Shown here in pieces: positions 1-64,000 of a DNA stretch of 64,000 nt (positions are counted from its first letter, which is position 1; each line of letters starts with the position of its first letter). The notes beneath the pieces are model-generated. The model was not told where the DNA came from, searched no databases, and was given only the letters and a program-made list of their open reading frames with translations. The translations under genes were made by a program, and so were the position numbers. Source of the stretch: Anaerolinea sp. (GTDB taxonomy: Bacteria; Chloroflexota; Anaerolineae; Anaerolineales; Anaerolineaceae). Where the stretch lies: positions 1 through 64,000 of the forward strand of contig JARKPU010000010.1 in NCBI GenBank assembly GCA_029975055.1, read 5' to 3'.

Positions 1-1
1 T

Positions 2-685
2 CCGGTCATCCAGGCGTTGAACTCCGAGTGGACTTTGCGCGACATGGTCATTTCGCCGTGCTTTACGAACGGCAAGGCGAGTGTGACCATCACCTATCAG
101 CTGCCGGCCGCTTACTCCGAATTCCAGGTGATCTATTTCGACCAATTCTCCCTGGCCTGCTCGAAAGGCGGAACCATCGAGCTGGCGACCGGCGCGAATT
201 CGCCATCAGAATTCGATCAGAGTGCGCTTGAAGCCTATTTCAAGGGCAAGATTAACGAGATCGAGAGCAACCCAAGAGTTCGCGAGGTGATCGTTAAAAC
301 GAAACCCGACCCGCTCAACCCGGCGAACCCCATCAGTGGACAGGCAACCATCTTCCGAAGCGGGTACAACCGGGTGGAATACAACTTCTTCTACGGACTC
401 GTCCGAGGGTACATGCTCTCAAACGATATCGATTGGCGCGAGTTCCCTGAGATCGAGCAGGCTCATCAAGTCATCCAAGAGCATTTGTTGATTGGAGACC
501 TGGCCGGCTGCGTCATCGGCACGGGTGATGCTCATAGCTACACGGAAGCTAAATTCCACGATTCCGTGGATGCCCCCTGGAACCTTACGGTTGCCATCAG
601 TTGCCCCGATGGCTGGAAAGATGCCGCGGTGCGCATCAATCCCGACGGGACGTATGAGGAATTGCGGATCGCGACAGACTACTAG
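2..685 (+). CDS. conserved hypothetical protein, 5' truncated by window edge
   Basis: Listed ORF 17..685 begins at a TTG; the frame stays open upstream to base 2 (CCG GTC ATC CAG GCG TTG), so the true start is probably outside the window. Confidence 0.55.
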   Translation, partial: PVIQALNSEWTLRDMVISPCFTNGKASVTITYQLPAAYSEFQVIYFDQFSLACSKGGTIELATGANSPSEFDQSALEAYFKGKINEIESNPRVREVIVKTKPDPLNPANPISGQATIFRSGYNRVEYNFFYGLVRGYMLSNDIDWREFPEIEQAHQVIQEHLLIGDLAGCVIGTGDAHSYTEAKFHDSVDAPWNLTVAISCPDGWKDAAVRINPDGTYEELRIATDY

Positions 686-714
686 CCCATACGTTGTGAG
701 CGGGGGAGAACCGC

Positions 715-1434
715 TCAAGGGCCGTCCTTCGCCGCGAGCAGCCCTGCCGCCAGCCGCATCACTTTCTCATCAAGGGGTGGGCGAGCCTGCTTATTCACCC
801 ACTGCTGCACACTGCCGCCCCACAGGAAGACGCCATTGAGGCGGTTGAAACCTCTGTAAAACGCCGCCGGGGATGAATAACGGCCAAGCGAATAGACAAC
901 GGGATCTTTCCGCTCGATTCTGATCTGGAGCACATGCAGCAGGGCGGCCAGGTCGATCGAGCGCGCCACGTCACTGCGCGTGTAAATGAGCAGCAGGTTG
1001 GGCATGCCCGCCTGCATTTGCGCGAGTTTATCCAGCAAGATGCCCACCACCCGCTCCTCTTTGCGCTGGAGGCCGGTCTCAGCCGCCTCACTTTCCATCA
1101 CCCGCAAACGGGCGATTTCGATGTTGAGAACAAGGTTCTCCCGGTAGGTGGCGGTAAAATCCGGCGCGCGCCTTCCCGCGCCGGCGTAAAGCTCGTAGGC
1201 CACATCAAAGCGGCGGTCTTGCAGCAGGCAGCGGGCAGCCGCCAGCTCACAGCGCACATCCAGCAGGCTTTCGGCGTCGCGCGCCACGCGGATCTTTTTA
1301 CGGATTTTATCGCGGTAAATCTCGACGAAACCCGTGAAGCGCGCAGAAGCCTCCATCCACTCAAGCATTTCGATGGAGACGGCATTCTCTCGCCCGTCGA
1401 AGAGATAACGCACCAGGTCGGCTTGCTTTGTCAC
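715..1434 (-). CDS. conserved hypothetical protein
   Basis: 239-aa ORF with natural amino-acid composition; stop-flanked; no recognised family. Confidence 0.5.
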   Translation of the reverse strand: MTKQADLVRYLFDGRENAVSIEMLEWMEASARFTGFVEIYRDKIRKKIRVARDAESLLDVRCELAAARCLLQDRRFDVAYELYAGAGRRAPDFTATYRENLVLNIEIARLRVMESEAAETGLQRKEERVVGILLDKLAQMQAGMPNLLLIYTRSDVARSIDLAALLHVLQIRIERKDPVVYSLGRYSSPAAFYRGFNRLNGVFLWGGSVQQWVNKQARPPLDEKVMRLAAGLLAAKDGP

Positions 1435-1701
1435 CCTCTCATTGTAGCCCCAGACCGGCCGTCAGGCCGCCCCGGCAGGTGTACCGCGCCCGTTCATGGC
1501 CCACACAGGAGGAAAAGCTCCCCGAAATTTGCATATACAATTAAAACCAGATGAATATAATAAGATCAGGCAGAGGGGTCTATTTCCAAGCCAATCTTTC
1601 CCGGACTCATTGCAGCAAAACTATAAATTCGATCTTGCAGCGGAACGAACGCCGGATCGGTGGTTGCCTCTCCGCGAATGATCTTTCGAAAGAGGGTGTA
1701 T

Positions 1702-3975
1702 ATGCTAAAAGGGCCGGCCGCTCTCCAACACGACCAACCTTTTCTCCAGAAGAAGAACAACCTGATCTTCCGCGTACTGGTGATCTCGAGTATTGTGATC
1801 TTTGCCATCGAGACCTTTCTCATGGTCTTCCTGGAATTTCACCTGCTCCTGGCCGAGCCGGTGGTCGTCGTGCTCGATGGACTGGTGTTGATCATCTTGC
1901 TCTTCCCGATCAATTATTTCTTCATCGTTCGCCCGCTTTCGCGCCAGATCGATGAGCACTATCACACCAGCCAGGAGCTGATGAAATCCAACGAAGTGCT
2001 CGAACGTTTCTTTTCGATCTCCGATGTGCTGATCGCCTACATGGACGCCGATTTCAACTTCATCCGCGTCAACCAGGCTTATGCAGATACCGACCAGCGC
2101 CCGGCCGAGGAATTCATCGGGAAGAACCACTTTGCCCTCTTCCCAAACGAAGAGAACCAGGCCATTTTCGAGAACGTGGTGAAGACAGGCAAGGCTTTCA
2201 ACATCGTCGAGAAGCCCTTTGTGTTCGCCGAGCACCCTGAGCGCGGCGTGACCTATTGGGATTGGAGCTTGATGCCGGTCAAAGACCCGTCTGGAAAGGT
2301 CATCGCCCTCATCCTCGTGCTCAACAACGTCACCGAGCGGGTGAAGGCTCAGCAGGCCCTCGTCGAAAGCGAGCGCCGCTTCCGCGGTGTGTTCAACCAG
2401 ACCTTCCAGCACAGCCTGCTCCTCGATTCTTCCGGGAACGTCTTGCTGGCCAACCAGACCGCGCTCGATTTCACAGGCTATGCGCAGGATGCTCTGGCGG
2501 GCCGCCCCCTCTGGAAGCTGCCCTGGTGGGATACGGCGACAACCTCGCCGGAGGAGATCCAGTCTCAGCTCCAAACGGCGATCCAACAAGCGGTGGGAGA
2601 GAAATTCGTGCGCGGAGAATACAAAGTGAAGGCCCGCAACGGCGAAAAGGCCACCATGGACATCACCATCAAGCCGTTGTTCGACGAACAAGGCGCTCCG
2701 GCCATGTTGATTTATGAAGCGCGGGATATCACAGACCGAATCAAAGCCGAAGAGGCGCTCAAGCACAGCGAGAGCGAGGTGAAGCGCCTCTACATGGCCG
2801 AGATGGAAGCCCACCGCTTCGCCGAAACGCTGCGCAGCGCCGTGCTGGCCATTTCAGGCTCGCTGGATAGCGACACGATCTTCAATACGCTCCTCGACCA
2901 TCTTCACCAGGTTGTGCCATACACCAGCGCCCATATCCTGCTCCTGGAAGATGAGCAGCATTTCATCGTGCGCCTGGCGCGTGGAGAAGAAGCCTGGCCG
3001 GAGCAGGCGCGTCTGATGGGCCGGAGGCTGCCCATCGAGAACATACCTTTCACCCAGACTCTCCTCAAGCAGAAAGAGATGATCACCGTGCCCGATACGC
3101 TCCTGTATCCGGGCCTGTGGTTCCTGCCGGAAGACGCGTTTGTGCGCAGCTGGCTGGCAATCCCCCTGCTGGCAGGCGAGCAGGTGGTGGGCATCTGCAT
3201 GCTCGAACACCTCTGCCCATCGTTCTTCAATCCGGATCTGGTCCATTGGGCCACCGCCCTGACAGGTCAGGCTGCCGTAGCCATGCAAAACGCCTGGCTG
3301 TTCGACCAGGTGCGCGATGGGCGCGAGCAGCAGCAGGCCCTTTCCAGGCGGCTGGTAGAAGTGCAGGAAAATGAGCGCCATTACATCGCCCGCGAGCTTC
3401 ATGATGAAGCCGGGCAGGCGCTGGCCTCGATGATGATCGGCCTGCACCACCTGGAAAAAGACTCCGGCGACCCCCAGGCCGTGATCGAGCACAGCCGCGA
3501 ACTCAAGCAGATCGCCGAGGACGTGCTCGAGGAGCTGCACCGCCTGGCCGTTGACCTGCGTCCTGCCTCCCTCGACCACCTCGGGCTCGAGGCGGCGCTG
3601 CGCCAGCACGCCGAGACGGTGGCCGCCCAGCACGGCTTGAACATCCAGTTCGAAGCCGTTGGCAAGATCGAGCGCCTGCCCGGCGAGATCGAAACCGCCA
3701 TCTACCGCATCGCTCAAGAAGCGTTGACGAATGTGGTTCGCCACGCCCAGGCCTCCCGCGTGGGCATCCTCCTCGAACGGCGCGATGAGACGATCGTCAT
3801 CGTCGTCGAAGATAATGGCATCGGTTTCGACCCGCAAACTCTGCGCTCGAATCAATTGGGGATACTCGGCATGCACGAGCGGGCCAATATGCTGGGCGGG
3901 AAGGTCTCCATCGAAAGCGCGCCCGGCAAGGGCTCCACGATTGTTTTGGAGGTTCCATGCCCATCCGAATCTTGA
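1702..3975 (+). CDS. membrane sensor histidine kinase (N-terminal TM helices, two PAS domains, GAF domain, HisKA_3/HATPase_c)
   Basis: Hydrophobic N-terminus; PAS-like segments ending in 'LNNVTERVKAQQAL' and 'ARDITDRIKAEEAL'; H-box 'ENERHYIARELHDEAGQAL'; N/G boxes 'EALTNVVRHA', 'VEDNGIGFD'. ATG at 1702 follows AGAGGG; an upstream ATG at 1678 is also possible. Confidence 0.92.
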   Translation: MLKGPAALQHDQPFLQKKNNLIFRVLVISSIVIFAIETFLMVFLEFHLLLAEPVVVVLDGLVLIILLFPINYFFIVRPLSRQIDEHYHTSQELMKSNEVLERFFSISDVLIAYMDADFNFIRVNQAYADTDQRPAEEFIGKNHFALFPNEENQAIFENVVKTGKAFNIVEKPFVFAEHPERGVTYWDWSLMPVKDPSGKVIALILVLNNVTERVKAQQALVESERRFRGVFNQTFQHSLLLDSSGNVLLANQTALDFTGYAQDALAGRPLWKLPWWDTATTSPEEIQSQLQTAIQQAVGEKFVRGEYKVKARNGEKATMDITIKPLFDEQGAPAMLIYEARDITDRIKAEEALKHSESEVKRLYMAEMEAHRFAETLRSAVLAISGSLDSDTIFNTLLDHLHQVVPYTSAHILLLEDEQHFIVRLARGEEAWPEQARLMGRRLPIENIPFTQTLLKQKEMITVPDTLLYPGLWFLPEDAFVRSWLAIPLLAGEQVVGICMLEHLCPSFFNPDLVHWATALTGQAAVAMQNAWLFDQVRDGREQQQALSRRLVEVQENERHYIARELHDEAGQALASMMIGLHHLEKDSGDPQAVIEHSRELKQIAEDVLEELHRLAVDLRPASLDHLGLEAALRQHAETVAAQHGLNIQFEAVGKIERLPGEIETAIYRIAQEALTNVVRHAQASRVGILLERRDETIVIVVEDNGIGFDPQTLRSNQLGILGMHERANMLGGKVSIESAPGKGSTIVLEVPCPSES

Positions 3976-4595
3976 TCGTTGACGACCATCGCCTCTTCCG
4001 GGCAGGGCTGAAGACGCTGCTCAGCCCGGACTCGAATTTCGAGATCGTCGGTGAGGCAACCAGCGGCGACGAAGCGCTCTCGATCGCTCACGATGCCCAG
4101 CCGGATGTCGTCTTGATGGACATGGGAATGCCGGGTATGGACGGCCTGGAGACGACCCGCCGCATGCTGCAAGACTTGCCGCAAGTGAAGATCCTCATCA
4201 TGACGATGCATGAAGACAGTGAACTGGTGCGCGAGTGCGTGCGCGCCGGCGCGAAAGGTTACATCATCAAACGCGCCGCGGAATCGGAGCTGGTGGACGC
4301 GATCTATGCCGTCTGGCGCGGAATCATCTACATTCACCCGGCGCTGGTGTCGTCGCTGGTGGCGCCCCCTGTTAAAACCAGCCCCAAGCCGCCCGGCGAG
4401 GTCGAGCCGCTCAGCGCGAGAGAGATCGAAGTGCTGCGCCTGATCGTCAAAGGGTACACCAACCGGCAGATCAGCGGAGCGTTGAACATCAGCATTCGCA
4501 CGGTGGAAACGCACCGCTCGAACCTGATGGACAAGTTGAACCTCCACAGCCGGGTTGAATTGGTTCGCTACGCTGCCGAGCACAACTTGAATTGA
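3957..4595 (+). CDS. NarL/FixJ-type response regulator (REC + LuxR HTH)
   Basis: 'ILIVDDHRLFRAGL', 'DVVLMDMGMPGMDGLE', C-terminal 'LSAREIEVLRLIVKGYTNRQISGALNISIRTVETHRSNLMDKL'. Overlaps the end of the kinase gene. Confidence 0.95.
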   Translation: MPIRILIVDDHRLFRAGLKTLLSPDSNFEIVGEATSGDEALSIAHDAQPDVVLMDMGMPGMDGLETTRRMLQDLPQVKILIMTMHEDSELVRECVRAGAKGYIIKRAAESELVDAIYAVWRGIIYIHPALVSSLVAPPVKTSPKPPGEVEPLSAREIEVLRLIVKGYTNRQISGALNISIRTVETHRSNLMDKLNLHSRVELVRYAAEHNLN

Positions 4596-4660
4596 TCGCG
4601 CCACGGGAGCGCGGCCTTCACCGCTGAACCCGGCTGATCGAGAGCCGATCACCCGGCTTA

Positions 4661-4673
4661 CGTAGAAACTACG
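4661..4673. promoter_or_regulatory. possible response-regulator binding palindrome CGTAG-AAA-CTACG
   Basis: Perfect 5-bp inverted repeat with 3-nt centre, followed by GACGGTACTGCGCACGGTA, just downstream of the NarL-type regulator gene. Confidence 0.25.
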
Positions 4674-4750
4674 GAGACGGTACTGCGCACGGTAGAGCAG
4701 CCGTGCTTTTAATTCCTCAAGAGAAATACGCTCTTCATACGGTTTTCATC

Positions 4751-4787
4751 CCGCCTGCATTTCTGTATCGTGAATGCAGGCGGTTTT
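4751..4787 (+). terminator. rho-independent terminator-like hairpin after the two-component genes
   Basis: CCGCCTGCATT (4751-4761) / 11-nt loop / AATGCAGGCGG (4773-4783) followed by TTTT. Confidence 0.55.
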
Positions 4788-4810
4788 CATTGGTGTACAG
4801 GAAACACGGC

Positions 4811-5653
4811 ATGAAACCTGGTCAGAAAGCAATCGGCGAGATCCCCGCAGAAACCAGCCAGCTGGCGAGGCAGTTGTATGCCCGCACGAATATTTACCTG
4901 GCGATCGGCGATGCAACCGACGCTCTCGTGGAAGGGATCGACATTCACCTGCTCGACCCAAGCGCATCGCTGGATGCCGCTTCGATCTTCCGGCTCGCGC
5001 TGGTGACGGCCTTCCAGAACGCCGAATCCATCCCCGACATGGAAGCTTCGAACGCCACGCGCAAGCGCATCGATTGGAAGTACGCGCTGCACCTGCCGCT
5101 CCACCACCGGGGAATCGCCGCACAGGCATTGTGCGCGTTCCGCCAGAACCTTTATTGCTCGCTGCAGGCGCTGAAGGAAGACCACCGGCTCATCGCCCGG
5201 CTGGTGAAGCTTGGGCTTGCCTTGCGCGGCGGGCAGGCGCCGGTTTCCGCTGAAGATGCGCTGTTGACCGTCTGCCAGCTCAGCCGTCTGCATCTGCTGT
5301 ACACCGGCATGAAAGCCGCCCTGGGCCTGCTTGCCTCCGCCTCGCCGGAACACTTCCGCGCCGGCATGCCCCCCTATTGGTACGAGCGGTATAAGGGCGG
5401 CAGGCTGTTCCCGGAGGTCCTCTCGAGCCGGCAGGAAATCCAGAATGAGGCACTCCGGTTGGGGGCGGATATGCGCCGCCTGCTGGCCATGGTGGAGGAG
5501 CCGGAACTGGCTTCACTGGCCGGTCAGGCCGAATTTACGCGCATCGCGGGCCTGATGAACAGCCAGTTCGTCGTTGTTGCCGACCAGATCCATTGGCGCC
5601 TGCCTGGGTGCGCCAATTGCACGATCAACACGCTCAGCGAGTTGATCTCTTGA
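4811..5653 (+). CDS. hypothetical protein
   Basis: In-frame ATG 4811 (MKPGQKAIGEIP...) lies downstream of the hairpin at 4751-4787; the listed start at 4703 would include the hairpin. Confidence 0.55.
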   Translation: MKPGQKAIGEIPAETSQLARQLYARTNIYLAIGDATDALVEGIDIHLLDPSASLDAASIFRLALVTAFQNAESIPDMEASNATRKRIDWKYALHLPLHHRGIAAQALCAFRQNLYCSLQALKEDHRLIARLVKLGLALRGGQAPVSAEDALLTVCQLSRLHLLYTGMKAALGLLASASPEHFRAGMPPYWYERYKGGRLFPEVLSSRQEIQNEALRLGADMRRLLAMVEEPELASLAGQAEFTRIAGLMNSQFVVVADQIHWRLPGCANCTINTLSELIS

Positions 5654-5893
5654 CACCAGCCTCGGGCATTTCCCTGGGGGATTGAAACGAAAGGACGAAC
5701 GCATGGAGCGAAAGAAAGATTGAAATGAAGCTCACATCAACCGGCCGGGGTGGATCGCCCCCCGCCGGCGGAAGATTCCCGTTCGATATGCATCCAGCTT
5801 AGGAAAAGAGCCAGAGGAGGGCAATCGAAAATTAAGGATGAACAACCTCGCGGATCAGGTAACCAGGTGTTTCAGAAACAAGGAGTCCTTGAG

Positions 5894-8800
5894 ATGAACA
5901 AGCGGAAATTGATTAATCTGGTGGTTTCAGTGCTGGTCATCATGACCAGCCTGATGGGGACGAACACATCCGTCAAGGCCATGCCGGCCGGACCGACGGA
6001 TGAGTCCAAAGTGCCCCATTACTTCGGCCCCTACCCGAACTGGGCGCTCAGCCCGCTCACCCAGCCCAACGTCGCGGTCCAGATCGTCGATCCGGGCGGC
6101 CAGGGGGCAGGCGCAGCGGCCGTCGCCTCGGTTGGGGCTAACGGTTCGGTCACGGGCATCACCCTCACCAGCCCCGGCCTGGGCTACACCGCCGCCGATG
6201 TGCTCATCACCGGCGCCGGAACCGGGGCCGCGGCGACCGCCACGGTCTCTACCTCCGGCGTGGTGACGGGCTTCACGGTGACCGCCCCTGGCACGGGCTA
6301 CACCTCGCCGAGCGTGTCGCTCTCGGGCGGTGGCGGAACGGGCACCCTGGTGCAGGTTGGCAACCAGCTCATCGAGCGCGCCTTTGCCACCGATAACGCC
6401 CCCGAGGTGTTTGTGGTGCTCCCGGCTGCGCTGCCGAACGGGTTCATTCAGAGCTTCATGACCCTCAACCAGGCCCTGGCCGGCGGGAGCGCCGCGCCAT
6501 CGGCGGGCTTCAGCTTTCATGCCTATGTGCTGCGGCCCACGGTGAACCCAAATGAATACTCGGTTGTTTTCGACAGCGGACTGCTCACCGTGCCCGCGCT
6601 CGCCGACCCTGCGGTCAGTGAAATCTCCACCTTCCCGGTGGGGGGTGTGGCCGTCCAGGCCGGTGATGTGATGGCGTTCTACGGCCAGGGCATCCCGCTC
6701 GATTCGGGAGCTGGAACAGACATCCTCTCCTACCCTGCGCTGGCCGCACCCAGCCAGGGAGCGCTCATCACCCTCGGCGGGGTTGACTTCCCGCTCTTCC
6801 CCGATGCGCGCACCTATTCCTTCGCGGCTTCCGTGGTGGATACTTCGGCCGTCATCCCCCTGACGAACGCCACCGCCACAGCCTACGGCGGTGTTGACCA
6901 GGTGACCATCACCAACCCCGGCAGCGGTTACACCATGCCGACGGTAGATTTCGACCTGCCGGATGATCCGAACGGCGTCCAGGCCAGCGGCCACGCCGTT
7001 CTGGATGCTTCCGGCGCCGTCACGGCGGTGGTGGTGGATAAGGCCGGTTCCGGCTACCTGCTGCCGCCCAATGTGGTCATCCGCGACGGCACGCTCTTCG
7101 ACCCAATCTTGAATGCCGGCTCGGGCGCCACAGCCTCCGCCACGCTTAAGATCACCTCCATTGCGGTCGTGAACGCCGGGTCGGGGTACGTCTCCGCGCC
7201 GGTGGTGACCATTTCAGACCCAACCGGCACGGGCGCAGCGGCAACCGCCCAGGTGAACGCCGGTGCGGTCACCTCCATTACCCTCACGGCCCCCGGTTCG
7301 GGCTACCTGGATGTTGGCCTGCGCAAGTTCATCGACGCCCTGCCGCAGCTTTGCCTGCCGCCCGGCTGCCCTGCCGACCCGGCTGCCAAGTTCCTGCCCG
7401 TGGCCGTGTCGGAAGAGAAGGTGTATAACGGCGTGGCTGCCGATGAATTCCAGATCGGCCTGATCCAATACCGCACCTCCTTCTCATCCGACCTGCCCCC
7501 CACCCTCGTGCGCGGCTATGTCCAGCTCGAAACCCCCGCGAACGCGGCCATCAGCCAGCATGTTCCGTTGATGAACGAGCTGCTCGACGGCACCAAGGTG
7601 GATACCGGCTATTTTGGCGTCACCACCCCGCAGTACCTTGGCCCGGTGATCGCCGCCACCAAAGATAAACCGGTGCGCATCGTCTTCCGCAACCTGCTGC
7701 CGGCCGGCTCGGACGGCGACCTGTTCCTGCCGGTGGATTCCACCCTGATGGGTTCCGGCATGGGCCCCATGGGCATGCCCGCTCCGGCCGACCTCGGCAC
7801 GGTGATGGACGAAGTCCGCAACCCCATGTGCAGCGAATATCCCAAGTCGGATATGTGCTTCAAAGATAACCGGGCCACCCTGCACCTGCACGGCGGCATC
7901 ACACCGTGGATCTCCGACGGCACGCCGCACCAGTGGATCACCCCGGCCGGAGAAATGACCCCCTGGCCCGAGGGTGTCAGCGTTCAAAATGTGCCCGATA
8001 TGGACGTCTGCGGCCTGAACAACGACGGCTGCCAGACCTTCTACTACACCAACCAGCAGAGCGCGCGCTTGATGTTCTACCACGATCACTCGTGGGGCAT
8101 CACCCGCCTGAACGTTTACGCGGGCGAAGCGGCCGGCTACCTCATCTCCGACAGCACCGAAGCGGCGCTCATTTCCAGCGGTACCATCCCCGCCGACCAG
8201 ATTCCGCTCATCATCCAGGACCGCACCTTCGTCCCCGATGCCGCGCAGCTGGCTCTGCAAGACCCAACCTGGGATGCCGCCCGCTGGGGCAGTAAAGGCA
8301 GCTTCTGGTATCACCATGTGTATATGCCTGCGCAAAACCCCGGCGACCCCTCCGGCATGAGCGCTTACGGGCGCTGGATGTACGGCCCCTGGTTCTGGCC
8401 CCCGGCCGCCAACACGATGTACGGGCCGATTGATAACCCCTATTACAACCCGGCCTGCAACCTCGACGACCCGGCCACCTGGCAGTACCAGACCGACCCG
8501 TTCTGCGAACCGAAGCAGATCCCAGGGACGCCGAACATCTCGGTGGGCATGGAGCAGTTCAACGACACGCCGGTGGTGAACGGTGTGGCCTACCCCACCA
8601 TCACCCTCGAACCGAAATCGTACCGGCTGAGGATCCTCAACGCCGCGAACGACCGCTTCTTCAACATGCAGTGGTATGTGGGCGACCCGACCACCGCCAG
8701 CACCGGCACGAATACGCTGGGCCAGGTGATCGGCGCGACCGAAGTGGCCCTGAACCCCGCCGAACTGGCCCTGGCTCAGACCGACCCGAACGTCTCGCCG

Positions 8801-11023
8801 ACCCCCGATACCACCGTCAGCCTGCCTGGGCCGGATTGGGTCCAGATCGGCACCGAGGGCGGCTTCTTGCCCGCACCCGTGGTGGTGGACGGCCAGCAGG
8901 TGACCACCTGGATCACCGACCCGACCCGCTTCGATGTTGGCAACGTGGATAAGCACTCGCTGCTGCTCGCCCCGGCTGAGCGCGCGGATGTGATCGTGGA
9001 TTTCTCCAAGTTCGCCGGCCAGACCCTCATCCTCTACAACGATGCCCCGGCCGCATTCCCGGCCCGCGTGCCTTCGTATGATTACTACACCGGCGCTCCC
9101 GATCTCAGCCCGGTGGGCGCGGCGGCCATCCTGCCCGGATACGGCCCCAACACGCGCACCATCATGCAGGTGAAGATCGCCGGCACTCCGGCGCCCGCCT
9201 TCAACCTGGCCAAGCTGCAGAACGCCTTCAAGCACAATGCCAATGGCACCGGCGTCTTCGAAGCGGGCCAGAACCCCATCATCGTCGGCCAGGCCGCCTA
9301 CAATTCGGCCTACGGCACCAGCTTCGCCGCCAGCAGCAACTGCAACGCCCCCGGCAGCACGCTCCAGCGCTGCGACGGCCTGGTGCGCGTGAGCGATACC
9401 ATGTCCTTTGGGTTCAACACGCTCAGGGCGCCGACCGTCAAGATGACCATGCCGCTCCAGCCAAAAGCCATTCACGACGAGATGAACGCAACCACGTTCG
9501 ATGAATTTGGCCGGATGCAGGCGAACCTCGGCGTTGAGGCTCAACCGCCCACGCCCGGGCTGCAGAACGTCACCCTTTACCCCTATGTCAACCCGTCCAC
9601 CGAGCTCATCGACGGCACCAACCTGCCATATGCGGATATGAAAGTGACGCCCATTTCGAGCGCCACAGACGGCTCGCAGATCTGGCGCATCACCCACAAC
9701 GGCGTCGATACTCACCCGATTCACTTCCACCTCTATGACGTCCAGGTGGTCAACCGGGTGACATGGGATAACATCATCATTCCGCCCGATGCAACCGAGC
9801 TTGGCTGGAAGGACACGGTGCGCATCTCGCCGTTGGAAGATACCATCGTGGCGCTGCGGCCGATCATCCCGAGGGTTCCATGGGAACTGCCGAACTCGAT
9901 CAGGCTGCTCAGCCCGATGATGCCCGCCGGCGCGATGGACATGTTCAACAATGTTGATCCGCAAGGCAACCCGACGGCGCCGATCGTCAACCAGCTGGTC
10001 AACTTCGGATGGGAGTACGTGTACCACTGCCATATCCTGAGCCATGAAGAAATGGATATGATGCGGCCCGTCTCGCTGGCCCTGCCGCCCATCAAACCCG
10101 ACGGCCTGGCTTATGCGGTGACCGGCAACGGCAACAACCGCCGCCTGGTGCTGACATGGAACGACAATTCCATCACCGAAACGGCCTTCGTCATCCAGCG
10201 CATGGATTGGCTCGGCAACTGGACGAACGTCGGGACGGTCCTCTCGCCCCTGGACGTGCCAAACATTCACCAGGCGCGGACCTTCACCGTTCCGGGCACC
10301 TATAACCCGGCCAACGCTTACAACTATCGCGTGGTCGCTCAGAATACCGTCGGTTACGGTGCCGAGTTCCCGAGCATGACGGTGCAGTCGGTCTCCAACC
10401 CGCTGCCCGTGGGCACCGCGCCCGCCGCACCCACCAGCCTGACGGTGACGCTGCAAGCCGGCCCCCAGGCCAGCCTGACCTGGACCGATAACGCCACCAA
10501 CGAAGGCGGGTTCGTCATCGAGCGTTCGACCAACGGCGGGGCGTTCGTCCAGATCGGCACCGCACCGGCCCGCGCCGGCACCGGCAACGTGACCATCGTG
10601 GATACATCGATCGTGGCCGGAGCAACCGACAACACCTATGCGTACCAGGTGAAAGCGGTCAACCCGGTCGGCTCCTCGGCTTACGCCGGGCCTGCCACGC
10701 TGATCGTCCCGGCCATTCCGGCCGCGCCGGGCAGCTTCACGGCCGTCATCGGCCCGAACGGAAACGGCAATTCGCGCTCGGTCATCCTCAACTGGGCCGA
10801 CCTCTCGAACAACGAGACCGGCTTCACCATCCAGCGCGCGACGAATGCCGCCTTCACCAGCGGCCTCAACAGCGTGACGGTGGCGGCCAATGTCACCACG
10901 CTCACGCAGACGGGTCTCAGCCGCAACACGGCCTACTATTACCGGATTCGGGCGAACAACGGAACCATCATCGCATCGGGCTGGGTTCTCGCAACCCCGC
11001 AGCCCATCACCACGGCACCATAA
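5894..11023 (+). CDS. large secreted multicopper oxidase with Gly-rich repeats and C-terminal fibronectin type III domains
   Basis: Signal peptide 'INLVVSVLVIMTSLMGTNTSVKAMPA'; Cu-site motifs 'HLHGGI', 'FYHDHSWG', 'HPIHFHLYDV', 'HCHILSHEEMDM'; FN3-like segments near the C-terminus. SD AGGAG before ATG 5894. Confidence 0.88.
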   Translation: MNKRKLINLVVSVLVIMTSLMGTNTSVKAMPAGPTDESKVPHYFGPYPNWALSPLTQPNVAVQIVDPGGQGAGAAAVASVGANGSVTGITLTSPGLGYTAADVLITGAGTGAAATATVSTSGVVTGFTVTAPGTGYTSPSVSLSGGGGTGTLVQVGNQLIERAFATDNAPEVFVVLPAALPNGFIQSFMTLNQALAGGSAAPSAGFSFHAYVLRPTVNPNEYSVVFDSGLLTVPALADPAVSEISTFPVGGVAVQAGDVMAFYGQGIPLDSGAGTDILSYPALAAPSQGALITLGGVDFPLFPDARTYSFAASVVDTSAVIPLTNATATAYGGVDQVTITNPGSGYTMPTVDFDLPDDPNGVQASGHAVLDASGAVTAVVVDKAGSGYLLPPNVVIRDGTLFDPILNAGSGATASATLKITSIAVVNAGSGYVSAPVVTISDPTGTGAAATAQVNAGAVTSITLTAPGSGYLDVGLRKFIDALPQLCLPPGCPADPAAKFLPVAVSEEKVYNGVAADEFQIGLIQYRTSFSSDLPPTLVRGYVQLETPANAAISQHVPLMNELLDGTKVDTGYFGVTTPQYLGPVIAATKDKPVRIVFRNLLPAGSDGDLFLPVDSTLMGSGMGPMGMPAPADLGTVMDEVRNPMCSEYPKSDMCFKDNRATLHLHGGITPWISDGTPHQWITPAGEMTPWPEGVSVQNVPDMDVCGLNNDGCQTFYYTNQQSARLMFYHDHSWGITRLNVYAGEAAGYLISDSTEAALISSGTIPADQIPLIIQDRTFVPDAAQLALQDPTWDAARWGSKGSFWYHHVYMPAQNPGDPSGMSAYGRWMYGPWFWPPAANTMYGPIDNPYYNPACNLDDPATWQYQTDPFCEPKQIPGTPNISVGMEQFNDTPVVNGVAYPTITLEPKSYRLRILNAANDRFFNMQWYVGDPTTASTGTNTLGQVIGATEVALNPAELALAQTDPNVSPTPDTTVSLPGPDWVQIGTEGGFLPAPVVVDGQQVTTWITDPTRFDVGNVDKHSLLLAPAERADVIVDFSKFAGQTLILYNDAPAAFPARVPSYDYYTGAPDLSPVGAAAILPGYGPNTRTIMQVKIAGTPAPAFNLAKLQNAFKHNANGTGVFEAGQNPIIVGQAAYNSAYGTSFAASSNCNAPGSTLQRCDGLVRVSDTMSFGFNTLRAPTVKMTMPLQPKAIHDEMNATTFDEFGRMQANLGVEAQPPTPGLQNVTLYPYVNPSTELIDGTNLPYADMKVTPISSATDGSQIWRITHNGVDTHPIHFHLYDVQVVNRVTWDNIIIPPDATELGWKDTVRISPLEDTIVALRPIIPRVPWELPNSIRLLSPMMPAGAMDMFNNVDPQGNPTAPIVNQLVNFGWEYVYHCHILSHEEMDMMRPVSLALPPIKPDGLAYAVTGNGNNRRLVLTWNDNSITETAFVIQRMDWLGNWTNVGTVLSPLDVPNIHQARTFTVPGTYNPANAYNYRVVAQNTVGYGAEFPSMTVQSVSNPLPVGTAPAAPTSLTVTLQAGPQASLTWTDNATNEGGFVIERSTNGGAFVQIGTAPARAGTGNVTIVDTSIVAGATDNTYAYQVKAVNPVGSSAYAGPATLIVPAIPAAPGSFTAVIGPNGNGNSRSVILNWADLSNNETGFTIQRATNAAFTSGLNSVTVAANVTTLTQTGLSRNTAYYYRIRANNGTIIASGWVLATPQPITTAP

Positions 11024-11037
11024 CGAACCGCCCGGCA

Positions 11038-11078
11038 TTGGGGGAGGGAGCGATCCCTCCCCCATTTTCTTTTTTTAA
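11038..11078 (+). terminator. rho-independent terminator after multicopper oxidase
   Basis: GGGGGAGGGA-gcga-TCCCTCCCCC followed by ATTTTCTTTTTTT. Confidence 0.8.
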
Positions 11079-11105
11079 AGGGCCGATCTACCGGGAGAAG
11101 CTCAT

Positions 11106-11164
11106 GTGTATCTTTTTCTGTAAATTGTGGGGCAAGCCCCACAATCTTCAAAAAAAATGAACAC
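11106..11164. repeat. dispersed ~58-bp palindromic element, copy 1
   Basis: GTGTATCTTTTTCTGTAAATTGTGGGGC-AA-GCCCCACAATCTTC...GAACAC; core 10-bp perfect stem at 11124-11145; same core as the element at 44081. Confidence 0.75.
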
Positions 11165-11267
11165 TTTCCGAGCGGGCGCAGTAATCGGTCCATCTTTGCT
11201 CTCACCGGCTCAAGCGGATATCGCTATAATAAGCAGTACGGACGACCGCCATTGGCAGGGTGGCGAT

Positions 11268-11906
11268 ATGAGCCATATCCAGGTTTCCAAAGTGCATGAG
11301 CTTACACCCGAATTAACCGGGTGTATCGAGCGCATTTACACCCAAAGCTTCCCTCCCGAAGAAAGAATTGACCTGTCTGGTATGCTCGCTGGAATCGATA
11401 CGGGCGACCATGAACTCTTTGTCGCGACGTCGAACGAATCGCCCTGCGTCGGCTTCGGCATCCTGGAATTTTTGCCCGGCTCGAACCTCCTTTTCCTGGA
11501 TTACCTCGCGGTCGAACCGGAACTCAGGAACAGGCAGATCGGCGCAGCCATTTTGCGGAAGATCCTGCGAGATGCCCATGAAGCGGGGTGGAAAGGCGTC
11601 ATCTTCGAGGTGGAACCCGAAGATGAAGGGTCGGCGCCTGAGCGGGAGTTGCGGAAGCGCCGCATCGGGTTCTATGAGCGCAACGGCGGGCGGGTGCTTC
11701 ACTGCGCGCCGGGGTACCGAATGCCCAACCTGGTCGGCGAAGGATCCATGCGCATGCGCCTGGTATGGATTCCGGACGACCCGCAATCACCGGACCTGTT
11801 CGGCGAAACGCTGCGCCGCTGCATCCAGGAGATTTTTAAGACGGTCTACCATAAAGAAGAAAACGATCCTTTATTGAAGAGCATCCTGGAGGATCTCCGC
11901 TGCTAA
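11268..11906 (+). CDS. GNAT-family acetyltransferase
   Basis: 'LLFLDYLAVEPELRNRQIGAAILRKILRDAHEAGWKGVIFEVEPE', 'FYERNGGRVLHCAPGYRMP'; TATAAT at 11225-11230 upstream. Confidence 0.75.
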   Translation: MSHIQVSKVHELTPELTGCIERIYTQSFPPEERIDLSGMLAGIDTGDHELFVATSNESPCVGFGILEFLPGSNLLFLDYLAVEPELRNRQIGAAILRKILRDAHEAGWKGVIFEVEPEDEGSAPERELRKRRIGFYERNGGRVLHCAPGYRMPNLVGEGSMRMRLVWIPDDPQSPDLFGETLRRCIQEIFKTVYHKEENDPLLKSILEDLRC

Positions 11907-11932
11907 GTAGTTTTTTCGCTAAGTTCAAAACA

Positions 11933-11985
11933 TTCCCCCTCATCCCCGGCCCTTCACCCAGAGGGAGAGGGTAGGGTGAGGGGAA
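11933..11985. repeat. pyrimidine/purine-biased intergenic inverted repeat
   Basis: TTCCCCCTCA ... TGAGGGGAA flanking CCCGGCCCTTCACCCAGAGGGAGAGGGTAGGG. Confidence 0.45.
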
Positions 11986-12038
11986 AATCCAGGAATTTAG
12001 CGAGAAAACCACTAAGTGATGTGAAATAAGGGGGAAAA

Positions 12039-12569
12039 ATGGTTTCGGCAGAACTAAAATCGACGCTCGACCTGCTGTTTACCCTGCTGAATACACTGGT
12101 CGGTTGTTTCGGACTGGTCTTTGTGGTCGTCTCGCTGTTTTTCGTCTTCAGGCAGACGCGCGATCTGAACCGCCAGACCGAGCTTGCCACCCAGGCAAGC
12201 CGCGTCAGCGCCTACAATGAAGTGGCCAGGCAGATGATGGAGATCGACCGTTTCTTTGTCGAAAACCCGCAATATAAGCCGTACTTCTATGAAGGCAAGG
12301 CCGCATCAAAGGACCAGGCCGATTACCCCGCCATCGCTTCCATTGCCGAATGGCTGGCCGATTTTATGGACAGCGTTTTCATGCTGGCAAGGACTCTGCC
12401 TGAATACCCCTGGGACACCACCTGGTACGTGTACTTCTGCGACCTGCTAAAAGCCAGCCCCGCGCTGCATGACTACTGGAAAGAGCACATCAACTGGTAT
12501 CCGGGGTCCATCCAGGCCTATTACCCGCCGAAGGTCGCCGCGACCATCCGCGAAATCACCCTGAGCTGA
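12039..12569 (+). CDS. hypothetical membrane protein
   Basis: Single N-terminal TM segment 'TLLNTLVGCFGLVFVVVSLFFVFRQTRDL'. Confidence 0.6.
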   Translation: MVSAELKSTLDLLFTLLNTLVGCFGLVFVVVSLFFVFRQTRDLNRQTELATQASRVSAYNEVARQMMEIDRFFVENPQYKPYFYEGKAASKDQADYPAIASIAEWLADFMDSVFMLARTLPEYPWDTTWYVYFCDLLKASPALHDYWKEHINWYPGSIQAYYPPKVAATIREITLS

Positions 12570-12593
12570 GCGCGCCTGCCCCCAGCCCCAGGG

Positions 12594-13910
12594 TTATGCA
12601 CCGTTTCCAGCCGCCTCCAGGATGTTCCTCGCCCGGTTCTCGCCGGTGTTGAGAATCTCCGCCAGCCGCCGGTAACCCAACGCCAGCATTTGCTCGGCGG
12701 TGAGAATGCCCGCGTCGCGCAGCCGGCGGGCATACACCGGGCCGATGCCCTTGAGCATGTCAACAGAGCGGGGCAGTTCAGGCGCGTTCGCGCTTAGCTC
12801 CAGCACGAGCGAGTGCGCCCCGGGCGGCAGAATCTCCAACCGGTAGCCAAATTGAGCCGGATCGTATTGTTGCAGCAGCCGGTCGGTGGAGGGCGTCCGG
12901 CTGGTTGCCGCCAGCGTGAACGTGCGCCCCTGGCGTGAAGCAGCCTGCACAAGCCATTCCAGGGTCTGAAAATCCGGGTTGCCGTATTTCCCATCCGCAC
13001 AGACCACATAGGTATCTGCGGTGATGCGCTCGAACAGCTCCAGGGTCACGTTGCGCGAGCTTCCGTGGTGCGGCAGTTTGAAGACATCGGCGTGGAAAGC
13101 GCCGTTTGCATCCAGCAGCCCGGCCTGCTGCATGCCCTCCAGGAGCTGATCGCCGCGCCCGTCGCCCGTCAGCAGGATGGTTTTGCCCTCGGCCCGCACC
13201 AGCAGCATGATGCTGCTCAGGTTGGGCACGCTCATATCCAGCGCGCGGGCGGCGATTTCCATCTCCCCTTCCGGCAGGGCGCGCACTTTGGCCTGTCTGG
13301 CGAGCCAGTCCTCCCATTCTTTCTGCAGCGCCTCGAGCGACTTGCGCGTCGGCCCGATGACCGAGATGCTCAGGTTGCCCACCTGGATCGGAACGCGGGT
13401 GTTATCGGTGCAGGCCAGCCGGTCGGGCGTATCTTTGAATTCCACGTTGATCGGGATCTTCAACCCGCGCGCGTAAGCCGCCAGTTCATCGCCCTGGCTG
13501 ATGCTGCGCGCCTGCACTTCGAGGCCGGGCATCAACCCGCGCGGGAGGGGCGCATCAGCCACCTGGCGCGCGAAACCGCGCTCGAGCACAGGGCCGAGAG
13601 TCTGGCTGAAGGAGTTGTGCCACAGCCCGTCTACGGTGATCGTCACAGGCTGCCCGGCGCGAAGCTCATCCACCAGGTCGTGCAGCAGGTCCAGCAAGCC
13701 GTTGACGTGGTCGTCATCCACGTGGCTGAGCACGGCAAGGTTCACCCTGCCGCCCTGCCGGCTGATCAAGAGCAGCTCGGCCTTCAGGTGGTCGTGATAC
13801 ACGGTGCTCGGCCCGCCGTCGATGAGCATGAAGCGCCGGTCATCCGGCGCGCCGTATTCCAGGATGAGACAATCGCCGTGCAGCGCCTGCAAGACTCTGA
13901 GTCGGAACAT
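12594..13910 (-). CDS. ComEC/Rec2-like metallo-beta-lactamase-fold protein with C-terminal helix-hairpin-helix region
   Basis: 'LAVLSHVDDDHVNGLLDLL', 'MLIDGGPSTVYHDH', 'ILLTGDGRGDQLLEGM', 'VFKLPHHGSSRNV'; C-terminus 'LKGIGPVYARRLRDAGILTAEQML'. Confidence 0.8.
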   Translation of the reverse strand: MFRLRVLQALHGDCLILEYGAPDDRRFMLIDGGPSTVYHDHLKAELLLISRQGGRVNLAVLSHVDDDHVNGLLDLLHDLVDELRAGQPVTITVDGLWHNSFSQTLGPVLERGFARQVADAPLPRGLMPGLEVQARSISQGDELAAYARGLKIPINVEFKDTPDRLACTDNTRVPIQVGNLSISVIGPTRKSLEALQKEWEDWLARQAKVRALPEGEMEIAARALDMSVPNLSSIMLLVRAEGKTILLTGDGRGDQLLEGMQQAGLLDANGAFHADVFKLPHHGSSRNVTLELFERITADTYVVCADGKYGNPDFQTLEWLVQAASRQGRTFTLAATSRTPSTDRLLQQYDPAQFGYRLEILPPGAHSLVLELSANAPELPRSVDMLKGIGPVYARRLRDAGILTAEQMLALGYRRLAEILNTGENRARNILEAAGNGA

Positions 13911-13980
13911 GCAGCTTCTCCTTGAATCTTGATATTGTACATTCGTTTACTGTTTAACTCCATATTATCGCGGAAATGGC

Positions 13981-14009
13981 TTGACAAACCAATAAAAAAG
14001 ATATAGAAT
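13981..14009 (+). promoter_or_regulatory. sigma70-like promoter TTGACA-N17-TAGAAT
   Basis: TTGACA 13981-13986, 17-bp spacer, TAGAAT 14004-14009. Confidence 0.6.
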
Positions 14010-14031
14010 ACTCTGTAGTATAGAGTACTCT
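14009..14031. promoter_or_regulatory. inverted/direct repeat operator candidate for the winged-helix regulator
   Basis: TACTCT-N7-AGAGTA plus overlapping perfect palindrome AGAGTACTCT, just downstream of the -10. Confidence 0.55.
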
Positions 14032-14044
14032 AAGGAATTTCGAC

Positions 14045-14614
14045 ATGAACCTCTCCCCTGACGAAGCTCAAAGCGCGCTGGAAGCCATCCAGCTAATGAC
14101 GCAAAAAACCCGCCGGTCGATTTCCAACAGCGGCATCACCCTCACGCTCTTCATCACCGGCGTGGTCTGGCTCGTTGGCTATGCCTGCACCCAGTTCCTG
14201 ACAGGCCCGCTTGTCGCTTATATCTGGGCGGGCCTCAGCCTGCTCGGCAGCACCCTGGGGGTTCTCATCGGCTCGCGCATGGGCAGGCGCGTCCGCAGCC
14301 CATCGACATCCGTTTACGCCCGCCGCATCGGCATCTTCTGGCTGCTGCTGGTGCTCTATGCCGCAGCCGTCATCGCCGTCGCACGCCCCGCTGACGGAAA
14401 GCAGGTGACCATGCTGATCATCCTCTTCATCATGATCGGCCATTTCGCGGCGGGTATGCTGCTCTCTTATTCCTACACATGGTGGGCGCTGCCAGTCACC
14501 GCCCTGGCGCTGGCCGGTTATTACCTGCTCCCCGCCTACTTTTACCTGTGGATGGGCGTGCTGGGCGGCGGCGGGATGATCGCCCTCGCTCTCTATATTC
14601 GCTCGAGGTGGTGA
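14045..14614 (+). CDS. hypothetical multi-TM membrane protein
   Basis: Several hydrophobic segments; first gene of the regulator/ABC exporter operon. Confidence 0.6.
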   Translation: MNLSPDEAQSALEAIQLMTQKTRRSISNSGITLTLFITGVVWLVGYACTQFLTGPLVAYIWAGLSLLGSTLGVLIGSRMGRRVRSPSTSVYARRIGIFWLLLVLYAAAVIAVARPADGKQVTMLIILFIMIGHFAAGMLLSYSYTWWALPVTALALAGYYLLPAYFYLWMGVLGGGGMIALALYIRSRW

Positions 14615-14618
14615 GAGC

Positions 14619-14912
14619 ATGGCCGAGTTGAATGAAATCATTCACCAGCCGGTGCGCCTGCGCATCATGGCTGCCCTGGTGGCCCTCGAACCGGGTAACG
14701 AGGTAGATTTTGCCTACCTCCGCGACCTGCTGGAGGTCACCGATGGCAACCTGGGCGCACACCTGCGCAAGCTCGAAGAGGCCGGGTATATCGCCGTCAA
14801 CAAAACCTTCGTCGATCGCAAGCCGCGCACTTACGTGGCAGCCACCCCAACAGGGCGGGATGTCTTTCAAGCGCACATCGAAGCTCTCGAATCGATTTTG
14901 AAAAGAAAGTAA
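14619..14912 (+). CDS. winged-helix transcriptional regulator
   Basis: 'INEIIHQPVRLRIMAALVAL...FAYLRDLLEVTDGNLGAHLRKLEEAGYIAVNKTFVDRKPRTYVAATPTGRDVFQAH'. Confidence 0.85.
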   Translation: MAELNEIIHQPVRLRIMAALVALEPGNEVDFAYLRDLLEVTDGNLGAHLRKLEEAGYIAVNKTFVDRKPRTYVAATPTGRDVFQAHIEALESILKRK

Positions 14913-14919
14913 GGTCGCA

Positions 14920-15843
14920 ATGGATGCCATCGTGCAAGTGAATGGCCTGCGGAAAGCCTATGGGGCCACCGTGGCTGTGGATGGGATTTCCTTCGAGGTC
15001 TGCCACGGTGAGATCTTCGGCATGGTCGGCCCGAACGGGGCCGGAAAAACCACAACCATCGAGTGCCTGGAGGGCCTGCGCAAGCCGGACGGCGGCCGCC
15101 TCAGCGTTCTGGGCGTGGACCCTATCCTGGGCAGCCAGGTGTTGCGCGAGCGCGCCGGGATGCAGCTGCAGCAGTCGAACCTGCCGGACCGCATGAAGGT
15201 CTGGGAAGCCCTCGACCTCTACGCATCGTTCTACCCCAGGCCGGTGGACTGGCAGGCGTTGATTGCTCAATTGGGGCTGGAGGAAAAACGCAACACCCCG
15301 TTTGCGAAGCTCTCCGGCGGCCAAAAGCAGCGCCTGTTCATCGCCCTGGCGCTCCTCCCCGACCCGCAGCTGATCTTCCTCGATGAGCTCACCACCGGGC
15401 TCGACCCTCAAGCCCGGCGCGCCATTTGGGATTTGATCCTGGCGGTTCGCGCCCTGGGGAAGACCATCCTCCTGACCACCCACTTCATGGAAGAGGCCGA
15501 GCGCCTCTGCGACCGGGTAGCGATCCTCGACCACGGGCGCATTGTGGCGCTCGATACCCCTTCGGCGTTGATCCACAACCTGGCCGCCGAGGAGCGCGTC
15601 AGCTTCACCCTCCTGGGCGGGGTCTCGCCCGCGCTGCAACAGGCACTCGCGCAACTGGGAAGCGTGGAGATGAACGGAGACCAGGTGACGGTGTCTTCGC
15701 CCAACGGACGCGCCAGGCCGCTGGTCAGCGAGGTGGTGAGTCTGCTCACGGCGCAAGGGGCTGCCTTCCGCGATCTGAGCACCCGGCAGCCCAGCCTGGA
15801 GGATGTGTTCCTGAGCCTGACCGGCCGCGCGATGCGCGATTGA
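14920..15843 (+). CDS. ABC transporter ATP-binding protein (export type)
   Basis: Walker A 'GPNGAGKTTTIECLEGL', signature 'LSGGQKQRL', Walker B 'LIFLDELTTGLDPQARR'. Confidence 0.95.
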   Translation: MDAIVQVNGLRKAYGATVAVDGISFEVCHGEIFGMVGPNGAGKTTTIECLEGLRKPDGGRLSVLGVDPILGSQVLRERAGMQLQQSNLPDRMKVWEALDLYASFYPRPVDWQALIAQLGLEEKRNTPFAKLSGGQKQRLFIALALLPDPQLIFLDELTTGLDPQARRAIWDLILAVRALGKTILLTTHFMEEAERLCDRVAILDHGRIVALDTPSALIHNLAAEERVSFTLLGGVSPALQQALAQLGSVEMNGDQVTVSSPNGRARPLVSEVVSLLTAQGAAFRDLSTRQPSLEDVFLSLTGRAMRD

Positions 15844-15851
15844 GGTGTGAA

Positions 15852-16598
15852 ATGAAAAGTCTTCTCAAAATGACCTGGATGGAAGCCAAGCTGTTCCTGC
15901 GCGAGCCGGCGGCCGCATTCTTCACCCTGGCTTTCCCGCTGGTGATGCTGCTCATCTTTGCCACGATCTACGGCAATACCCCCCCGCCGGGGTCTACCGG
16001 CTCGCAGGGAGCGATCGACGCGCTCATCCCGGCGTTCACTGCCATGGTGATCGGCATCACCGGTCTGATGGCAGTGACGATGACGATGGCCACCTACCGC
16101 GAAAACGGAATCTTGCGCCGCCTGCGAACCACGCCGGTGAAGCCGCTGGTGGTGATGGCTGCCCAGGTGGCGGTGGTGTTCGTCATGACCGGCCTGGGCG
16201 TGCTCATCCTCCTGGCTGCGGGCGTACTGCTCTACCATGTGCGCCTGCCGGGCAACCCGATCAGCTTTCTGGGCGGGTACGCCTTGAGCAGCCTGAGTTT
16301 CTTCGGCATCGGGTTTATCCTGGCGGGGGTGCTCCCTACGGCGCGCACCGCGCAGGTGGTGGCAATGGTGCTTCTCTACCCAATGTTGATCCTCTCCGGC
16401 GCCGCCTGGCCGCGTGAACTGATGCCTGCTGCCGTCCAAAAGGTGACTGCCTGCATCCCGCTCACCTATGTGGTCAACCTGCTGCGCGGCTTATGGGCAG
16501 GCGAACCCTGGGGAGCGCACCTGCTGGATGTAGCCGTGCTGGTGGTGATGCTCCTGGCGGGAGCTTTCATCTCGGCCAGGATCTTCCGCTGGGAATAA
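15852..16598 (+). CDS. ABC-2 type transporter permease
   Basis: In-frame ATG (MKSLLKMTWMEAKLFLREPAAAFFTLAFPLVMLLIFATIYG...) within the ORF listed from 15426; 'NGILRRLRTTPVKPL' and six-TM pattern. Confidence 0.88.
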   Translation: MKSLLKMTWMEAKLFLREPAAAFFTLAFPLVMLLIFATIYGNTPPPGSTGSQGAIDALIPAFTAMVIGITGLMAVTMTMATYRENGILRRLRTTPVKPLVVMAAQVAVVFVMTGLGVLILLAAGVLLYHVRLPGNPISFLGGYALSSLSFFGIGFILAGVLPTARTAQVVAMVLLYPMLILSGAAWPRELMPAAVQKVTACIPLTYVVNLLRGLWAGEPWGAHLLDVAVLVVMLLAGAFISARIFRWE

Positions 16599-16820
16599 GC
16601 CGGCATTTCCATTCATCCACGCTTTACGAGGCCCGCGCCGGCGCCCGATTGGAGCCGAACGGGCCTGTTCTCAATGCTCACTGGCGCGGAATTTACACCC
16701 AGCCCGTTGAAGTATAATGGTGGCTGAACCCCTCTCGACTGCCGCAGGCGCTTGAGTAATGCCCGGCGCGCGCAAAACCTGGCTTTCTCCGCCTCATTCC
16801 GGTAGAAAAGGTATGCAAAC

Positions 16821-19088
16821 ATGCCCCATTTTGTCTACGAAGTGAATCATTTTGGCCTGGATAACGATTCCCTGCTCCTCGGCGAGACGATCTTCCACAA
16901 CGCCAACGGTTACCTCGGCGTGCGGGCCAACTTCGAAGAAGGTTACCCCGAGGGTTACAAAACCGTCCGCGGGACGTATATCAACGGGTTTTACGATTTT
17001 TCCGAGATGAAACAGGCCGAAAAGCTCTACGGGCTGGTCGAAGAGAAACAGACCATGCTCAACGTCGCCGATACCCAGGGCATCCGGCTGTTCCTCGGCG
17101 ATGAGGAATTCTCCATGTTCGGCGGTGAGCTGCTCGATTACTCGCGCACGCTCGACATGGCGAAAGGCACCACCACCCGGCGCGTGCGGTGGAGGTCGCC
17201 GCAGGGCAAGGAAGCGGAGATCACCATCCGGCGCATGGCGTCCTTCACGCGCCTCTCCATCTTCACCATCGAGTACCGGGTGACGCTGCTCAATTGCAGC
17301 GCAAAGCTGCGCTTTGTATCTTCGCACAGGGGCGACGTGATGAATTACCACGACCCCGATGACCCGCGCGTCGCTGCGGAAAGCTTCCAGCATCTGCTGG
17401 TGCGCAAGGTGGAGGCGGAGCGCGGCAGCTCCTTCATCACCTCCCAGACGGCGAAATCCGGCCTGTTCGTTTGCAGCGGGGTGAGGCACAACCTGGCGGG
17501 GACAATCACCACGGGCGAAGCCTTTGCGGTGAGTGAAGTCACCCTCGATGCCGAAGAGGGCATGCCCGTGCGGCTGGTGAAGTACACCGCGCTGGCCGAT
17601 TCGATCCGCCATACCGATTACCGGCAGGTTTGCGCCGCCGAGCTGGAGAGGGCCGCCGCCGTGCCCATCGAGCAGCTATACGCCGAGCAGGAAGCCTACC
17701 TGACCGGCTGCTGGGAGAAATGCTCCCTCGATATTCACGGCGACGACGACCTGAACAGCGCACTCACCTACAACATCTACCAGTTGATTCAATCAGTCAC
17801 CAAGGATGCATACGGCAACATCGCCGCCAAGGGCCTCAGCGGCGAGGGCTACGAAGGGCATTACTTTTGGGACACCGAAATGTACATCCAGCCCTTCTTC
17901 GTGCTCACCATGCCCGAGTTCTGCAAAAACCTGCTCTCGATGCGTTACAAAACGCTCGATATGGCGCGCGAAAACGCCGCCATCATGGGCTGCAAACGCG
18001 GAGCGCTCTTCCCCTGGCGCACGATCATGGGCCGCGAGTGCTCGGGGCACTACCCCTCCGGCACGGCGCAGGTGCACATCAACGGCGATATCGCCTATGC
18101 GGTCATCGCTTACTACCTCGCCACCGGCGACTTCGAGTTCATCGCCTCGATGGGCGCGGAGCTGATCTTCGAGATTTGCCGCCACTGGATCGACATCGGC
18201 AACTATTACAAAGGGAAGTTCCACATCAACGGTGTCACCGGGCCGGATGAATACACCTGCATCGTCAACAACAACTACTTCACCAACGCCCTGGCCAAAT
18301 ATAATCTCTATTGGGCGGTGAAAATCTACGATCTGCTCAAGCAGCATGGCCGGCTGGAACCCCTCGAACGCAAGCCGGGCATCTCGGCTGCCGAAGTGGC
18401 CGAATTCGCCCGCGCCAGCGAAGCCATGTACCTGCCGTATGACGAAGAGCTGGGCATCAACCCGCAGGATGATTCCTTCCTCCAGAAAAGAGCCTGGGAT
18501 TTCGCCGGCACCCCCAAGGAACATCACCCCCTGTTGCTGCACTACCACCCGCTGCACCTTTACCGCCACCAGGTCTGCAAGCAGGCCGATACGGTGATGG
18601 CCCATTTCATCCTCGAAGATTACCAGAGCCGGGAGACGATCCGCCGTTCCTTCGAGTATTACGAGAAGATCACCACGCACGATTCCTCGCTCTCCCGCTG
18701 CATTTTCTCGATCGTCGCTTCGCGCCTGGGATACAAAGAGAAAGCCTGCGAATACTTTGGCGACTCGGCCAAACTCGACCTGTTCAACACGCACAACAAC
18801 ACCAAAGACGGCATTCACACCGCCAACATGGGCGGCAATTACATGGCCATCGTGTACGGCTTCGCCGGGCTGCGCCTGAAGGAAAGCGGGCTGTACCTGG
18901 CGCCGGTGCTGCCCGATCAATGGACCGGCTACGAGTTCACCCTGAGTTACCGCGGCAGCGCAATGAAGGTGGCCGTCGACAGCCGCGCGTGCCGGATCAC
19001 GCTCGCGCACGGCGCGGCGCAGGAGCTTTATCTCTACGGGGAAAAGCACACCCTCGCGAGCGAAATGGTCGTTCCTCTCCAGGGATAG
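16821..19088 (+). CDS. glycoside hydrolase family 65 disaccharide phosphorylase
   Basis: 'GHYFWDTEMYIQPFF', 'GVTGPDEYTCIVNNNYFTN', 'KQADTVM', 'HTANMGGNYMAIVYGFAGLR'. Confidence 0.9.
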   Translation: MPHFVYEVNHFGLDNDSLLLGETIFHNANGYLGVRANFEEGYPEGYKTVRGTYINGFYDFSEMKQAEKLYGLVEEKQTMLNVADTQGIRLFLGDEEFSMFGGELLDYSRTLDMAKGTTTRRVRWRSPQGKEAEITIRRMASFTRLSIFTIEYRVTLLNCSAKLRFVSSHRGDVMNYHDPDDPRVAAESFQHLLVRKVEAERGSSFITSQTAKSGLFVCSGVRHNLAGTITTGEAFAVSEVTLDAEEGMPVRLVKYTALADSIRHTDYRQVCAAELERAAAVPIEQLYAEQEAYLTGCWEKCSLDIHGDDDLNSALTYNIYQLIQSVTKDAYGNIAAKGLSGEGYEGHYFWDTEMYIQPFFVLTMPEFCKNLLSMRYKTLDMARENAAIMGCKRGALFPWRTIMGRECSGHYPSGTAQVHINGDIAYAVIAYYLATGDFEFIASMGAELIFEICRHWIDIGNYYKGKFHINGVTGPDEYTCIVNNNYFTNALAKYNLYWAVKIYDLLKQHGRLEPLERKPGISAAEVAEFARASEAMYLPYDEELGINPQDDSFLQKRAWDFAGTPKEHHPLLLHYHPLHLYRHQVCKQADTVMAHFILEDYQSRETIRRSFEYYEKITTHDSSLSRCIFSIVASRLGYKEKACEYFGDSAKLDLFNTHNNTKDGIHTANMGGNYMAIVYGFAGLRLKESGLYLAPVLPDQWTGYEFTLSYRGSAMKVAVDSRACRITLAHGAAQELYLYGEKHTLASEMVVPLQG

Positions 19089-19103
19089 CCGCAGCCGGGC
19101 CGG

Positions 19104-20345
19104 TTAATCCATGGCGCGCACTTCGGGGCGCAGGAACCAGATGCCCACCGCGAAGATGATCGTCGCGATCGCACAGACATAGAAGGTGAACGGCTCGCTG
19201 GTGCGGTCGGCGAGCACGCCCACCGCCAGCGCGCCGAGCGGGCCTCCGCCCATGAACATCAACGAATACAGGCCCATCACCCGGCCGCGCAGATCATCGG
19301 GAACGATATACTGCACCATGGCGTTGCTGTTGTTCATCACCGCCACCAGGGTGAAGCCGGTGACAGCCATGAGGAGCAGCGAGAAGGGCAAGTAGCGCGA
19401 GGCGGCGAAGGCCATCATCGCCAGCGGCATGACGAGGCTGCTGACGGTCCACATCTTGCCGCGCCCGCCGCGGCTGGCCACAGCCGCGATGACCAACCCG
19501 CCGATCACCGCGCCGATGCCGCGCGCCGAAAGCAGCAGGCCGTTGGTGGTCACATCTCCCTGCAAGACCGAAACCGCCCAGGCCGGCAGCAGGGTGATGG
19601 GCCCAAAGCCGACGATGTTGAGCACGAAGACGCTCACGGTGAGGGTCAGCACCAGGCGATGCCCGCGCACGTAGCGCACCCCTTCCTTGATCTCATCCAG
19701 CGCCGATTTCACGCGCGGCCGCGGCGGTGTGGGCGTGATGCGCATCCGGAACAGGGCATAGATCACCGCGATGAACGAGAGCCCGTTAATGGTGAAGCAC
19801 CAGCCCGGGCCGGTGAGCGCGTAGATCGCCGCGCCGATGGCCGGGCCGATGATCAAACCGGTGTTGAAGATGGTGCTGTTGAAGGCAATGGCGTTGCTCA
19901 AATCTTCACGATCGACCAGTTCCACCACCAGCGACTGGCGGGCGGGTGTGTCGAAGGCATTGGCCACCCCCAGCAAAAAGGCCAGCACCAGGATGTGCCA
20001 GGGCTGCACCCAGTTCAAGAAGACCAGCCCCGCCAGGACGAACGCCAGCACCATCATTGCCGATTGGGTGATGATCAATAACGTGCGCCGCGACATTCGG
20101 TCGGCGATCAGCCCGCCGTAGATCATAAACAGCCAGGATGGCACGCCCGAGATGAACCCGACATATCCCAGGTATGCCGCCGACCCGGTGAGGGTGTACA
20201 CCAGGTACCCCTGGGCGGTGTTCTGCATCCATGTGCCGATGATCGAAACTAATTGCCCGGCAAACCACAGGCGGTAGTTGCGGTGGCGAAAGGCCGCAAA
20301 AGTGCCGGAAACGCTCAATGAGGTGTTGCGCTTCGTTGTGTTCAA
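19104..20345 (-). CDS. MFS transporter
   Basis: 12-TM-like hydrophobicity; 'FRHRNYRLWFAGQLVSIIGTWMQNTAQGYLVY' typical of MFS_3-type proteins. Confidence 0.88.
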   Translation of the reverse strand: MNTTKRNTSLSVSGTFAAFRHRNYRLWFAGQLVSIIGTWMQNTAQGYLVYTLTGSAAYLGYVGFISGVPSWLFMIYGGLIADRMSRRTLLIITQSAMMVLAFVLAGLVFLNWVQPWHILVLAFLLGVANAFDTPARQSLVVELVDREDLSNAIAFNSTIFNTGLIIGPAIGAAIYALTGPGWCFTINGLSFIAVIYALFRMRITPTPPRPRVKSALDEIKEGVRYVRGHRLVLTLTVSVFVLNIVGFGPITLLPAWAVSVLQGDVTTNGLLLSARGIGAVIGGLVIAAVASRGGRGKMWTVSSLVMPLAMMAFAASRYLPFSLLLMAVTGFTLVAVMNNSNAMVQYIVPDDLRGRVMGLYSLMFMGGGPLGALAVGVLADRTSEPFTFYVCAIATIIFAVGIWFLRPEVRAMD

Positions 20346-20436
20346 TCAAGAGCCTCGAATCCGGAAGATGGTGCGATACTTCGATCTTATCACCAAACCC
20401 TGCGCGCGCCAGTGATTAGCTTCACCGATGAGCATG

Positions 20437-20466
20437 AAAATCCGCCGGTCTCAGGCCCCGGCGGAT
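20437..20466 (-). terminator. terminator of GH94 operon (minus strand)
   Basis: Minus-strand ATCCGCCGG-loop-CCGGCGGAT followed by TTTT-like tract (AAAA at 20437-20440 on plus). Confidence 0.55.
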
Positions 20467-20496
20467 CCGGCAAATTGTCCTTTTTCAGGCTCAAGC

Positions 20497-22908
20497 TCAC
20501 CCGGCGGAGAGCTTCACCTGGACGCGGTGGGTGCCTCCACAGCCGCCCTTCGGGCAGGTGATGACCCGGCCGGTCCGCTCCTCGCCGTCCACCCAGATGC
20601 GCGCTGCGCCGCCCGGCAGGCCCGCCGGGTTGCTGATCTCGACCTCATAGACACAGCCGCGGAAGGCCCGCCTGGCTGAGACTTTCTTCCAGCCCGCAGG
20701 CAGGCACGGCGAAATGTGCAGCCCGCCCACCTCGGCGCGGATGCCGAGCATTCCATCCCAGATGGCGCGCAGGAACCACTGGGCCGAGCCGGTGTACCAG
20801 CTCCAGCCGCCGCGCCCGTAATGGGGCGAGTCGGGGCCGTCGATGTTCCCCGGCGTCACGTACGGTTCGGCGGCGTAGGCCTCCGGCTCCATGCCATGGA
20901 TCGGCGGGGCAATCGAGCGGTAGATGTCGTAGGCCTGCTCGCCGTTCCCCAGCTTGCAGGCCGCTAAAAGCGCCCAGGTGGCCGCGTGAGTGTACACGCC
21001 GCCGTTCTCGCGCAGGCCGGGCGCGTAGCGGGTTATGTAACCGATCGAAGGGTCGGGCTTCCGGTAAGCCGGGGCCAGCACCAGCGGCCCGTGCGGCGAG
21101 AGCAGACGCTTTTCCACCGCGGCCCAGGCCCCGGTGATGCGCTCGGGGGCGCCCAGGCCGCTCAACACAGCCCAGCTCTGCGTATTGAGGAAGATCGTCC
21201 CTTCCGAAGCCGACTTGCTGCCCAGCAGAACGCCGTCGTCGGTGGATGCGCCCCAATACCATTCGCCGTCCCAGCCATGCTTCTCAACGGCCGCCGCGAG
21301 CAGGCCCGCCCGGCGGCGGTACTCGGCGGTGAGCGCAGGCCGGTTCAGCTTTTCGGCAAAGAGGGCATACTGCCCGAGCAGCCCATAAAGGAACTGCGCC
21401 AGCCAGATCGACTCGCCCTTTTCACGGTAACCGCAGGCATTCAGGCCGTCGTTCCAATCGCAGTCGCCGATCAACGGCAGGCCGCGCGGACTGAAGCGCC
21501 CCAGCGCGCGCCCAATGGCCCGCTCGCAGTGATCCCACAGCGAATGCCCTTCCGGCTGGTCCAGGTACGGCTCGCACAGCTTGAAGGCCGGGTAATCTCC
21601 CGTCTCCTCGATATACCTGCCCAGCACGTAGGGCAGCCAGAGCAGGTCGTCGCTGCAGCCGGTGCGCAGCCCGCTTTCGGCCAGAGGGTGCCACCAGTGC
21701 CAGACGGAACCATCCGCGAACTGCCGCCCCGCGTGCAGGCGGATCTGCCGGAGGGTCTCATCCGGTTTGCCCAGCAGCAGCCAGACGAGCGAATCCTGCA
21801 GCTGGTCGCGGAAGCCATAGGCGCCGCCCGTCTGGTAATAAGCCGTGCGCCCCCACAGCCGCCCGGAGATGGCCTGGTAGGGCAGCCAGGTGTTGGAAAG
21901 GATGTTCAGCGATTCATCCGGCGACTCGACGTGCAGCCCCGCCAGCCGTTCTTCCCAACCCTGCCGCGTGGCAGCCAGCGCCCGGCGGGCCTGGGCTTCC
22001 TGGGTGTAGCGGCGGGCAAGCGCCAGGGCCTGCTCATCGTCATCGGCCGCTCCCGTCACCAGCACGACGGTCTTTGTTTCGCCGGGGAGCAGGTGCACGC
22101 GGGCATGCAGCGAGGCGATTCCATCGCCCCAGCGCCCGGCATGGCCCTCCAGTGTGCCGTCTTTCACCGCTTTGGGCAGCGACTTGCGCCCGTAGCGCCC
22201 CAAAAAGGCGCTCTTATCGGCTTCGAACCCGGCCACATCGCCGCCGGCGGCGTGGAACGCCGTGTAAGGCCAGCCGCGGTTCCAGCCCGGACCGCTCCCG
22301 CCGGGGATATCCCACAGGCTCTTATGCGCCAGGATGCACTGCGCATCGGGGCGATAACTTGTCTCGATAAAAATGCGGTGGAACTCGCGGTGCCAGTCGG
22401 GCGCAGCGCCCAGCAGCCATTCCAGGTAGCTGAACAGGCTCAGCGAGCACTCCTGCTCGCGGCGGTTGGTCAGCTCCACCAGCCAGATCTCCAGCGGGTC
22501 ATCCGGCGGCACGGTGAGAGTCCAGGCGCACTCCACCCCAGAGAAGCTGGAAAGGTAGCTGGTGTAGCCCAGGCCGTGCCGCACTTCATATGCTTGGAAA
22601 TCCGGCTGGGTGGGCTGCCAGGCCGCCGACCAGACCTCGCCGCTGGAGTCATCCCGCAGGTAAAGATAGCGCCCATCTTCATCCCGCACCAGGTCCTGAT
22701 CCCAGCGCGTCAGCCGGTTGAGGCTGGCATGCGTGCGCCATGAATACCCACCGCCGGCCTGCGAGACGACAAAGCCGTAATCGCCGTTGGAGACCACATT
22801 GACCCATGGCCGGGGCGTATCCGGCCGGGTGATCACATATTCACGCCCGTCGGCGGTGAACCCGCCGTAGGGGGTGCAATATAGAGCTGGGGGCATGCGT
22901 TTCATCAA
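20497..22908 (-). CDS. glycoside hydrolase family 94 (cellobiose-phosphorylase-like)
   Basis: 'YGGFTADGREYVITRPDTPRPWVNVVSNGDYGFVVSQAGGGYSW', 'GDCDWNDGLNACGY', 'GRGGWSWYTGSAQWFLRAIWDGMLGI'. Confidence 0.9.
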   Translation of the reverse strand: MMKRMPPALYCTPYGGFTADGREYVITRPDTPRPWVNVVSNGDYGFVVSQAGGGYSWRTHASLNRLTRWDQDLVRDEDGRYLYLRDDSSGEVWSAAWQPTQPDFQAYEVRHGLGYTSYLSSFSGVECAWTLTVPPDDPLEIWLVELTNRREQECSLSLFSYLEWLLGAAPDWHREFHRIFIETSYRPDAQCILAHKSLWDIPGGSGPGWNRGWPYTAFHAAGGDVAGFEADKSAFLGRYGRKSLPKAVKDGTLEGHAGRWGDGIASLHARVHLLPGETKTVVLVTGAADDDEQALALARRYTQEAQARRALAATRQGWEERLAGLHVESPDESLNILSNTWLPYQAISGRLWGRTAYYQTGGAYGFRDQLQDSLVWLLLGKPDETLRQIRLHAGRQFADGSVWHWWHPLAESGLRTGCSDDLLWLPYVLGRYIEETGDYPAFKLCEPYLDQPEGHSLWDHCERAIGRALGRFSPRGLPLIGDCDWNDGLNACGYREKGESIWLAQFLYGLLGQYALFAEKLNRPALTAEYRRRAGLLAAAVEKHGWDGEWYWGASTDDGVLLGSKSASEGTIFLNTQSWAVLSGLGAPERITGAWAAVEKRLLSPHGPLVLAPAYRKPDPSIGYITRYAPGLRENGGVYTHAATWALLAACKLGNGEQAYDIYRSIAPPIHGMEPEAYAAEPYVTPGNIDGPDSPHYGRGGWSWYTGSAQWFLRAIWDGMLGIRAEVGGLHISPCLPAGWKKVSARRAFRGCVYEVEISNPAGLPGGAARIWVDGEERTGRVITCPKGGCGGTHRVQVKLSAG

Positions 22909-22932
22909 TGAAGCGTTTCCTCTTGGTCTAAA

Positions 22933-23529
22933 TTATTGGCCCACCCCAAGCCGTTCGAGGTCGGCAAGCGCCGCCTGGGTGATATCCGCCCGGTTGGGGA
23001 AGAGCCGGGCGCATTCTTTGTAAATTTCAATCGCGGTCGCCTGGTCACCCGATTGCTCGTAGAGCCGGCCCAGCTGCAAGTACACATCCGGGAAGAACGG
23101 ATGCGAACGGCCGGTGTACCGCTGGATGAAGGCTTCGGCTGTAGAAATATCGAGCTTATGATAGATGATGTCGTTGATCCGTTCGACGGCCCGGTCATAA
23201 TTCGCCGGTTTGGGCAGGGCGCCGTTGTTGCCCCACAGCCGGGTGATCTGGAAATACCCCCCGTGGGCGGTGCGCTCTTTGGTGGCCGGGTCGATGACAT
23301 CATACCCGGTCAGCGCGTCCAGGTAGCGGCCCTCCTGGTAGGCAGCCTCGGCGCTGGCATAGAACTCTCCCGCCAGGCTGGAAGAATCGATCCAGGCCAG
23401 CAGATAGCCGATGATGAACAGCCCCGCCACCGCCAGGGCGACGAAGAGCAGGCGCTTCGACCAGGAAACCGGCCTGGGGGCCGCCTGAACATCGGCCGGA
23501 ACAGGGATCGGGACGTTTTGCATGCTCAT
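22933..23529 (-). CDS. single-TM TPR-repeat protein in the sugar ABC/GH94 operon
   Basis: TM 'LLFVALAVAGLFIIGYLLAWI'; TPR-like 'FPDVYLQLGRLYEQSGDQATAIEIYKECARLFPNRADI'. Confidence 0.65.
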   Translation of the reverse strand: MSMQNVPIPVPADVQAAPRPVSWSKRLLFVALAVAGLFIIGYLLAWIDSSSLAGEFYASAEAAYQEGRYLDALTGYDVIDPATKERTAHGGYFQITRLWGNNGALPKPANYDRAVERINDIIYHKLDISTAEAFIQRYTGRSHPFFPDVYLQLGRLYEQSGDQATAIEIYKECARLFPNRADITQAALADLERLGVGQ

Positions 23530-23542
23530 AGCGCCGGCTCCT

Positions 23543-24391
23543 TCATTTGAACTTCGCGTTCGCGAAAGCGGCCATGAACTGGTCTTGCAGGAGGAAGAAA
23601 ACGATGATCAGCGGCACGGTGATGACGGCCATCGCCGCCCAGATTTGCTCCACATTCTGCCCCGGGATCGAGGTCTGGAACTGGTAAAGCCCCAGCTGCA
23701 GGGTCCACAATTCCGGTTTGTTCAGGTAGAGCAGCGGCCCGAAGAAGTCATTCCAGCTTCCCATGAAGGTGAGGATGCCCACCGTGGCCAGCGCGGGGCG
23801 CATCATCGGCAGGATGATGCCCCAATAGATGCCCCACTCGGAGGCCCCATCCACCCGCGCGGCTTCGACGATCTCATCCTGAATCTGCTGGGCGAACTGG
23901 CGCAGCAGGAAGATGTTATAAACGCTCACCGCGCCGGGGATGATCAACGACTGGAACTGGTTCACCCAGCCCAGGCGGTAGATGATCACATAGGTGGGGA
24001 TGAGGAAGAGCACCCCGGGGATCATCATCGTCACGATCATGAAGGAGAAGATCCGGTCGCGGCCCGGGAAGCTGATCTTTGCCAGCGCGTAGGCGGCCAG
24101 CGAGTCGAACAGCAGGTTGAGCACCGTGGTGCTGACGGCCAGGATGAGCGAATTGCGGAAGAGCAGCGGGACGTTGAGCGTCTCCCACATTTTGATGTAC
24201 CCGCTGAGCGTCCACTGGCTGGGCAGGCTCATCGGGCTGAAGAGGATTTCGCGCCCGGGTTTGAAAGAATTGAGCAGGATATAAAAGAGCGGCATGGCGA
24301 AAGCCAGCCCGCCAATCAATAGAACGATAAAGATCAGGTAATCCACAAACTTCGAACGGCCAACCTGCCTGGTTCCCATTTGAACGGTCAT
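23543..24391 (-). CDS. carbohydrate ABC transporter permease
   Basis: EAA loop 'EIVEAARVDGASEWGIYWGIILPMMRPALATVGILTFMGSWNDFFGPLLYL'. Confidence 0.92.
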   Translation of the reverse strand: MTVQMGTRQVGRSKFVDYLIFIVLLIGGLAFAMPLFYILLNSFKPGREILFSPMSLPSQWTLSGYIKMWETLNVPLLFRNSLILAVSTTVLNLLFDSLAAYALAKISFPGRDRIFSFMIVTMMIPGVLFLIPTYVIIYRLGWVNQFQSLIIPGAVSVYNIFLLRQFAQQIQDEIVEAARVDGASEWGIYWGIILPMMRPALATVGILTFMGSWNDFFGPLLYLNKPELWTLQLGLYQFQTSIPGQNVEQIWAAMAVITVPLIIVFFLLQDQFMAAFANAKFK

Positions 24392-24419
24392 TTTGGCTCC
24401 TTCCTGCGAGGCCGGCGGC

Positions 24420-25313
24420 TCAAGAGACGTCTCGCTGCAGGTAGCGGAACTGGATGAGGGTGAACACGGCGATCACCAGTGCCAGCAGCAGCCCGATGGT
24501 GGACGCATACCCGACATTGGAGCGGTTGAAGGCCGTGCCATACAGGTAGAGCACCGGGGTCAGCCCCTGCCCGTACAGCCCGCCGGTGATATCGAAATTC
24601 ATATACACTTCCGTGAACATCTGCAGGCCGTTGATCACATCCATCACCAGCAGGAAGAAGAGCTGCGGGTTGAGCAAGGGCAGCGTGATCTTCCAGAACA
24701 TCTTCCAGGAGGAAGCGCCGTCAATGGAGGCCGCTTCGTAGAGCTGCGGGTCGATGGTGTATAGCCCGGCCAGGAGGATGATCATGGTGATGCCGAACCA
24801 TTTCCAGGTATTAATGAGCGCCAGGATCGGCATGGCCAGCCAGCGCGAGGAAGTCCAGAATACGGCCTCATCCAGCCAGCCGATCTTCACGAGGAAGGAT
24901 TGGACAGGCCCGGTTGGGCCGACGATGTAATTGCCAATGATCATCACGACCACAATCGAGACGATGGTGGGCGTGAAGAAGATGGTGCGGAAGAAGCGCG
25001 CCCCCCAGCGCACCTGCTTGATCAGCACCGCCACAATCAACCCAAGCCCAATTGTCAGCGTAATGAAGATGGCCTGGTTATAGATAACGTTGAACAGGCT
25101 GTGCCAGAACTTCTCATCGAGGATGCCCTGCACCCAGTTGGAAATTCCCACAAAGGCGCGGTCTTGAGGCTGGATAAAGTTATAGTCGAAGAAGGTGAGG
25201 TAAAAAGATAAAACGAGCGGATAGATGCCAAATAGCGCATACAGGATCACCCAGGGAGAGATGAATAGATAACCCCAACGGCTTTTCCTGATCTGTTTCA
25301 ACATCCCGGCCAT
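24420..25313 (-). CDS. carbohydrate ABC transporter permease
   Basis: 'LYEAASIDGASSWKMFWKITLPLLNPQLFF', six-TM pattern. Confidence 0.92.
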   Translation of the reverse strand: MAGMLKQIRKSRWGYLFISPWVILYALFGIYPLVLSFYLTFFDYNFIQPQDRAFVGISNWVQGILDEKFWHSLFNVIYNQAIFITLTIGLGLIVAVLIKQVRWGARFFRTIFFTPTIVSIVVVMIIGNYIVGPTGPVQSFLVKIGWLDEAVFWTSSRWLAMPILALINTWKWFGITMIILLAGLYTIDPQLYEAASIDGASSWKMFWKITLPLLNPQLFFLLVMDVINGLQMFTEVYMNFDITGGLYGQGLTPVLYLYGTAFNRSNVGYASTIGLLLALVIAVFTLIQFRYLQRDVS

Positions 25314-25337
25314 GCGGGTCCTCCCTTCGTGGATCGG

Positions 25338-25395
25338 GTGAATCTTTTCTGTTAATCATGCGGCTTGCCCCATGATTAACAGAAAATTGAAACAC
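25338..25395. repeat. dispersed ~58-bp palindromic element, copy 2 (between SBP and permease)
   Basis: CTGTTAATCATGCGGC-TT-GCCCCATGATTAACAG with outer GTG...CAC arms. Confidence 0.75.
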
Positions 25396-25469
25396 TGTCC
25401 CATCGAGCGGGCAAGCTGCGCCCGAACGCAGGCTGGGTTTCCCCAGCCTGCGTTCATCAAGACAGGCTG

Positions 25470-26864
25470 TTATTTGGCGATGACGGCCCGGGCGGCTTCG
25501 ACCGCCTCGGTGACGCCCTGTTCCGGCGAAATCTCACCGGTCACAACCACTTTATTGTAAACCTTGAGGATTTCATTCGCCACGGCGTCGAAATCGGGGA
25601 AGGCGGGCGGGAAGACCGCGTAGGGGAGCAAATCGACGAAGGGCTTGCGGTCGGGCGCCTGGAAGTAGGGGTCCTTCTGCAGGCTGAGTTTCACCGGCAA
25701 ATAGCCCAGTTCTTTATCGAAGGCCAGGTTGTTCTCATCGGTCATCAGGAACTTGATGAACTCCCAGGCCAGCAGCTCGCGCTCGGGGGTGGTCTTGAGG
25801 ATCATGAACGGGCGGCCGCCCAGCGTGGTGTAGGGCTGGTCGCCTGCGTTCACCACCGGGATCGGAGCCACGCCAACATCCTTGCCAATTTCCATCGGCT
25901 GGCCCTTGGCGTCCTTGAGGTTCGGCAGCCAGGAATAGCCGTATTGCATCCACATGCCGATGGAGCGGCTGAAGAAGCTCTGCTCCATGGTCAGCGGGGC
26001 ATACTTCTGCGCTTCTTTGGCGAAGGTGAAGAACTCGGCCATCTTGCATTCTGGCTGGTCAAAGACGATATCGGTGCCGATGCGGTTCAGCAGGCCGCAC
26101 TTGTTCTGGTTGATGGTGAGGTAGATCGGCTGGAGCATGTTCCAGTACCAGCCGCCCCACGCCAGCGCTTCATTCCAGAACACCGTGCCATAAACCTTGG
26201 TGCCGTCTTCGCGCGCAGGCAGGGCCTGGATCTTGGCAGCGTAATCGAGGAATTCGGCCTGGGTCACGGGGGGCTTTTCGGGGTCGAGCCCGGCTTCCTT
26301 GAACAGCTCCTTATTGTAGATCATCCCGGTGATGTCGATACCGGCCGGGACGTAGTACTTGTGGCCGAAATATTCCTTGACCACGATCGGGTCGATCTGC
26401 GCAAAGAGCTCGTCGGCCCCGGGCATATCTTCCAGCGCCACCACCGCGTCCATGGCGGCGTACTTCGTCACCATGTAGCCGAAGGAACCGACAATGATAT
26501 CGGGCTGGTTGCCTGCCGCGATGAGCGCCTCGAAAGCGCCGCCTTCAGGCTCGGGGACGATGTTGACCTTGACGCCCGGGTTCGCGTCCATGAAGGCTTT
26601 GGCCATGCCCTCCATGAAGGGCACCATCGCGCCTGAAACCGAGGCGAGCGTGATCTCGCCGGAGAGCGGCTTGGGTTCGGCGGTCGGTTCGGGGGTGGGG
26701 GTGACGACCTTTTCCACCTCGACTTCCTTGGTGACGATGACCGTGTTCTCGATCACCTGCGGTTCCGCCGTGGCGGCCGGCGTTGCCGCTGCAGGGGCAC
26801 ATGCGCCGAGGACCATGCTGGCGATGAGCAGCAGGGCCAGAATGAACATACTGTTGCGTTTCAT
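25470..26864 (-). CDS. extracellular sugar-binding lipoprotein (family 1 SBP)
   Basis: Lipobox 'LLIASMVLGACAP'; SBP architecture; SD GGAGG before ATG 26864. Confidence 0.92.
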   Translation of the reverse strand: MKRNSMFILALLLIASMVLGACAPAAATPAATAEPQVIENTVIVTKEVEVEKVVTPTPEPTAEPKPLSGEITLASVSGAMVPFMEGMAKAFMDANPGVKVNIVPEPEGGAFEALIAAGNQPDIIVGSFGYMVTKYAAMDAVVALEDMPGADELFAQIDPIVVKEYFGHKYYVPAGIDITGMIYNKELFKEAGLDPEKPPVTQAEFLDYAAKIQALPAREDGTKVYGTVFWNEALAWGGWYWNMLQPIYLTINQNKCGLLNRIGTDIVFDQPECKMAEFFTFAKEAQKYAPLTMEQSFFSRSIGMWMQYGYSWLPNLKDAKGQPMEIGKDVGVAPIPVVNAGDQPYTTLGGRPFMILKTTPERELLAWEFIKFLMTDENNLAFDKELGYLPVKLSLQKDPYFQAPDRKPFVDLLPYAVFPPAFPDFDAVANEILKVYNKVVVTGEISPEQGVTEAVEAARAVIAK

Positions 26865-26964
26865 GTTTTCCTCCAAAGAATCCTAACAGTCAAGCCGGTT
26901 GAACAGGGTGAACAGGCTTAAATACCACGCAGATTGAACGTCCAGGTCACCTCCTTTCGAGGAG

Positions 26965-26978
26965 TGTAAGCGCTTACA
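26965..26978. promoter_or_regulatory. LacI-family operator TGTAAGCGCTTACA upstream of SBP operon
   Basis: Perfect 14-bp palindrome; near-identical to sites at 28026 and 30661. Confidence 0.8.
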
Positions 26979-27009
26979 AAAACAACGATAAAAAAACGCC
27001 CATCTTCTT

Positions 27010-28026
27010 TCACTCGCTGGAACAGCCGCAGGAGCGGCGCACAATTAATTCGCCCGAGAAAACCTCGTGACGGATGGGAGCTTCGCGTTCTTTGAGCCGG
27101 TAGAGCAGCAGCTGCGTGGCCACCTCGCCAAGCCGTTTCATCGGCTGGCGGATGGTGGTCAGGCTGGGCTGGGTGTAGAGCGCCATCTGGATGTCATCGA
27201 AGCCAACCACAGCCAGCTTTTCCGGCACCGGCACGTTCATCTGTTTGGCCACGTCGATCACCCCGATGGCCATTTCGTCATTGCCCGAGAAGACTGCCGT
27301 GGGCGGGTTGGCGAGCGAAAGCAGCTGCTGTGCAGCCATGCGCCCGCCTTCATAGAGAAAATTGCCTTTCACCACCAGTTCCGGTTCGAGATTCAAGCCC
27401 GCGTGGCGCAGCGCGGCCTGGTAGCCGTCGAAGCGCTCCTGGTGGGCATGCGAGTCTTCCGGCCCGCCGATAAAGGCGATGCGCCGGTGGCCGTGGCCCA
27501 GCAGGTGCAGCACGGCCTGGTAAGCCCCGGCGCGGTTATCGAGCATGACCGAATCGCAGTCGAACGAATCGTAGCGCTGCCCCAGCAGCACAAATTGAAT
27601 CCCCTGCCGGTGGAGGTTGAGCAATTGCCCCTCGTCCACCGTGCGCGTCATGATGATGAAGCCGTCCACTTTGCTGGAGAGCATCGGCAGGAAGCGGTCA
27701 TGCGCGGTGGGCTTACCGCGCGTGCCATAGATCAACAGGCTGTGTTCGTGGCGGTCGGCCTCCTGGTCCACCCCGCTGATCACCATGGAATAGTACGGCC
27801 CTGAGATATCGGGGAAGATCAGGCCGATGGTGCCGGTGGTCTGGTAAGCCAGCTTGCGTGCGGCCTGGTTGGGGTGATATTCCATCTCTTGAATCGTGCG
27901 CAGGACCTTCTCGCGGGTTTCGGGGCGCACCTTCTGGCTGTTGCTCAGCACCCGCGAGACGGTGGCGATCGAAACCTGTGCCCGGTCGGCGACGTTATAG
28001 ATGGTGGGATTCTTTTTCTTCACCAT
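27010..28026 (-). CDS. LacI-family transcriptional regulator
   Basis: HTH 'TIYNVADRAQVSIATVSRVLSNSQKVRPETREKVLRTIQEM', periplasmic-binding-like C-terminal domain. Confidence 0.95.
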   Translation of the reverse strand: MVKKKNPTIYNVADRAQVSIATVSRVLSNSQKVRPETREKVLRTIQEMEYHPNQAARKLAYQTTGTIGLIFPDISGPYYSMVISGVDQEADRHEHSLLIYGTRGKPTAHDRFLPMLSSKVDGFIIMTRTVDEGQLLNLHRQGIQFVLLGQRYDSFDCDSVMLDNRAGAYQAVLHLLGHGHRRIAFIGGPEDSHAHQERFDGYQAALRHAGLNLEPELVVKGNFLYEGGRMAAQQLLSLANPPTAVFSGNDEMAIGVIDVAKQMNVPVPEKLAVVGFDDIQMALYTQPSLTTIRQPMKRLGEVATQLLLYRLKEREAPIRHEVFSGELIVRRSCGCSSE

Positions 28027-28039
28027 GTAAGCCCTTACA
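28026..28039. promoter_or_regulatory. LacI-family operator TGTAAGCCCTTACA overlapping lacI-like gene start
   Basis: Same motif as 30661-30674; sits between minus-strand promoter (28043-28070) and start codon. Confidence 0.8.
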
Positions 28040-28042
28040 TTA

Positions 28043-28070
28043 AGTATAGGGAGATTCTCGGCATTGTCAA
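28043..28070 (-). promoter_or_regulatory. promoter of LacI-family gene: TTGACA-N16-TATACT
   Basis: TTGACA (28070-28065), 16-bp spacer, TATACT (28048-28043). Confidence 0.65.
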
Positions 28071-28096
28071 GATGCTTTCCCGGAATTTTCGCCCGC

Positions 28097-28978
28097 TCAC
28101 AATTGGAACGCCGGGCGGTATACCCCTCCCGTCAGGCCGACCACCTCGCCCCACAGCACCCGCATCTCGTTCACAGAGGCTCGCAGCTCGCCTGCCGTCT
28201 GCCCGGCCTTGCCCAGCACAGCCGGGAGGCGCTCGAGGTATCCAGGCGGAAGGAACGCAAAGCCCGCCATCTCCCGAAGAGCGTACTTATCGTTCAAGAA
28301 GTACGTCTCGTTCAGCGCGTATAGCGCCTGAGTCAGGTAAGAAGCCGCCCGCGCCAGCGCGCCGACCGTCGCGTACACGTCGCCTGAAGCAGCGTACCCA
28401 TCGGCATGCAGCAGGCTGAATTCCGCCAGCCAGAGCATTTGGGAGACCGTTTTTTCCTTGAGCAGCGGCGGGTAGCCTGCCACCAAAGCCTTGAGCCGCT
28501 GGATGTGCCCCGCCGGGTCGTGCAGCGGCAGGCAGATCTGCGTTTCCGCCAGGTAGATGACGCTGTAAAACCCGAAGGCGGGCTGCTGGTCGTAGTGGTG
28601 GTGAACGATGCCCTGGCGTGCGTCCTGGATGGCGCGCTCCACCTGTTCCAGGTTGCGGTAGAGAAAATCCACCTTGCCCGCCGGGGTGTGGACCCACCCG
28701 CCGCCGTTGACCCACGGCCCCCAGCCATAGAAATCCGTCACCTCCTGTCCGGCCCGGCCGGAGAGGGCTGCCGCCGCCGACTGGATCTCGGAGATCGCGA
28801 ACGGCGCGGCTTCGGAATAATAGATGCCAAGGTCCAGGTCGGAATCGGGCCGCGCGGTTCCGCGCGCGTGAGAGCCGCCCAAAACGACGGCCTGCACGCC
28901 CCGAACTGCCGTGAGCAGCGCCAGGGCGCGTTCCAGGAGTTGCTGTTTTTCAGGAGGAAGGCTCATCAGGTTTTCCAC
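28097..28978 (-). CDS. nucleotidyltransferase-domain protein
   Basis: 'AVVLGGSHARGTARPDSDLDLGIYY' matches the GS-x-A-R-G ... D-x-D nucleotidyltransferase motif. Confidence 0.8.
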   Translation of the reverse strand: MENLMSLPPEKQQLLERALALLTAVRGVQAVVLGGSHARGTARPDSDLDLGIYYSEAAPFAISEIQSAAAALSGRAGQEVTDFYGWGPWVNGGGWVHTPAGKVDFLYRNLEQVERAIQDARQGIVHHHYDQQPAFGFYSVIYLAETQICLPLHDPAGHIQRLKALVAGYPPLLKEKTVSQMLWLAEFSLLHADGYAASGDVYATVGALARAASYLTQALYALNETYFLNDKYALREMAGFAFLPPGYLERLPAVLGKAGQTAGELRASVNEMRVLWGEVVGLTGGVYRPAFQL

Positions 28979-28992
28979 ATCCGTGCGGTGTA

Positions 28993-30612
28993 TTAAGGGT
29001 GGATATACTTCGCCGCCCAGGCCTTCGCCTGCTCGATCACCGCGTCCACCTCGGCCGAGGCGTTCTCGAGCGTGCCATCCACCACGATCAACGATGGGAT
29101 CAGGTAGGGCGAATCCTGCACGCGCTTGTACTTGAGGTAGCCCAGCTCATTGACGCCCGTGCTGTTGCGCGAAGGGTCGCCCCAGCCGTTGAACGCATAG
29201 CCGCGGCTGTAGCGCCCGAAGAACTCCCACCAGCGGCCCAGGTAGAGGCCGTCGTCATGCGTCATCGGCGAGACGGCGGCCATCAGATCCCACCAGTTCT
29301 CGCCGGTGAAGAAGGCCTGCGGGTGGCGCGCCTTCAGCTCATCGCGCAGGCGCAGCAGCCCGGGGTAAACCGGGTGGGCCGGGTCGTTCGTCCACATGCC
29401 GTAAGTATCCAGGAAGATTGCATCCACGCCATAACCCTCGATCAGCCCCGAGGCAGTCTCCAGCAGATGCCGGTGCCAGCCGGGCGCTGCCGGGTTGAGC
29501 CAGGCCTGCCAGAAGGTATCGAAGGTGCGCGAGATATCCCAATCGGGCTGGTTGCCCCAGATTTCCATGCCGCCTTCGGTGTGCAGGATGCTCGGCCTGC
29601 CCCAGCGGTGAAAGCCCGGCGAATCGATGTGCGCGCAGTTGCCGCCGATCATCAACTGCAGGTGGACTCCCAGCTTGTGCGCCTCTTCCACCAGGCGGCG
29701 GAAGCCCCTCTCTCCGCCCATGCGCTCGTCGGGCCGGGCCTGCCCATAGACCCAATAGTAGCGCCCTTCCCAGCCTGCCAGGTGCGCCAGGATGCGCCGG
29801 CCTTCGATGCGCTCCGCCAGGGTGCGGATGATGCGCAGTGTCTCTTCGTAGTCGTTGAAGATGTACCCCGACCAGTGCTGGCAGTGGATATAGGCCACCA
29901 GGCTTACCTGCCGCAGCCAGCCGGGCACGAACGGGTTCTCCTCCCAGGGCACCAACCCAAAATGCTCCTCCAGGTGCCGCATGTGCGCCCTGACGACCGC
30001 ATCGGGGTTGCGCGTCTTGCCCACCTGCCAGAGAGGCGTCTGAGTGCGGTTGCTCATCTCTGGGCCGAGGTCGTTGTGCAGCAACTCCACCACCACCCCC
30101 TGGCCGCGCGGGTTATGGTAAACGGCGAAAGCCTTGCGCCGCACCTGGGTATCGAGCGAGCGGAAGTAAAAGTAGTCGCCCGCTTCGGTTTTGAGGAAGA
30201 TCAGCGGCGTATGGATCGGCTCGATATTGAAGTGCAGCGGCCAGGCATAGACATGCCCGTCGCCGATGGCCTGCTCATTCCAGCGGTTGCCGAGGATCAC
30301 GCCATCCGGCAGGCCGGAGAGGATGATCTTTGACGTGCGAATGGTCTGGGTGTGTTCGGCCGAAAGGGAGATCTCGAGGCCGTCATCGGTTTCGGTCGCC
30401 ACCAGCTCGGCCCTGCCGGGGGCCTTTTCCTGGTTGCCGGCCCACATCAGGCGGCCGGCTGACATGGCGTGCACCTTGCCGCGGTGCGAACGCTGCAGGC
30501 GCTCGGGGTCTAACCCGTATGTGTTCTCAAAGGTGATCACCTGGCCGCTGAGCAGCCAGCCGTTGGCGTTCAGCACCGGGTCGCCAAAATCGAAGCCGTA
30601 GAGCTGGATCAT
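28993..30612 (-). CDS. putative TIM-barrel glycoside hydrolase-like protein
   Basis: 'GVDAIFLDTYGMW', 'AFFTGENWWDLM', aromatic-rich; adjacent to sugar ABC/LacI genes and a shared operator. Confidence 0.6.
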   Translation of the reverse strand: MIQLYGFDFGDPVLNANGWLLSGQVITFENTYGLDPERLQRSHRGKVHAMSAGRLMWAGNQEKAPGRAELVATETDDGLEISLSAEHTQTIRTSKIILSGLPDGVILGNRWNEQAIGDGHVYAWPLHFNIEPIHTPLIFLKTEAGDYFYFRSLDTQVRRKAFAVYHNPRGQGVVVELLHNDLGPEMSNRTQTPLWQVGKTRNPDAVVRAHMRHLEEHFGLVPWEENPFVPGWLRQVSLVAYIHCQHWSGYIFNDYEETLRIIRTLAERIEGRRILAHLAGWEGRYYWVYGQARPDERMGGERGFRRLVEEAHKLGVHLQLMIGGNCAHIDSPGFHRWGRPSILHTEGGMEIWGNQPDWDISRTFDTFWQAWLNPAAPGWHRHLLETASGLIEGYGVDAIFLDTYGMWTNDPAHPVYPGLLRLRDELKARHPQAFFTGENWWDLMAAVSPMTHDDGLYLGRWWEFFGRYSRGYAFNGWGDPSRNSTGVNELGYLKYKRVQDSPYLIPSLIVVDGTLENASAEVDAVIEQAKAWAAKYIHP

Positions 30613-30660
30613 CGAATAACCTTTCTCGGTTGACAGGCCGTGAAGCCCCTGGGTTGAGAA

Positions 30661-30674
30661 TGTAAGCCCTTACA
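30661..30674. promoter_or_regulatory. LacI-family operator TGTAAGCCCTTACA upstream of glycosidase-like gene
   Basis: Identical 14-mer to 28026-28039, directly downstream of a minus-strand promoter. Confidence 0.8.
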
Positions 30675-30676
30675 AC

Positions 30677-30706
30677 AGTATAAGAGGGAATTTACACCCC
30701 TGTCAA
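30677..30706 (-). promoter_or_regulatory. promoter TTGACA-N18-TATACT driving the glycosidase-like gene
   Basis: TTGACA (30706-30701), 18-bp spacer, TATACT (30682-30677). Confidence 0.65.
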
Positions 30707-30752
30707 GGCATGCCCGGGGCGCATCTCCGGCAGTCACCGGAGAATCTGTGAC

Positions 30753-30781
30753 TTGACTTTTGGACGGCATGCTGCTATATT
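30753..30781 (+). promoter_or_regulatory. divergent promoter TTGACT-N17-TATATT
   Basis: Correct spacing, upstream of the plus-strand RibD-like gene. Confidence 0.55.
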
Positions 30782-30894
30782 ACTAGAATAAATGTACTAA
30801 TTTTATAAAATTTGTCTTCTTGGCCGCACCAAGGGAGCAAGGTTCACCCGCCCCACACAGCGCAGGCCTGCGGGCTGGTGAAGGAAAGGAAACG

Positions 30895-31455
30895 ATGATG
30901 CGCAAGGTCATTGCCGGGTTATTTACCTCCATCGACGGAGTCGTCGAAGCGCCCAACCTGTGGCAGTTCGATGTGTTCGATGCCGATATGGCCGATGCGA
31001 TGGCGGCCCACCTCGAATCCGAAGATACCATCCTGCTCGGCAGGGTGACCTACCAGGATTGGTGCAACTACTGGCCAACTTCCACCGACGAGCCTTATGC
31101 CAGCCACATCAACCAGACGCCGAAGTACGTCGTCTCCACCACGCTGAGCGAGGTAAGCTGGGGCCAATGGGAAAAACCGGTTTTGATCAAGGCCAACCTT
31201 GCGCAGGAGATCGCCCGGCTCAAAACACTGCCCGGAAAAGCCATCGGCGTGGCCGGCAGCCCGACGCTGGTGCAGAGCCTGCTGCGAGACGACCTCCTCG
31301 ACGAATTCACGCTCATGCTCCACCCGGTAATCGTGGGCAGCGGCAAGAAGCTTTTCACCCAGTGGCCCGCCGTGAAGCGGCTCAAACTCGTCAATTCCAG
31401 GGTCACACGCTCGGGTGTTGCGCTGCTGACGTATCGCCGGGCAGACTTTGCGTAA
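30895..31455 (+). CDS. dihydrofolate reductase / RibD C-terminal-domain family protein
   Basis: 'MRKVIAGLFTSIDGVVEAPNLWQF', 'DTILLGRVTYQDWCNYWP', 'IGVAGSPTLVQSLLRDDLLDEFTLMLHPVIVGSGKKLF'. Confidence 0.9.
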   Translation: MMRKVIAGLFTSIDGVVEAPNLWQFDVFDADMADAMAAHLESEDTILLGRVTYQDWCNYWPTSTDEPYASHINQTPKYVVSTTLSEVSWGQWEKPVLIKANLAQEIARLKTLPGKAIGVAGSPTLVQSLLRDDLLDEFTLMLHPVIVGSGKKLFTQWPAVKRLKLVNSRVTRSGVALLTYRRADFA

Positions 31456-31482
31456 CTCACAGCTTGTTAAGGAAACGGCACC

Positions 31483-32898
31483 ATGACTGGCAAACGAACT
31501 GAAACAACCTATGAAACCACCTTGAGCCGCCCGGCGCTTGCCGAGCTGCATGCCGCGCTCGACGGCCGCCTGATCCTCCCGGGCGACGACCGGTATGACG
31601 GGGCGCGCACCGTGTTCTACGGCGGGTTCGAGCGCCGCCCGGCGGCCATTGCGCTGCCGAAAACCGCGAAGGAGGTGGCGCACGCCATTTTACTGGCGCG
31701 CGAAAGCGGCCTGAAGCTGGCTGTGCGCAGTGGTGGGCACAGCAATGCCGGCCACGGCGCCGTCGATGGCGGCCTCGTCCTCGACTTGCGCCAGATGCGC
31801 GGTTTGCAGATCGACCCCAAAACACGCACGGCCTGGGCTCAAAGCGGACTCACCGCCGGAGAATACACCAGCGAGGCTGCCGCCTTTGGCCTGGCGTCCG
31901 GCTTTGGCGACACGGCCTCGGTCGGCCTGGGGGGTATCACCCTCGGAGGCGGGGTGGGCTATCTGGTGCGCAAACACGGTCTGACGATCGACCACCTGCT
32001 CGCGGCTGAAATCGTCACTGCCGATGGGCAAATCCTGGCGGCGGACGAATGGACAAACCCTGACCTGTTCTGGGCCATCCGCGGCGGCGGCGGGAACTTC
32101 GGCGTGGCCACGCGCTTCCAGTTCCGCCTGCACGAAGTAAACATGGTGTATGGCGGGATGATCGTCCTCCCGGCGACGCCCGAAGTCATCGCGGGCTTCA
32201 TCGGCGCAGCAGAAGCCGCGCCTGACGAGCTCTCTACGATCGCCAATATCATGCCTGCACCGCCGATGCCATTCCTTCCGGCCGGGCTGCACGGCAAGTT
32301 GATCTTGCTGGGCCTGATGGTCTATGCCGGCAGCCAGGATGCCGGAGCGCAAGCCGTGGCGCCCTTCCGCGCACTGGCGAAACCCCACGCCGATTTACTC
32401 CGGCCTATGCGCTACCCCGAAATCTACCCACCGGAAGATGAGAGTTACCACCCCACCGCTGTCGGGCACACCATGTTCCTCGAGCGGGTTGACCTCGCTG
32501 TCGCCGGGACGATTCTGGAATACCTGCACAATTTGGATGCCCCCATGCGCGTGGCGCAGCTGCGCGTGCTGGGCGGGGCCATGGCCCGCGTGCCCGCTGC
32601 TGCCACCGCGTTTGCTCACCGCAGTTCGCGGATCATGGCCAACCTGGCGGCCTTCTACAACGGCCCTGAAGAGAAGGCCCGGCGCGAGGCATACCTGGCT
32701 GATTTTGCCGCTGCTATCCGTCAGGGAGATTCGGGCGCTTATGTCAACTTCCTGGGCGACGAAGGCCCTCAGCGGGTGCACGCCGCTTACCCCGGCGAGA
32801 CGTGGCAGCGCCTGGCCGCCATCAAAGCCCGCTACGACCCAGACAACATCTTCAACCTCAACCAGAACATCCCGCCCCGGCCCGATAACACCCGGTGA
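31483..32898 (+). CDS. FAD-linked oxidase (berberine-bridge-enzyme-like)
   Basis: 'KLAVRSGGHSNAGHGAVDGGLVLDLRQM', 'GLGGITLGGGVGYLVRKHGLTIDHLL', C-terminal 'RYDPDNIFNLNQNIPP'. Confidence 0.92.
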   Translation: MTGKRTETTYETTLSRPALAELHAALDGRLILPGDDRYDGARTVFYGGFERRPAAIALPKTAKEVAHAILLARESGLKLAVRSGGHSNAGHGAVDGGLVLDLRQMRGLQIDPKTRTAWAQSGLTAGEYTSEAAAFGLASGFGDTASVGLGGITLGGGVGYLVRKHGLTIDHLLAAEIVTADGQILAADEWTNPDLFWAIRGGGGNFGVATRFQFRLHEVNMVYGGMIVLPATPEVIAGFIGAAEAAPDELSTIANIMPAPPMPFLPAGLHGKLILLGLMVYAGSQDAGAQAVAPFRALAKPHADLLRPMRYPEIYPPEDESYHPTAVGHTMFLERVDLAVAGTILEYLHNLDAPMRVAQLRVLGGAMARVPAAATAFAHRSSRIMANLAAFYNGPEEKARREAYLADFAAAIRQGDSGAYVNFLGDEGPQRVHAAYPGETWQRLAAIKARYDPDNIFNLNQNIPPRPDNTR

Positions 32899-33025
32899 GG
32901 AGCAATCCCGGTGAATTTTTGACTATTTATGTCCAATTTGATAGAATCGCCACAGCGCGCCGGAACGCACCACCTGGGCTGCCGCACGCAGGCGGTTTTC
33001 AATCGGTTCGCAAAGGAGCAGCAGT

Positions 33026-34141
33026 ATGAGCAGGATCCGAGTATTGGTTGGTACACGCAAGGGCGCATTCATCCTTTCCAGCGATGCCGCGCGCAAGCAG
33101 TGGGACATCAGCGGCCCGCACTTCGCAGGCTGGGAGATCTACCACATCAAAGGTTCTCCCGCCGACCCCGACCGCCTGTATGCCTCTCAGAGCAGCGACT
33201 GGTTTGGGCAGGTCATTCACCGCTCGAACGATGGCGGAAAAACCTGGGAGACAATGGACAACAAGTTCATCTATGACGGCAACCCCGGGACGCACATGTG
33301 GTACGACGGCACGCAGCACCCCTGGGAATTCAAACGCGTTTGGTACCTCGACCCCTCCCCCGCCGACCCCGACAGGGTCTACGCCGGGGTGGAAGATGCC
33401 GGGCTGTTCCGCACCGATGACGGCGGCAAGAGCTGGCACGAACTCGGCGGTCTGCGGGCGGTCAAAGGCCACCTCTGGCAGCCGGGCGCAGGCGGCATGT
33501 GCCTGCACACCATCCTCCAGGACCCCAAGGACCCGGACCGCATCTACATCGCCATTTCGGCGGCGGGCGCGTTCCGCACCGATGACGGCGGCACCACCTG
33601 GAAGCCAATCAACCGCGGCCTGGCAATGGCCAACGAGCTGCCGGATCAAGACGCCGAGGTAGGTTTCTGCGTCCACGGGCTGGCCATGCATCCCTCCCGG
33701 CCGGACGTGCTCTTCATGCAGAAACACTGGGACGTGATGCGCAGCGACGACGCCGGAGATAGCTGGCGCGAGGTGAGCGGTAACCTGCCGAGCGACTTCG
33801 GCTTCCCCATCGCCGTCCATGCGCACCAGCCTGAAACGGTGTACGTGGTGCCGATCAAGAGCGACATGGAGCATTACCCGCCCGATGGCAGACTGCGCGT
33901 TTTTCGAAGCCGGACGGGCGGGAACGAGTGGGAGGCCCTGACCAAAGGTCTGCCGCAAAGCAATTGCTACGTCAACGTCTTGCGCAGCGCGATGGCCGTC
34001 GATTCCCTCGACCCGTGCGGTGTGTACTTCGGCACAACCGGCGGCCAGGTGTATGCCTCGGCCAACGCAGGCGACAGTTGGGAGCCGGTGGTGCACGACC
34101 TGCCGGCCGTGCTTTCGGTCGAAGTGCAACTGCTGCCATGA
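33026..34141 (+). CDS. BNR/sialidase-like beta-propeller protein
   Basis: Asp-box repeats 'SNDGGKTWE', 'TDDGGKSWH', 'TDDGGTTWK', 'SDDAGDSWR', 'SANAGDSWE'. Confidence 0.88.
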
Positions 34142-34434
34142 TCCGCGTCGTGCTCCCGGCCAATTTGCGCATCCTGGTGAAGGTGCAGGGCGAAGTCCAG
34201 GTGCAAGTGGGCGGCCCGGCCACCATCTGCTCGGTGTTGGATGCGCTCGAAGAGAAGTTCCCCGCCCTGGGCGGCACGATCCGCGACCACGTCACCAGGC
34301 AGCGCAGGCCGTTCCTCCGTTTCTTCGCCTGCGGGCTGGATTGGTCGCACGAGCCGGTGGATTCACCGCTCCCGCAGCCAATCGCCGAAGGCGCGGAACC
34401 GCTCTACATCATCGGCGCCATCGCCGGCGGGTAA
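34138..34434 (+). CDS. MoaD/ThiS-like small ubiquitin-fold protein ending in Gly-Gly
   Basis: [44 protein letters not shown]...[16 protein letters not shown] overlap with upstream stop. Confidence 0.75.
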
Positions 34435-34614
34435 ACCACCGGCCAGCCGGTTTTCGGCGGCTCGCTGCCTGTCGGGCGGGCCGCCCTTTATATTTAACCG
34501 CCGTCGGCTAAACCGGAATGAAACAGGAGCAGGGCCGTCCCACGCGCGGTAACGCCCTGGCACTGTCTGCCGGGGTATACTGGGGTGAACGCCCCGTGTA
34601 AAAAGGAACCCGAT

Positions 34615-36579
34615 ATGCGAAGGACGAATGTCCTGTATTACGGCATCGACGCCCCTCTGCCCGGGCGCATCCCTCTGCGGGCCGGGCCGCTGCGCATGTT
34701 TTTTGAAAGCGGCGACCTGCGCACGATTCAATATGCCGGTGTTGAGGTGCTGCGCCGAGTCTATGTGGCCATCCGCGACCGCAACTGGGGCACGCTGCCT
34801 AACGTCCTCTCGGATATACGCATAGATGTCCGCGAGGACTCGTTCGAGATCACCTACCAGGCTGCCAACCAGGCCGGGGCGATCGACTTCCGCTGGCAGA
34901 TGCACATCACCGGTGAAGTCGACGGGACGATCACCTTCGGCATGGACGGCACGGCGCACTCCACCTTCCTGAGCAACCGTATCGGCTTTTGCGTGCTGCA
35001 CCCGGCCGCCTGCGCCGGTGTGAATTGCCGCGTGGAGCACTTGGATGGCAGCGAGTCGCGGGCCGAACTGCCTTACCTGATCGACCCGGTACAGCCCGTC
35101 GCCCCTTTTTACGAAATGCGCGCGCTCAGCCACCAGGTTCAAGGCAGCCTGTGGGCCAGGGTGCAATTCGATGGCGGCAACTTCGAGATGGAAGACCAGC
35201 GCAACTGGACGGACGCTTCCTTCAAATCATTCTCCCCTCCATTGCGCCTGCCCTTCCCGGTGGAGGTGAAGGAAGGCACCCGCATCAACCAAAGCATCCG
35301 CCTGAGCCTGGAAGGTGAAGCCCGCCCGACGCTAAAGGGTAAGGAAACGGGGGAAGCCAGCCTGGAACTCACCCTTGAGCCATCGGCAGACCCGCTCCCC
35401 CTCCCGCCGGTGGGGCTTTGCTGCGCAAGCCACCGCCAGGCCTTGAACCAGAACGAGATCGCCCGCTTGAAGGCCCTCCACCTCGATCACCTGCGGGTGG
35501 ATCTGCACCCTGAAGACCCCGCGCTGGAAGCCCTTTTGCGCCAGGCGACCATCGAGGCCCGCGCGCTGGGAGCGAAGCTGGATGTGGCGCTGTTCATCTC
35601 CGCAGGCGGCGAGGGCCTGGCGGAACTCTCCGCTCTGGTCCGGCGGATGATGCCGCCGGTGCGCGCCTGGTTGATTTACCCGGCCGGGGGCGGGCAGCCC
35701 GGCGCCGACGCTGTTGCCAATGCCCTGGCCCAAGCCCACCGCCACCTGACGGGCGCCATCGGCGGGGCCCAATTTGCCTCCGGCGCCGACGCCGACCTGA
35801 TCCTCCTTCAGCGCGCCATGCCGCCGCTGGAGCAGGTGGACCTGGTGACCTTCGCCATCACCCCGCAGGTGCACGCCTTCGATCAGGTTTCGATCATCGA
35901 GACGCTGGAAGCCCAACCCCGGGCCGTGCAAACGGCGCGTCAGCGCGCCGCCGGGAAGCCGGTGATGGTCAGCCCGGTCACGCTCAGGCAGCGCCACAAC
36001 CCCTTTGCCACCGGCGCGGAGCTGCCCCCGGCCCCGGGCGAACTGCCGCCGCAGGTGGACCCGCGCCAGATGTCGCTGTTCGGCGCGGCCTGGACGCTCG
36101 GCTGCCTGGGCGCGCTGGCCGGGTGCGGAACGGCCAGCCTGACGTTCTACGAGACGACCGGCTGGCGCGGGGTGATGGAAACCACAGCCGGTTCGCCCAA
36201 CCCGGAGCGCTTCCAAACCCTCCCGGGCGAGGTGTTCCCCCTCTATCATGTGCTGGCCGCGGCCGGTGCGTTCGCCGGCGGCGAGGTCATCCCCACCCGC
36301 GCCACCTGCCCGCAGCAGTTCACCGGCCTGGCTCTGCGCAAAGGCCGCCGCGAGCGCCTCCTGCTGGCAGGCCTGGCGCCTTTCGAGCAAACGGTCTCCG
36401 TCGAACTGCATCGCCCTCGCGCCATCTGCCGCCGCCTGGATGAGACCAACGTGGAAGAAGCCATGCGGAGGCCGGAAAGCTTTATGCATGCCGGAACGGT
36501 GCTCGAGGCGGGGGCGAATGGCAGGCTGGCAATTGATCTGTTGCCCTACGCCTTCGCCTGCCTGGATTTTTCCGATTGA
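34615..36579 (+). CDS. apnL: D-apionate lactonase (ApnL)-like protein
   Basis: From memory of the ApnL family: 'RIPLRAGPLRMFFESGDLRTIQYAGVEVLRRVYVAIRDRNWGTLPNVLSDIRID', 'NRIGFCVLHPAACAGVNCRVEHLDGS', 'FEMEDQRNWTDASFKSF'. ATG 34615 follows AAGGAA. Confidence 0.6.
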   Translation: MRRTNVLYYGIDAPLPGRIPLRAGPLRMFFESGDLRTIQYAGVEVLRRVYVAIRDRNWGTLPNVLSDIRIDVREDSFEITYQAANQAGAIDFRWQMHITGEVDGTITFGMDGTAHSTFLSNRIGFCVLHPAACAGVNCRVEHLDGSESRAELPYLIDPVQPVAPFYEMRALSHQVQGSLWARVQFDGGNFEMEDQRNWTDASFKSFSPPLRLPFPVEVKEGTRINQSIRLSLEGEARPTLKGKETGEASLELTLEPSADPLPLPPVGLCCASHRQALNQNEIARLKALHLDHLRVDLHPEDPALEALLRQATIEARALGAKLDVALFISAGGEGLAELSALVRRMMPPVRAWLIYPAGGGQPGADAVANALAQAHRHLTGAIGGAQFASGADADLILLQRAMPPLEQVDLVTFAITPQVHAFDQVSIIETLEAQPRAVQTARQRAAGKPVMVSPVTLRQRHNPFATGAELPPAPGELPPQVDPRQMSLFGAAWTLGCLGALAGCGTASLTFYETTGWRGVMETTAGSPNPERFQTLPGEVFPLYHVLAAAGAFAGGEVIPTRATCPQQFTGLALRKGRRERLLLAGLAPFEQTVSVELHRPRAICRRLDETNVEEAMRRPESFMHAGTVLEAGANGRLAIDLLPYAFACLDFSD

Positions 36580-36610
36580 TCCGGCGCGCATCGCCGGCCT
36601 TGCGATGCCC

Positions 36611-36622
36611 TGGAACGTTCCA
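36611..36622. promoter_or_regulatory. 12-bp palindrome TGGAACGTTCCA
   Basis: Perfect palindrome with central CG, as in many LacI-family operators; lies between apnL-like and DUF2269-like genes. Confidence 0.3.
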
Positions 36623-36710
36623 GCCCGCGGTTTTCGCATCCTATCCCGGGAATTTGCAGCCAATACATGATATAATTTATTATAATAGTCATCAATTATC
36701 GGAGTATTCA

Positions 36711-37205
36711 TTGAACCTGTCCGCACTCCTCAAACTGATCCACGTATTCTCCGCCTTCTGGATGACCACCGGGATCATCGGGCGCTTTGTTAGCCTGAAT
36801 AAAGCCGAACACAGCAGCGATCTTCACGCCATCCAGTCGATTCTGCCCGTGGCCGGGGTTTTCGAGCGTGTCATGGTAATCCCCGGCTCGCTGCTCGTGC
36901 TGCTGGCCGGGCTGGTGACGGCCTGGGCGGAAGGCTGGCCGATCCTGGGTTTCATCCAGGGAGGAACATCCAACTGGGTGCTGGCCTCATTGCTGCTCTA
37001 CCTCACCATCATGCCGGTCATCCGCTTCGTCTTCCTGCCGCGCGGAAAGGTATTCGCTGCCGCCTTGAGCAGCGCCGTGGCGCAGGGGCGGGTCACCTCC
37101 GAGCTCGGAGCCGCTTTTCGCGACCCGCTTGTCCGCGCAGGGCACGCCTACGAGTTCGTCGTCGTGGTCGTCATCATCGCGCTGATGGTGCTCAAGCCCT
37201 TCTAG
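36711..37205 (+). CDS. DUF2269-like integral membrane protein
   Basis: TTG start 36711 with GGAG upstream; 'LSALLKLIHVFSAFWMTTGIIGRFVSL'; four TM segments. Confidence 0.65.
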   Translation: MNLSALLKLIHVFSAFWMTTGIIGRFVSLNKAEHSSDLHAIQSILPVAGVFERVMVIPGSLLVLLAGLVTAWAEGWPILGFIQGGTSNWVLASLLLYLTIMPVIRFVFLPRGKVFAAALSSAVAQGRVTSELGAAFRDPLVRAGHAYEFVVVVVIIALMVLKPF

Positions 37206-37268
37206 CCGATTACATCCCGCCGGAAGCAGCCAAAAAGATTAGACTTCCTGCCCAATGGTGGAAACCTA

Positions 37269-37297
37269 TTGACAAAGCAAACGTTTGCTTATATGAT
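37269..37297 (+). promoter_or_regulatory. promoter TTGACA-N17-TATGAT of second LacI-family gene
   Basis: TTGACA 37269-37274, spacer 17, TATGAT 37292-37297. Confidence 0.8.
37275..37290. promoter_or_regulatory. LacI-family operator O1 AAGCAAACGTTTGCTT
   Basis: Perfect 16-bp palindrome filling the -35/-10 spacer. Confidence 0.85.
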
Positions 37298-37306
37298 ATT
37301 CATAGC

Positions 37307-37322
37307 AAGCAAACGTTTGCTT
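37307..37322. promoter_or_regulatory. LacI-family operator O2 AAGCAAACGTTTGCTT
   Basis: Second identical 16-bp palindrome, centre-to-centre 32 bp from O1, upstream of the TTG start. Confidence 0.85.
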
Positions 37323-37343
37323 TGCCTGCGAAGGACCAATCCC

Positions 37344-38372
37344 TTGGCCATTACATTAACCGAACTCGCCCGGCTGGCTAATGTCTCCGTCTCCACTGTT
37401 TCACGCGCGCTGTCGAACCACGACTACCCGCTGAAGCCCGAGACGCGCCAGCGCATCCGCTTGCTGGCCGAACAGATGGGCTACAAACCCAACCTGGTGG
37501 CCAGGAGCCTGCAAAACAACCGCACGCACCTGGTGGGGGTCATTGTCGACCGCATGCAGTCGCCGTTCTCGGCGGAGACGGTGCAGGGCATTCAGGATAA
37601 ACTGCGCAACGCAGGCTACTCCATCTCCATCGCTTATTCCAACCGCGACCAGGCCCTGGCGATCGAAGCCATCAATTCGTTCTACAGCCGCCAGGTGGAT
37701 GGCATCATCATCATCAATTCCTGGCTGCACACCTTCAACGACCCCATCCTGGCCATGCAAGACCGGCCTTTTGTGTTCGTCAACCGGCTGTTCAAGAACT
37801 GCCTGCAAAACTGCGTCGGCCCCGGCGACCGCTACGGCGCCCAGCTGGCCACCCAGCACCTGGTTGACCTCGGTCATAAGCGCATCGGCTACATCAACGG
37901 CATGAAGGACTGGATCGAAGCGCAGGATCGCCTGCTGGGCTATCAAGATGTGCTGGAGCGCAACGGGCTGGAGCTGGATGAGAGCCTCATCCGCAACGGC
38001 GATTGGGGTGTCGAAAGCGGCTACCAGGCGGCACGAGAACTGCTGAGCCTCGCGCCCCAGCCGACCGCCATCTTCGCCGCCAACGACATCATGGCCCTCG
38101 GCGTGATGTACGCCGCGCAAGACCTGGGGTTCCACATCCCGGAAGATGTTGCCCTGGTAGGTTACGACGACCGCGATTTCGCCTCCTGGGTCAGGCCCGC
38201 GCTGACCACGGTGAAAATGCCATCCTTCGAGATGGGCCAGGCCGCAGCCCGCCTGCTGCTCCAGCAGATCGCCGGTGAAGAGCCGGAAGACGCCACGCAA
38301 ATCCCCGGGCGGTTGATCATCCGCGAGTCGTGCGGCGCGAAAATAGCCAGGAACGTCGTAGAATCGCGCTAA
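37344..38372 (+). CDS. LacI-family transcriptional regulator
   Basis: 'LAITLTELARLANVSVSTVSRALSNHDYPLKPETRQRIRLLAEQMGY'; TTG start 37344 with AAGGA upstream. The ORF-track start 37269 lies inside the promoter. Confidence 0.93.
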   Translation: MAITLTELARLANVSVSTVSRALSNHDYPLKPETRQRIRLLAEQMGYKPNLVARSLQNNRTHLVGVIVDRMQSPFSAETVQGIQDKLRNAGYSISIAYSNRDQALAIEAINSFYSRQVDGIIIINSWLHTFNDPILAMQDRPFVFVNRLFKNCLQNCVGPGDRYGAQLATQHLVDLGHKRIGYINGMKDWIEAQDRLLGYQDVLERNGLELDESLIRNGDWGVESGYQAARELLSLAPQPTAIFAANDIMALGVMYAAQDLGFHIPEDVALVGYDDRDFASWVRPALTTVKMPSFEMGQAAARLLLQQIAGEEPEDATQIPGRLIIRESCGAKIARNVVESR

Positions 38373-38507
38373 AAGGGAATCAACAAGGTTGAGTTTCAAT
38401 GGAAGGTCGATGTTAAGGGTAACGTTTTAAAAGTATCCAGCCGTTGATCCGCTAAAAGATTCATTGAGCCAGGCCCGGGGCAATGACCCTTATAAGGAGT
38501 TTCCGGC

Positions 38508-40385
38508 ATGCAAATCGATACTGCTCGCAGCCCGTTCGCCCGGTTGAAAACCATTCAACTCGATCATGTCCATCTCGATCAAGGGTTCTGGTCTGGCAGG
38601 CAGGAGATCAACCGCAAGATCAGTCTCAAGCACGCGTACCGCAAATTACACGACTCCGGCAATTTCAACAACCTCAAGCTGGCCATCGGTACGGGCGAGG
38701 GTGAATACCGCAAGCCTGTCTTCATGGATACGGATATCTACAAGTGGCTCGAAGCGGTCAGCTACGACCTGGTCAACCACCCCGATGCCGCGCTGGAAGC
38801 GATGGCCAACGAAGCCATAGACCTGCTGGCCGCCGCCCAGCAGCCGGACGGCTATTTGAACTCCTACTTCCAGGTGGTGGAACCCGAGAAGAAGTGGCAG
38901 GAAATCGCCATGGGCCACGAACTCTATTGCGCCGGGCATCTCATCGAGGCCGCGGTGGCCCACCACCGGCTCAAGGGCAAATCGAGGCTGCTCGATATCG
39001 CCTGCCGCTTCGCCGACCACATCGACGCCACCTTTGGCCCCGGCAAGCGCGATGTCGTCCCTGGCCACCCGGAGATCGAGCATGCGCTGGTGGAACTGGC
39101 CCGCGAATGCGGCGAGCCGCGTTACCTCAGGCTGGCCGAGTTCATGGTGGATCAGCGCGGGCACGGCAAGATGATCGGCTGGACGCCCTTCGACACGGCG
39201 TACCACCAGGATCGCGTCCCCGTGCGCGAGGCCCAGGTTGTGGAAGGCCATGCCGTCAGGCAGATGTACCTGCTCTCGGGGGTGGCCGACCTTTACCTCG
39301 AAGGCGGCGATCCTTCGCTCCTGGCAGCCGCCGAACGCCTCTGGCAGGATATGGTTGGGCGGAAGATGTACGTCACCGCGGGTGTGGGCGCGCGCCACTA
39401 CGGAGAAGCCTTCGGCGAGGCCTACGAACTGCCCAGCGACACGGCCTATTGTGAAACCTGCGCCACCATCGCCAACATGATGTTCAACTGGCGCATGCTG
39501 GCCATCACCGGCGAAGCGCGCTTTGCCGACCTGATCGAAACCGCGCTGTACAACGGCTTCTTGAGCGGAATCTCGCTGGATGGGCAGCGGTACTTCTATG
39601 TCAACCCCCTGCTGAGCAACGGCGGGATCGAGCGCCCAGAGTGGTATGGCTGCGCCTGCTGCCCGCCCAACGTGATGCGCCAGATCGCCTTGCTGGGGCA
39701 TTACATCGCCACCACCCGCCAGGGCGGCCTCCAGGTGCATCAATATATCTCATCTTCTCTGGAGGCCGACCTCGGCCTCGCCGGGCAGGTAAAGGTTCGC
39801 CTCGAGACGCCCTACCCCTGGCAGGGAAAGGTGAGCCTGACCATCGAGGAAACCCCTTCGGCGCCGTGGGAACTGGCGCTGCGCATTCCTTCCTGGTGCC
39901 GCGCCGCCACCCTCGAAGCAGGCGGCAGCCTGAGCGATGTTTCGGCTTCCGCCGGCAGCTACGCCCGGCTGACGCGTGCATGGCGGGCGGGCGATGTCGT
40001 CGAGCTGAAGGTGCGCCTCGAACCGCGCCTCATCCAGCCCAACCCGCGCGTGGATGCCGTTCGCGGCAGCATGGCCCTCGCCTATGGCCCGCTGGTCTAT
40101 TGCCTGGAAGCCGGCGACCAGCCCGCCGGGGTGAGCCTTGCCGACCTGCGGCTCGACCCCTCCGCGCCGCTCCAGGCCGCGTTCCGCGCAGATCTCCTGG
40201 GCGGCGTGGTGGAGATCAAAGCACATGGCTGGGTCGAAGATATGAGCAGTTGGAAAGGCACGCTCTACCGGCCGCTGCCTGCGGGCAGCCCGGCGCTGGA
40301 GAGCGTCGAACTGACTGCCATACCCTATCATACATGGGCCAACCGAGGGCCCGATCAGATGCGTGTTTGGATTCCGTTGAAATAA
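38508..40385 (+). CDS. GH127-type beta-L-arabinofuranosidase (DUF1680 family)
   Basis: 'DGYLNSYFQV', 'GHELYCAGHLIEAAVAHH', 'CETCATIANMMFNWRM', 'YGCACCPPNVMRQIA'. Confidence 0.9.
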   Translation: MQIDTARSPFARLKTIQLDHVHLDQGFWSGRQEINRKISLKHAYRKLHDSGNFNNLKLAIGTGEGEYRKPVFMDTDIYKWLEAVSYDLVNHPDAALEAMANEAIDLLAAAQQPDGYLNSYFQVVEPEKKWQEIAMGHELYCAGHLIEAAVAHHRLKGKSRLLDIACRFADHIDATFGPGKRDVVPGHPEIEHALVELARECGEPRYLRLAEFMVDQRGHGKMIGWTPFDTAYHQDRVPVREAQVVEGHAVRQMYLLSGVADLYLEGGDPSLLAAAERLWQDMVGRKMYVTAGVGARHYGEAFGEAYELPSDTAYCETCATIANMMFNWRMLAITGEARFADLIETALYNGFLSGISLDGQRYFYVNPLLSNGGIERPEWYGCACCPPNVMRQIALLGHYIATTRQGGLQVHQYISSSLEADLGLAGQVKVRLETPYPWQGKVSLTIEETPSAPWELALRIPSWCRAATLEAGGSLSDVSASAGSYARLTRAWRAGDVVELKVRLEPRLIQPNPRVDAVRGSMALAYGPLVYCLEAGDQPAGVSLADLRLDPSAPLQAAFRADLLGGVVEIKAHGWVEDMSSWKGTLYRPLPAGSPALESVELTAIPYHTWANRGPDQMRVWIPLK

Positions 40386-40498
40386 GTGGCCGGAACAAAC
40401 GCGGCGAGTCGAAAGGAGGCATCTATCACACGTAAACGTCGGCAAGGGCCAGAGCATGGTTTTTCAACGTGTTCCAACGGATTTGAGGAGGATGAATC

Positions 40499-41908
40499 AT
40501 GAAGAATCAGATGAACAGGCGTGATTTTTTGAAAGTCGCAGGTCTGGTGAGCGGGGCGGGCATCCTCGCCGCCTGCCAGCCCGCCGCTGCAACGCAAGGG
40601 CCGGCTGCCAAAACGGCAGCGCCGGCATCCGCCGAAACGGTGACGATCACCTTCACCGGCTGGGGCGGAACCGAGGAAGATGAAGGCGTGAAGTCTGCGG
40701 TGAAGTACTTCGAGGAGCAAACCCCGGGGATCAAGGTGAACTGGATCCAAATCCCGGAAAACTATGCCGAAAAGATCCTGGCCATGGTTGCCGCCGGGAC
40801 GCCCCCAGATACGGCCTTCATCTACAACACCATTTTCCAACAATACGTCAAAGATGGCCTGCTGCTCGACATCACCGATAACCTGAAGCAAGACCCGGTG
40901 CTCGGCGCGGAGAACTACTTCATCGAACCGCAGGAATCCACCCGCTGCACGGTGAACGGCAAATGGTACGGCATCGGCTCCTGCTGGGTGGCTCCGCACA
41001 TTTACTATAATGCCGATATCTTCGAAAAAGAGGGCATCACCCCGCCCAGCAACAACCCCGATGAAGCCTGGGATTGGCCGAAGTTCCTCGAGGTGGCCAA
41101 CCAGCTCACCGTCGACACGAACGGGAAGCACCCCACCGATTCCGGGTTCAACCTCGACAGCATGGAGCGCTGGGCGATCCAGTGGCCCACCTGGTCGATT
41201 CCCCTGCACGCGGCGATCGCCTCGAACGGCGGCCACTGGCTGAACCAGGAAACCGGCTTGATCGAACTGGATAAACCCGAAGCCACCGAAGCATTGCAGA
41301 AGGTTGCCGACCTGATGCTGGTACAGAATGTGAACCCGCGCGGCGCCGCCTTCTCAGCGCTGGGCCTGACCAACACCCAAATGCTGGAAAACGGCAAGCT
41401 GGCGATGGCAATCGACGGCTCGTGGGCGCTCTCCTGGATCACCAAGATCAACGCCAAACTCGGCACCGCGGTCTGCCCGAAGATTCTGCAGCCCGCCACC
41501 GACATGCAGGCCCACATCCACTCCGGGTTTGCCGCGACGAAGTACAAAGACCAGGCCTGGGCCTGGCTGCGGTTCCTCGGAACCGAGTATTACCAGCTCG
41601 GCTTCCTCAAGATGGGCCTCTGGCTGCCCAGCCAGACCGCGTTGATGACCCCCGAAGGCATGGCCAAGTGGTACACCGAGCGCAAAGGCCCCGGCGACGG
41701 CGTACACCCGAAGGGTTACGACCTGATCGTCAAGGAATATGTGCCGAAGTACGGCCATGTGCTGTATATGCCCCCCGGCTACACCGAGGCCGATGCGCTG
41801 ATCACCCCGGCGCTCGATGCGATCTGGATCGGCGACAAGACGGCTGAAGCCGCGATGGCTGAGGTTGTCCCGGCCGCCAATGAGATCTTGATCAAGGCCA
41901 AGGCTTAA
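40499..41908 (+). CDS. extracellular sugar-binding lipoprotein with Tat-type signal
   Basis: '[24 protein letters not shown]': twin-Arg motif plus lipobox; SBP family 1 body. Confidence 0.92.
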
Positions 41909-41928
41909 CGGTACTGCGGACGTTTGCA

Positions 41929-41964
41929 GGAGGGTGTTTTCGCAACCATCCGAAAACACCCTCC
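41929..41964. terminator. strong intercistronic stem-loop between SBP and permease genes
   Basis: GGAGGGTGTTTTCG-caaccatc-CGAAAACACCCTCC: perfect 14-bp stem, 8-nt loop. Confidence 0.8.
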
Positions 41965-42090
41965 GCAAGGGTTGATCTATATTGCGAATCTCTGCTTTAA
42001 TGGGTTTACAAGCCGACTTTGCCGCCCAGCGAATTGGTTTCCAACAACCGTACGTGCGTGGTTGGTTTTCTCTTGCGATGCGAGGTCCAA

Positions 42091-43026
42091 ATGGAAAAGA
42101 CACTTGAATATCACCCACCCAAGAGCAGAAATGCCGGGATCTTCCGGTGGTTCAAAACCCCGCGCGGGCGGCGAACGATCACCGGCTACCTGTTCATCGG
42201 GCCGTTCATCCTGGGGGTGATGTTCTGGGTGCTCTACCCTGCCATCATGGCGGCCTGGCTGACCTTCCAGAAATGGAACCTGATTACCCCGGCCACGTTT
42301 ATCGGCATCGAGAACTTCAGTAACATGCTGACCGATAAGCTCTTCTGGCAGTCGCTCAAGGTCACCTCCATTTACACGTTCTTCTCGGTGCCGCTAGGCC
42401 TGGTGATCAGCTTCCTCCTGGCCTTGCTGATTAACACGAAAATCCGCGGGATCGCATTCTTCCGCACCATTTATTACCTGCCCAGCATCGTGCCGGCCGT
42501 GGCCAACGCGGTGCTGTGGGCCTGGATCTTCAACACCGACTTTGGCCTGCTCAACAGCATCCTGAGCTACTTTGGGATTGCGAAAATCGCCTGGCTGCAA
42601 GAAACCGAATGGGCGCTTCCGGCGTTGATCTTGATGAGCCTGTGGGGCGCCGGATCGGCGATGATCATCTTCCTGGCCGGGCTGCAGGGCATCGACGATA
42701 TCTATTACGAAGCCGCCAAGATCGACGGCGCCGGAAGATGGGCGCAGTTGATCCACGTCACCATCCCCATGATGTCGTCGGTCATCTTCTTCAACCTCGT
42801 CCTCGGGGTGATCAACTCGTTCCAGGTGTTCACCGCCGGTTACCTGATCACCGACGGCGGCCCGCAAAATGCCACGTTGTTCTATGTGCTCTACCTGTAC
42901 CGCAACGGGTTCGAATACCTGAAGATGGGATACGCCGCCGCTCTCTCCTGGGTGTTGTTCTTCATCATCTTGATCTTCACCCTGATCATCTTCAGGACGG
43001 TCGGGCGCAGGGTGTATTACCAATAA
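42091..43026 (+). CDS. carbohydrate ABC transporter permease
   Basis: '[44 protein letters not shown]'; ATG 42091. Confidence 0.92.
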
Positions 43027-43063
43027 GGCGCTACGAGATACGAACCAACTGGAAGAGGAAAAA

Positions 43064-43969
43064 ATGGCTACCGAATTTACCTCCATCTCCACAAAGCCCT
43101 CGCAGCTTCACCACGTCCGCAAAAGTGTGCTCAACGGTGAAGTGATTGCGCGGCTGGTCCTCGTCGCCGTCCTGATCCTGGGCGCCGTGGTCATGTTCCT
43201 GCCGTTCGCGTTCCTGATCAGCAGCTCCCTCAAGGTGGAAACTCAGGTTTTCCAGGTGCCCGTCCAATGGATTCCGAACCCCGTGCGCTGGCTGAACTAC
43301 GTGGACGCGATGACTCAGAAACCGTTCTTGCAGTACTTCACCAACACTATGGTCATCGTGCTCCTCAACCAGGTGGCCGTGCTGGTCACCTCCTCGCTGT
43401 GCGGTTATGGCTTCGCGCGCATCGAATTCCCCGGGCGCAACTTCTGGTTTGGGGTGGCCCTGGCAACGATGATGCTCCCTTACTACGTGACGATGGTGCC
43501 TCAGTTCATCCTCTTCAGCCGCCTGGGCTGGATGGACTCATTCTTGCCGTTGACCGTGCCAATCTTCTTTGGGGGCGGGGCCTTCAACGTGTTCCTCTTC
43601 CGCCAGTTCTTCAAAACACTGCCCGAAGACCTCTCCGACGCGGCGCGCATCGACGGCTGCAGCGAGTTCGAAATCTACTGGCGCATTTTCATCCCCCTTT
43701 CCACCTCGGTCTTCATCACCGTCTCCATCTTCACCTTCATGGCCAGCTGGAACGACTTCATCGGCCCGCTGCTCTACATCAACTCGCCGGATAAATTCAC
43801 CATCGCCCTGGGCCTGGCCACCTATCGCAGCATGATGGGCGTGGGCCGCACCCGCTGGGATCTGCTGATGGCGGCTTCGGTGGCAATGACGGCGCCGATT
43901 GTGATCCTCTTCTTCATCCTGCAGCGCTACTTCATCAAAGGCGTGGTGATGAGCGGGATCAAGGGTTAG
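43064..43969 (+). CDS. carbohydrate ABC transporter permease
   Basis: '[50 protein letters not shown]'. Confidence 0.92.
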
Positions 43970-43999
43970 CAATCCAATTCCGGGGAATTAAACAGTCAA

Positions 44000-44034
44000 G
44001 GGCCGGTCATTGAATTGACCGGCCCGTTTTTTTT
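44000..44034 (+). terminator. rho-independent terminator
   Basis: GGGCCGGTCA-ttgaat-TGACCGGCCC-G-TTTTTTTT. Confidence 0.88.
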
Positions 44035-44080
44035 GTCATCCAGCAGAGCTTTACGGCCTGCGGATCCCTGGCAGATGAAA

Positions 44081-44140
44081 GTTTTTCAATTTTTCAGTTA
44101 ATTGTGGGGCTTGCCCCACAATTAACTGAAAAAGATACAC
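44081..44140. repeat. dispersed ~58-bp palindromic element, copy 3 (best conserved)
   Basis: TTTTTCAGTTAATTGTGGGGC-TT-GCCCCACAATTAACTGAAAAA: perfect 21-bp stem (44090-44133). Confidence 0.85.
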
Positions 44141-44153
44141 ACGATCCGGCAGA

Positions 44154-46982
<2,829 letters not shown>

Positions 46983-47042
46983 GCTCGTTTCCTCTGTGCG
47001 GTCAGAATTTGCGTGTTCATTCGGGAAGCCCGAACAATCCAT

Positions 47043-47438
47043 GCAGACTTAATTATAGAGGGAACAGCTGCCGGGGTGGCCGGATTGTTTCATCGCATTT
47101 CGCCGGGCCGGCCAGTTGTTTACACCATCGGAAGGAGAGGGTTTTGACCACCTTTCAAGCGGTTTGCGAACCGGATCTACGAGGTCTCCCATCGCCAGTT
47201 TTCGATCCGGCTCGCCGTTTCGCTTGCGCTCCCGATACGTATCACCTACAATGGATGTGTCACCGTAGTGAAGAAAACCGAATAGCAATTTGCGCCATCG
47301 AAGCCAAGCCGCCCCGCCCGGCCCGCCTGATTCACGGCGGTATAGCCAGGTTTGCTGCGCAAGCGAAACCATCCGCTTCGTCATTCCCGTTTGCGTGAAC
47401 AATTCCATCAGGCATCATTTTCAGAAAGGACTTTTGCC
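47043..47438. other. intergenic segment without a convincing gene; possible decayed element
   Basis: Only short overlapping ORFs in several frames; no SD/domain support. Confidence 0.25.
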
Positions 47439-47927
47439 ATGTTGAACATCTTCAAAAAACAACACGACATGACCATCATCGGGCAGGGCGGTAAGATCAT
47501 CCTGTTCATGCTGCCCGCATTGATCGCGGCCATCCTGGTCCACCTGCTGCTGCCCCGCGTGGCGGCGCTTCCGCAGAGCCTGAGCTTCCTTAAATCCATC
47601 GGCTATGCGCTGCTTTTCCTGGGGGTGGCCCTGTGGGGCACGGCAATCGTTCAATTGTTGACGGGCTTCTCGAAAGGCAAACTGGTGACCTCCGGGGCCT
47701 ACGGCATCGTCCGCAACCCCATCTACTCCAGCGTCACCTTTTTCATCCTGCCCGGTGTGGCACTCGTCACGCTGGCCTGGGTCTACTTCGTCCCGGCCAT
47801 CTTCTTATATGTTGGCGTGCTGCTCTTCATCGGCGTGGAAGAGAAACAACTCACCCAGGCATTCGGCCAGGAATATGCCGATTACCTCGAACGGGTAGAC
47901 CGGCTGGTTCCTTTCAAAAAGCCCTGA
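47439..47927 (+). CDS. isoprenylcysteine carboxyl methyltransferase/PEMT-like membrane methyltransferase
   Basis: 'GKLVTSGAYGIVRNPIYSSVTFFILPGVAL', 'EEKQLTQAFGQEYADYLERVDRLVPF'; ATG 47439. Confidence 0.82.
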   Translation: MLNIFKKQHDMTIIGQGGKIILFMLPALIAAILVHLLLPRVAALPQSLSFLKSIGYALLFLGVALWGTAIVQLLTGFSKGKLVTSGAYGIVRNPIYSSVTFFILPGVALVTLAWVYFVPAIFLYVGVLLFIGVEEKQLTQAFGQEYADYLERVDRLVPFKKP

Positions 47928-47964
47928 TCCGGCCGGTCTTCACCGCTCAAGGCGCAGAAAACGC

Positions 47965-48016
47965 TTCAATTCTCCTGTAAACTGTGCGGCCAGCCCGGCA
48001 TATTACAGGAAAAGGT
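47965..48016. repeat. dispersed palindromic element, copy 4 (degenerate)
   Basis: TCCTGTAAactgtgcGGCcaGCCcggcataTTACAGGA between convergent genes. Confidence 0.5.
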
Positions 48017-48024
48017 GCGCTCGA

Positions 48025-49005
48025 TCACGGCGCAGGCGTCGGCTGCGTGATGGTGTTCGCGCCGCTCAAGTCCAGCACCGGCAGCGTGCTTCCGTTGGTG
48101 ATGACCCACTTGCTGTTCTCGCGCAATTCCTGGGCGATCAACACCTGGATGTACTGCTCGGCCAACGGCCCGCCGTCTTTCAGCAGCTTGAGGATTGCCT
48201 CGATCGATTTTGCCTGCGCTTCGGCATTGAGCGCGGTACGCTTGGCCTCGGCCTCGGCCAGCGTGGTGATGGAATACGCCTCGCCATCGGCTTTCTTTTG
48301 GGCGGTGTAGAACTCGCTGTCGGCCAGCGTGCGCTGCTGGGTGGCGTCGGCGGTAGCCTTTTCTTGAAGCTGCTCGGCCACCATCTTTTCTTTGATGGCG
48401 TTCACCACTTCGGTGGGCGGCGCGGCGTTTTGGATCTGCACCAGGATGAATTCGATCCCATACTGGGCCTCCTTCTGCTTCAACGCGGTGAGCAATTCCT
48501 GGTTGAACTCGGCCCGCAGGTGGAGGACGTCATTCATCTTGCGCGTGTTCACCAGGTCTCTGAGCGCGCCCTGCACAAACCCCGCCACGATCTGGTCTGG
48601 GTCCAGCACTTCCAGCTGGTACTGCACGGGGTCTACCACGCGGTAGGTATAGAGCAGCGAGATATCCATGGTGACGTCATCGGCGGTCATCGCCGCCAGG
48701 TTCTCGATCATCGCAGAGCGCTCGCTGATCACCACGCCGATGACGGTATCGACGAATGGAATTTGAATGTGCCAGCCCGGCTGGTCGATGCCGACGAAGC
48801 TGCCCCCGCGCAGGTGAAGTCCGCGCTCGTAAGGGCGGATTTTATAGATCGCCGCCCGCGCCAGCGAAAAGACCACCCCCAGGATGATCAAGAAGGTCAA
48901 AACAGTCAGGGCATATTTTGCGATGAACGCAAAACAACCCTGGAAAAAGCCGCGCTTCTCGGCCGGCGGTTCCGGCGCTCCGGTCGGCTGCAGGTTCTGA
49001 GACAT
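48025..49005 (-). CDS. SPFH/Band 7 (stomatin/prohibitin-like) membrane protein
   Basis: N-terminal TM, 'VDPVQYQLEVLDPDQIVAGFVQGALRDLVNTRKMNDVLHLRAEFNQELLTALKQKEAQYGIEFILVQIQNAAPPTEVVNAIKEKMVAEQLQEKATADA'. Confidence 0.9.
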   Translation of the reverse strand: MSQNLQPTGAPEPPAEKRGFFQGCFAFIAKYALTVLTFLIILGVVFSLARAAIYKIRPYERGLHLRGGSFVGIDQPGWHIQIPFVDTVIGVVISERSAMIENLAAMTADDVTMDISLLYTYRVVDPVQYQLEVLDPDQIVAGFVQGALRDLVNTRKMNDVLHLRAEFNQELLTALKQKEAQYGIEFILVQIQNAAPPTEVVNAIKEKMVAEQLQEKATADATQQRTLADSEFYTAQKKADGEAYSITTLAEAEAKRTALNAEAQAKSIEAILKLLKDGGPLAEQYIQVLIAQELRENSKWVITNGSTLPVLDLSGANTITQPTPAP

Positions 49006-49510
49006 GGCTCCCTCCTCGCCAACGATTCTATTTTCCGGGTATAGATACTTGATGTGGGAATGATAGTAGTTACATAGTACCGAATGGGGCGTGAGAAGTC
49101 AACCTGCTTGCGATGCGTTGCTTTCTCCCTCCGGTAGCTCATAAAGAGTCGCTCAGCGGCGCTGCGATCAGCCGGAGAATTCACCCACCATGCGAAAGAT
49201 CAGACCCGGCGCAGCGAAAACCTGCCGGAAAATGTACAATGCAATTGGGAAATCCGCTTTCCTTGATTGTGCCTATAATAGATTGCGGGGACAATCCATG
49301 CCAAAGCCACGCCCAGAGGCCGATCGCGTCGAAAGGCGCCTCCGCTCTGCACTGAGAACCACGCGGTAACTGCTCAAGCCCCCGCTTCCGGCCCCTCCCA
49401 TGTGCGGGGGCGGGGTGTTTCCCCCCTTCCTGCCGGGAAGGGGTGACAAAGGGGGGATGGGTGAGTAGTTACACTATATTGTTCGATTTTCCGCAGAAGG
49501 AATTCATTGG

Positions 49511-52500
49511 ATGGAAGCCTTAGCCTCACCCATGACTCTGCCCGCCGAAACCCGCCAGGAAGAGTCGTTCAGCATCCTGCAGATCTCGACCAAACTGCAA
49601 TCCGATCTCATCCGCCAGCTCAATGTGCACGCCAGCCTGGAAAGTATGCTCGATACGATCATGCAGCAGGTGGAGCTTCAACTGCGGCCCGATGCCTGCT
49701 CGCTGTACATCCTTGAAAACCACGCTCACCTCGATGCTGAAGAGCGCGTGGCGCGCATGCGCGCCGCCAGGGGCTACCATGAAGTGGGCCTCAAGAAGGG
49801 CGCCTCCTGCCGGGTCATTCTGCCGGGGCGGGTGGTGGCCAGGCCGGCCGACCCCAAGGATAAACTGGGCCTGACCGGTTGGGTCATCTCCACCGGTCTG
49901 TCCTTCCTGGCCAAATCACCCGAAGCGGTCATCACCCACTCGCACTGGCGCGGGGAATATGACGCGCAGCAATTGCCCGAGCGCGACCTCAAGCTCTCGG
50001 CTTTCCTGGGCGTACCGATCCGCGATCTGCAGGGGCGCATCATCGGCGGGTTGAAGGCTGAACGCCTTGAGGAGCACGACCCATTTTCGATTCAAGATCA
50101 AATCACGCTGGAGGCCATGGCGCGGGTGGCGGGGCGCTGCATCACCTATTATGAGAATGCCAACAAAGGTGATGACTTCACCGGCGGGATCGACGCCGCC
50201 ATCGTCTCCTGGTCGTTGGATGTCATCCACGAGGCCGATGCGACCGAAGGCGAAGTGGATGCCTTCCTCGACATCGCCGTGCGCGTGGCCGCGGCGGTGG
50301 CCCAGGCCGATGGCTGCTCGATCTTCTTGATCGACGACGAGAGCCGCAAAGCCCTCACCCAGCGCGCCGGCTGCGGCAACCAGATGCTGCGCAAAGGCAT
50401 CCGCGCCTATATGCTGCCCGATGCCGAAAAGCTGGCGATGTGCCGCAACCAGCTCACCTGCGACCCGCCCAACTGCAAAGGGGCCAGGGAGCTTAAAGAC
50501 GCCGAACGCCTTGGGCTGACGGTGTGGGTTGCGGTGACGGGCAAATCCTTCTACGCGCGCAATTATGAGGAACTCCACAAGCACTGCCACCACCGCGGCC
50601 AGTTCGACCCGGTGAACTTCCAGGGCCAGCAGATTTGCGGGGCCTGGCTGGGCATGCCGCTGCGGGTGGGGGGCACCGTCATCGGGGTGCTCAAAGTGGA
50701 GAATATCGCCCTCACCAAAGACCAGACGGAACGCGTCTTCCCGCTGCACGTGCGCCAGCGCTTCGACGTGCTGGCTTCGGAGATCGCCCTGTCGATCCGG
50801 CGGCTGCAAATCCAAAGCCCTGACCGCTACAAGGTCATCCAGAAGGCCATGCCGACGACCATCGCCATCTTGCAGGGCGGCTTCGATATGCCCGACCTGG
50901 TCAAAAAGGTCGTCCAGGAAACCGCCCGCCTGTTCGATGCGCGCGCCTGCGCCCTGTTCCTCAAAGAGGGCAATGAGTTGGTCCAGGCCGGCTGGGGGGC
51001 CTACGGTTGGGCCGGCCTCGGTAAAAAGCAGCGCCGTTACCGGTTGATCGACCCAGGCGAGATCAAGGACAACCCGAAGCCTGAAGAAAAGGTGGGCCTG
51101 ACGGTCTGGATCGCCGTCAAGCAGACCAAGTTCACCGCCAAGAGCAACCTGGAGTTGATGTCGCACCCGCATCACCGCGGTTCATTCGACAAATGGAACT
51201 TCCAAAGCGGCGAAAAGTGCGAGTCCTTCATGGGCGTGCCGCTCTTACTAAATGAAGGCAAAGAGCTGGTCGGCGTCTTGAAGGTGGAAACCAAGCAGAA
51301 AGTGGTCGAAGGCGGCAAGGAATTCTCTTACTTCAACGAGCAAGACGAGCTGGTCTTTGACCTGATCGCCAACATAGCGGCGATTGCCATCCAAAATGCC
51401 CGCCTGCTGGAACCGCGCCGCCTCTCGGAACGGCTCATCACCCAGCCGTCGCAGGATTTGGTCTTCCGCGAGCTGCACCGGTTCGTGGCCGGGCGCGAAG
51501 ACGTGCTCAACACGCTGGATGAGACCGCTCAAATTCTCCAGTCGCAGAGCGAAAACCGCGCCAAGCTGGTGCGCCTCTTTGCCGGGCTGCTCGATGAACG
51601 CTTCCCCGAGCGCATCCTGGTCGATATCCGCAACGAAGTGCCCGAGCCGCTCAAAGAGGCCCTCAGCCTGTTCCTGGCTGCCCTGCGCGTGAACAGCGTG
51701 GCCGATATCAGCCACCTTGACCAGCGCCTCAAGCAGCAGGAGATCGGCGGGCTGCTTTCGTCCAACTTCTTCCTGCACGAAGCAGTCCAGAAGATTTACG
51801 ACCTGCTCACCGTCATGGGCGACGACCTGAACGAATACCTCGACAGGCCGGATAAGACCGCCTTACTGGTGAAAAACCTGAGCCTTCTCACCGCCGAGCT
51901 GGAAGCCATCGCCGATGAATACCGCTTCGAGCGCATCATCCTGGGGCGCATCCTGGGCCGCTGGTGCGATGTCATCCGCGAGGCGTTGAAAGCCTTCCAG
52001 ATCATCCCCAACCCCTACCAAGCCGGGCGCCCCCTGGAGCCGGACAGCGAAGTCTTCGTCGGGCGCGAGGAGATCTTTGGCTGGTTGAAGCAGTATATCT
52101 GCGACACGCGCGACCAGACGGCTTTGGTGATCCACGGCGGCTGGCACACCGGTAAAACCTCGATCTTGAAGCAAATCCTCTCGGGCGGAGCGGGTGAAGT
52201 GCTGCGCGGGCACAAGCAAAAGCCGATCTTCCCGGTGTTCGTCGATTTGCAGGGCATCCCCGACCCGGGCACCGGCATGTTCCTGTTCAACGTCGCCGAG
52301 GCAATCTGCGATGCCCTGCAAGAGAAGAAAATCGATTGCCCCAGGCCGGAAGAGGAAGACTATGCCGGCACGCGCTTCTACCGTGAATTCCGCGGCTTCT
52401 TGAAGAAGGTCGTTGCCCTGCTCAAACAAAACGGGAAAGGCGTGCTGGTGTTGATGCTCGACGAGTTCGAGCTCCTCGACATTCGCGTGCAAGACCAGAA

Positions 52501-53143
52501 GATCGAGCGCGAGATCTTCAATTTCTTGCGCTCCATCGTCCAGCACCAGGAAAGGGTGGTGTTAATTCTCGCCGGGCGGCACCGCCTGGAGCAAATGTCG
52601 CCGGAATTCAACGAGTCGCTGCTCAATGTTTCGCAGCACAAAGAGGTGGGCTTCCTCTCGAAAGAGGAATCGCTGGCCCTCATCCGCAAGCCGGTGGCCG
52701 ATTTCGCCGTCACCTACACCAACGAAGTGGTAGATGAGATCATCCGCCTCACCGGCGGGCAGCCTTACTTCATCCAGCAAATTTGCTGGAAGTGCATTGA
52801 CCTGCTCAACGAGAAGCGTGAGTCGCGCGATGTGACCCGCACCGTGCTGGATGAAGCCGTGAACACCGTGGTGCGCAACAACCCCATCCTCGAAGACTTG
52901 TGGAAGCGCGAGATCGACGGAAATGCCCGCCAGATTCTGCGCGCGCTGGTGGACTGGGGCAAAGGGTCGGCCCGCACCCGCCCCATGCCCGAAAGTGAAA
53001 TTGCCCGCCGCACGGGCCTGCCAGCCGATGTACTTGCGGCGGCGCTGGATGTTCTGACCGTCAAGCAGCTCATTGGCAGAAAAGAAGACGGCTACGTCTT
53101 CGTTATCCAAATGCTGGCCGATTGGATCAAGCGCAACGCTTAA
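49511..53143 (+). CDS. triple-GAF sensor fused to STAND/AAA-like NTPase
   Basis: Three tandem GAF-like repeats, then 'NPYQAGRPLEPDSEVFVGREEIFGWLKQYI...IHGGWHTGKTSILKQIL' (Walker A) and 'GVLVLMLDEFELLD' (Walker B); C-terminal winged-helix-like region. Confidence 0.78.
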   Translation: MEALASPMTLPAETRQEESFSILQISTKLQSDLIRQLNVHASLESMLDTIMQQVELQLRPDACSLYILENHAHLDAEERVARMRAARGYHEVGLKKGASCRVILPGRVVARPADPKDKLGLTGWVISTGLSFLAKSPEAVITHSHWRGEYDAQQLPERDLKLSAFLGVPIRDLQGRIIGGLKAERLEEHDPFSIQDQITLEAMARVAGRCITYYENANKGDDFTGGIDAAIVSWSLDVIHEADATEGEVDAFLDIAVRVAAAVAQADGCSIFLIDDESRKALTQRAGCGNQMLRKGIRAYMLPDAEKLAMCRNQLTCDPPNCKGARELKDAERLGLTVWVAVTGKSFYARNYEELHKHCHHRGQFDPVNFQGQQICGAWLGMPLRVGGTVIGVLKVENIALTKDQTERVFPLHVRQRFDVLASEIALSIRRLQIQSPDRYKVIQKAMPTTIAILQGGFDMPDLVKKVVQETARLFDARACALFLKEGNELVQAGWGAYGWAGLGKKQRRYRLIDPGEIKDNPKPEEKVGLTVWIAVKQTKFTAKSNLELMSHPHHRGSFDKWNFQSGEKCESFMGVPLLLNEGKELVGVLKVETKQKVVEGGKEFSYFNEQDELVFDLIANIAAIAIQNARLLEPRRLSERLITQPSQDLVFRELHRFVAGREDVLNTLDETAQILQSQSENRAKLVRLFAGLLDERFPERILVDIRNEVPEPLKEALSLFLAALRVNSVADISHLDQRLKQQEIGGLLSSNFFLHEAVQKIYDLLTVMGDDLNEYLDRPDKTALLVKNLSLLTAELEAIADEYRFERIILGRILGRWCDVIREALKAFQIIPNPYQAGRPLEPDSEVFVGREEIFGWLKQYICDTRDQTALVIHGGWHTGKTSILKQILSGGAGEVLRGHKQKPIFPVFVDLQGIPDPGTGMFLFNVAEAICDALQEKKIDCPRPEEEDYAGTRFYREFRGFLKKVVALLKQNGKGVLVLMLDEFELLDIRVQDQKIEREIFNFLRSIVQHQERVVLILAGRHRLEQMSPEFNESLLNVSQHKEVGFLSKEESLALIRKPVADFAVTYTNEVVDEIIRLTGGQPYFIQQICWKCIDLLNEKRESRDVTRTVLDEAVNTVVRNNPILEDLWKREIDGNARQILRALVDWGKGSARTRPMPESEIARRTGLPADVLAAALDVLTVKQLIGRKEDGYVFVIQMLADWIKRNA

Positions 53144-53155
53144 CAGGAGAACGGA

Positions 53156-54964
53156 ATGCACCAGGGCGAGACATCCATGCTGGAAGGTTCCTTATCGGGA
53201 TCGTGGCAAAAATACATTACTCGCGACAAAGAAACCGATTTCTTCTTCCGCGCCATCCGCGGTAAAGATAAGTTGTTGCAATCGATCGAAGTCTTTGGCA
53301 CCCGCAGTTCGGGCGTGACGGATTTCCTGCGGCACCTTCATGACGTGAACAGCGCCGGGAAACCCGCTGCAAGAGGTCTGCAGGATATCATCATGGTCTA
53401 TGTAGATATCGAGAGCGTCGAAAACCAGTCGGACTTCTATGAAGCGATCATCGCGGCCACACGCGACGAACTGGCAAAGGCGCTCAAAGAGCCTATCCAC
53501 CAGAGCCTGCACAGCGGCCTTTCGTGGGTGACCGACGACGCCGTATTGAGTGAGCTTTCGGCCTGCCTGCTCGAACGCCTCACGCCTGCCCGCGTCCCAG
53601 AGCCGGTCACCCGCCGGCGCTTCGACGAGTGGTTGAAGAACCTGCTCAAGACCCTCGGCGGGGTGAATTTTGCTTTTTTGATCGACAGTTTCGACCACAT
53701 CACCCTCCACTCAGACGAATTCAACCTCGATTTCCTCAACGCGATGCGCAATTGGGGCCGCGAAGGCCGCCCAAGCTGGGTGATCGGCACCCACCAGCCG
53801 GTGATTGACATCTGCGATAAGATCAGGAAGCCCAAAGAACGGATTTCTCCCTTATCGAACATCTTCTTCGCCGAACCGATCATCCTGGGAAGCATCGCCC
53901 GCAAGGAAGCCGAGCGGTTGATCTCCGCGTGGGCGTCGGCTCGCGGCGTCACGCTCGAGCCGGACGAGGTGGACGGCATCATCGAAATTTCCGGCCCCTG
54001 GCCGCGCATCCTCAATTATGCGGCGCAGCATTGGACATCCCTCAAGCGCATGGGCGGCAGCGTCCGCAAAGAAGCGGTGGTGCACATGCTGCTCTCGCCG
54101 CGCCTCCACATCGCCAACCACCTGGCCGCATTTTGGTCTGACCTATCGGCCGAGCAGATCAGGCAGCTGCGCGCCATTGTAGATGGTTCGCAGACTGTCC
54201 CCGGCGGCAATACCAACCAGCTCGAGCTGCTTGGGGTGATCCGGCAGGCCGGACAAAGGAAGAGAATCTCGAGTCTGCTGTTCGAAGAATGGATCCGCAC
54301 CTGTTCGCCCGCCGAAGAGACTGCCACCTCGAACTGGCATAAAACGCGTATCGAGTCGCTGGTGCGCTCTTTGAACGAGGCTTACAAAGACTACTACGAC
54401 ATCCGCACGCAAATCTTCCTCTACTCCTACCTGAACGGCGAGCCGCTCGACGCCGAAAACATCGAAGGCCTGCTCGACGGCACAAGAGGCCACCTGAGGC
54501 GCGAACTCGAAAGCAGCGGGGTCCAGGACCTCGACCTGATCCTCAGCCGCCTCGAGCAGATGGAAGACCGCCTGTACGGCAAGCTCGACTCCTTCGAGGT
54601 GATCTACCGGCAGGTGAGCAGCCAGAATCAATCCGCCCTGGCCGAACTGCTGATCGAGGTGCACCAGAACAAGGTGGAGCAGGAACTGGCCCGCCGCACT
54701 GTCGCCGAAGTGCAGAAGGCCATCGAGCAGATCCGCTCGCAGGGGCTGCCCACTACCGACCCGGCGATCCGCAAAGCGCTCGAGTCGCTGGCAGATAAGG
54801 GCAGCTCATTGGACTTCAACCAGCAGTTCGAGCTTTCGCTCCCGGTGATCCCCTTCCTGCTGGAATACAAGGTGTCGCTGGGCGGGGGCGTGGAACTCGG
54901 CGCAGTGTGGGATGAGCTGTGCCAGAGAATCCAGAAGCGCAGGAAGAAAGACTCTCCCCGCTGA
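53156..54964 (+). CDS. NTPase-like protein with degenerate Walker A (GTRSSGVT)
   Basis: Starts 13 nt after upstream stop with SD GGAG; 'IEVFGTRSSGVTDFLRHL', 'VNFAFLIDSFDHI'; C-terminal 'FELSLPVIPFLLEYKVSLGGGVELGAVWDELCQRI'. Confidence 0.6.
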   Translation: MHQGETSMLEGSLSGSWQKYITRDKETDFFFRAIRGKDKLLQSIEVFGTRSSGVTDFLRHLHDVNSAGKPAARGLQDIIMVYVDIESVENQSDFYEAIIAATRDELAKALKEPIHQSLHSGLSWVTDDAVLSELSACLLERLTPARVPEPVTRRRFDEWLKNLLKTLGGVNFAFLIDSFDHITLHSDEFNLDFLNAMRNWGREGRPSWVIGTHQPVIDICDKIRKPKERISPLSNIFFAEPIILGSIARKEAERLISAWASARGVTLEPDEVDGIIEISGPWPRILNYAAQHWTSLKRMGGSVRKEAVVHMLLSPRLHIANHLAAFWSDLSAEQIRQLRAIVDGSQTVPGGNTNQLELLGVIRQAGQRKRISSLLFEEWIRTCSPAEETATSNWHKTRIESLVRSLNEAYKDYYDIRTQIFLYSYLNGEPLDAENIEGLLDGTRGHLRRELESSGVQDLDLILSRLEQMEDRLYGKLDSFEVIYRQVSSQNQSALAELLIEVHQNKVEQELARRTVAEVQKAIEQIRSQGLPTTDPAIRKALESLADKGSSLDFNQQFELSLPVIPFLLEYKVSLGGGVELGAVWDELCQRIQKRRKKDSPR

Positions 54965-54967
54965 GAC

Positions 54968-56953
54968 TCACCGTCCTTCCCAGTAGATCTCCGTCCAGTG
55001 GACGGGGTGGTCGGTGGCCGATTCGGGAGGGAGAAGGTAAACCGGGTTGCGCGCCTTCAGGTCGGGCGAGAAGAAGATATGGTCAATGCGGTTCTCGCCC
55101 GACATATCCACGCCGTCCGGGCTGACCTCGGAGGGGTACACGCTTACCCAGGCATTGACCAGGGTGCCTTCGATCAGCCGGTAGGCCTCTTCATAGTCAC
55201 GCAGGTTGTAATCTCCCAGGGCGATGACGTTCGGCCTGTCCTTGGCGCGCGCCAGGAGAACCCGCGCAAAGCCCAGCATGGCCGGGTCGGAGCTATCGGG
55301 GTGGACGTTGTACACCGTGAAGCGCCGTCCGCCGATCTCGACCTCGGCCTCGGCAACGCCGGTCTCGTCTTTATCGCTATAGATGAAGACGGAGCGGGTG
55401 TTTTCCAGGGGGTATTTCGATAGAATCGCCGTGCCGTACGTGCCGGTGATGGGGGTCGGGCCGTAGTAAGCATAGTAACCCAGCTTTTCGGCGACATAAC
55501 GCACGTAATCGTTGTTGTTCAGCGAGATGCGGTTCGAGTCCGTCTCCTGCATGGCCAGGATATCCGGCGAGGCCCGGCGGATGACGGCCATCTGCCGCTC
55601 GAGCGCCTTTTCGCCTGCCTCATCGTTGAACTGCTGCACGTTGTACGTCATGGCGATCAACAAATCCCGGCCCGAACCGTCCACCGGAGGGCGCGCGCCG
55701 GGCAAGGAGGTGAGGGCCGTGGCCAGGAACAGCACGCCCAGGGCCGCCCCCCAGCCCCAATGAAAGCCCGCCGCTCGCCCAGGCTCCGGCGCGCCTTTGC
55801 CGCGCTGCACCAGCCAAGCCAGCAGGCTGAGTCCGGCTGCGAGCAAGAAATGCGGCAGCCAGAAAGCGTTGCGGAACGGCAGGCTGACCGGCTTCACATA
55901 CCCCCACACGTTGGTGAAGATGTGCATGAAGACCAGCAGGATGAGCGCGAAGCCCCCGGCCAGGATGCCCGGAGCGGTCCTCCAGGCCGATGCCGCGGGA
56001 GCCTCCAGCCGGATCAAGAAGGCGCGTACATCCGCAAAGATGACCGGGAAGAGCAGCAGCATCAACCCCAGCGGAACCTGCTGCAGCCAGGTGGGGGCGC
56101 CAACCACCACTTCAGGCGATTCCAGCGCCGGCGGGAAGGCCACCCGATGAGCCAGAATCGTCCCCGTCAGGCTGAGGGTGAAGAGCACGTTCCAGGCCAG
56201 CAGCCGGCGCGGGGTGATGCGCTCCAGAAGGCGCGAACGGGTGATTGCCAGCCAGGCCCAGGCCAGCGAGAACAGGCTGACTGCGCTCACAATCAACGGG
56301 TAATTGCCTTGTGTCCAGCGGGCGATAACCGCCGGCGCTGAAAAGACAAAGTACACCAGGGTGACGACCAGGTAAATCCCCAGCCATGCAGCCGCCGCCT
56401 GCCCTCCCTTGGCCGCCGATGCAGGCCCGGGCGCGAAATCCACGCCTGCCAGCAGCCCGCCGAGGAGCAGCCCCAAGAGCCAGCCCACCCACCCGCCGGC
56501 GGGCACCAGCGAATATTCCACGCCGTGGTTAACCGTGCGGAGCAGGGTGGAGAGCGCCACCGCCAGCGCCATCCCCGCCGAGGCCGCCAGCCCGGCTTCA
56601 ACCTCTCCATAGGCTTTGGGCTTCGCCGAAAGCAGGAGGATGAACAGGCTGAGCGATGCGCCAACGGCGACCCCGGCGGCGGGCAGCCGCCCGGCCGTGT
56701 TCAGGTAGGGCATCAGGCCGCGAGAGACCAGGAGAGCCGCAAAAAGCACCCAGCCCGAAAGGCGCGGGAAACGCTTGAAGAATGGAATCGCCAGCAGGGG
56801 CGAAAAGAGATACAAGACGCCCAGCGCCTTTTCATCCAGGTTCGTGTTCATCAAGTCCAGGATGTAAATGCTCTCCACCAGCGTCCCGATGGATTGAATG
56901 AGGAAGAGGATCAGGATGCCAAACGCAAGTTCGATGAATGGGATTTTCTTCAT
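54968..56953 (-). CDS. multi-TM protein with C-terminal endonuclease/exonuclease/phosphatase domain
   Basis: 'LLIAMTYNVQQFNDEAGEKAL', 'ILAMQETDSN', 'VIALGDYNLRD', 'RIDHIFFSPDL'. Confidence 0.85.
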   Translation of the reverse strand: MKKIPFIELAFGILILFLIQSIGTLVESIYILDLMNTNLDEKALGVLYLFSPLLAIPFFKRFPRLSGWVLFAALLVSRGLMPYLNTAGRLPAAGVAVGASLSLFILLLSAKPKAYGEVEAGLAASAGMALAVALSTLLRTVNHGVEYSLVPAGGWVGWLLGLLLGGLLAGVDFAPGPASAAKGGQAAAAWLGIYLVVTLVYFVFSAPAVIARWTQGNYPLIVSAVSLFSLAWAWLAITRSRLLERITPRRLLAWNVLFTLSLTGTILAHRVAFPPALESPEVVVGAPTWLQQVPLGLMLLLFPVIFADVRAFLIRLEAPAASAWRTAPGILAGGFALILLVFMHIFTNVWGYVKPVSLPFRNAFWLPHFLLAAGLSLLAWLVQRGKGAPEPGRAAGFHWGWGAALGVLFLATALTSLPGARPPVDGSGRDLLIAMTYNVQQFNDEAGEKALERQMAVIRRASPDILAMQETDSNRISLNNNDYVRYVAEKLGYYAYYGPTPITGTYGTAILSKYPLENTRSVFIYSDKDETGVAEAEVEIGGRRFTVYNVHPDSSDPAMLGFARVLLARAKDRPNVIALGDYNLRDYEEAYRLIEGTLVNAWVSVYPSEVSPDGVDMSGENRIDHIFFSPDLKARNPVYLLPPESATDHPVHWTEIYWEGR

Positions 56954-57305
56954 GCTTCGTCAGCCTCTTTTCCCAGAGAAGATGCGCGCAGGCCTGAAGA
57001 TGATCGGAAAATGAATTACTGGCCTGCATTGTCAAATTCCAATCCACCCAGGCAAATACCCGGGCGTTGGGGGTAATTATCAAGACTCTCTCCATTATAT
57101 AAAATCTCCTGACAACGATATGGAATCACCGGGGCCACAATACGGAGAACTGCATACGGTCAGGTAAGCCGGGCTTTTCAGGTTGGCAGATATAATGAAA
57201 AACAAATATTGAAATTTCCTACAAAATCGATCGGGCGACATTTCACTCGATGCTCCAGGCGGGCCGTGCCACCCGATACCATCAGCCTGATAGGACACAG
57301 CCGTC

Positions 57306-58403
57306 ATGTTCAAACCGTCTATCTTCCGCCGCTTATTGCGGCCCATTAGAGCGCTGGCCAGGGCGGCTGTCTTCTTCCTCAAAGTCTTCCCCATGCTGCC
57401 CTCGCGCCCAATCGATTGGGTGACCCGCCGGCCGGAAATCGTCAAAGTGAAGTATCCCACCCGCACCGGTTTCACCGAAGGGGATGTCTACCGCCCGCCC
57501 ACGCCGGGCCCGCATCCGGGGATGGTCGTCTGCCTGGGGGTTGTGCCGTTCGAGGTAGATCACCCGCAGGTGCCGGTGCTGGGCAGGGCCCTGGCGCGCG
57601 CCGGGTTTGCCGCCCTCCTCTACTGGTCCCCGGCGATGCGCGACTTTCGCCTCGACCCCGACGATGTGGAGAACATTGCGCTGGCCTACGATTGGTTCAC
57701 TACCCAGCCATACGTCGCTGCCGGGCGGAGCGGACTGCTCGGCACGTGCGTGGGCGGCTCGTTCGCCCTGATGGCCGCGGCCCACCCGCTCACGCGCGAC
57801 CGTGTCGCCTACGTCGGCGCATACGCCCCGTTCTCTTCCATGTGGACCTTTGCGCGCGATATCGCCAGCGCCACCTGCGCAAACGGAAGCGCGCGGGAAG
57901 CCTGGAAGGTTGACCAGTTGACGCGCAAAGTCTTTGTCCATTCCCTCACCGCCTGGCTGGAGCCGGTCGAAGCAGAGCAGCTTCGCAGCGCCTATGCGCA
58001 AGGGCCGGAGGAATTCGAGGAAACGGAACTGTCGGCCGAAGGGCAGGCGGTGCTGCCCCTGCTCAGGCTGCCCTCGGCGGATGAAGCGCAAAAGGCACTC
58101 CAGAACCTGCCCCCGGCGATGCAGGCGCGCCTGACGGCGCTTTCGCCATTGGAGGTTGTGGGCGGTATTCGCGCCCCGTTCATTTCGCTGCTGCACGATC
58201 AAGGCGACCAGGTCATTCCCGTGGGCGAATCCAGACGCCTGATGGCAGCCCTTGAGGGGCGTGAAGGAATCCGCTACACCGAGATGCAGTTCTCTCATCT
58301 TGACCCCGTAAAGGGGAAACTGCCGCTGCTGCGATTGGCGCGGGAATTCGGTAAATTCTTCGCGGCTGTTTACCCGCTGTTCGAGCGGACGACTGCGCCA
58401 TGA
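57306..58403 (+). CDS. alpha/beta-hydrolase (dienelactone-hydrolase-like)
   Basis: 'GLLGTCVGGSFALMAAAHP' nucleophile elbow-like; 'APFISLLHDQGDQVIPVGESRRL'. Confidence 0.65.
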   Translation: MFKPSIFRRLLRPIRALARAAVFFLKVFPMLPSRPIDWVTRRPEIVKVKYPTRTGFTEGDVYRPPTPGPHPGMVVCLGVVPFEVDHPQVPVLGRALARAGFAALLYWSPAMRDFRLDPDDVENIALAYDWFTTQPYVAAGRSGLLGTCVGGSFALMAAAHPLTRDRVAYVGAYAPFSSMWTFARDIASATCANGSAREAWKVDQLTRKVFVHSLTAWLEPVEAEQLRSAYAQGPEEFEETELSAEGQAVLPLLRLPSADEAQKALQNLPPAMQARLTALSPLEVVGGIRAPFISLLHDQGDQVIPVGESRRLMAALEGREGIRYTEMQFSHLDPVKGKLPLLRLAREFGKFFAAVYPLFERTTAP

Positions 58404-58808
58404 CCGGCCTGGCGCGGAAACCTTCCCGCGCGGCATGTGCGCCATATAACAACAGGCGCCTGCTTCGAGTGATAGCTGTGAAAACACAGATAGAAAACAG
58501 CAGGTAAACACCGTCGAGTTTGTACAGCAATGCTCATGCGGGTTGTTTTATCGTCAAAAGTAGAACATATGCTATCATGAACCATAAATACCTGCGTCAT
58601 AGAGAGACAAATCGATTTCCCAGACGCCAGTTTTAACCATATCTGAAGCTTAGCCAACATATTGTAGCCAGTTACCTCACAGGAATGATCCGGTGAAAGG
58701 GGGAACCATCGACCTGTAAATTGCATAAATCCCCATAAGCAACCATCGGCTCACTTCCACAATAAACCCAGTAGTAGATAAACTGGCGAATACCATGGGG
58801 AGGGTTTC

Positions 58809-60542
58809 ATGCTGCCTCATTCTAAAAAACCTCAACCCTTGAAGGGACATTGCTTTGCCGTCGCCTGCTATCGAAGGATGCTCCATTCGACCATCATCCT
58901 CCTGTTGCTTTGCACATGGATCACACTGCCCGCGCCAGGGCAGGTCTACGCGGCTGCAACGGTGAGCCTGGTTGCCACAGAAGACACGTGGTTGAAGTTG
59001 AGCAATTCCACGGCGAATTACGGCGGCGCAACGACGCTGCAGGCACACGCTCAGACCAGTGCCCGCCAGCATCCGCTGATCAAATGGAACCTCACCAGCA
59101 TCCCTGCAGGGGCAACCATCACCCAGGCGAGTATCACCTTTTATGTGATCGATTCATCCTACTACGTCTATAACCTGTACCAGATGAAGCGGCGTTGGGT
59201 TGAGGGGACGAATAACGGCACGGCAGGAACCGGGGCTAACTGGTTGAACTTCGACGTGGGACCTTCCGATAAATGGGGCGCATCCGGCGCAATTGATACG
59301 ATCACAGACCGTTACGATACCAACCTTTGGGACACGACCGAGAACACGTTCACCGCAAAGGGAAGTGTAACGATTTCCCTGAATGCGAGCGGCATCGCGG
59401 TGCTGCAATCCTGGCTGGCTGCTCCAACAAGCAATTATGGCCTGACTATTCAATTCCCCAACGCGCCGGCCCTGGGCGCTGATCCCTGGATCGTCGCCTC
59501 CAGCGAAGCGGCGGAGGCATCGCAACGACCAACCCTTCAGATTACCTATTCTCTCCCGCCCGCCATCACCGTCGCCGGCTCATTGAGCGATTTCACCGGC
59601 AACATCGGCATGGCATCTGCAGAGCAGTCCTACACCGTCTCGGGCAGCGACCTGGCCGAAGACATCACCATCAGCGCTCCGCCGGATTTCGAAATTTCGG
59701 CCACCTCGGGCAGCGGGTTCGGGGCCACGCTCACCCTGCCGCAAAGCGGAGGGGTGGTTGCCAACACGACGATCTATGTGCGCTTCATCCGCTCCACGCC
59801 CGGTTCGTCGAGCGGAGTACTCACCCATACCAGCGCGGGAGCCACCCCGGTGAGCATCCCGCTCAGCGGAACAGCCGGCAACGGCCCGCCATCAGTCACT
59901 CTGCTTCAACCTGCCGATGACGCCACGGGAATCGGCTACCCGGTTCTGTTGAAGGTATCTGTCAACGACCCGGATTTGAACGACGATCTGACCGTCAGCT
60001 TTTACGGGCGGGCGGCGGGGGCAATTCCGGCGGAGGAGAGCGAGCCTTATGCGCTCATCGGCACGGTCAATGACGTTGTAAAAGGCGATCACCCCGGCCG
60101 GTTATGGCAGGGGTTGACGGAGAACGTGGAGTATGAGTGGTATGTGACTGTTTCAGACGGCAACACACTGACGACCAGCCCTACCTGGAGCTTCATTGCC
60201 GGCGCCCCCACCGCGGCGAACCTCAACTACTTCCGCGCTTCTCGCAATCCGGCGGGCGTGCTCCTGAGATGGGAGACGGCTTCAGAAACCGCCACGGCCG
60301 GCTTCAACCTCTACCGGCGCGAAGGCGATGGCCTGTTCATACAGATCAACCCTGCGTTGATCGCACCACAGGCGGCCGGCCAGCCGTTCGGCGCTGCCTA
60401 CGAGTATCCAGACACAGGCGCTGAACCAGGCGCGACGTATGAATACCGGCTGGATATCCTCGCAACCAGCCTGGCGGTGAGTGATTCAACCCGGTTGATC
60501 TCCTACCCGTACTCGATCTCGCTGCCCTTGCTGGCGCGCTGA
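58809..60542 (+). CDS. secreted DNRLRE-domain protein with Ig/FN3-like domains
   Basis: Signal peptide; 'VATEDTWLKLSNSTANYGGATTLQAHAQTSARQHPLIKWNLTSIPAGATITQASITFYV'; later 'NYFRASRNPAGVLLRWETASETATAGFNLYRR'. Confidence 0.75.
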   Translation: MLPHSKKPQPLKGHCFAVACYRRMLHSTIILLLLCTWITLPAPGQVYAAATVSLVATEDTWLKLSNSTANYGGATTLQAHAQTSARQHPLIKWNLTSIPAGATITQASITFYVIDSSYYVYNLYQMKRRWVEGTNNGTAGTGANWLNFDVGPSDKWGASGAIDTITDRYDTNLWDTTENTFTAKGSVTISLNASGIAVLQSWLAAPTSNYGLTIQFPNAPALGADPWIVASSEAAEASQRPTLQITYSLPPAITVAGSLSDFTGNIGMASAEQSYTVSGSDLAEDITISAPPDFEISATSGSGFGATLTLPQSGGVVANTTIYVRFIRSTPGSSSGVLTHTSAGATPVSIPLSGTAGNGPPSVTLLQPADDATGIGYPVLLKVSVNDPDLNDDLTVSFYGRAAGAIPAEESEPYALIGTVNDVVKGDHPGRLWQGLTENVEYEWYVTVSDGNTLTTSPTWSFIAGAPTAANLNYFRASRNPAGVLLRWETASETATAGFNLYRREGDGLFIQINPALIAPQAAGQPFGAAYEYPDTGAEPGATYEYRLDILATSLAVSDSTRLISYPYSISLPLLAR

Positions 60543-60662
60543 GCCTCTCGGTAGAAGAAGATCCATGGGGCGCACCGGGCTGACAGGCGGTTCAGACAGA
60601 TCGAGGCATTTCACAATTTCGTTGCCGTTTTGAAAAGAAAATATGCCAATCCAGAGATTCTT

Positions 60663-60670
60663 GCTATAAT
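60663..60670 (+). promoter_or_regulatory. extended -10 promoter (TGC-TATAAT) of the peptide cassette
   Basis: TTGCTATAAT 60661-60670, ~20 bp upstream of the PqqD-like start. Confidence 0.5.
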
Positions 60671-60691
60671 TTTTTAACAGGGGGGAAATGC

Positions 60692-61003
60692 ATGGCAGAA
60701 ACCCACGCTCAGAGCACTGCATTGGCTGCAGTTTATAAGAAAAGCGAGTCGATCATCTCGCGGAACATCGCAGGCGAGGCCGTGCTCGTTCCCTTGCGCC
60801 GCAACGCCGCCGACCTTGATAACATCTATGCCTTGAATGAGACGGCCGCGCTGGTCTGGGAAAGCCTGGACGGGGTGAACACCCTGCAGAACGTGCTCGC
60901 TCGGTTGACTACAGAATTCGAGGTGGGAGAAGCCGAAGCCGAAAAGGATCTGCTCGAGCTGATCGCCCAACTCGAATCGCTTGGCGCGGTCATCAAGGTA
61001 TAA
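60692..61003 (+). CDS. PqqD-like RiPP recognition element protein
   Basis: 'VLVPLRRNAADLDNIYALNETAALVWESLDGVNTLQNVLARLTTEFEVGEAEAEKDLLELIAQLESLGAV': typical PqqD pattern. Confidence 0.88.
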   Translation: MAETHAQSTALAAVYKKSESIISRNIAGEAVLVPLRRNAADLDNIYALNETAALVWESLDGVNTLQNVLARLTTEFEVGEAEAEKDLLELIAQLESLGAVIKV

Positions 61004-61007
61004 GCCC

Positions 61008-62123
61008 ATGGAATGCCCGCAGACCGAACCCCTCGACCAGCCCGGCTTCTTCGAACGCCTGGCAGCCAGCGGAAAGCGCATCCCCCTCTCCGGTTCGCTC
61101 GAAGTGACCTTTCGCTGCAACCTGCGCTGCGTTCACTGCTATCTGGGCGATTTTCGCAATGGAATCGCCGGGCGGAAGGAGCTGAGCAAAGAGGAAATCT
61201 GCGGGATTCTTGACCAGGTGGCCGATGCCGGGACGCTGTGGTTCCTGTTCACCGGCGGCGAACCTTTCATCCGGCCCGATTTTTTAGAAATTTACCGGTA
61301 CGCAGCCCACAAAGGCCTGATCCTGACGGTCTTCACCAACGGCACGCTGCTCACCGAGCGCATTGTGAAGGAGCTGGCCGACCTGCCGCCCAAGCTGATT
61401 GAGATTACGCTCTACGGGGCAACCGAGCAGACTTATGAGCGCATTACCGGGGTAAAGGGATCATACGCTCGCTGCATGCGGGGGATTGATCTCATCCTTG
61501 AACATGGGCTTCCTTTAGGCTTGAAAACCATCATGATGAAGGATAATTACGAGGAATTTGACAAAATAAAAACATTCATAACAAGCAAAGGTTTGAATTT
61601 CCATTACGATCCGTTGCTGGTTGGCGCATTGGATAAATCAACATCCACATTTCCGCAGCGTCTCTCGCCTGATGAAATCGTCGCCATTGAATTAGCCAAT
61701 CAGAACATCCAGGCCGAACTTGAGAGTATGCTTGAAAGAAATAAGCAAATTCGGTTTGATAACAATTCACTCTATATTTGTGGAGCAGGTAACAACACCT
61801 TCCACATAGACCCGTATGGTAGTTTAAGCCCATGCTTACTTTCCCGTGATCCGCAATTCGACCTGACGAAAGGAACCTTTCAGGAAGGGTGGAATGGCGA
61901 CCTGAGACAGGCCCGCTCTCAACCGGCCATGAATCGAAACGGCTGCAAAGACTGTGATTTGCTAATCCTGTGCAGGCAATGTCCTGGACGATCTACCCTC
62001 GAAACAGGAAACCCTTACGATCCGGTCGATTACTTCTGTCAGATTGGAAAATTACGTGGAAAAATGATGAGGAAGGATAACGGTTTCCACGAGCAAGGAG
62101 TCTTTCATGGCTGGGAAACTTGA
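61008..62123 (+). CDS. radical SAM/SPASM peptide-modifying enzyme
   Basis: 'FRCNLRCVHCY' (CX3CX2C) at 61116-61139; SPASM-like Cys set 'ICGAG', 'SPCLL', 'NGCKDCDLLILCRQCPG', 'YFCQIG'. Confidence 0.92.
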   Translation: MECPQTEPLDQPGFFERLAASGKRIPLSGSLEVTFRCNLRCVHCYLGDFRNGIAGRKELSKEEICGILDQVADAGTLWFLFTGGEPFIRPDFLEIYRYAAHKGLILTVFTNGTLLTERIVKELADLPPKLIEITLYGATEQTYERITGVKGSYARCMRGIDLILEHGLPLGLKTIMMKDNYEEFDKIKTFITSKGLNFHYDPLLVGALDKSTSTFPQRLSPDEIVAIELANQNIQAELESMLERNKQIRFDNNSLYICGAGNNTFHIDPYGSLSPCLLSRDPQFDLTKGTFQEGWNGDLRQARSQPAMNRNGCKDCDLLILCRQCPGRSTLETGNPYDPVDYFCQIGKLRGKMMRKDNGFHEQGVFHGWET

Positions 62124-62316
62124 AGAAAACCGCGTCATTCAGAAGCCTTACGTCTCACCGAAGGTTGAGGTTATACCGCTAAAACCTAAACACACTATGC
62201 TAGGATTATGTTATTCATCCTCATTGGGCACCGGAGCAATAGAAGGAAGTGGATCTGCGGGATGTCAATATTATGACATTAATAACCAATTGACTGATTG
62301 TTTTACACGAGGATGA
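62107..62316 (+). CDS. putative RiPP precursor peptide (69 aa)
   Basis: MAGKLEENRVIQKPYVSPKVEVIPLKPKHTMLGLCYSSSLGTGAIEGSGSAGCQYYDINNQLTDCFTRG; overlaps rSAM 3' end by 17 nt with AAGGAG upstream; leader YxxP motif, Cys35/53/65. Confidence 0.75.
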   Translation: MAGKLEENRVIQKPYVSPKVEVIPLKPKHTMLGLCYSSSLGTGAIEGSGSAGCQYYDINNQLTDCFTRG

Positions 62317-62320
62317 TCTT

Positions 62321-63226
62321 GTGCATGGACAACCTGCTGCAGTAGCCGCCTGCATCCGGATGCTTTTAGGGGGTGTGTTGGTAGAATTCGATTCTCCTGG
62401 CGGTTCATTCGGGTTGGTTGCTGCTCCAATTCACCATAAGATAAGGAACGAAATTCACCCTGAATTTACCATTCATGTATTACCTTACCAGCCAGGGACC
62501 ATCGCATTTAATGATCCAGTTTTTCGGCTGAACAATTGGGAAATAAGCTCGTCTGAAGGAACGACCTTCATCTACAATCGAAATGTCAATCAAGTTGATA
62601 TTGAACGGTCAATCATTCTGGAAATCGATCCCCAACAGGGAATTGGTAAGCTTTATATCGGCGATCGAGAGAACAGCCGGCCGGCGGAGAATCAGATTGA
62701 GATCCCTCCCCTTGGTCTCGATGAAATCCTGGCAGTTCATCTATTATCGATGGGCCGGGGATTGATGTTTCATGCATCGGGTATTTCAACTCAAGGAAAC
62801 CGAGGGCTGCTATTCGCAGGATATTCAGGTGCGGGAAAATCGACCATTGCCAATTTATGGGTTGAATGCAGCCAGGGAGCTTTTTTAGGCGATGAGCGTA
62901 TTGCAGTAAGGCGGAGGGGAGATTTCTACACCATGCAAGGAACAGCCTGGCATGGGAAAGGGAGAACTACGGTTCCAGGCGAGGTTCCTCTGACCTCCCT
63001 ATTCATTATTCAGCATTCCACGGCAAACTGGTCACGCCGCCTCTCAATACAAGAAGCATCTTCACACCTCTTGCCACACGCTTTCTTACCGAATTGGAAT
63101 GAAAAAGGGATGGCATTTTCCCTGAGATTCCTTGAAGACCTGTGCACATCCGTGCCATGTTATGAATTAGGCTTCACCCCCAATCAAGACGCCGTAGATT
63201 ATGTGAAATGGCTGATCTCCTCATAG
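62321..63226 (+). CDS. HPr-kinase-like P-loop protein
   Basis: GTG start; 'GLLFAGYSGAGKSTIANLWVECSQGAFLGDERIAVRR'. Confidence 0.8.
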   Translation: MHGQPAAVAACIRMLLGGVLVEFDSPGGSFGLVAAPIHHKIRNEIHPEFTIHVLPYQPGTIAFNDPVFRLNNWEISSSEGTTFIYNRNVNQVDIERSIILEIDPQQGIGKLYIGDRENSRPAENQIEIPPLGLDEILAVHLLSMGRGLMFHASGISTQGNRGLLFAGYSGAGKSTIANLWVECSQGAFLGDERIAVRRRGDFYTMQGTAWHGKGRTTVPGEVPLTSLFIIQHSTANWSRRLSIQEASSHLLPHAFLPNWNEKGMAFSLRFLEDLCTSVPCYELGFTPNQDAVDYVKWLISS

Positions 63227-63684
63227 AGAATACCGACTTCGGTTCATTAACCACTGAACTGCTCGGTCAGGGGCACACAGTGAGGTTCCGCGTCCATGGA
63301 AATAGTATGCGGCCTTTTATTTTCGATGGTGATCTGGTGGAAGTAGAAAGAGTTGCACCAGCTAATCTGCAAACAGGGGATGTGGTATTCTGCCGGTTGA
63401 GGAACGATATGCTGGTCGTCCATAGGATCATTGGGACAAGTGAAGGAGATCTCCTCATCAAAGGCGATGCGCTGCGATCATCCGATGGAATAGTTCCACG
63501 AGAAGACGTCATAGGTGTTGTTAATGCAGTCATTCGCCGGGGTAAACGCATCGCATTGCGAAATGCTTGGACAAAAATAACTGTTAAATTTTGGGGGGCC
63601 TGTACACCACTCAGATACCTACTTAGCTATACAAGATCGGCTATATACCGGTTACTCGCCAGGGGAGTCAGACCAACGGATTAA
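63208..63684 (+). CDS. S26/S24-type signal-peptidase-like protein
   Basis: 'VHGNSMRPFIFDGDLVEVERV', 'LQTGDVVFCRLRNDMLVVHRIIG', 'IKGDALRSSDGIVPREDVIGVV'. Confidence 0.82.
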   Translation: MADLLIENTDFGSLTTELLGQGHTVRFRVHGNSMRPFIFDGDLVEVERVAPANLQTGDVVFCRLRNDMLVVHRIIGTSEGDLLIKGDALRSSDGIVPREDVIGVVNAVIRRGKRIALRNAWTKITVKFWGACTPLRYLLSYTRSAIYRLLARGVRPTD

Positions 63685-63718
63685 TCCATTGTTCAAGTTT
63701 TCACCATAGAAAGCGGCG

Positions 63719-64000
63719 ATGTTCAACCTTAAGCTGAATCAATTGGCTACGTGGATTACCATAGCTATTCTGCTCTCACAGACGGGTTGGCAAGCTTCTG
63801 CTCTACCAACCAGCCCTTCTGTGAGCAACTCCATACGTGTCCTTGAGTCCGATCAACGACATATCATCCTGGAGGTCACCACCCCGGTATACCAGTTTAG
63901 AACAGCCGCATCCAACCAGGGGTCGTGTGAATTCTTGGATGTAGACGGATGGGGACTGAACGGAATCCCGGGCGAACCGGCGTTACCCATCAAAGGCGCT
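63719..64000 (+). CDS. secreted protein, 3' truncated; N-terminus resembles a C25 (gingipain-like) peptidase propeptide
   Basis: Manual translation: MFNLKLNQLATWITIAILLSQTGWQASALPTSPSVSN...GSCEFLDVDGWGLNGIPGEPALPIKGA; signal peptide and 'PGEPALPIKG' motif. Frame open to window end. Confidence 0.45.
   Translation, partial: MFNLKLNQLATWITIAILLSQTGWQASALPTSPSVSNSIRVLESDQRHIILEVTTPVYQFRTAASNQGSCEFLDVDGWGLNGIPGEPALPIKGA

Follow-up and report, generated by a model that had tools for sequence, protein, structure and literature searches.

A candidate cassette for an undescribed class of radical SAM-modified peptide in a Chloroflexota-like genome

Results

Layout of the operon

The 64,000-nucleotide stretch of DNA analyzed here (the window) ends within an operon of seven genes, which encode a PqqD-like protein, a radical SAM (rSAM)/SPASM enzyme, a 69-aa ORF, an HprK-like protein, an S26-type peptidase, a C25 peptidase and an NTP_transf_5 protein (Table 1). 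A preliminary description of the window had recognized five packed genes on the same strand with overlaps at 62107-62123 and 63208-63226, and all of these coordinates proved accurate: the start of the 69-aa ORF overlaps the rSAM stop by 17 nt, and the HprK-like and S26-like genes overlap by 19 nt. Its assignment of the PqqD, rSAM/SPASM and S26-like families likewise held, Pfam returning PqqD, Radical_SAM, SPASM and, for the S26-like protein, Peptidase_S24. When the contig was read beyond 64000, the "possible C25 protease" at the window edge turned out to be a complete C25 peptidase of 1072 aa, and the NTP_transf_5 gene, 1 bp after it, was found to continue the operon. The extended -10 promoter placed in front of the genes is present as a sequence element, but promoter-like matches in the region do not exceed shuffled expectation (two found vs. 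a shuffled mean of 3.4 in a consensus scan).

Table 1. Features of the operon and its upstream neighbor, in positions of the window and, past its end, of the contig
Feature	Position	Strand	Basis or remark
Secreted DNRLRE protein, neighbor	58809..60542	+	C-terminal domain in common with C25 peptidase; loosely associated, non-core
Extended -10 promoter-like element, TGCTATAAT	60662..60670	+	5' of operon; consensus scan
PqqD-like RiPP recognition element (RRE), 103 aa	60692..61003	+	PF05402
Radical SAM/SPASM enzyme, 371 aa	61008..62123	+	PF04055, PF13186
Putative precursor peptide, 69 aa	62107..62316	+	Profile relatives in rSAM-HprK gap elsewhere; purifying selection
HprK-like P-loop kinase, 301 aa, GTG start	62321..63226	+	Fold search, alignment, motif comparison
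S26-family peptidase, ER/archaeal type, 158 aa	63208..63684	+	TIGR02228, SEC11A/C, SPase fold
C25 (gingipain/PorU-like) peptidase, N-terminus in window	63719..64000; to 66937 on contig	+	PF01364 and propeptide
NTP_transf_5 gene	66939-68111, beyond window		PF14907

PqqD-like, radical SAM, S26-like and NTP_transf_5 proteins

The PqqD-like protein matches PF05402 with an E value of 1.3e-15 (57.9 bits vs. a cut-off of 23.4), and among NCBIfam models it comes nearest to lasso PqqD chaperones, which score 33 and 31 bits and stay under their cut-offs. We predict that it is a leader-binding protein, for which there are no binding data. For the rSAM enzyme, PF04055 gave an E value of 1.7e-25, and the SPASM domain (PF13186) was barely over its cut-off; the CxxxCxxC motif and all SPASM cysteines are invariant in 17 relatives. 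No NCBIfam SPASM family accepts the enzyme at its curated cut-off. The highest-scoring models, AhbD heme b synthase (113 of 500 bits) and mycofactocin (108.5 of 265 bits), are far under threshold; the preliminary description, which would have been refuted by an rSAM from a known non-RiPP SPASM family, is not refuted on this count. By sequence, the closest proteins of solved structure are SkfB and PqqE, SkfB being the best PDB match. We predict a peptide maturase, the type of modification not being readable from sequence. As a separate observation, a cysteine at residue 3 (61014-61016), outside the known cluster motifs, is invariant in all 17 aligned relatives.

The S26-like protein scored 51.8 bits with TIGR02228, against a cut-off of 51.85. 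SEC11A/C are its best sequence hits, and a fold search with its structural model (pLDDT 82) recovered the signal-peptidase fold. S33, H72 and D87 are invariant in the alignment of relatives, with Ser33/His72 as the catalytic pair, and what we required of an ER/archaeal-type signal peptidase, namely the Ser/His residues plus the SPase fold, is thus met. We infer that this enzyme likely removes the leader. Neither S26 enzymes nor signal peptidases are named in a review of the proteases that cleave RiPP leaders (PMC10885120). Four loci (L036, L039, L043, L049) have no S26 gene within the stretch fetched, which we count against the RiPP reading.

The NTP_transf_5 protein (PF14907, E = 7.5e-41) is encoded at a single site in the genome, within this operon, and belongs to the cassette set. 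It is fused to the S26 peptidase in L067, L068, L072 and L085; these fusions echo clusters for phosphorylated and glycosylated lasso peptides, in some of which the nucleotidyltransferase and the leader protease form one protein (PMC8498205, PMC12710340).

The putative precursor peptide

The 69-aa ORF has no match among Pfam or NCBIfam models. In the predicted layout, the leader (residues 1-33) carries a YVSP motif, cleavage follows TMLG33, and the core, LCYSSSLG...CFTRG, contains the cysteines C35, C53 and C65. An alignment of 29 diverse members showed P18, C35 and C53 (window numbering) to be invariant. Members share a lasso-like YxxP motif in the leader, the site (V/I/T)L(G/A/S) and an invariant Cys, and they usually end in Ser/Thr; among the best loci of the class the pattern (K/R)xYxxPxVxxVxL..VLGxC was found in a small ORF of nearly every rSAM-HprK gap. 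YxxP is a known RRE recognition motif of lasso leaders (PMC12710340); a PqqD family protein and the motif are both present, a leader-RRE match that rests on sequence alone, without binding data.

The triplet (V/I/T/A)-L-x precedes the first Cys in 54 of 56 precursors. Among these 54, V/I/T/A occupies -3 in 51, and 40 have G/A/S/T at -1; in the 14 with Q/M/V/N at -1, the site counts against the RiPP reading. Signal peptidases have a -3/-1 preference, which the precursor site fits. Gingipain-type cleavage after a Lys following the first Cys was considered and rejected: 38 of 56 precursors have Lys or Arg there, but the window has Tyr.

Between the L191 and L192 precursors there are 19 synonymous and no nonsynonymous changes, and other measurable pairs also gave low ratios of codon change. 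Judged by these substitutions, the ORF is coding and constrained, under strong purifying selection. In one family (f81: L191, L192, L196), the core is almost unchanged between species despite high synonymous divergence. Such constancy points to a conserved role in the cell and away from an antibiotic in an arms race, as far as sequence comparison can indicate.

The HprK-like kinase and the peptide C-terminus

The kinase has the Walker A sequence GYSGAGKST, and a fold search with its model (pLDDT 87) matched only HprK/PEP-carboxykinase (PEPCK) structures at E ≤ 0.001. Its motif reads GDER in the window and S/N-DDR in most relatives. We compared the kinase motif with the peptide end over 60 loci of three sub-architectures. 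Where the motif after Walker A has DD, all 38 peptides end in Ser or Thr (33 Ser, 5 Thr), whereas only 8 of 22 do so beside DE or ED kinases (Fisher p = 1.8e-8, ignoring kinship). The correlation is clustered on the tree, where the two traits underwent about seven changes in all, a point that we count against the RiPP reading; a kinship-aware sign test could not have reached significance, as only three independent pairs lie on well-supported branches.

A C-terminal Ser kinase like PadeK should have the HprK fold, an intact catalytic Asp pair and a substrate with a terminal Ser. The last two are absent from the window copy, but 33 of the 38 DD-type relatives satisfy this for Ser, and 38 of 38 for Ser/Thr. 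Because the window combines a GDE kinase with a peptide ending in TRG, its C-terminal phosphorylation would probably be lost or altered.

Distribution of the cassette

Searching 298 genomes of the window's class with the HprK-like protein gave matches in 54; the gene order PqqD-rSAM-gap-HprK-(S26)-C25 is common to the best loci. The rSAM alignment, scanned against 85,462 species genomes, yielded 80 loci; those most similar to the window, in Desulfobacterota, Omnitrophota, Nitrospinota, Nitrospirota, Acidobacteriota and Verrucomicrobiota, have the same gene set, with an ORF of the same type. A profile built from the 29 precursors and run on the 298 class genomes produced 27 hits in 22 genomes, most of them in the rSAM-HprK gap, and further loci came from a kinase profile run on 399 genomes of the phylum. 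The precursor lies in the rSAM-HprK gap, adjacent to the kinase, in 43 other loci (about 16 outside the profile training set; one two-rSAM locus is left out of the count), which span Chloroflexota and the six phyla just named. The ORF is thus kept beside homologous rSAM genes, as the preliminary description expected of a RiPP precursor, and, since gene order and ORF recur in these loci, the cassette is more than chance. No dedicated transporter is conserved among the cassette loci, and this too we count against the RiPP reading.

Two further arrangements were observed. Seven loci (L056, L057, L059, L060, L061, L064, L065) follow the order NTP_transf_5-S26-HprK-PqqD-rSAM-precursor-C25, not every part being present in each, with a different precursor (W.EP.I..ER.LE..AQ..GPP..G.LGPLNAS); they probably represent another undescribed RiPP family. 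Two-rSAM cassettes (L081-L087, L089, L094, L096) carry a related precursor (W.KPEL..L.R.KPEE.VL..CK), and their HprK and rSAM are either fused or adjacent. They resemble SynChlorMet but stay below the NCBIfam cut-offs where scanned, and we dropped their identification as SynChlorMet for missing these cut-offs.

The C25 peptidase and a shared C-terminal domain

The C25 peptidase matches PF01364 (E = 9.1e-89) and the C25 propeptide, with PorU and gingipain as PDB matches; it is not a type IX secretion (T9SS) PorU sortase by NF033707, for which it scores only 241 of 420 bits. C25 genes lie near the cassette in 25 of the 35 loci examined and appear in other phyla as large proteins upstream of PqqD. 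Five loci (L066, L067, L068, L072, L078) have the rest of the set with no C25 seen within the stretches covered. C25 is also common without the cassette: 200 of 298 genomes of the class have it, and in 17 of a sample of 20 further C25 loci neither PqqD nor HprK lies nearby.

Both the C25 peptidase and the upstream DNRLRE protein end in a WETxSE..GFNLYR domain (60222-60539 of the window; L004:6120-6431), two of whose four copies in the genome are at the operon. Cassette-bearing genomes that were checked contain one to four copies, many near the cassette and often beside C25. The domain also accompanies C25 genes without a cassette, which weakened the idea that C25 and the domain are cassette-specific. 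As both occur without the cassette, their distribution in sequence marks them as a separate module that often joins it; the C25 peptidase is a genuine member of the operon but not a universal one among the loci. The domain may serve a PorU-like system outside Bacteroidota as a substrate or an anchor.

Discussion

The preliminary reading of the operon as an undescribed RiPP cassette is supported by the conservation of the precursor and by an rSAM enzyme that stays under all NCBIfam SPASM family cut-offs. We think it somewhat probable that these genes together make a modified peptide belonging to an undescribed RiPP class, with no product, mass shift or structure in hand. Our literature search found no paper on the cassette, many subscription journals not being covered.

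At the level of sequence, gene content and order, precursor conservation, enzyme families, active-site residues and the correlation between kinase motif and peptide terminus are established; every chemical step of the following pathway is inferred. The PqqD-like protein would bind the YxxP leader, and the rSAM/SPASM enzyme would modify the core, most likely by a crosslink at the invariant Cys that immediately follows the leader. Phosphorylation of the C-terminal Ser/Thr would fall, in most relatives, to the HprK-like kinase, and NTP_transf_5 may decorate this phosphate, as in phosphorylated and glycosylated lasso peptides. The Sec11-like S26 peptidase would cut the leader off at (V/I/T)-L-(G/A/S). 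At most but not all loci, an exported C25 peptidase may act extracytoplasmically, with the peptide or co-encoded surface proteins as its targets, a role that is unproven. By analogy, the kinase and nucleotidyltransferase are best read as a module of the phosphorylated-lasso type.

Other explanations start from the same genes. The cassette could be an accessory of the C25 peptidase, in which case the small ORF would serve this PorU-like protease and its C-terminal-domain substrates as a pro-peptide, inhibitor or anchor peptide, with the RiPP enzymes modifying it to that end. The C25 gene in the window's operon and in 25 of 35 neighborhoods, and the domain common to C25 and the adjacent secreted protein, agree with this, but the five loci with the rest of the set and no C25 seen, together with the abundance of C25 without the cassette, leave it unlikely. 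A related proposal, that the modified peptide is a conserved tag or anchor for the exported C25 peptidase, joined to or traded for the surface-protein domain rather than secreted as an antibiotic, strikes us as very doubtful; if true, it would mean a RiPP used for protein sorting. We regard it as highly improbable that the small ORF encodes a regulatory or structural protein instead of a substrate. There is no biochemistry to rule this out, and within one genus the core has stayed highly conserved, which many antimicrobial cores have not, but the leader/core layout, RRE motif, invariant Cys and a terminal residue that tracks the kinase motif all count against it.

That the operon is a divergent SynChlorMet (Scm) cassette, and so already catalogued, is unlikely in our judgment. 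The likeness noted in the preliminary description is real, as PqqD, rSAM and HprK-like proteins occur in both, and it is strengthened by two-rSAM relatives with a similar precursor (L081-L087, L094) and by the L066 kinase, which matches ScmC weakly (32 of 125 bits). It is nevertheless distant: the window reaches only 83 of 400 bits for ScmE and 20 of 100 for ScmD, ScmC is not among the hits of its kinase, it has one rSAM rather than two, and no precursor model matches. The RRE, YxxP leader, kinase and nucleotidyltransferase are, in turn, parts of lasso clusters, and one could imagine such a cluster without its cyclase and with an rSAM gene adjacent by chance. We find this hardly credible, given that the B2 protease PF13471, required of a lasso cluster, has no match in the whole genome and that the rSAM is constant in the homologous loci examined in seven phyla. 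Nor was a lasso cyclase recognized on reading the ORFs around the operon (without a PF00733 profile).

If the RiPP reading is correct, a precursor family and its cassette, present in at least seven phyla that are mostly uncultured, have been missed by Pfam and NCBIfam models. The findings also suggest that the C-terminal-Ser kinase/nucleotidyltransferase module of lasso peptides is a portable tailoring unit that also works with radical SAM chemistry, and they make a Sec11-like S26 enzyme a candidate for the leader peptidase of a RiPP.

Each of the known systems shares part of this set. SynChlorMet (TIGR04248-TIGR04251) brings together PqqD, HprK-like and rSAM/SPASM proteins, but has two rSAM enzymes where the cassette has one, and the cassette, which falls far short of the cut-off of every Scm model, adds S26, NTP_transf_5 and often C25. 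Type IX secretion PorU/gingipain proteins have the same pro-domain and C25 domain, whereas here the C25 peptidase lies under the NF033707 cut-off, and its gene belongs to a putative RiPP operon in a Chloroflexota-like genome. Sactipeptides and ranthipeptides are likewise made by SPASM rSAM enzymes on Cys-containing cores, SkfB is the best PDB sequence match here, and the invariant Cys beside a SPASM enzyme fits them in sequence, with the linkage type unknown; they differ from the cassette in its stand-alone RRE, kinase and nucleotidyltransferase, and the rSAM falls below the cut-offs of the StsB, AlbA and PapB models. With the phosphorylated and glycosylated lasso peptides paeninodin and pseudomycoidin, the cassette has in common a stand-alone PqqD-type RRE, a YxxP leader, an HPr-kinase homologue (PMC8498205, PMC12710340), a nucleotidyltransferase and, in relatives, the C-terminal Ser, which the window copy lacks; the rSAM/SPASM and S26 enzymes set it apart. 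It is best read as an RRE-dependent radical SAM peptide class that shares its tailoring module with phosphorylated lasso peptides and has an rSAM enzyme in place of the lasso cyclase.
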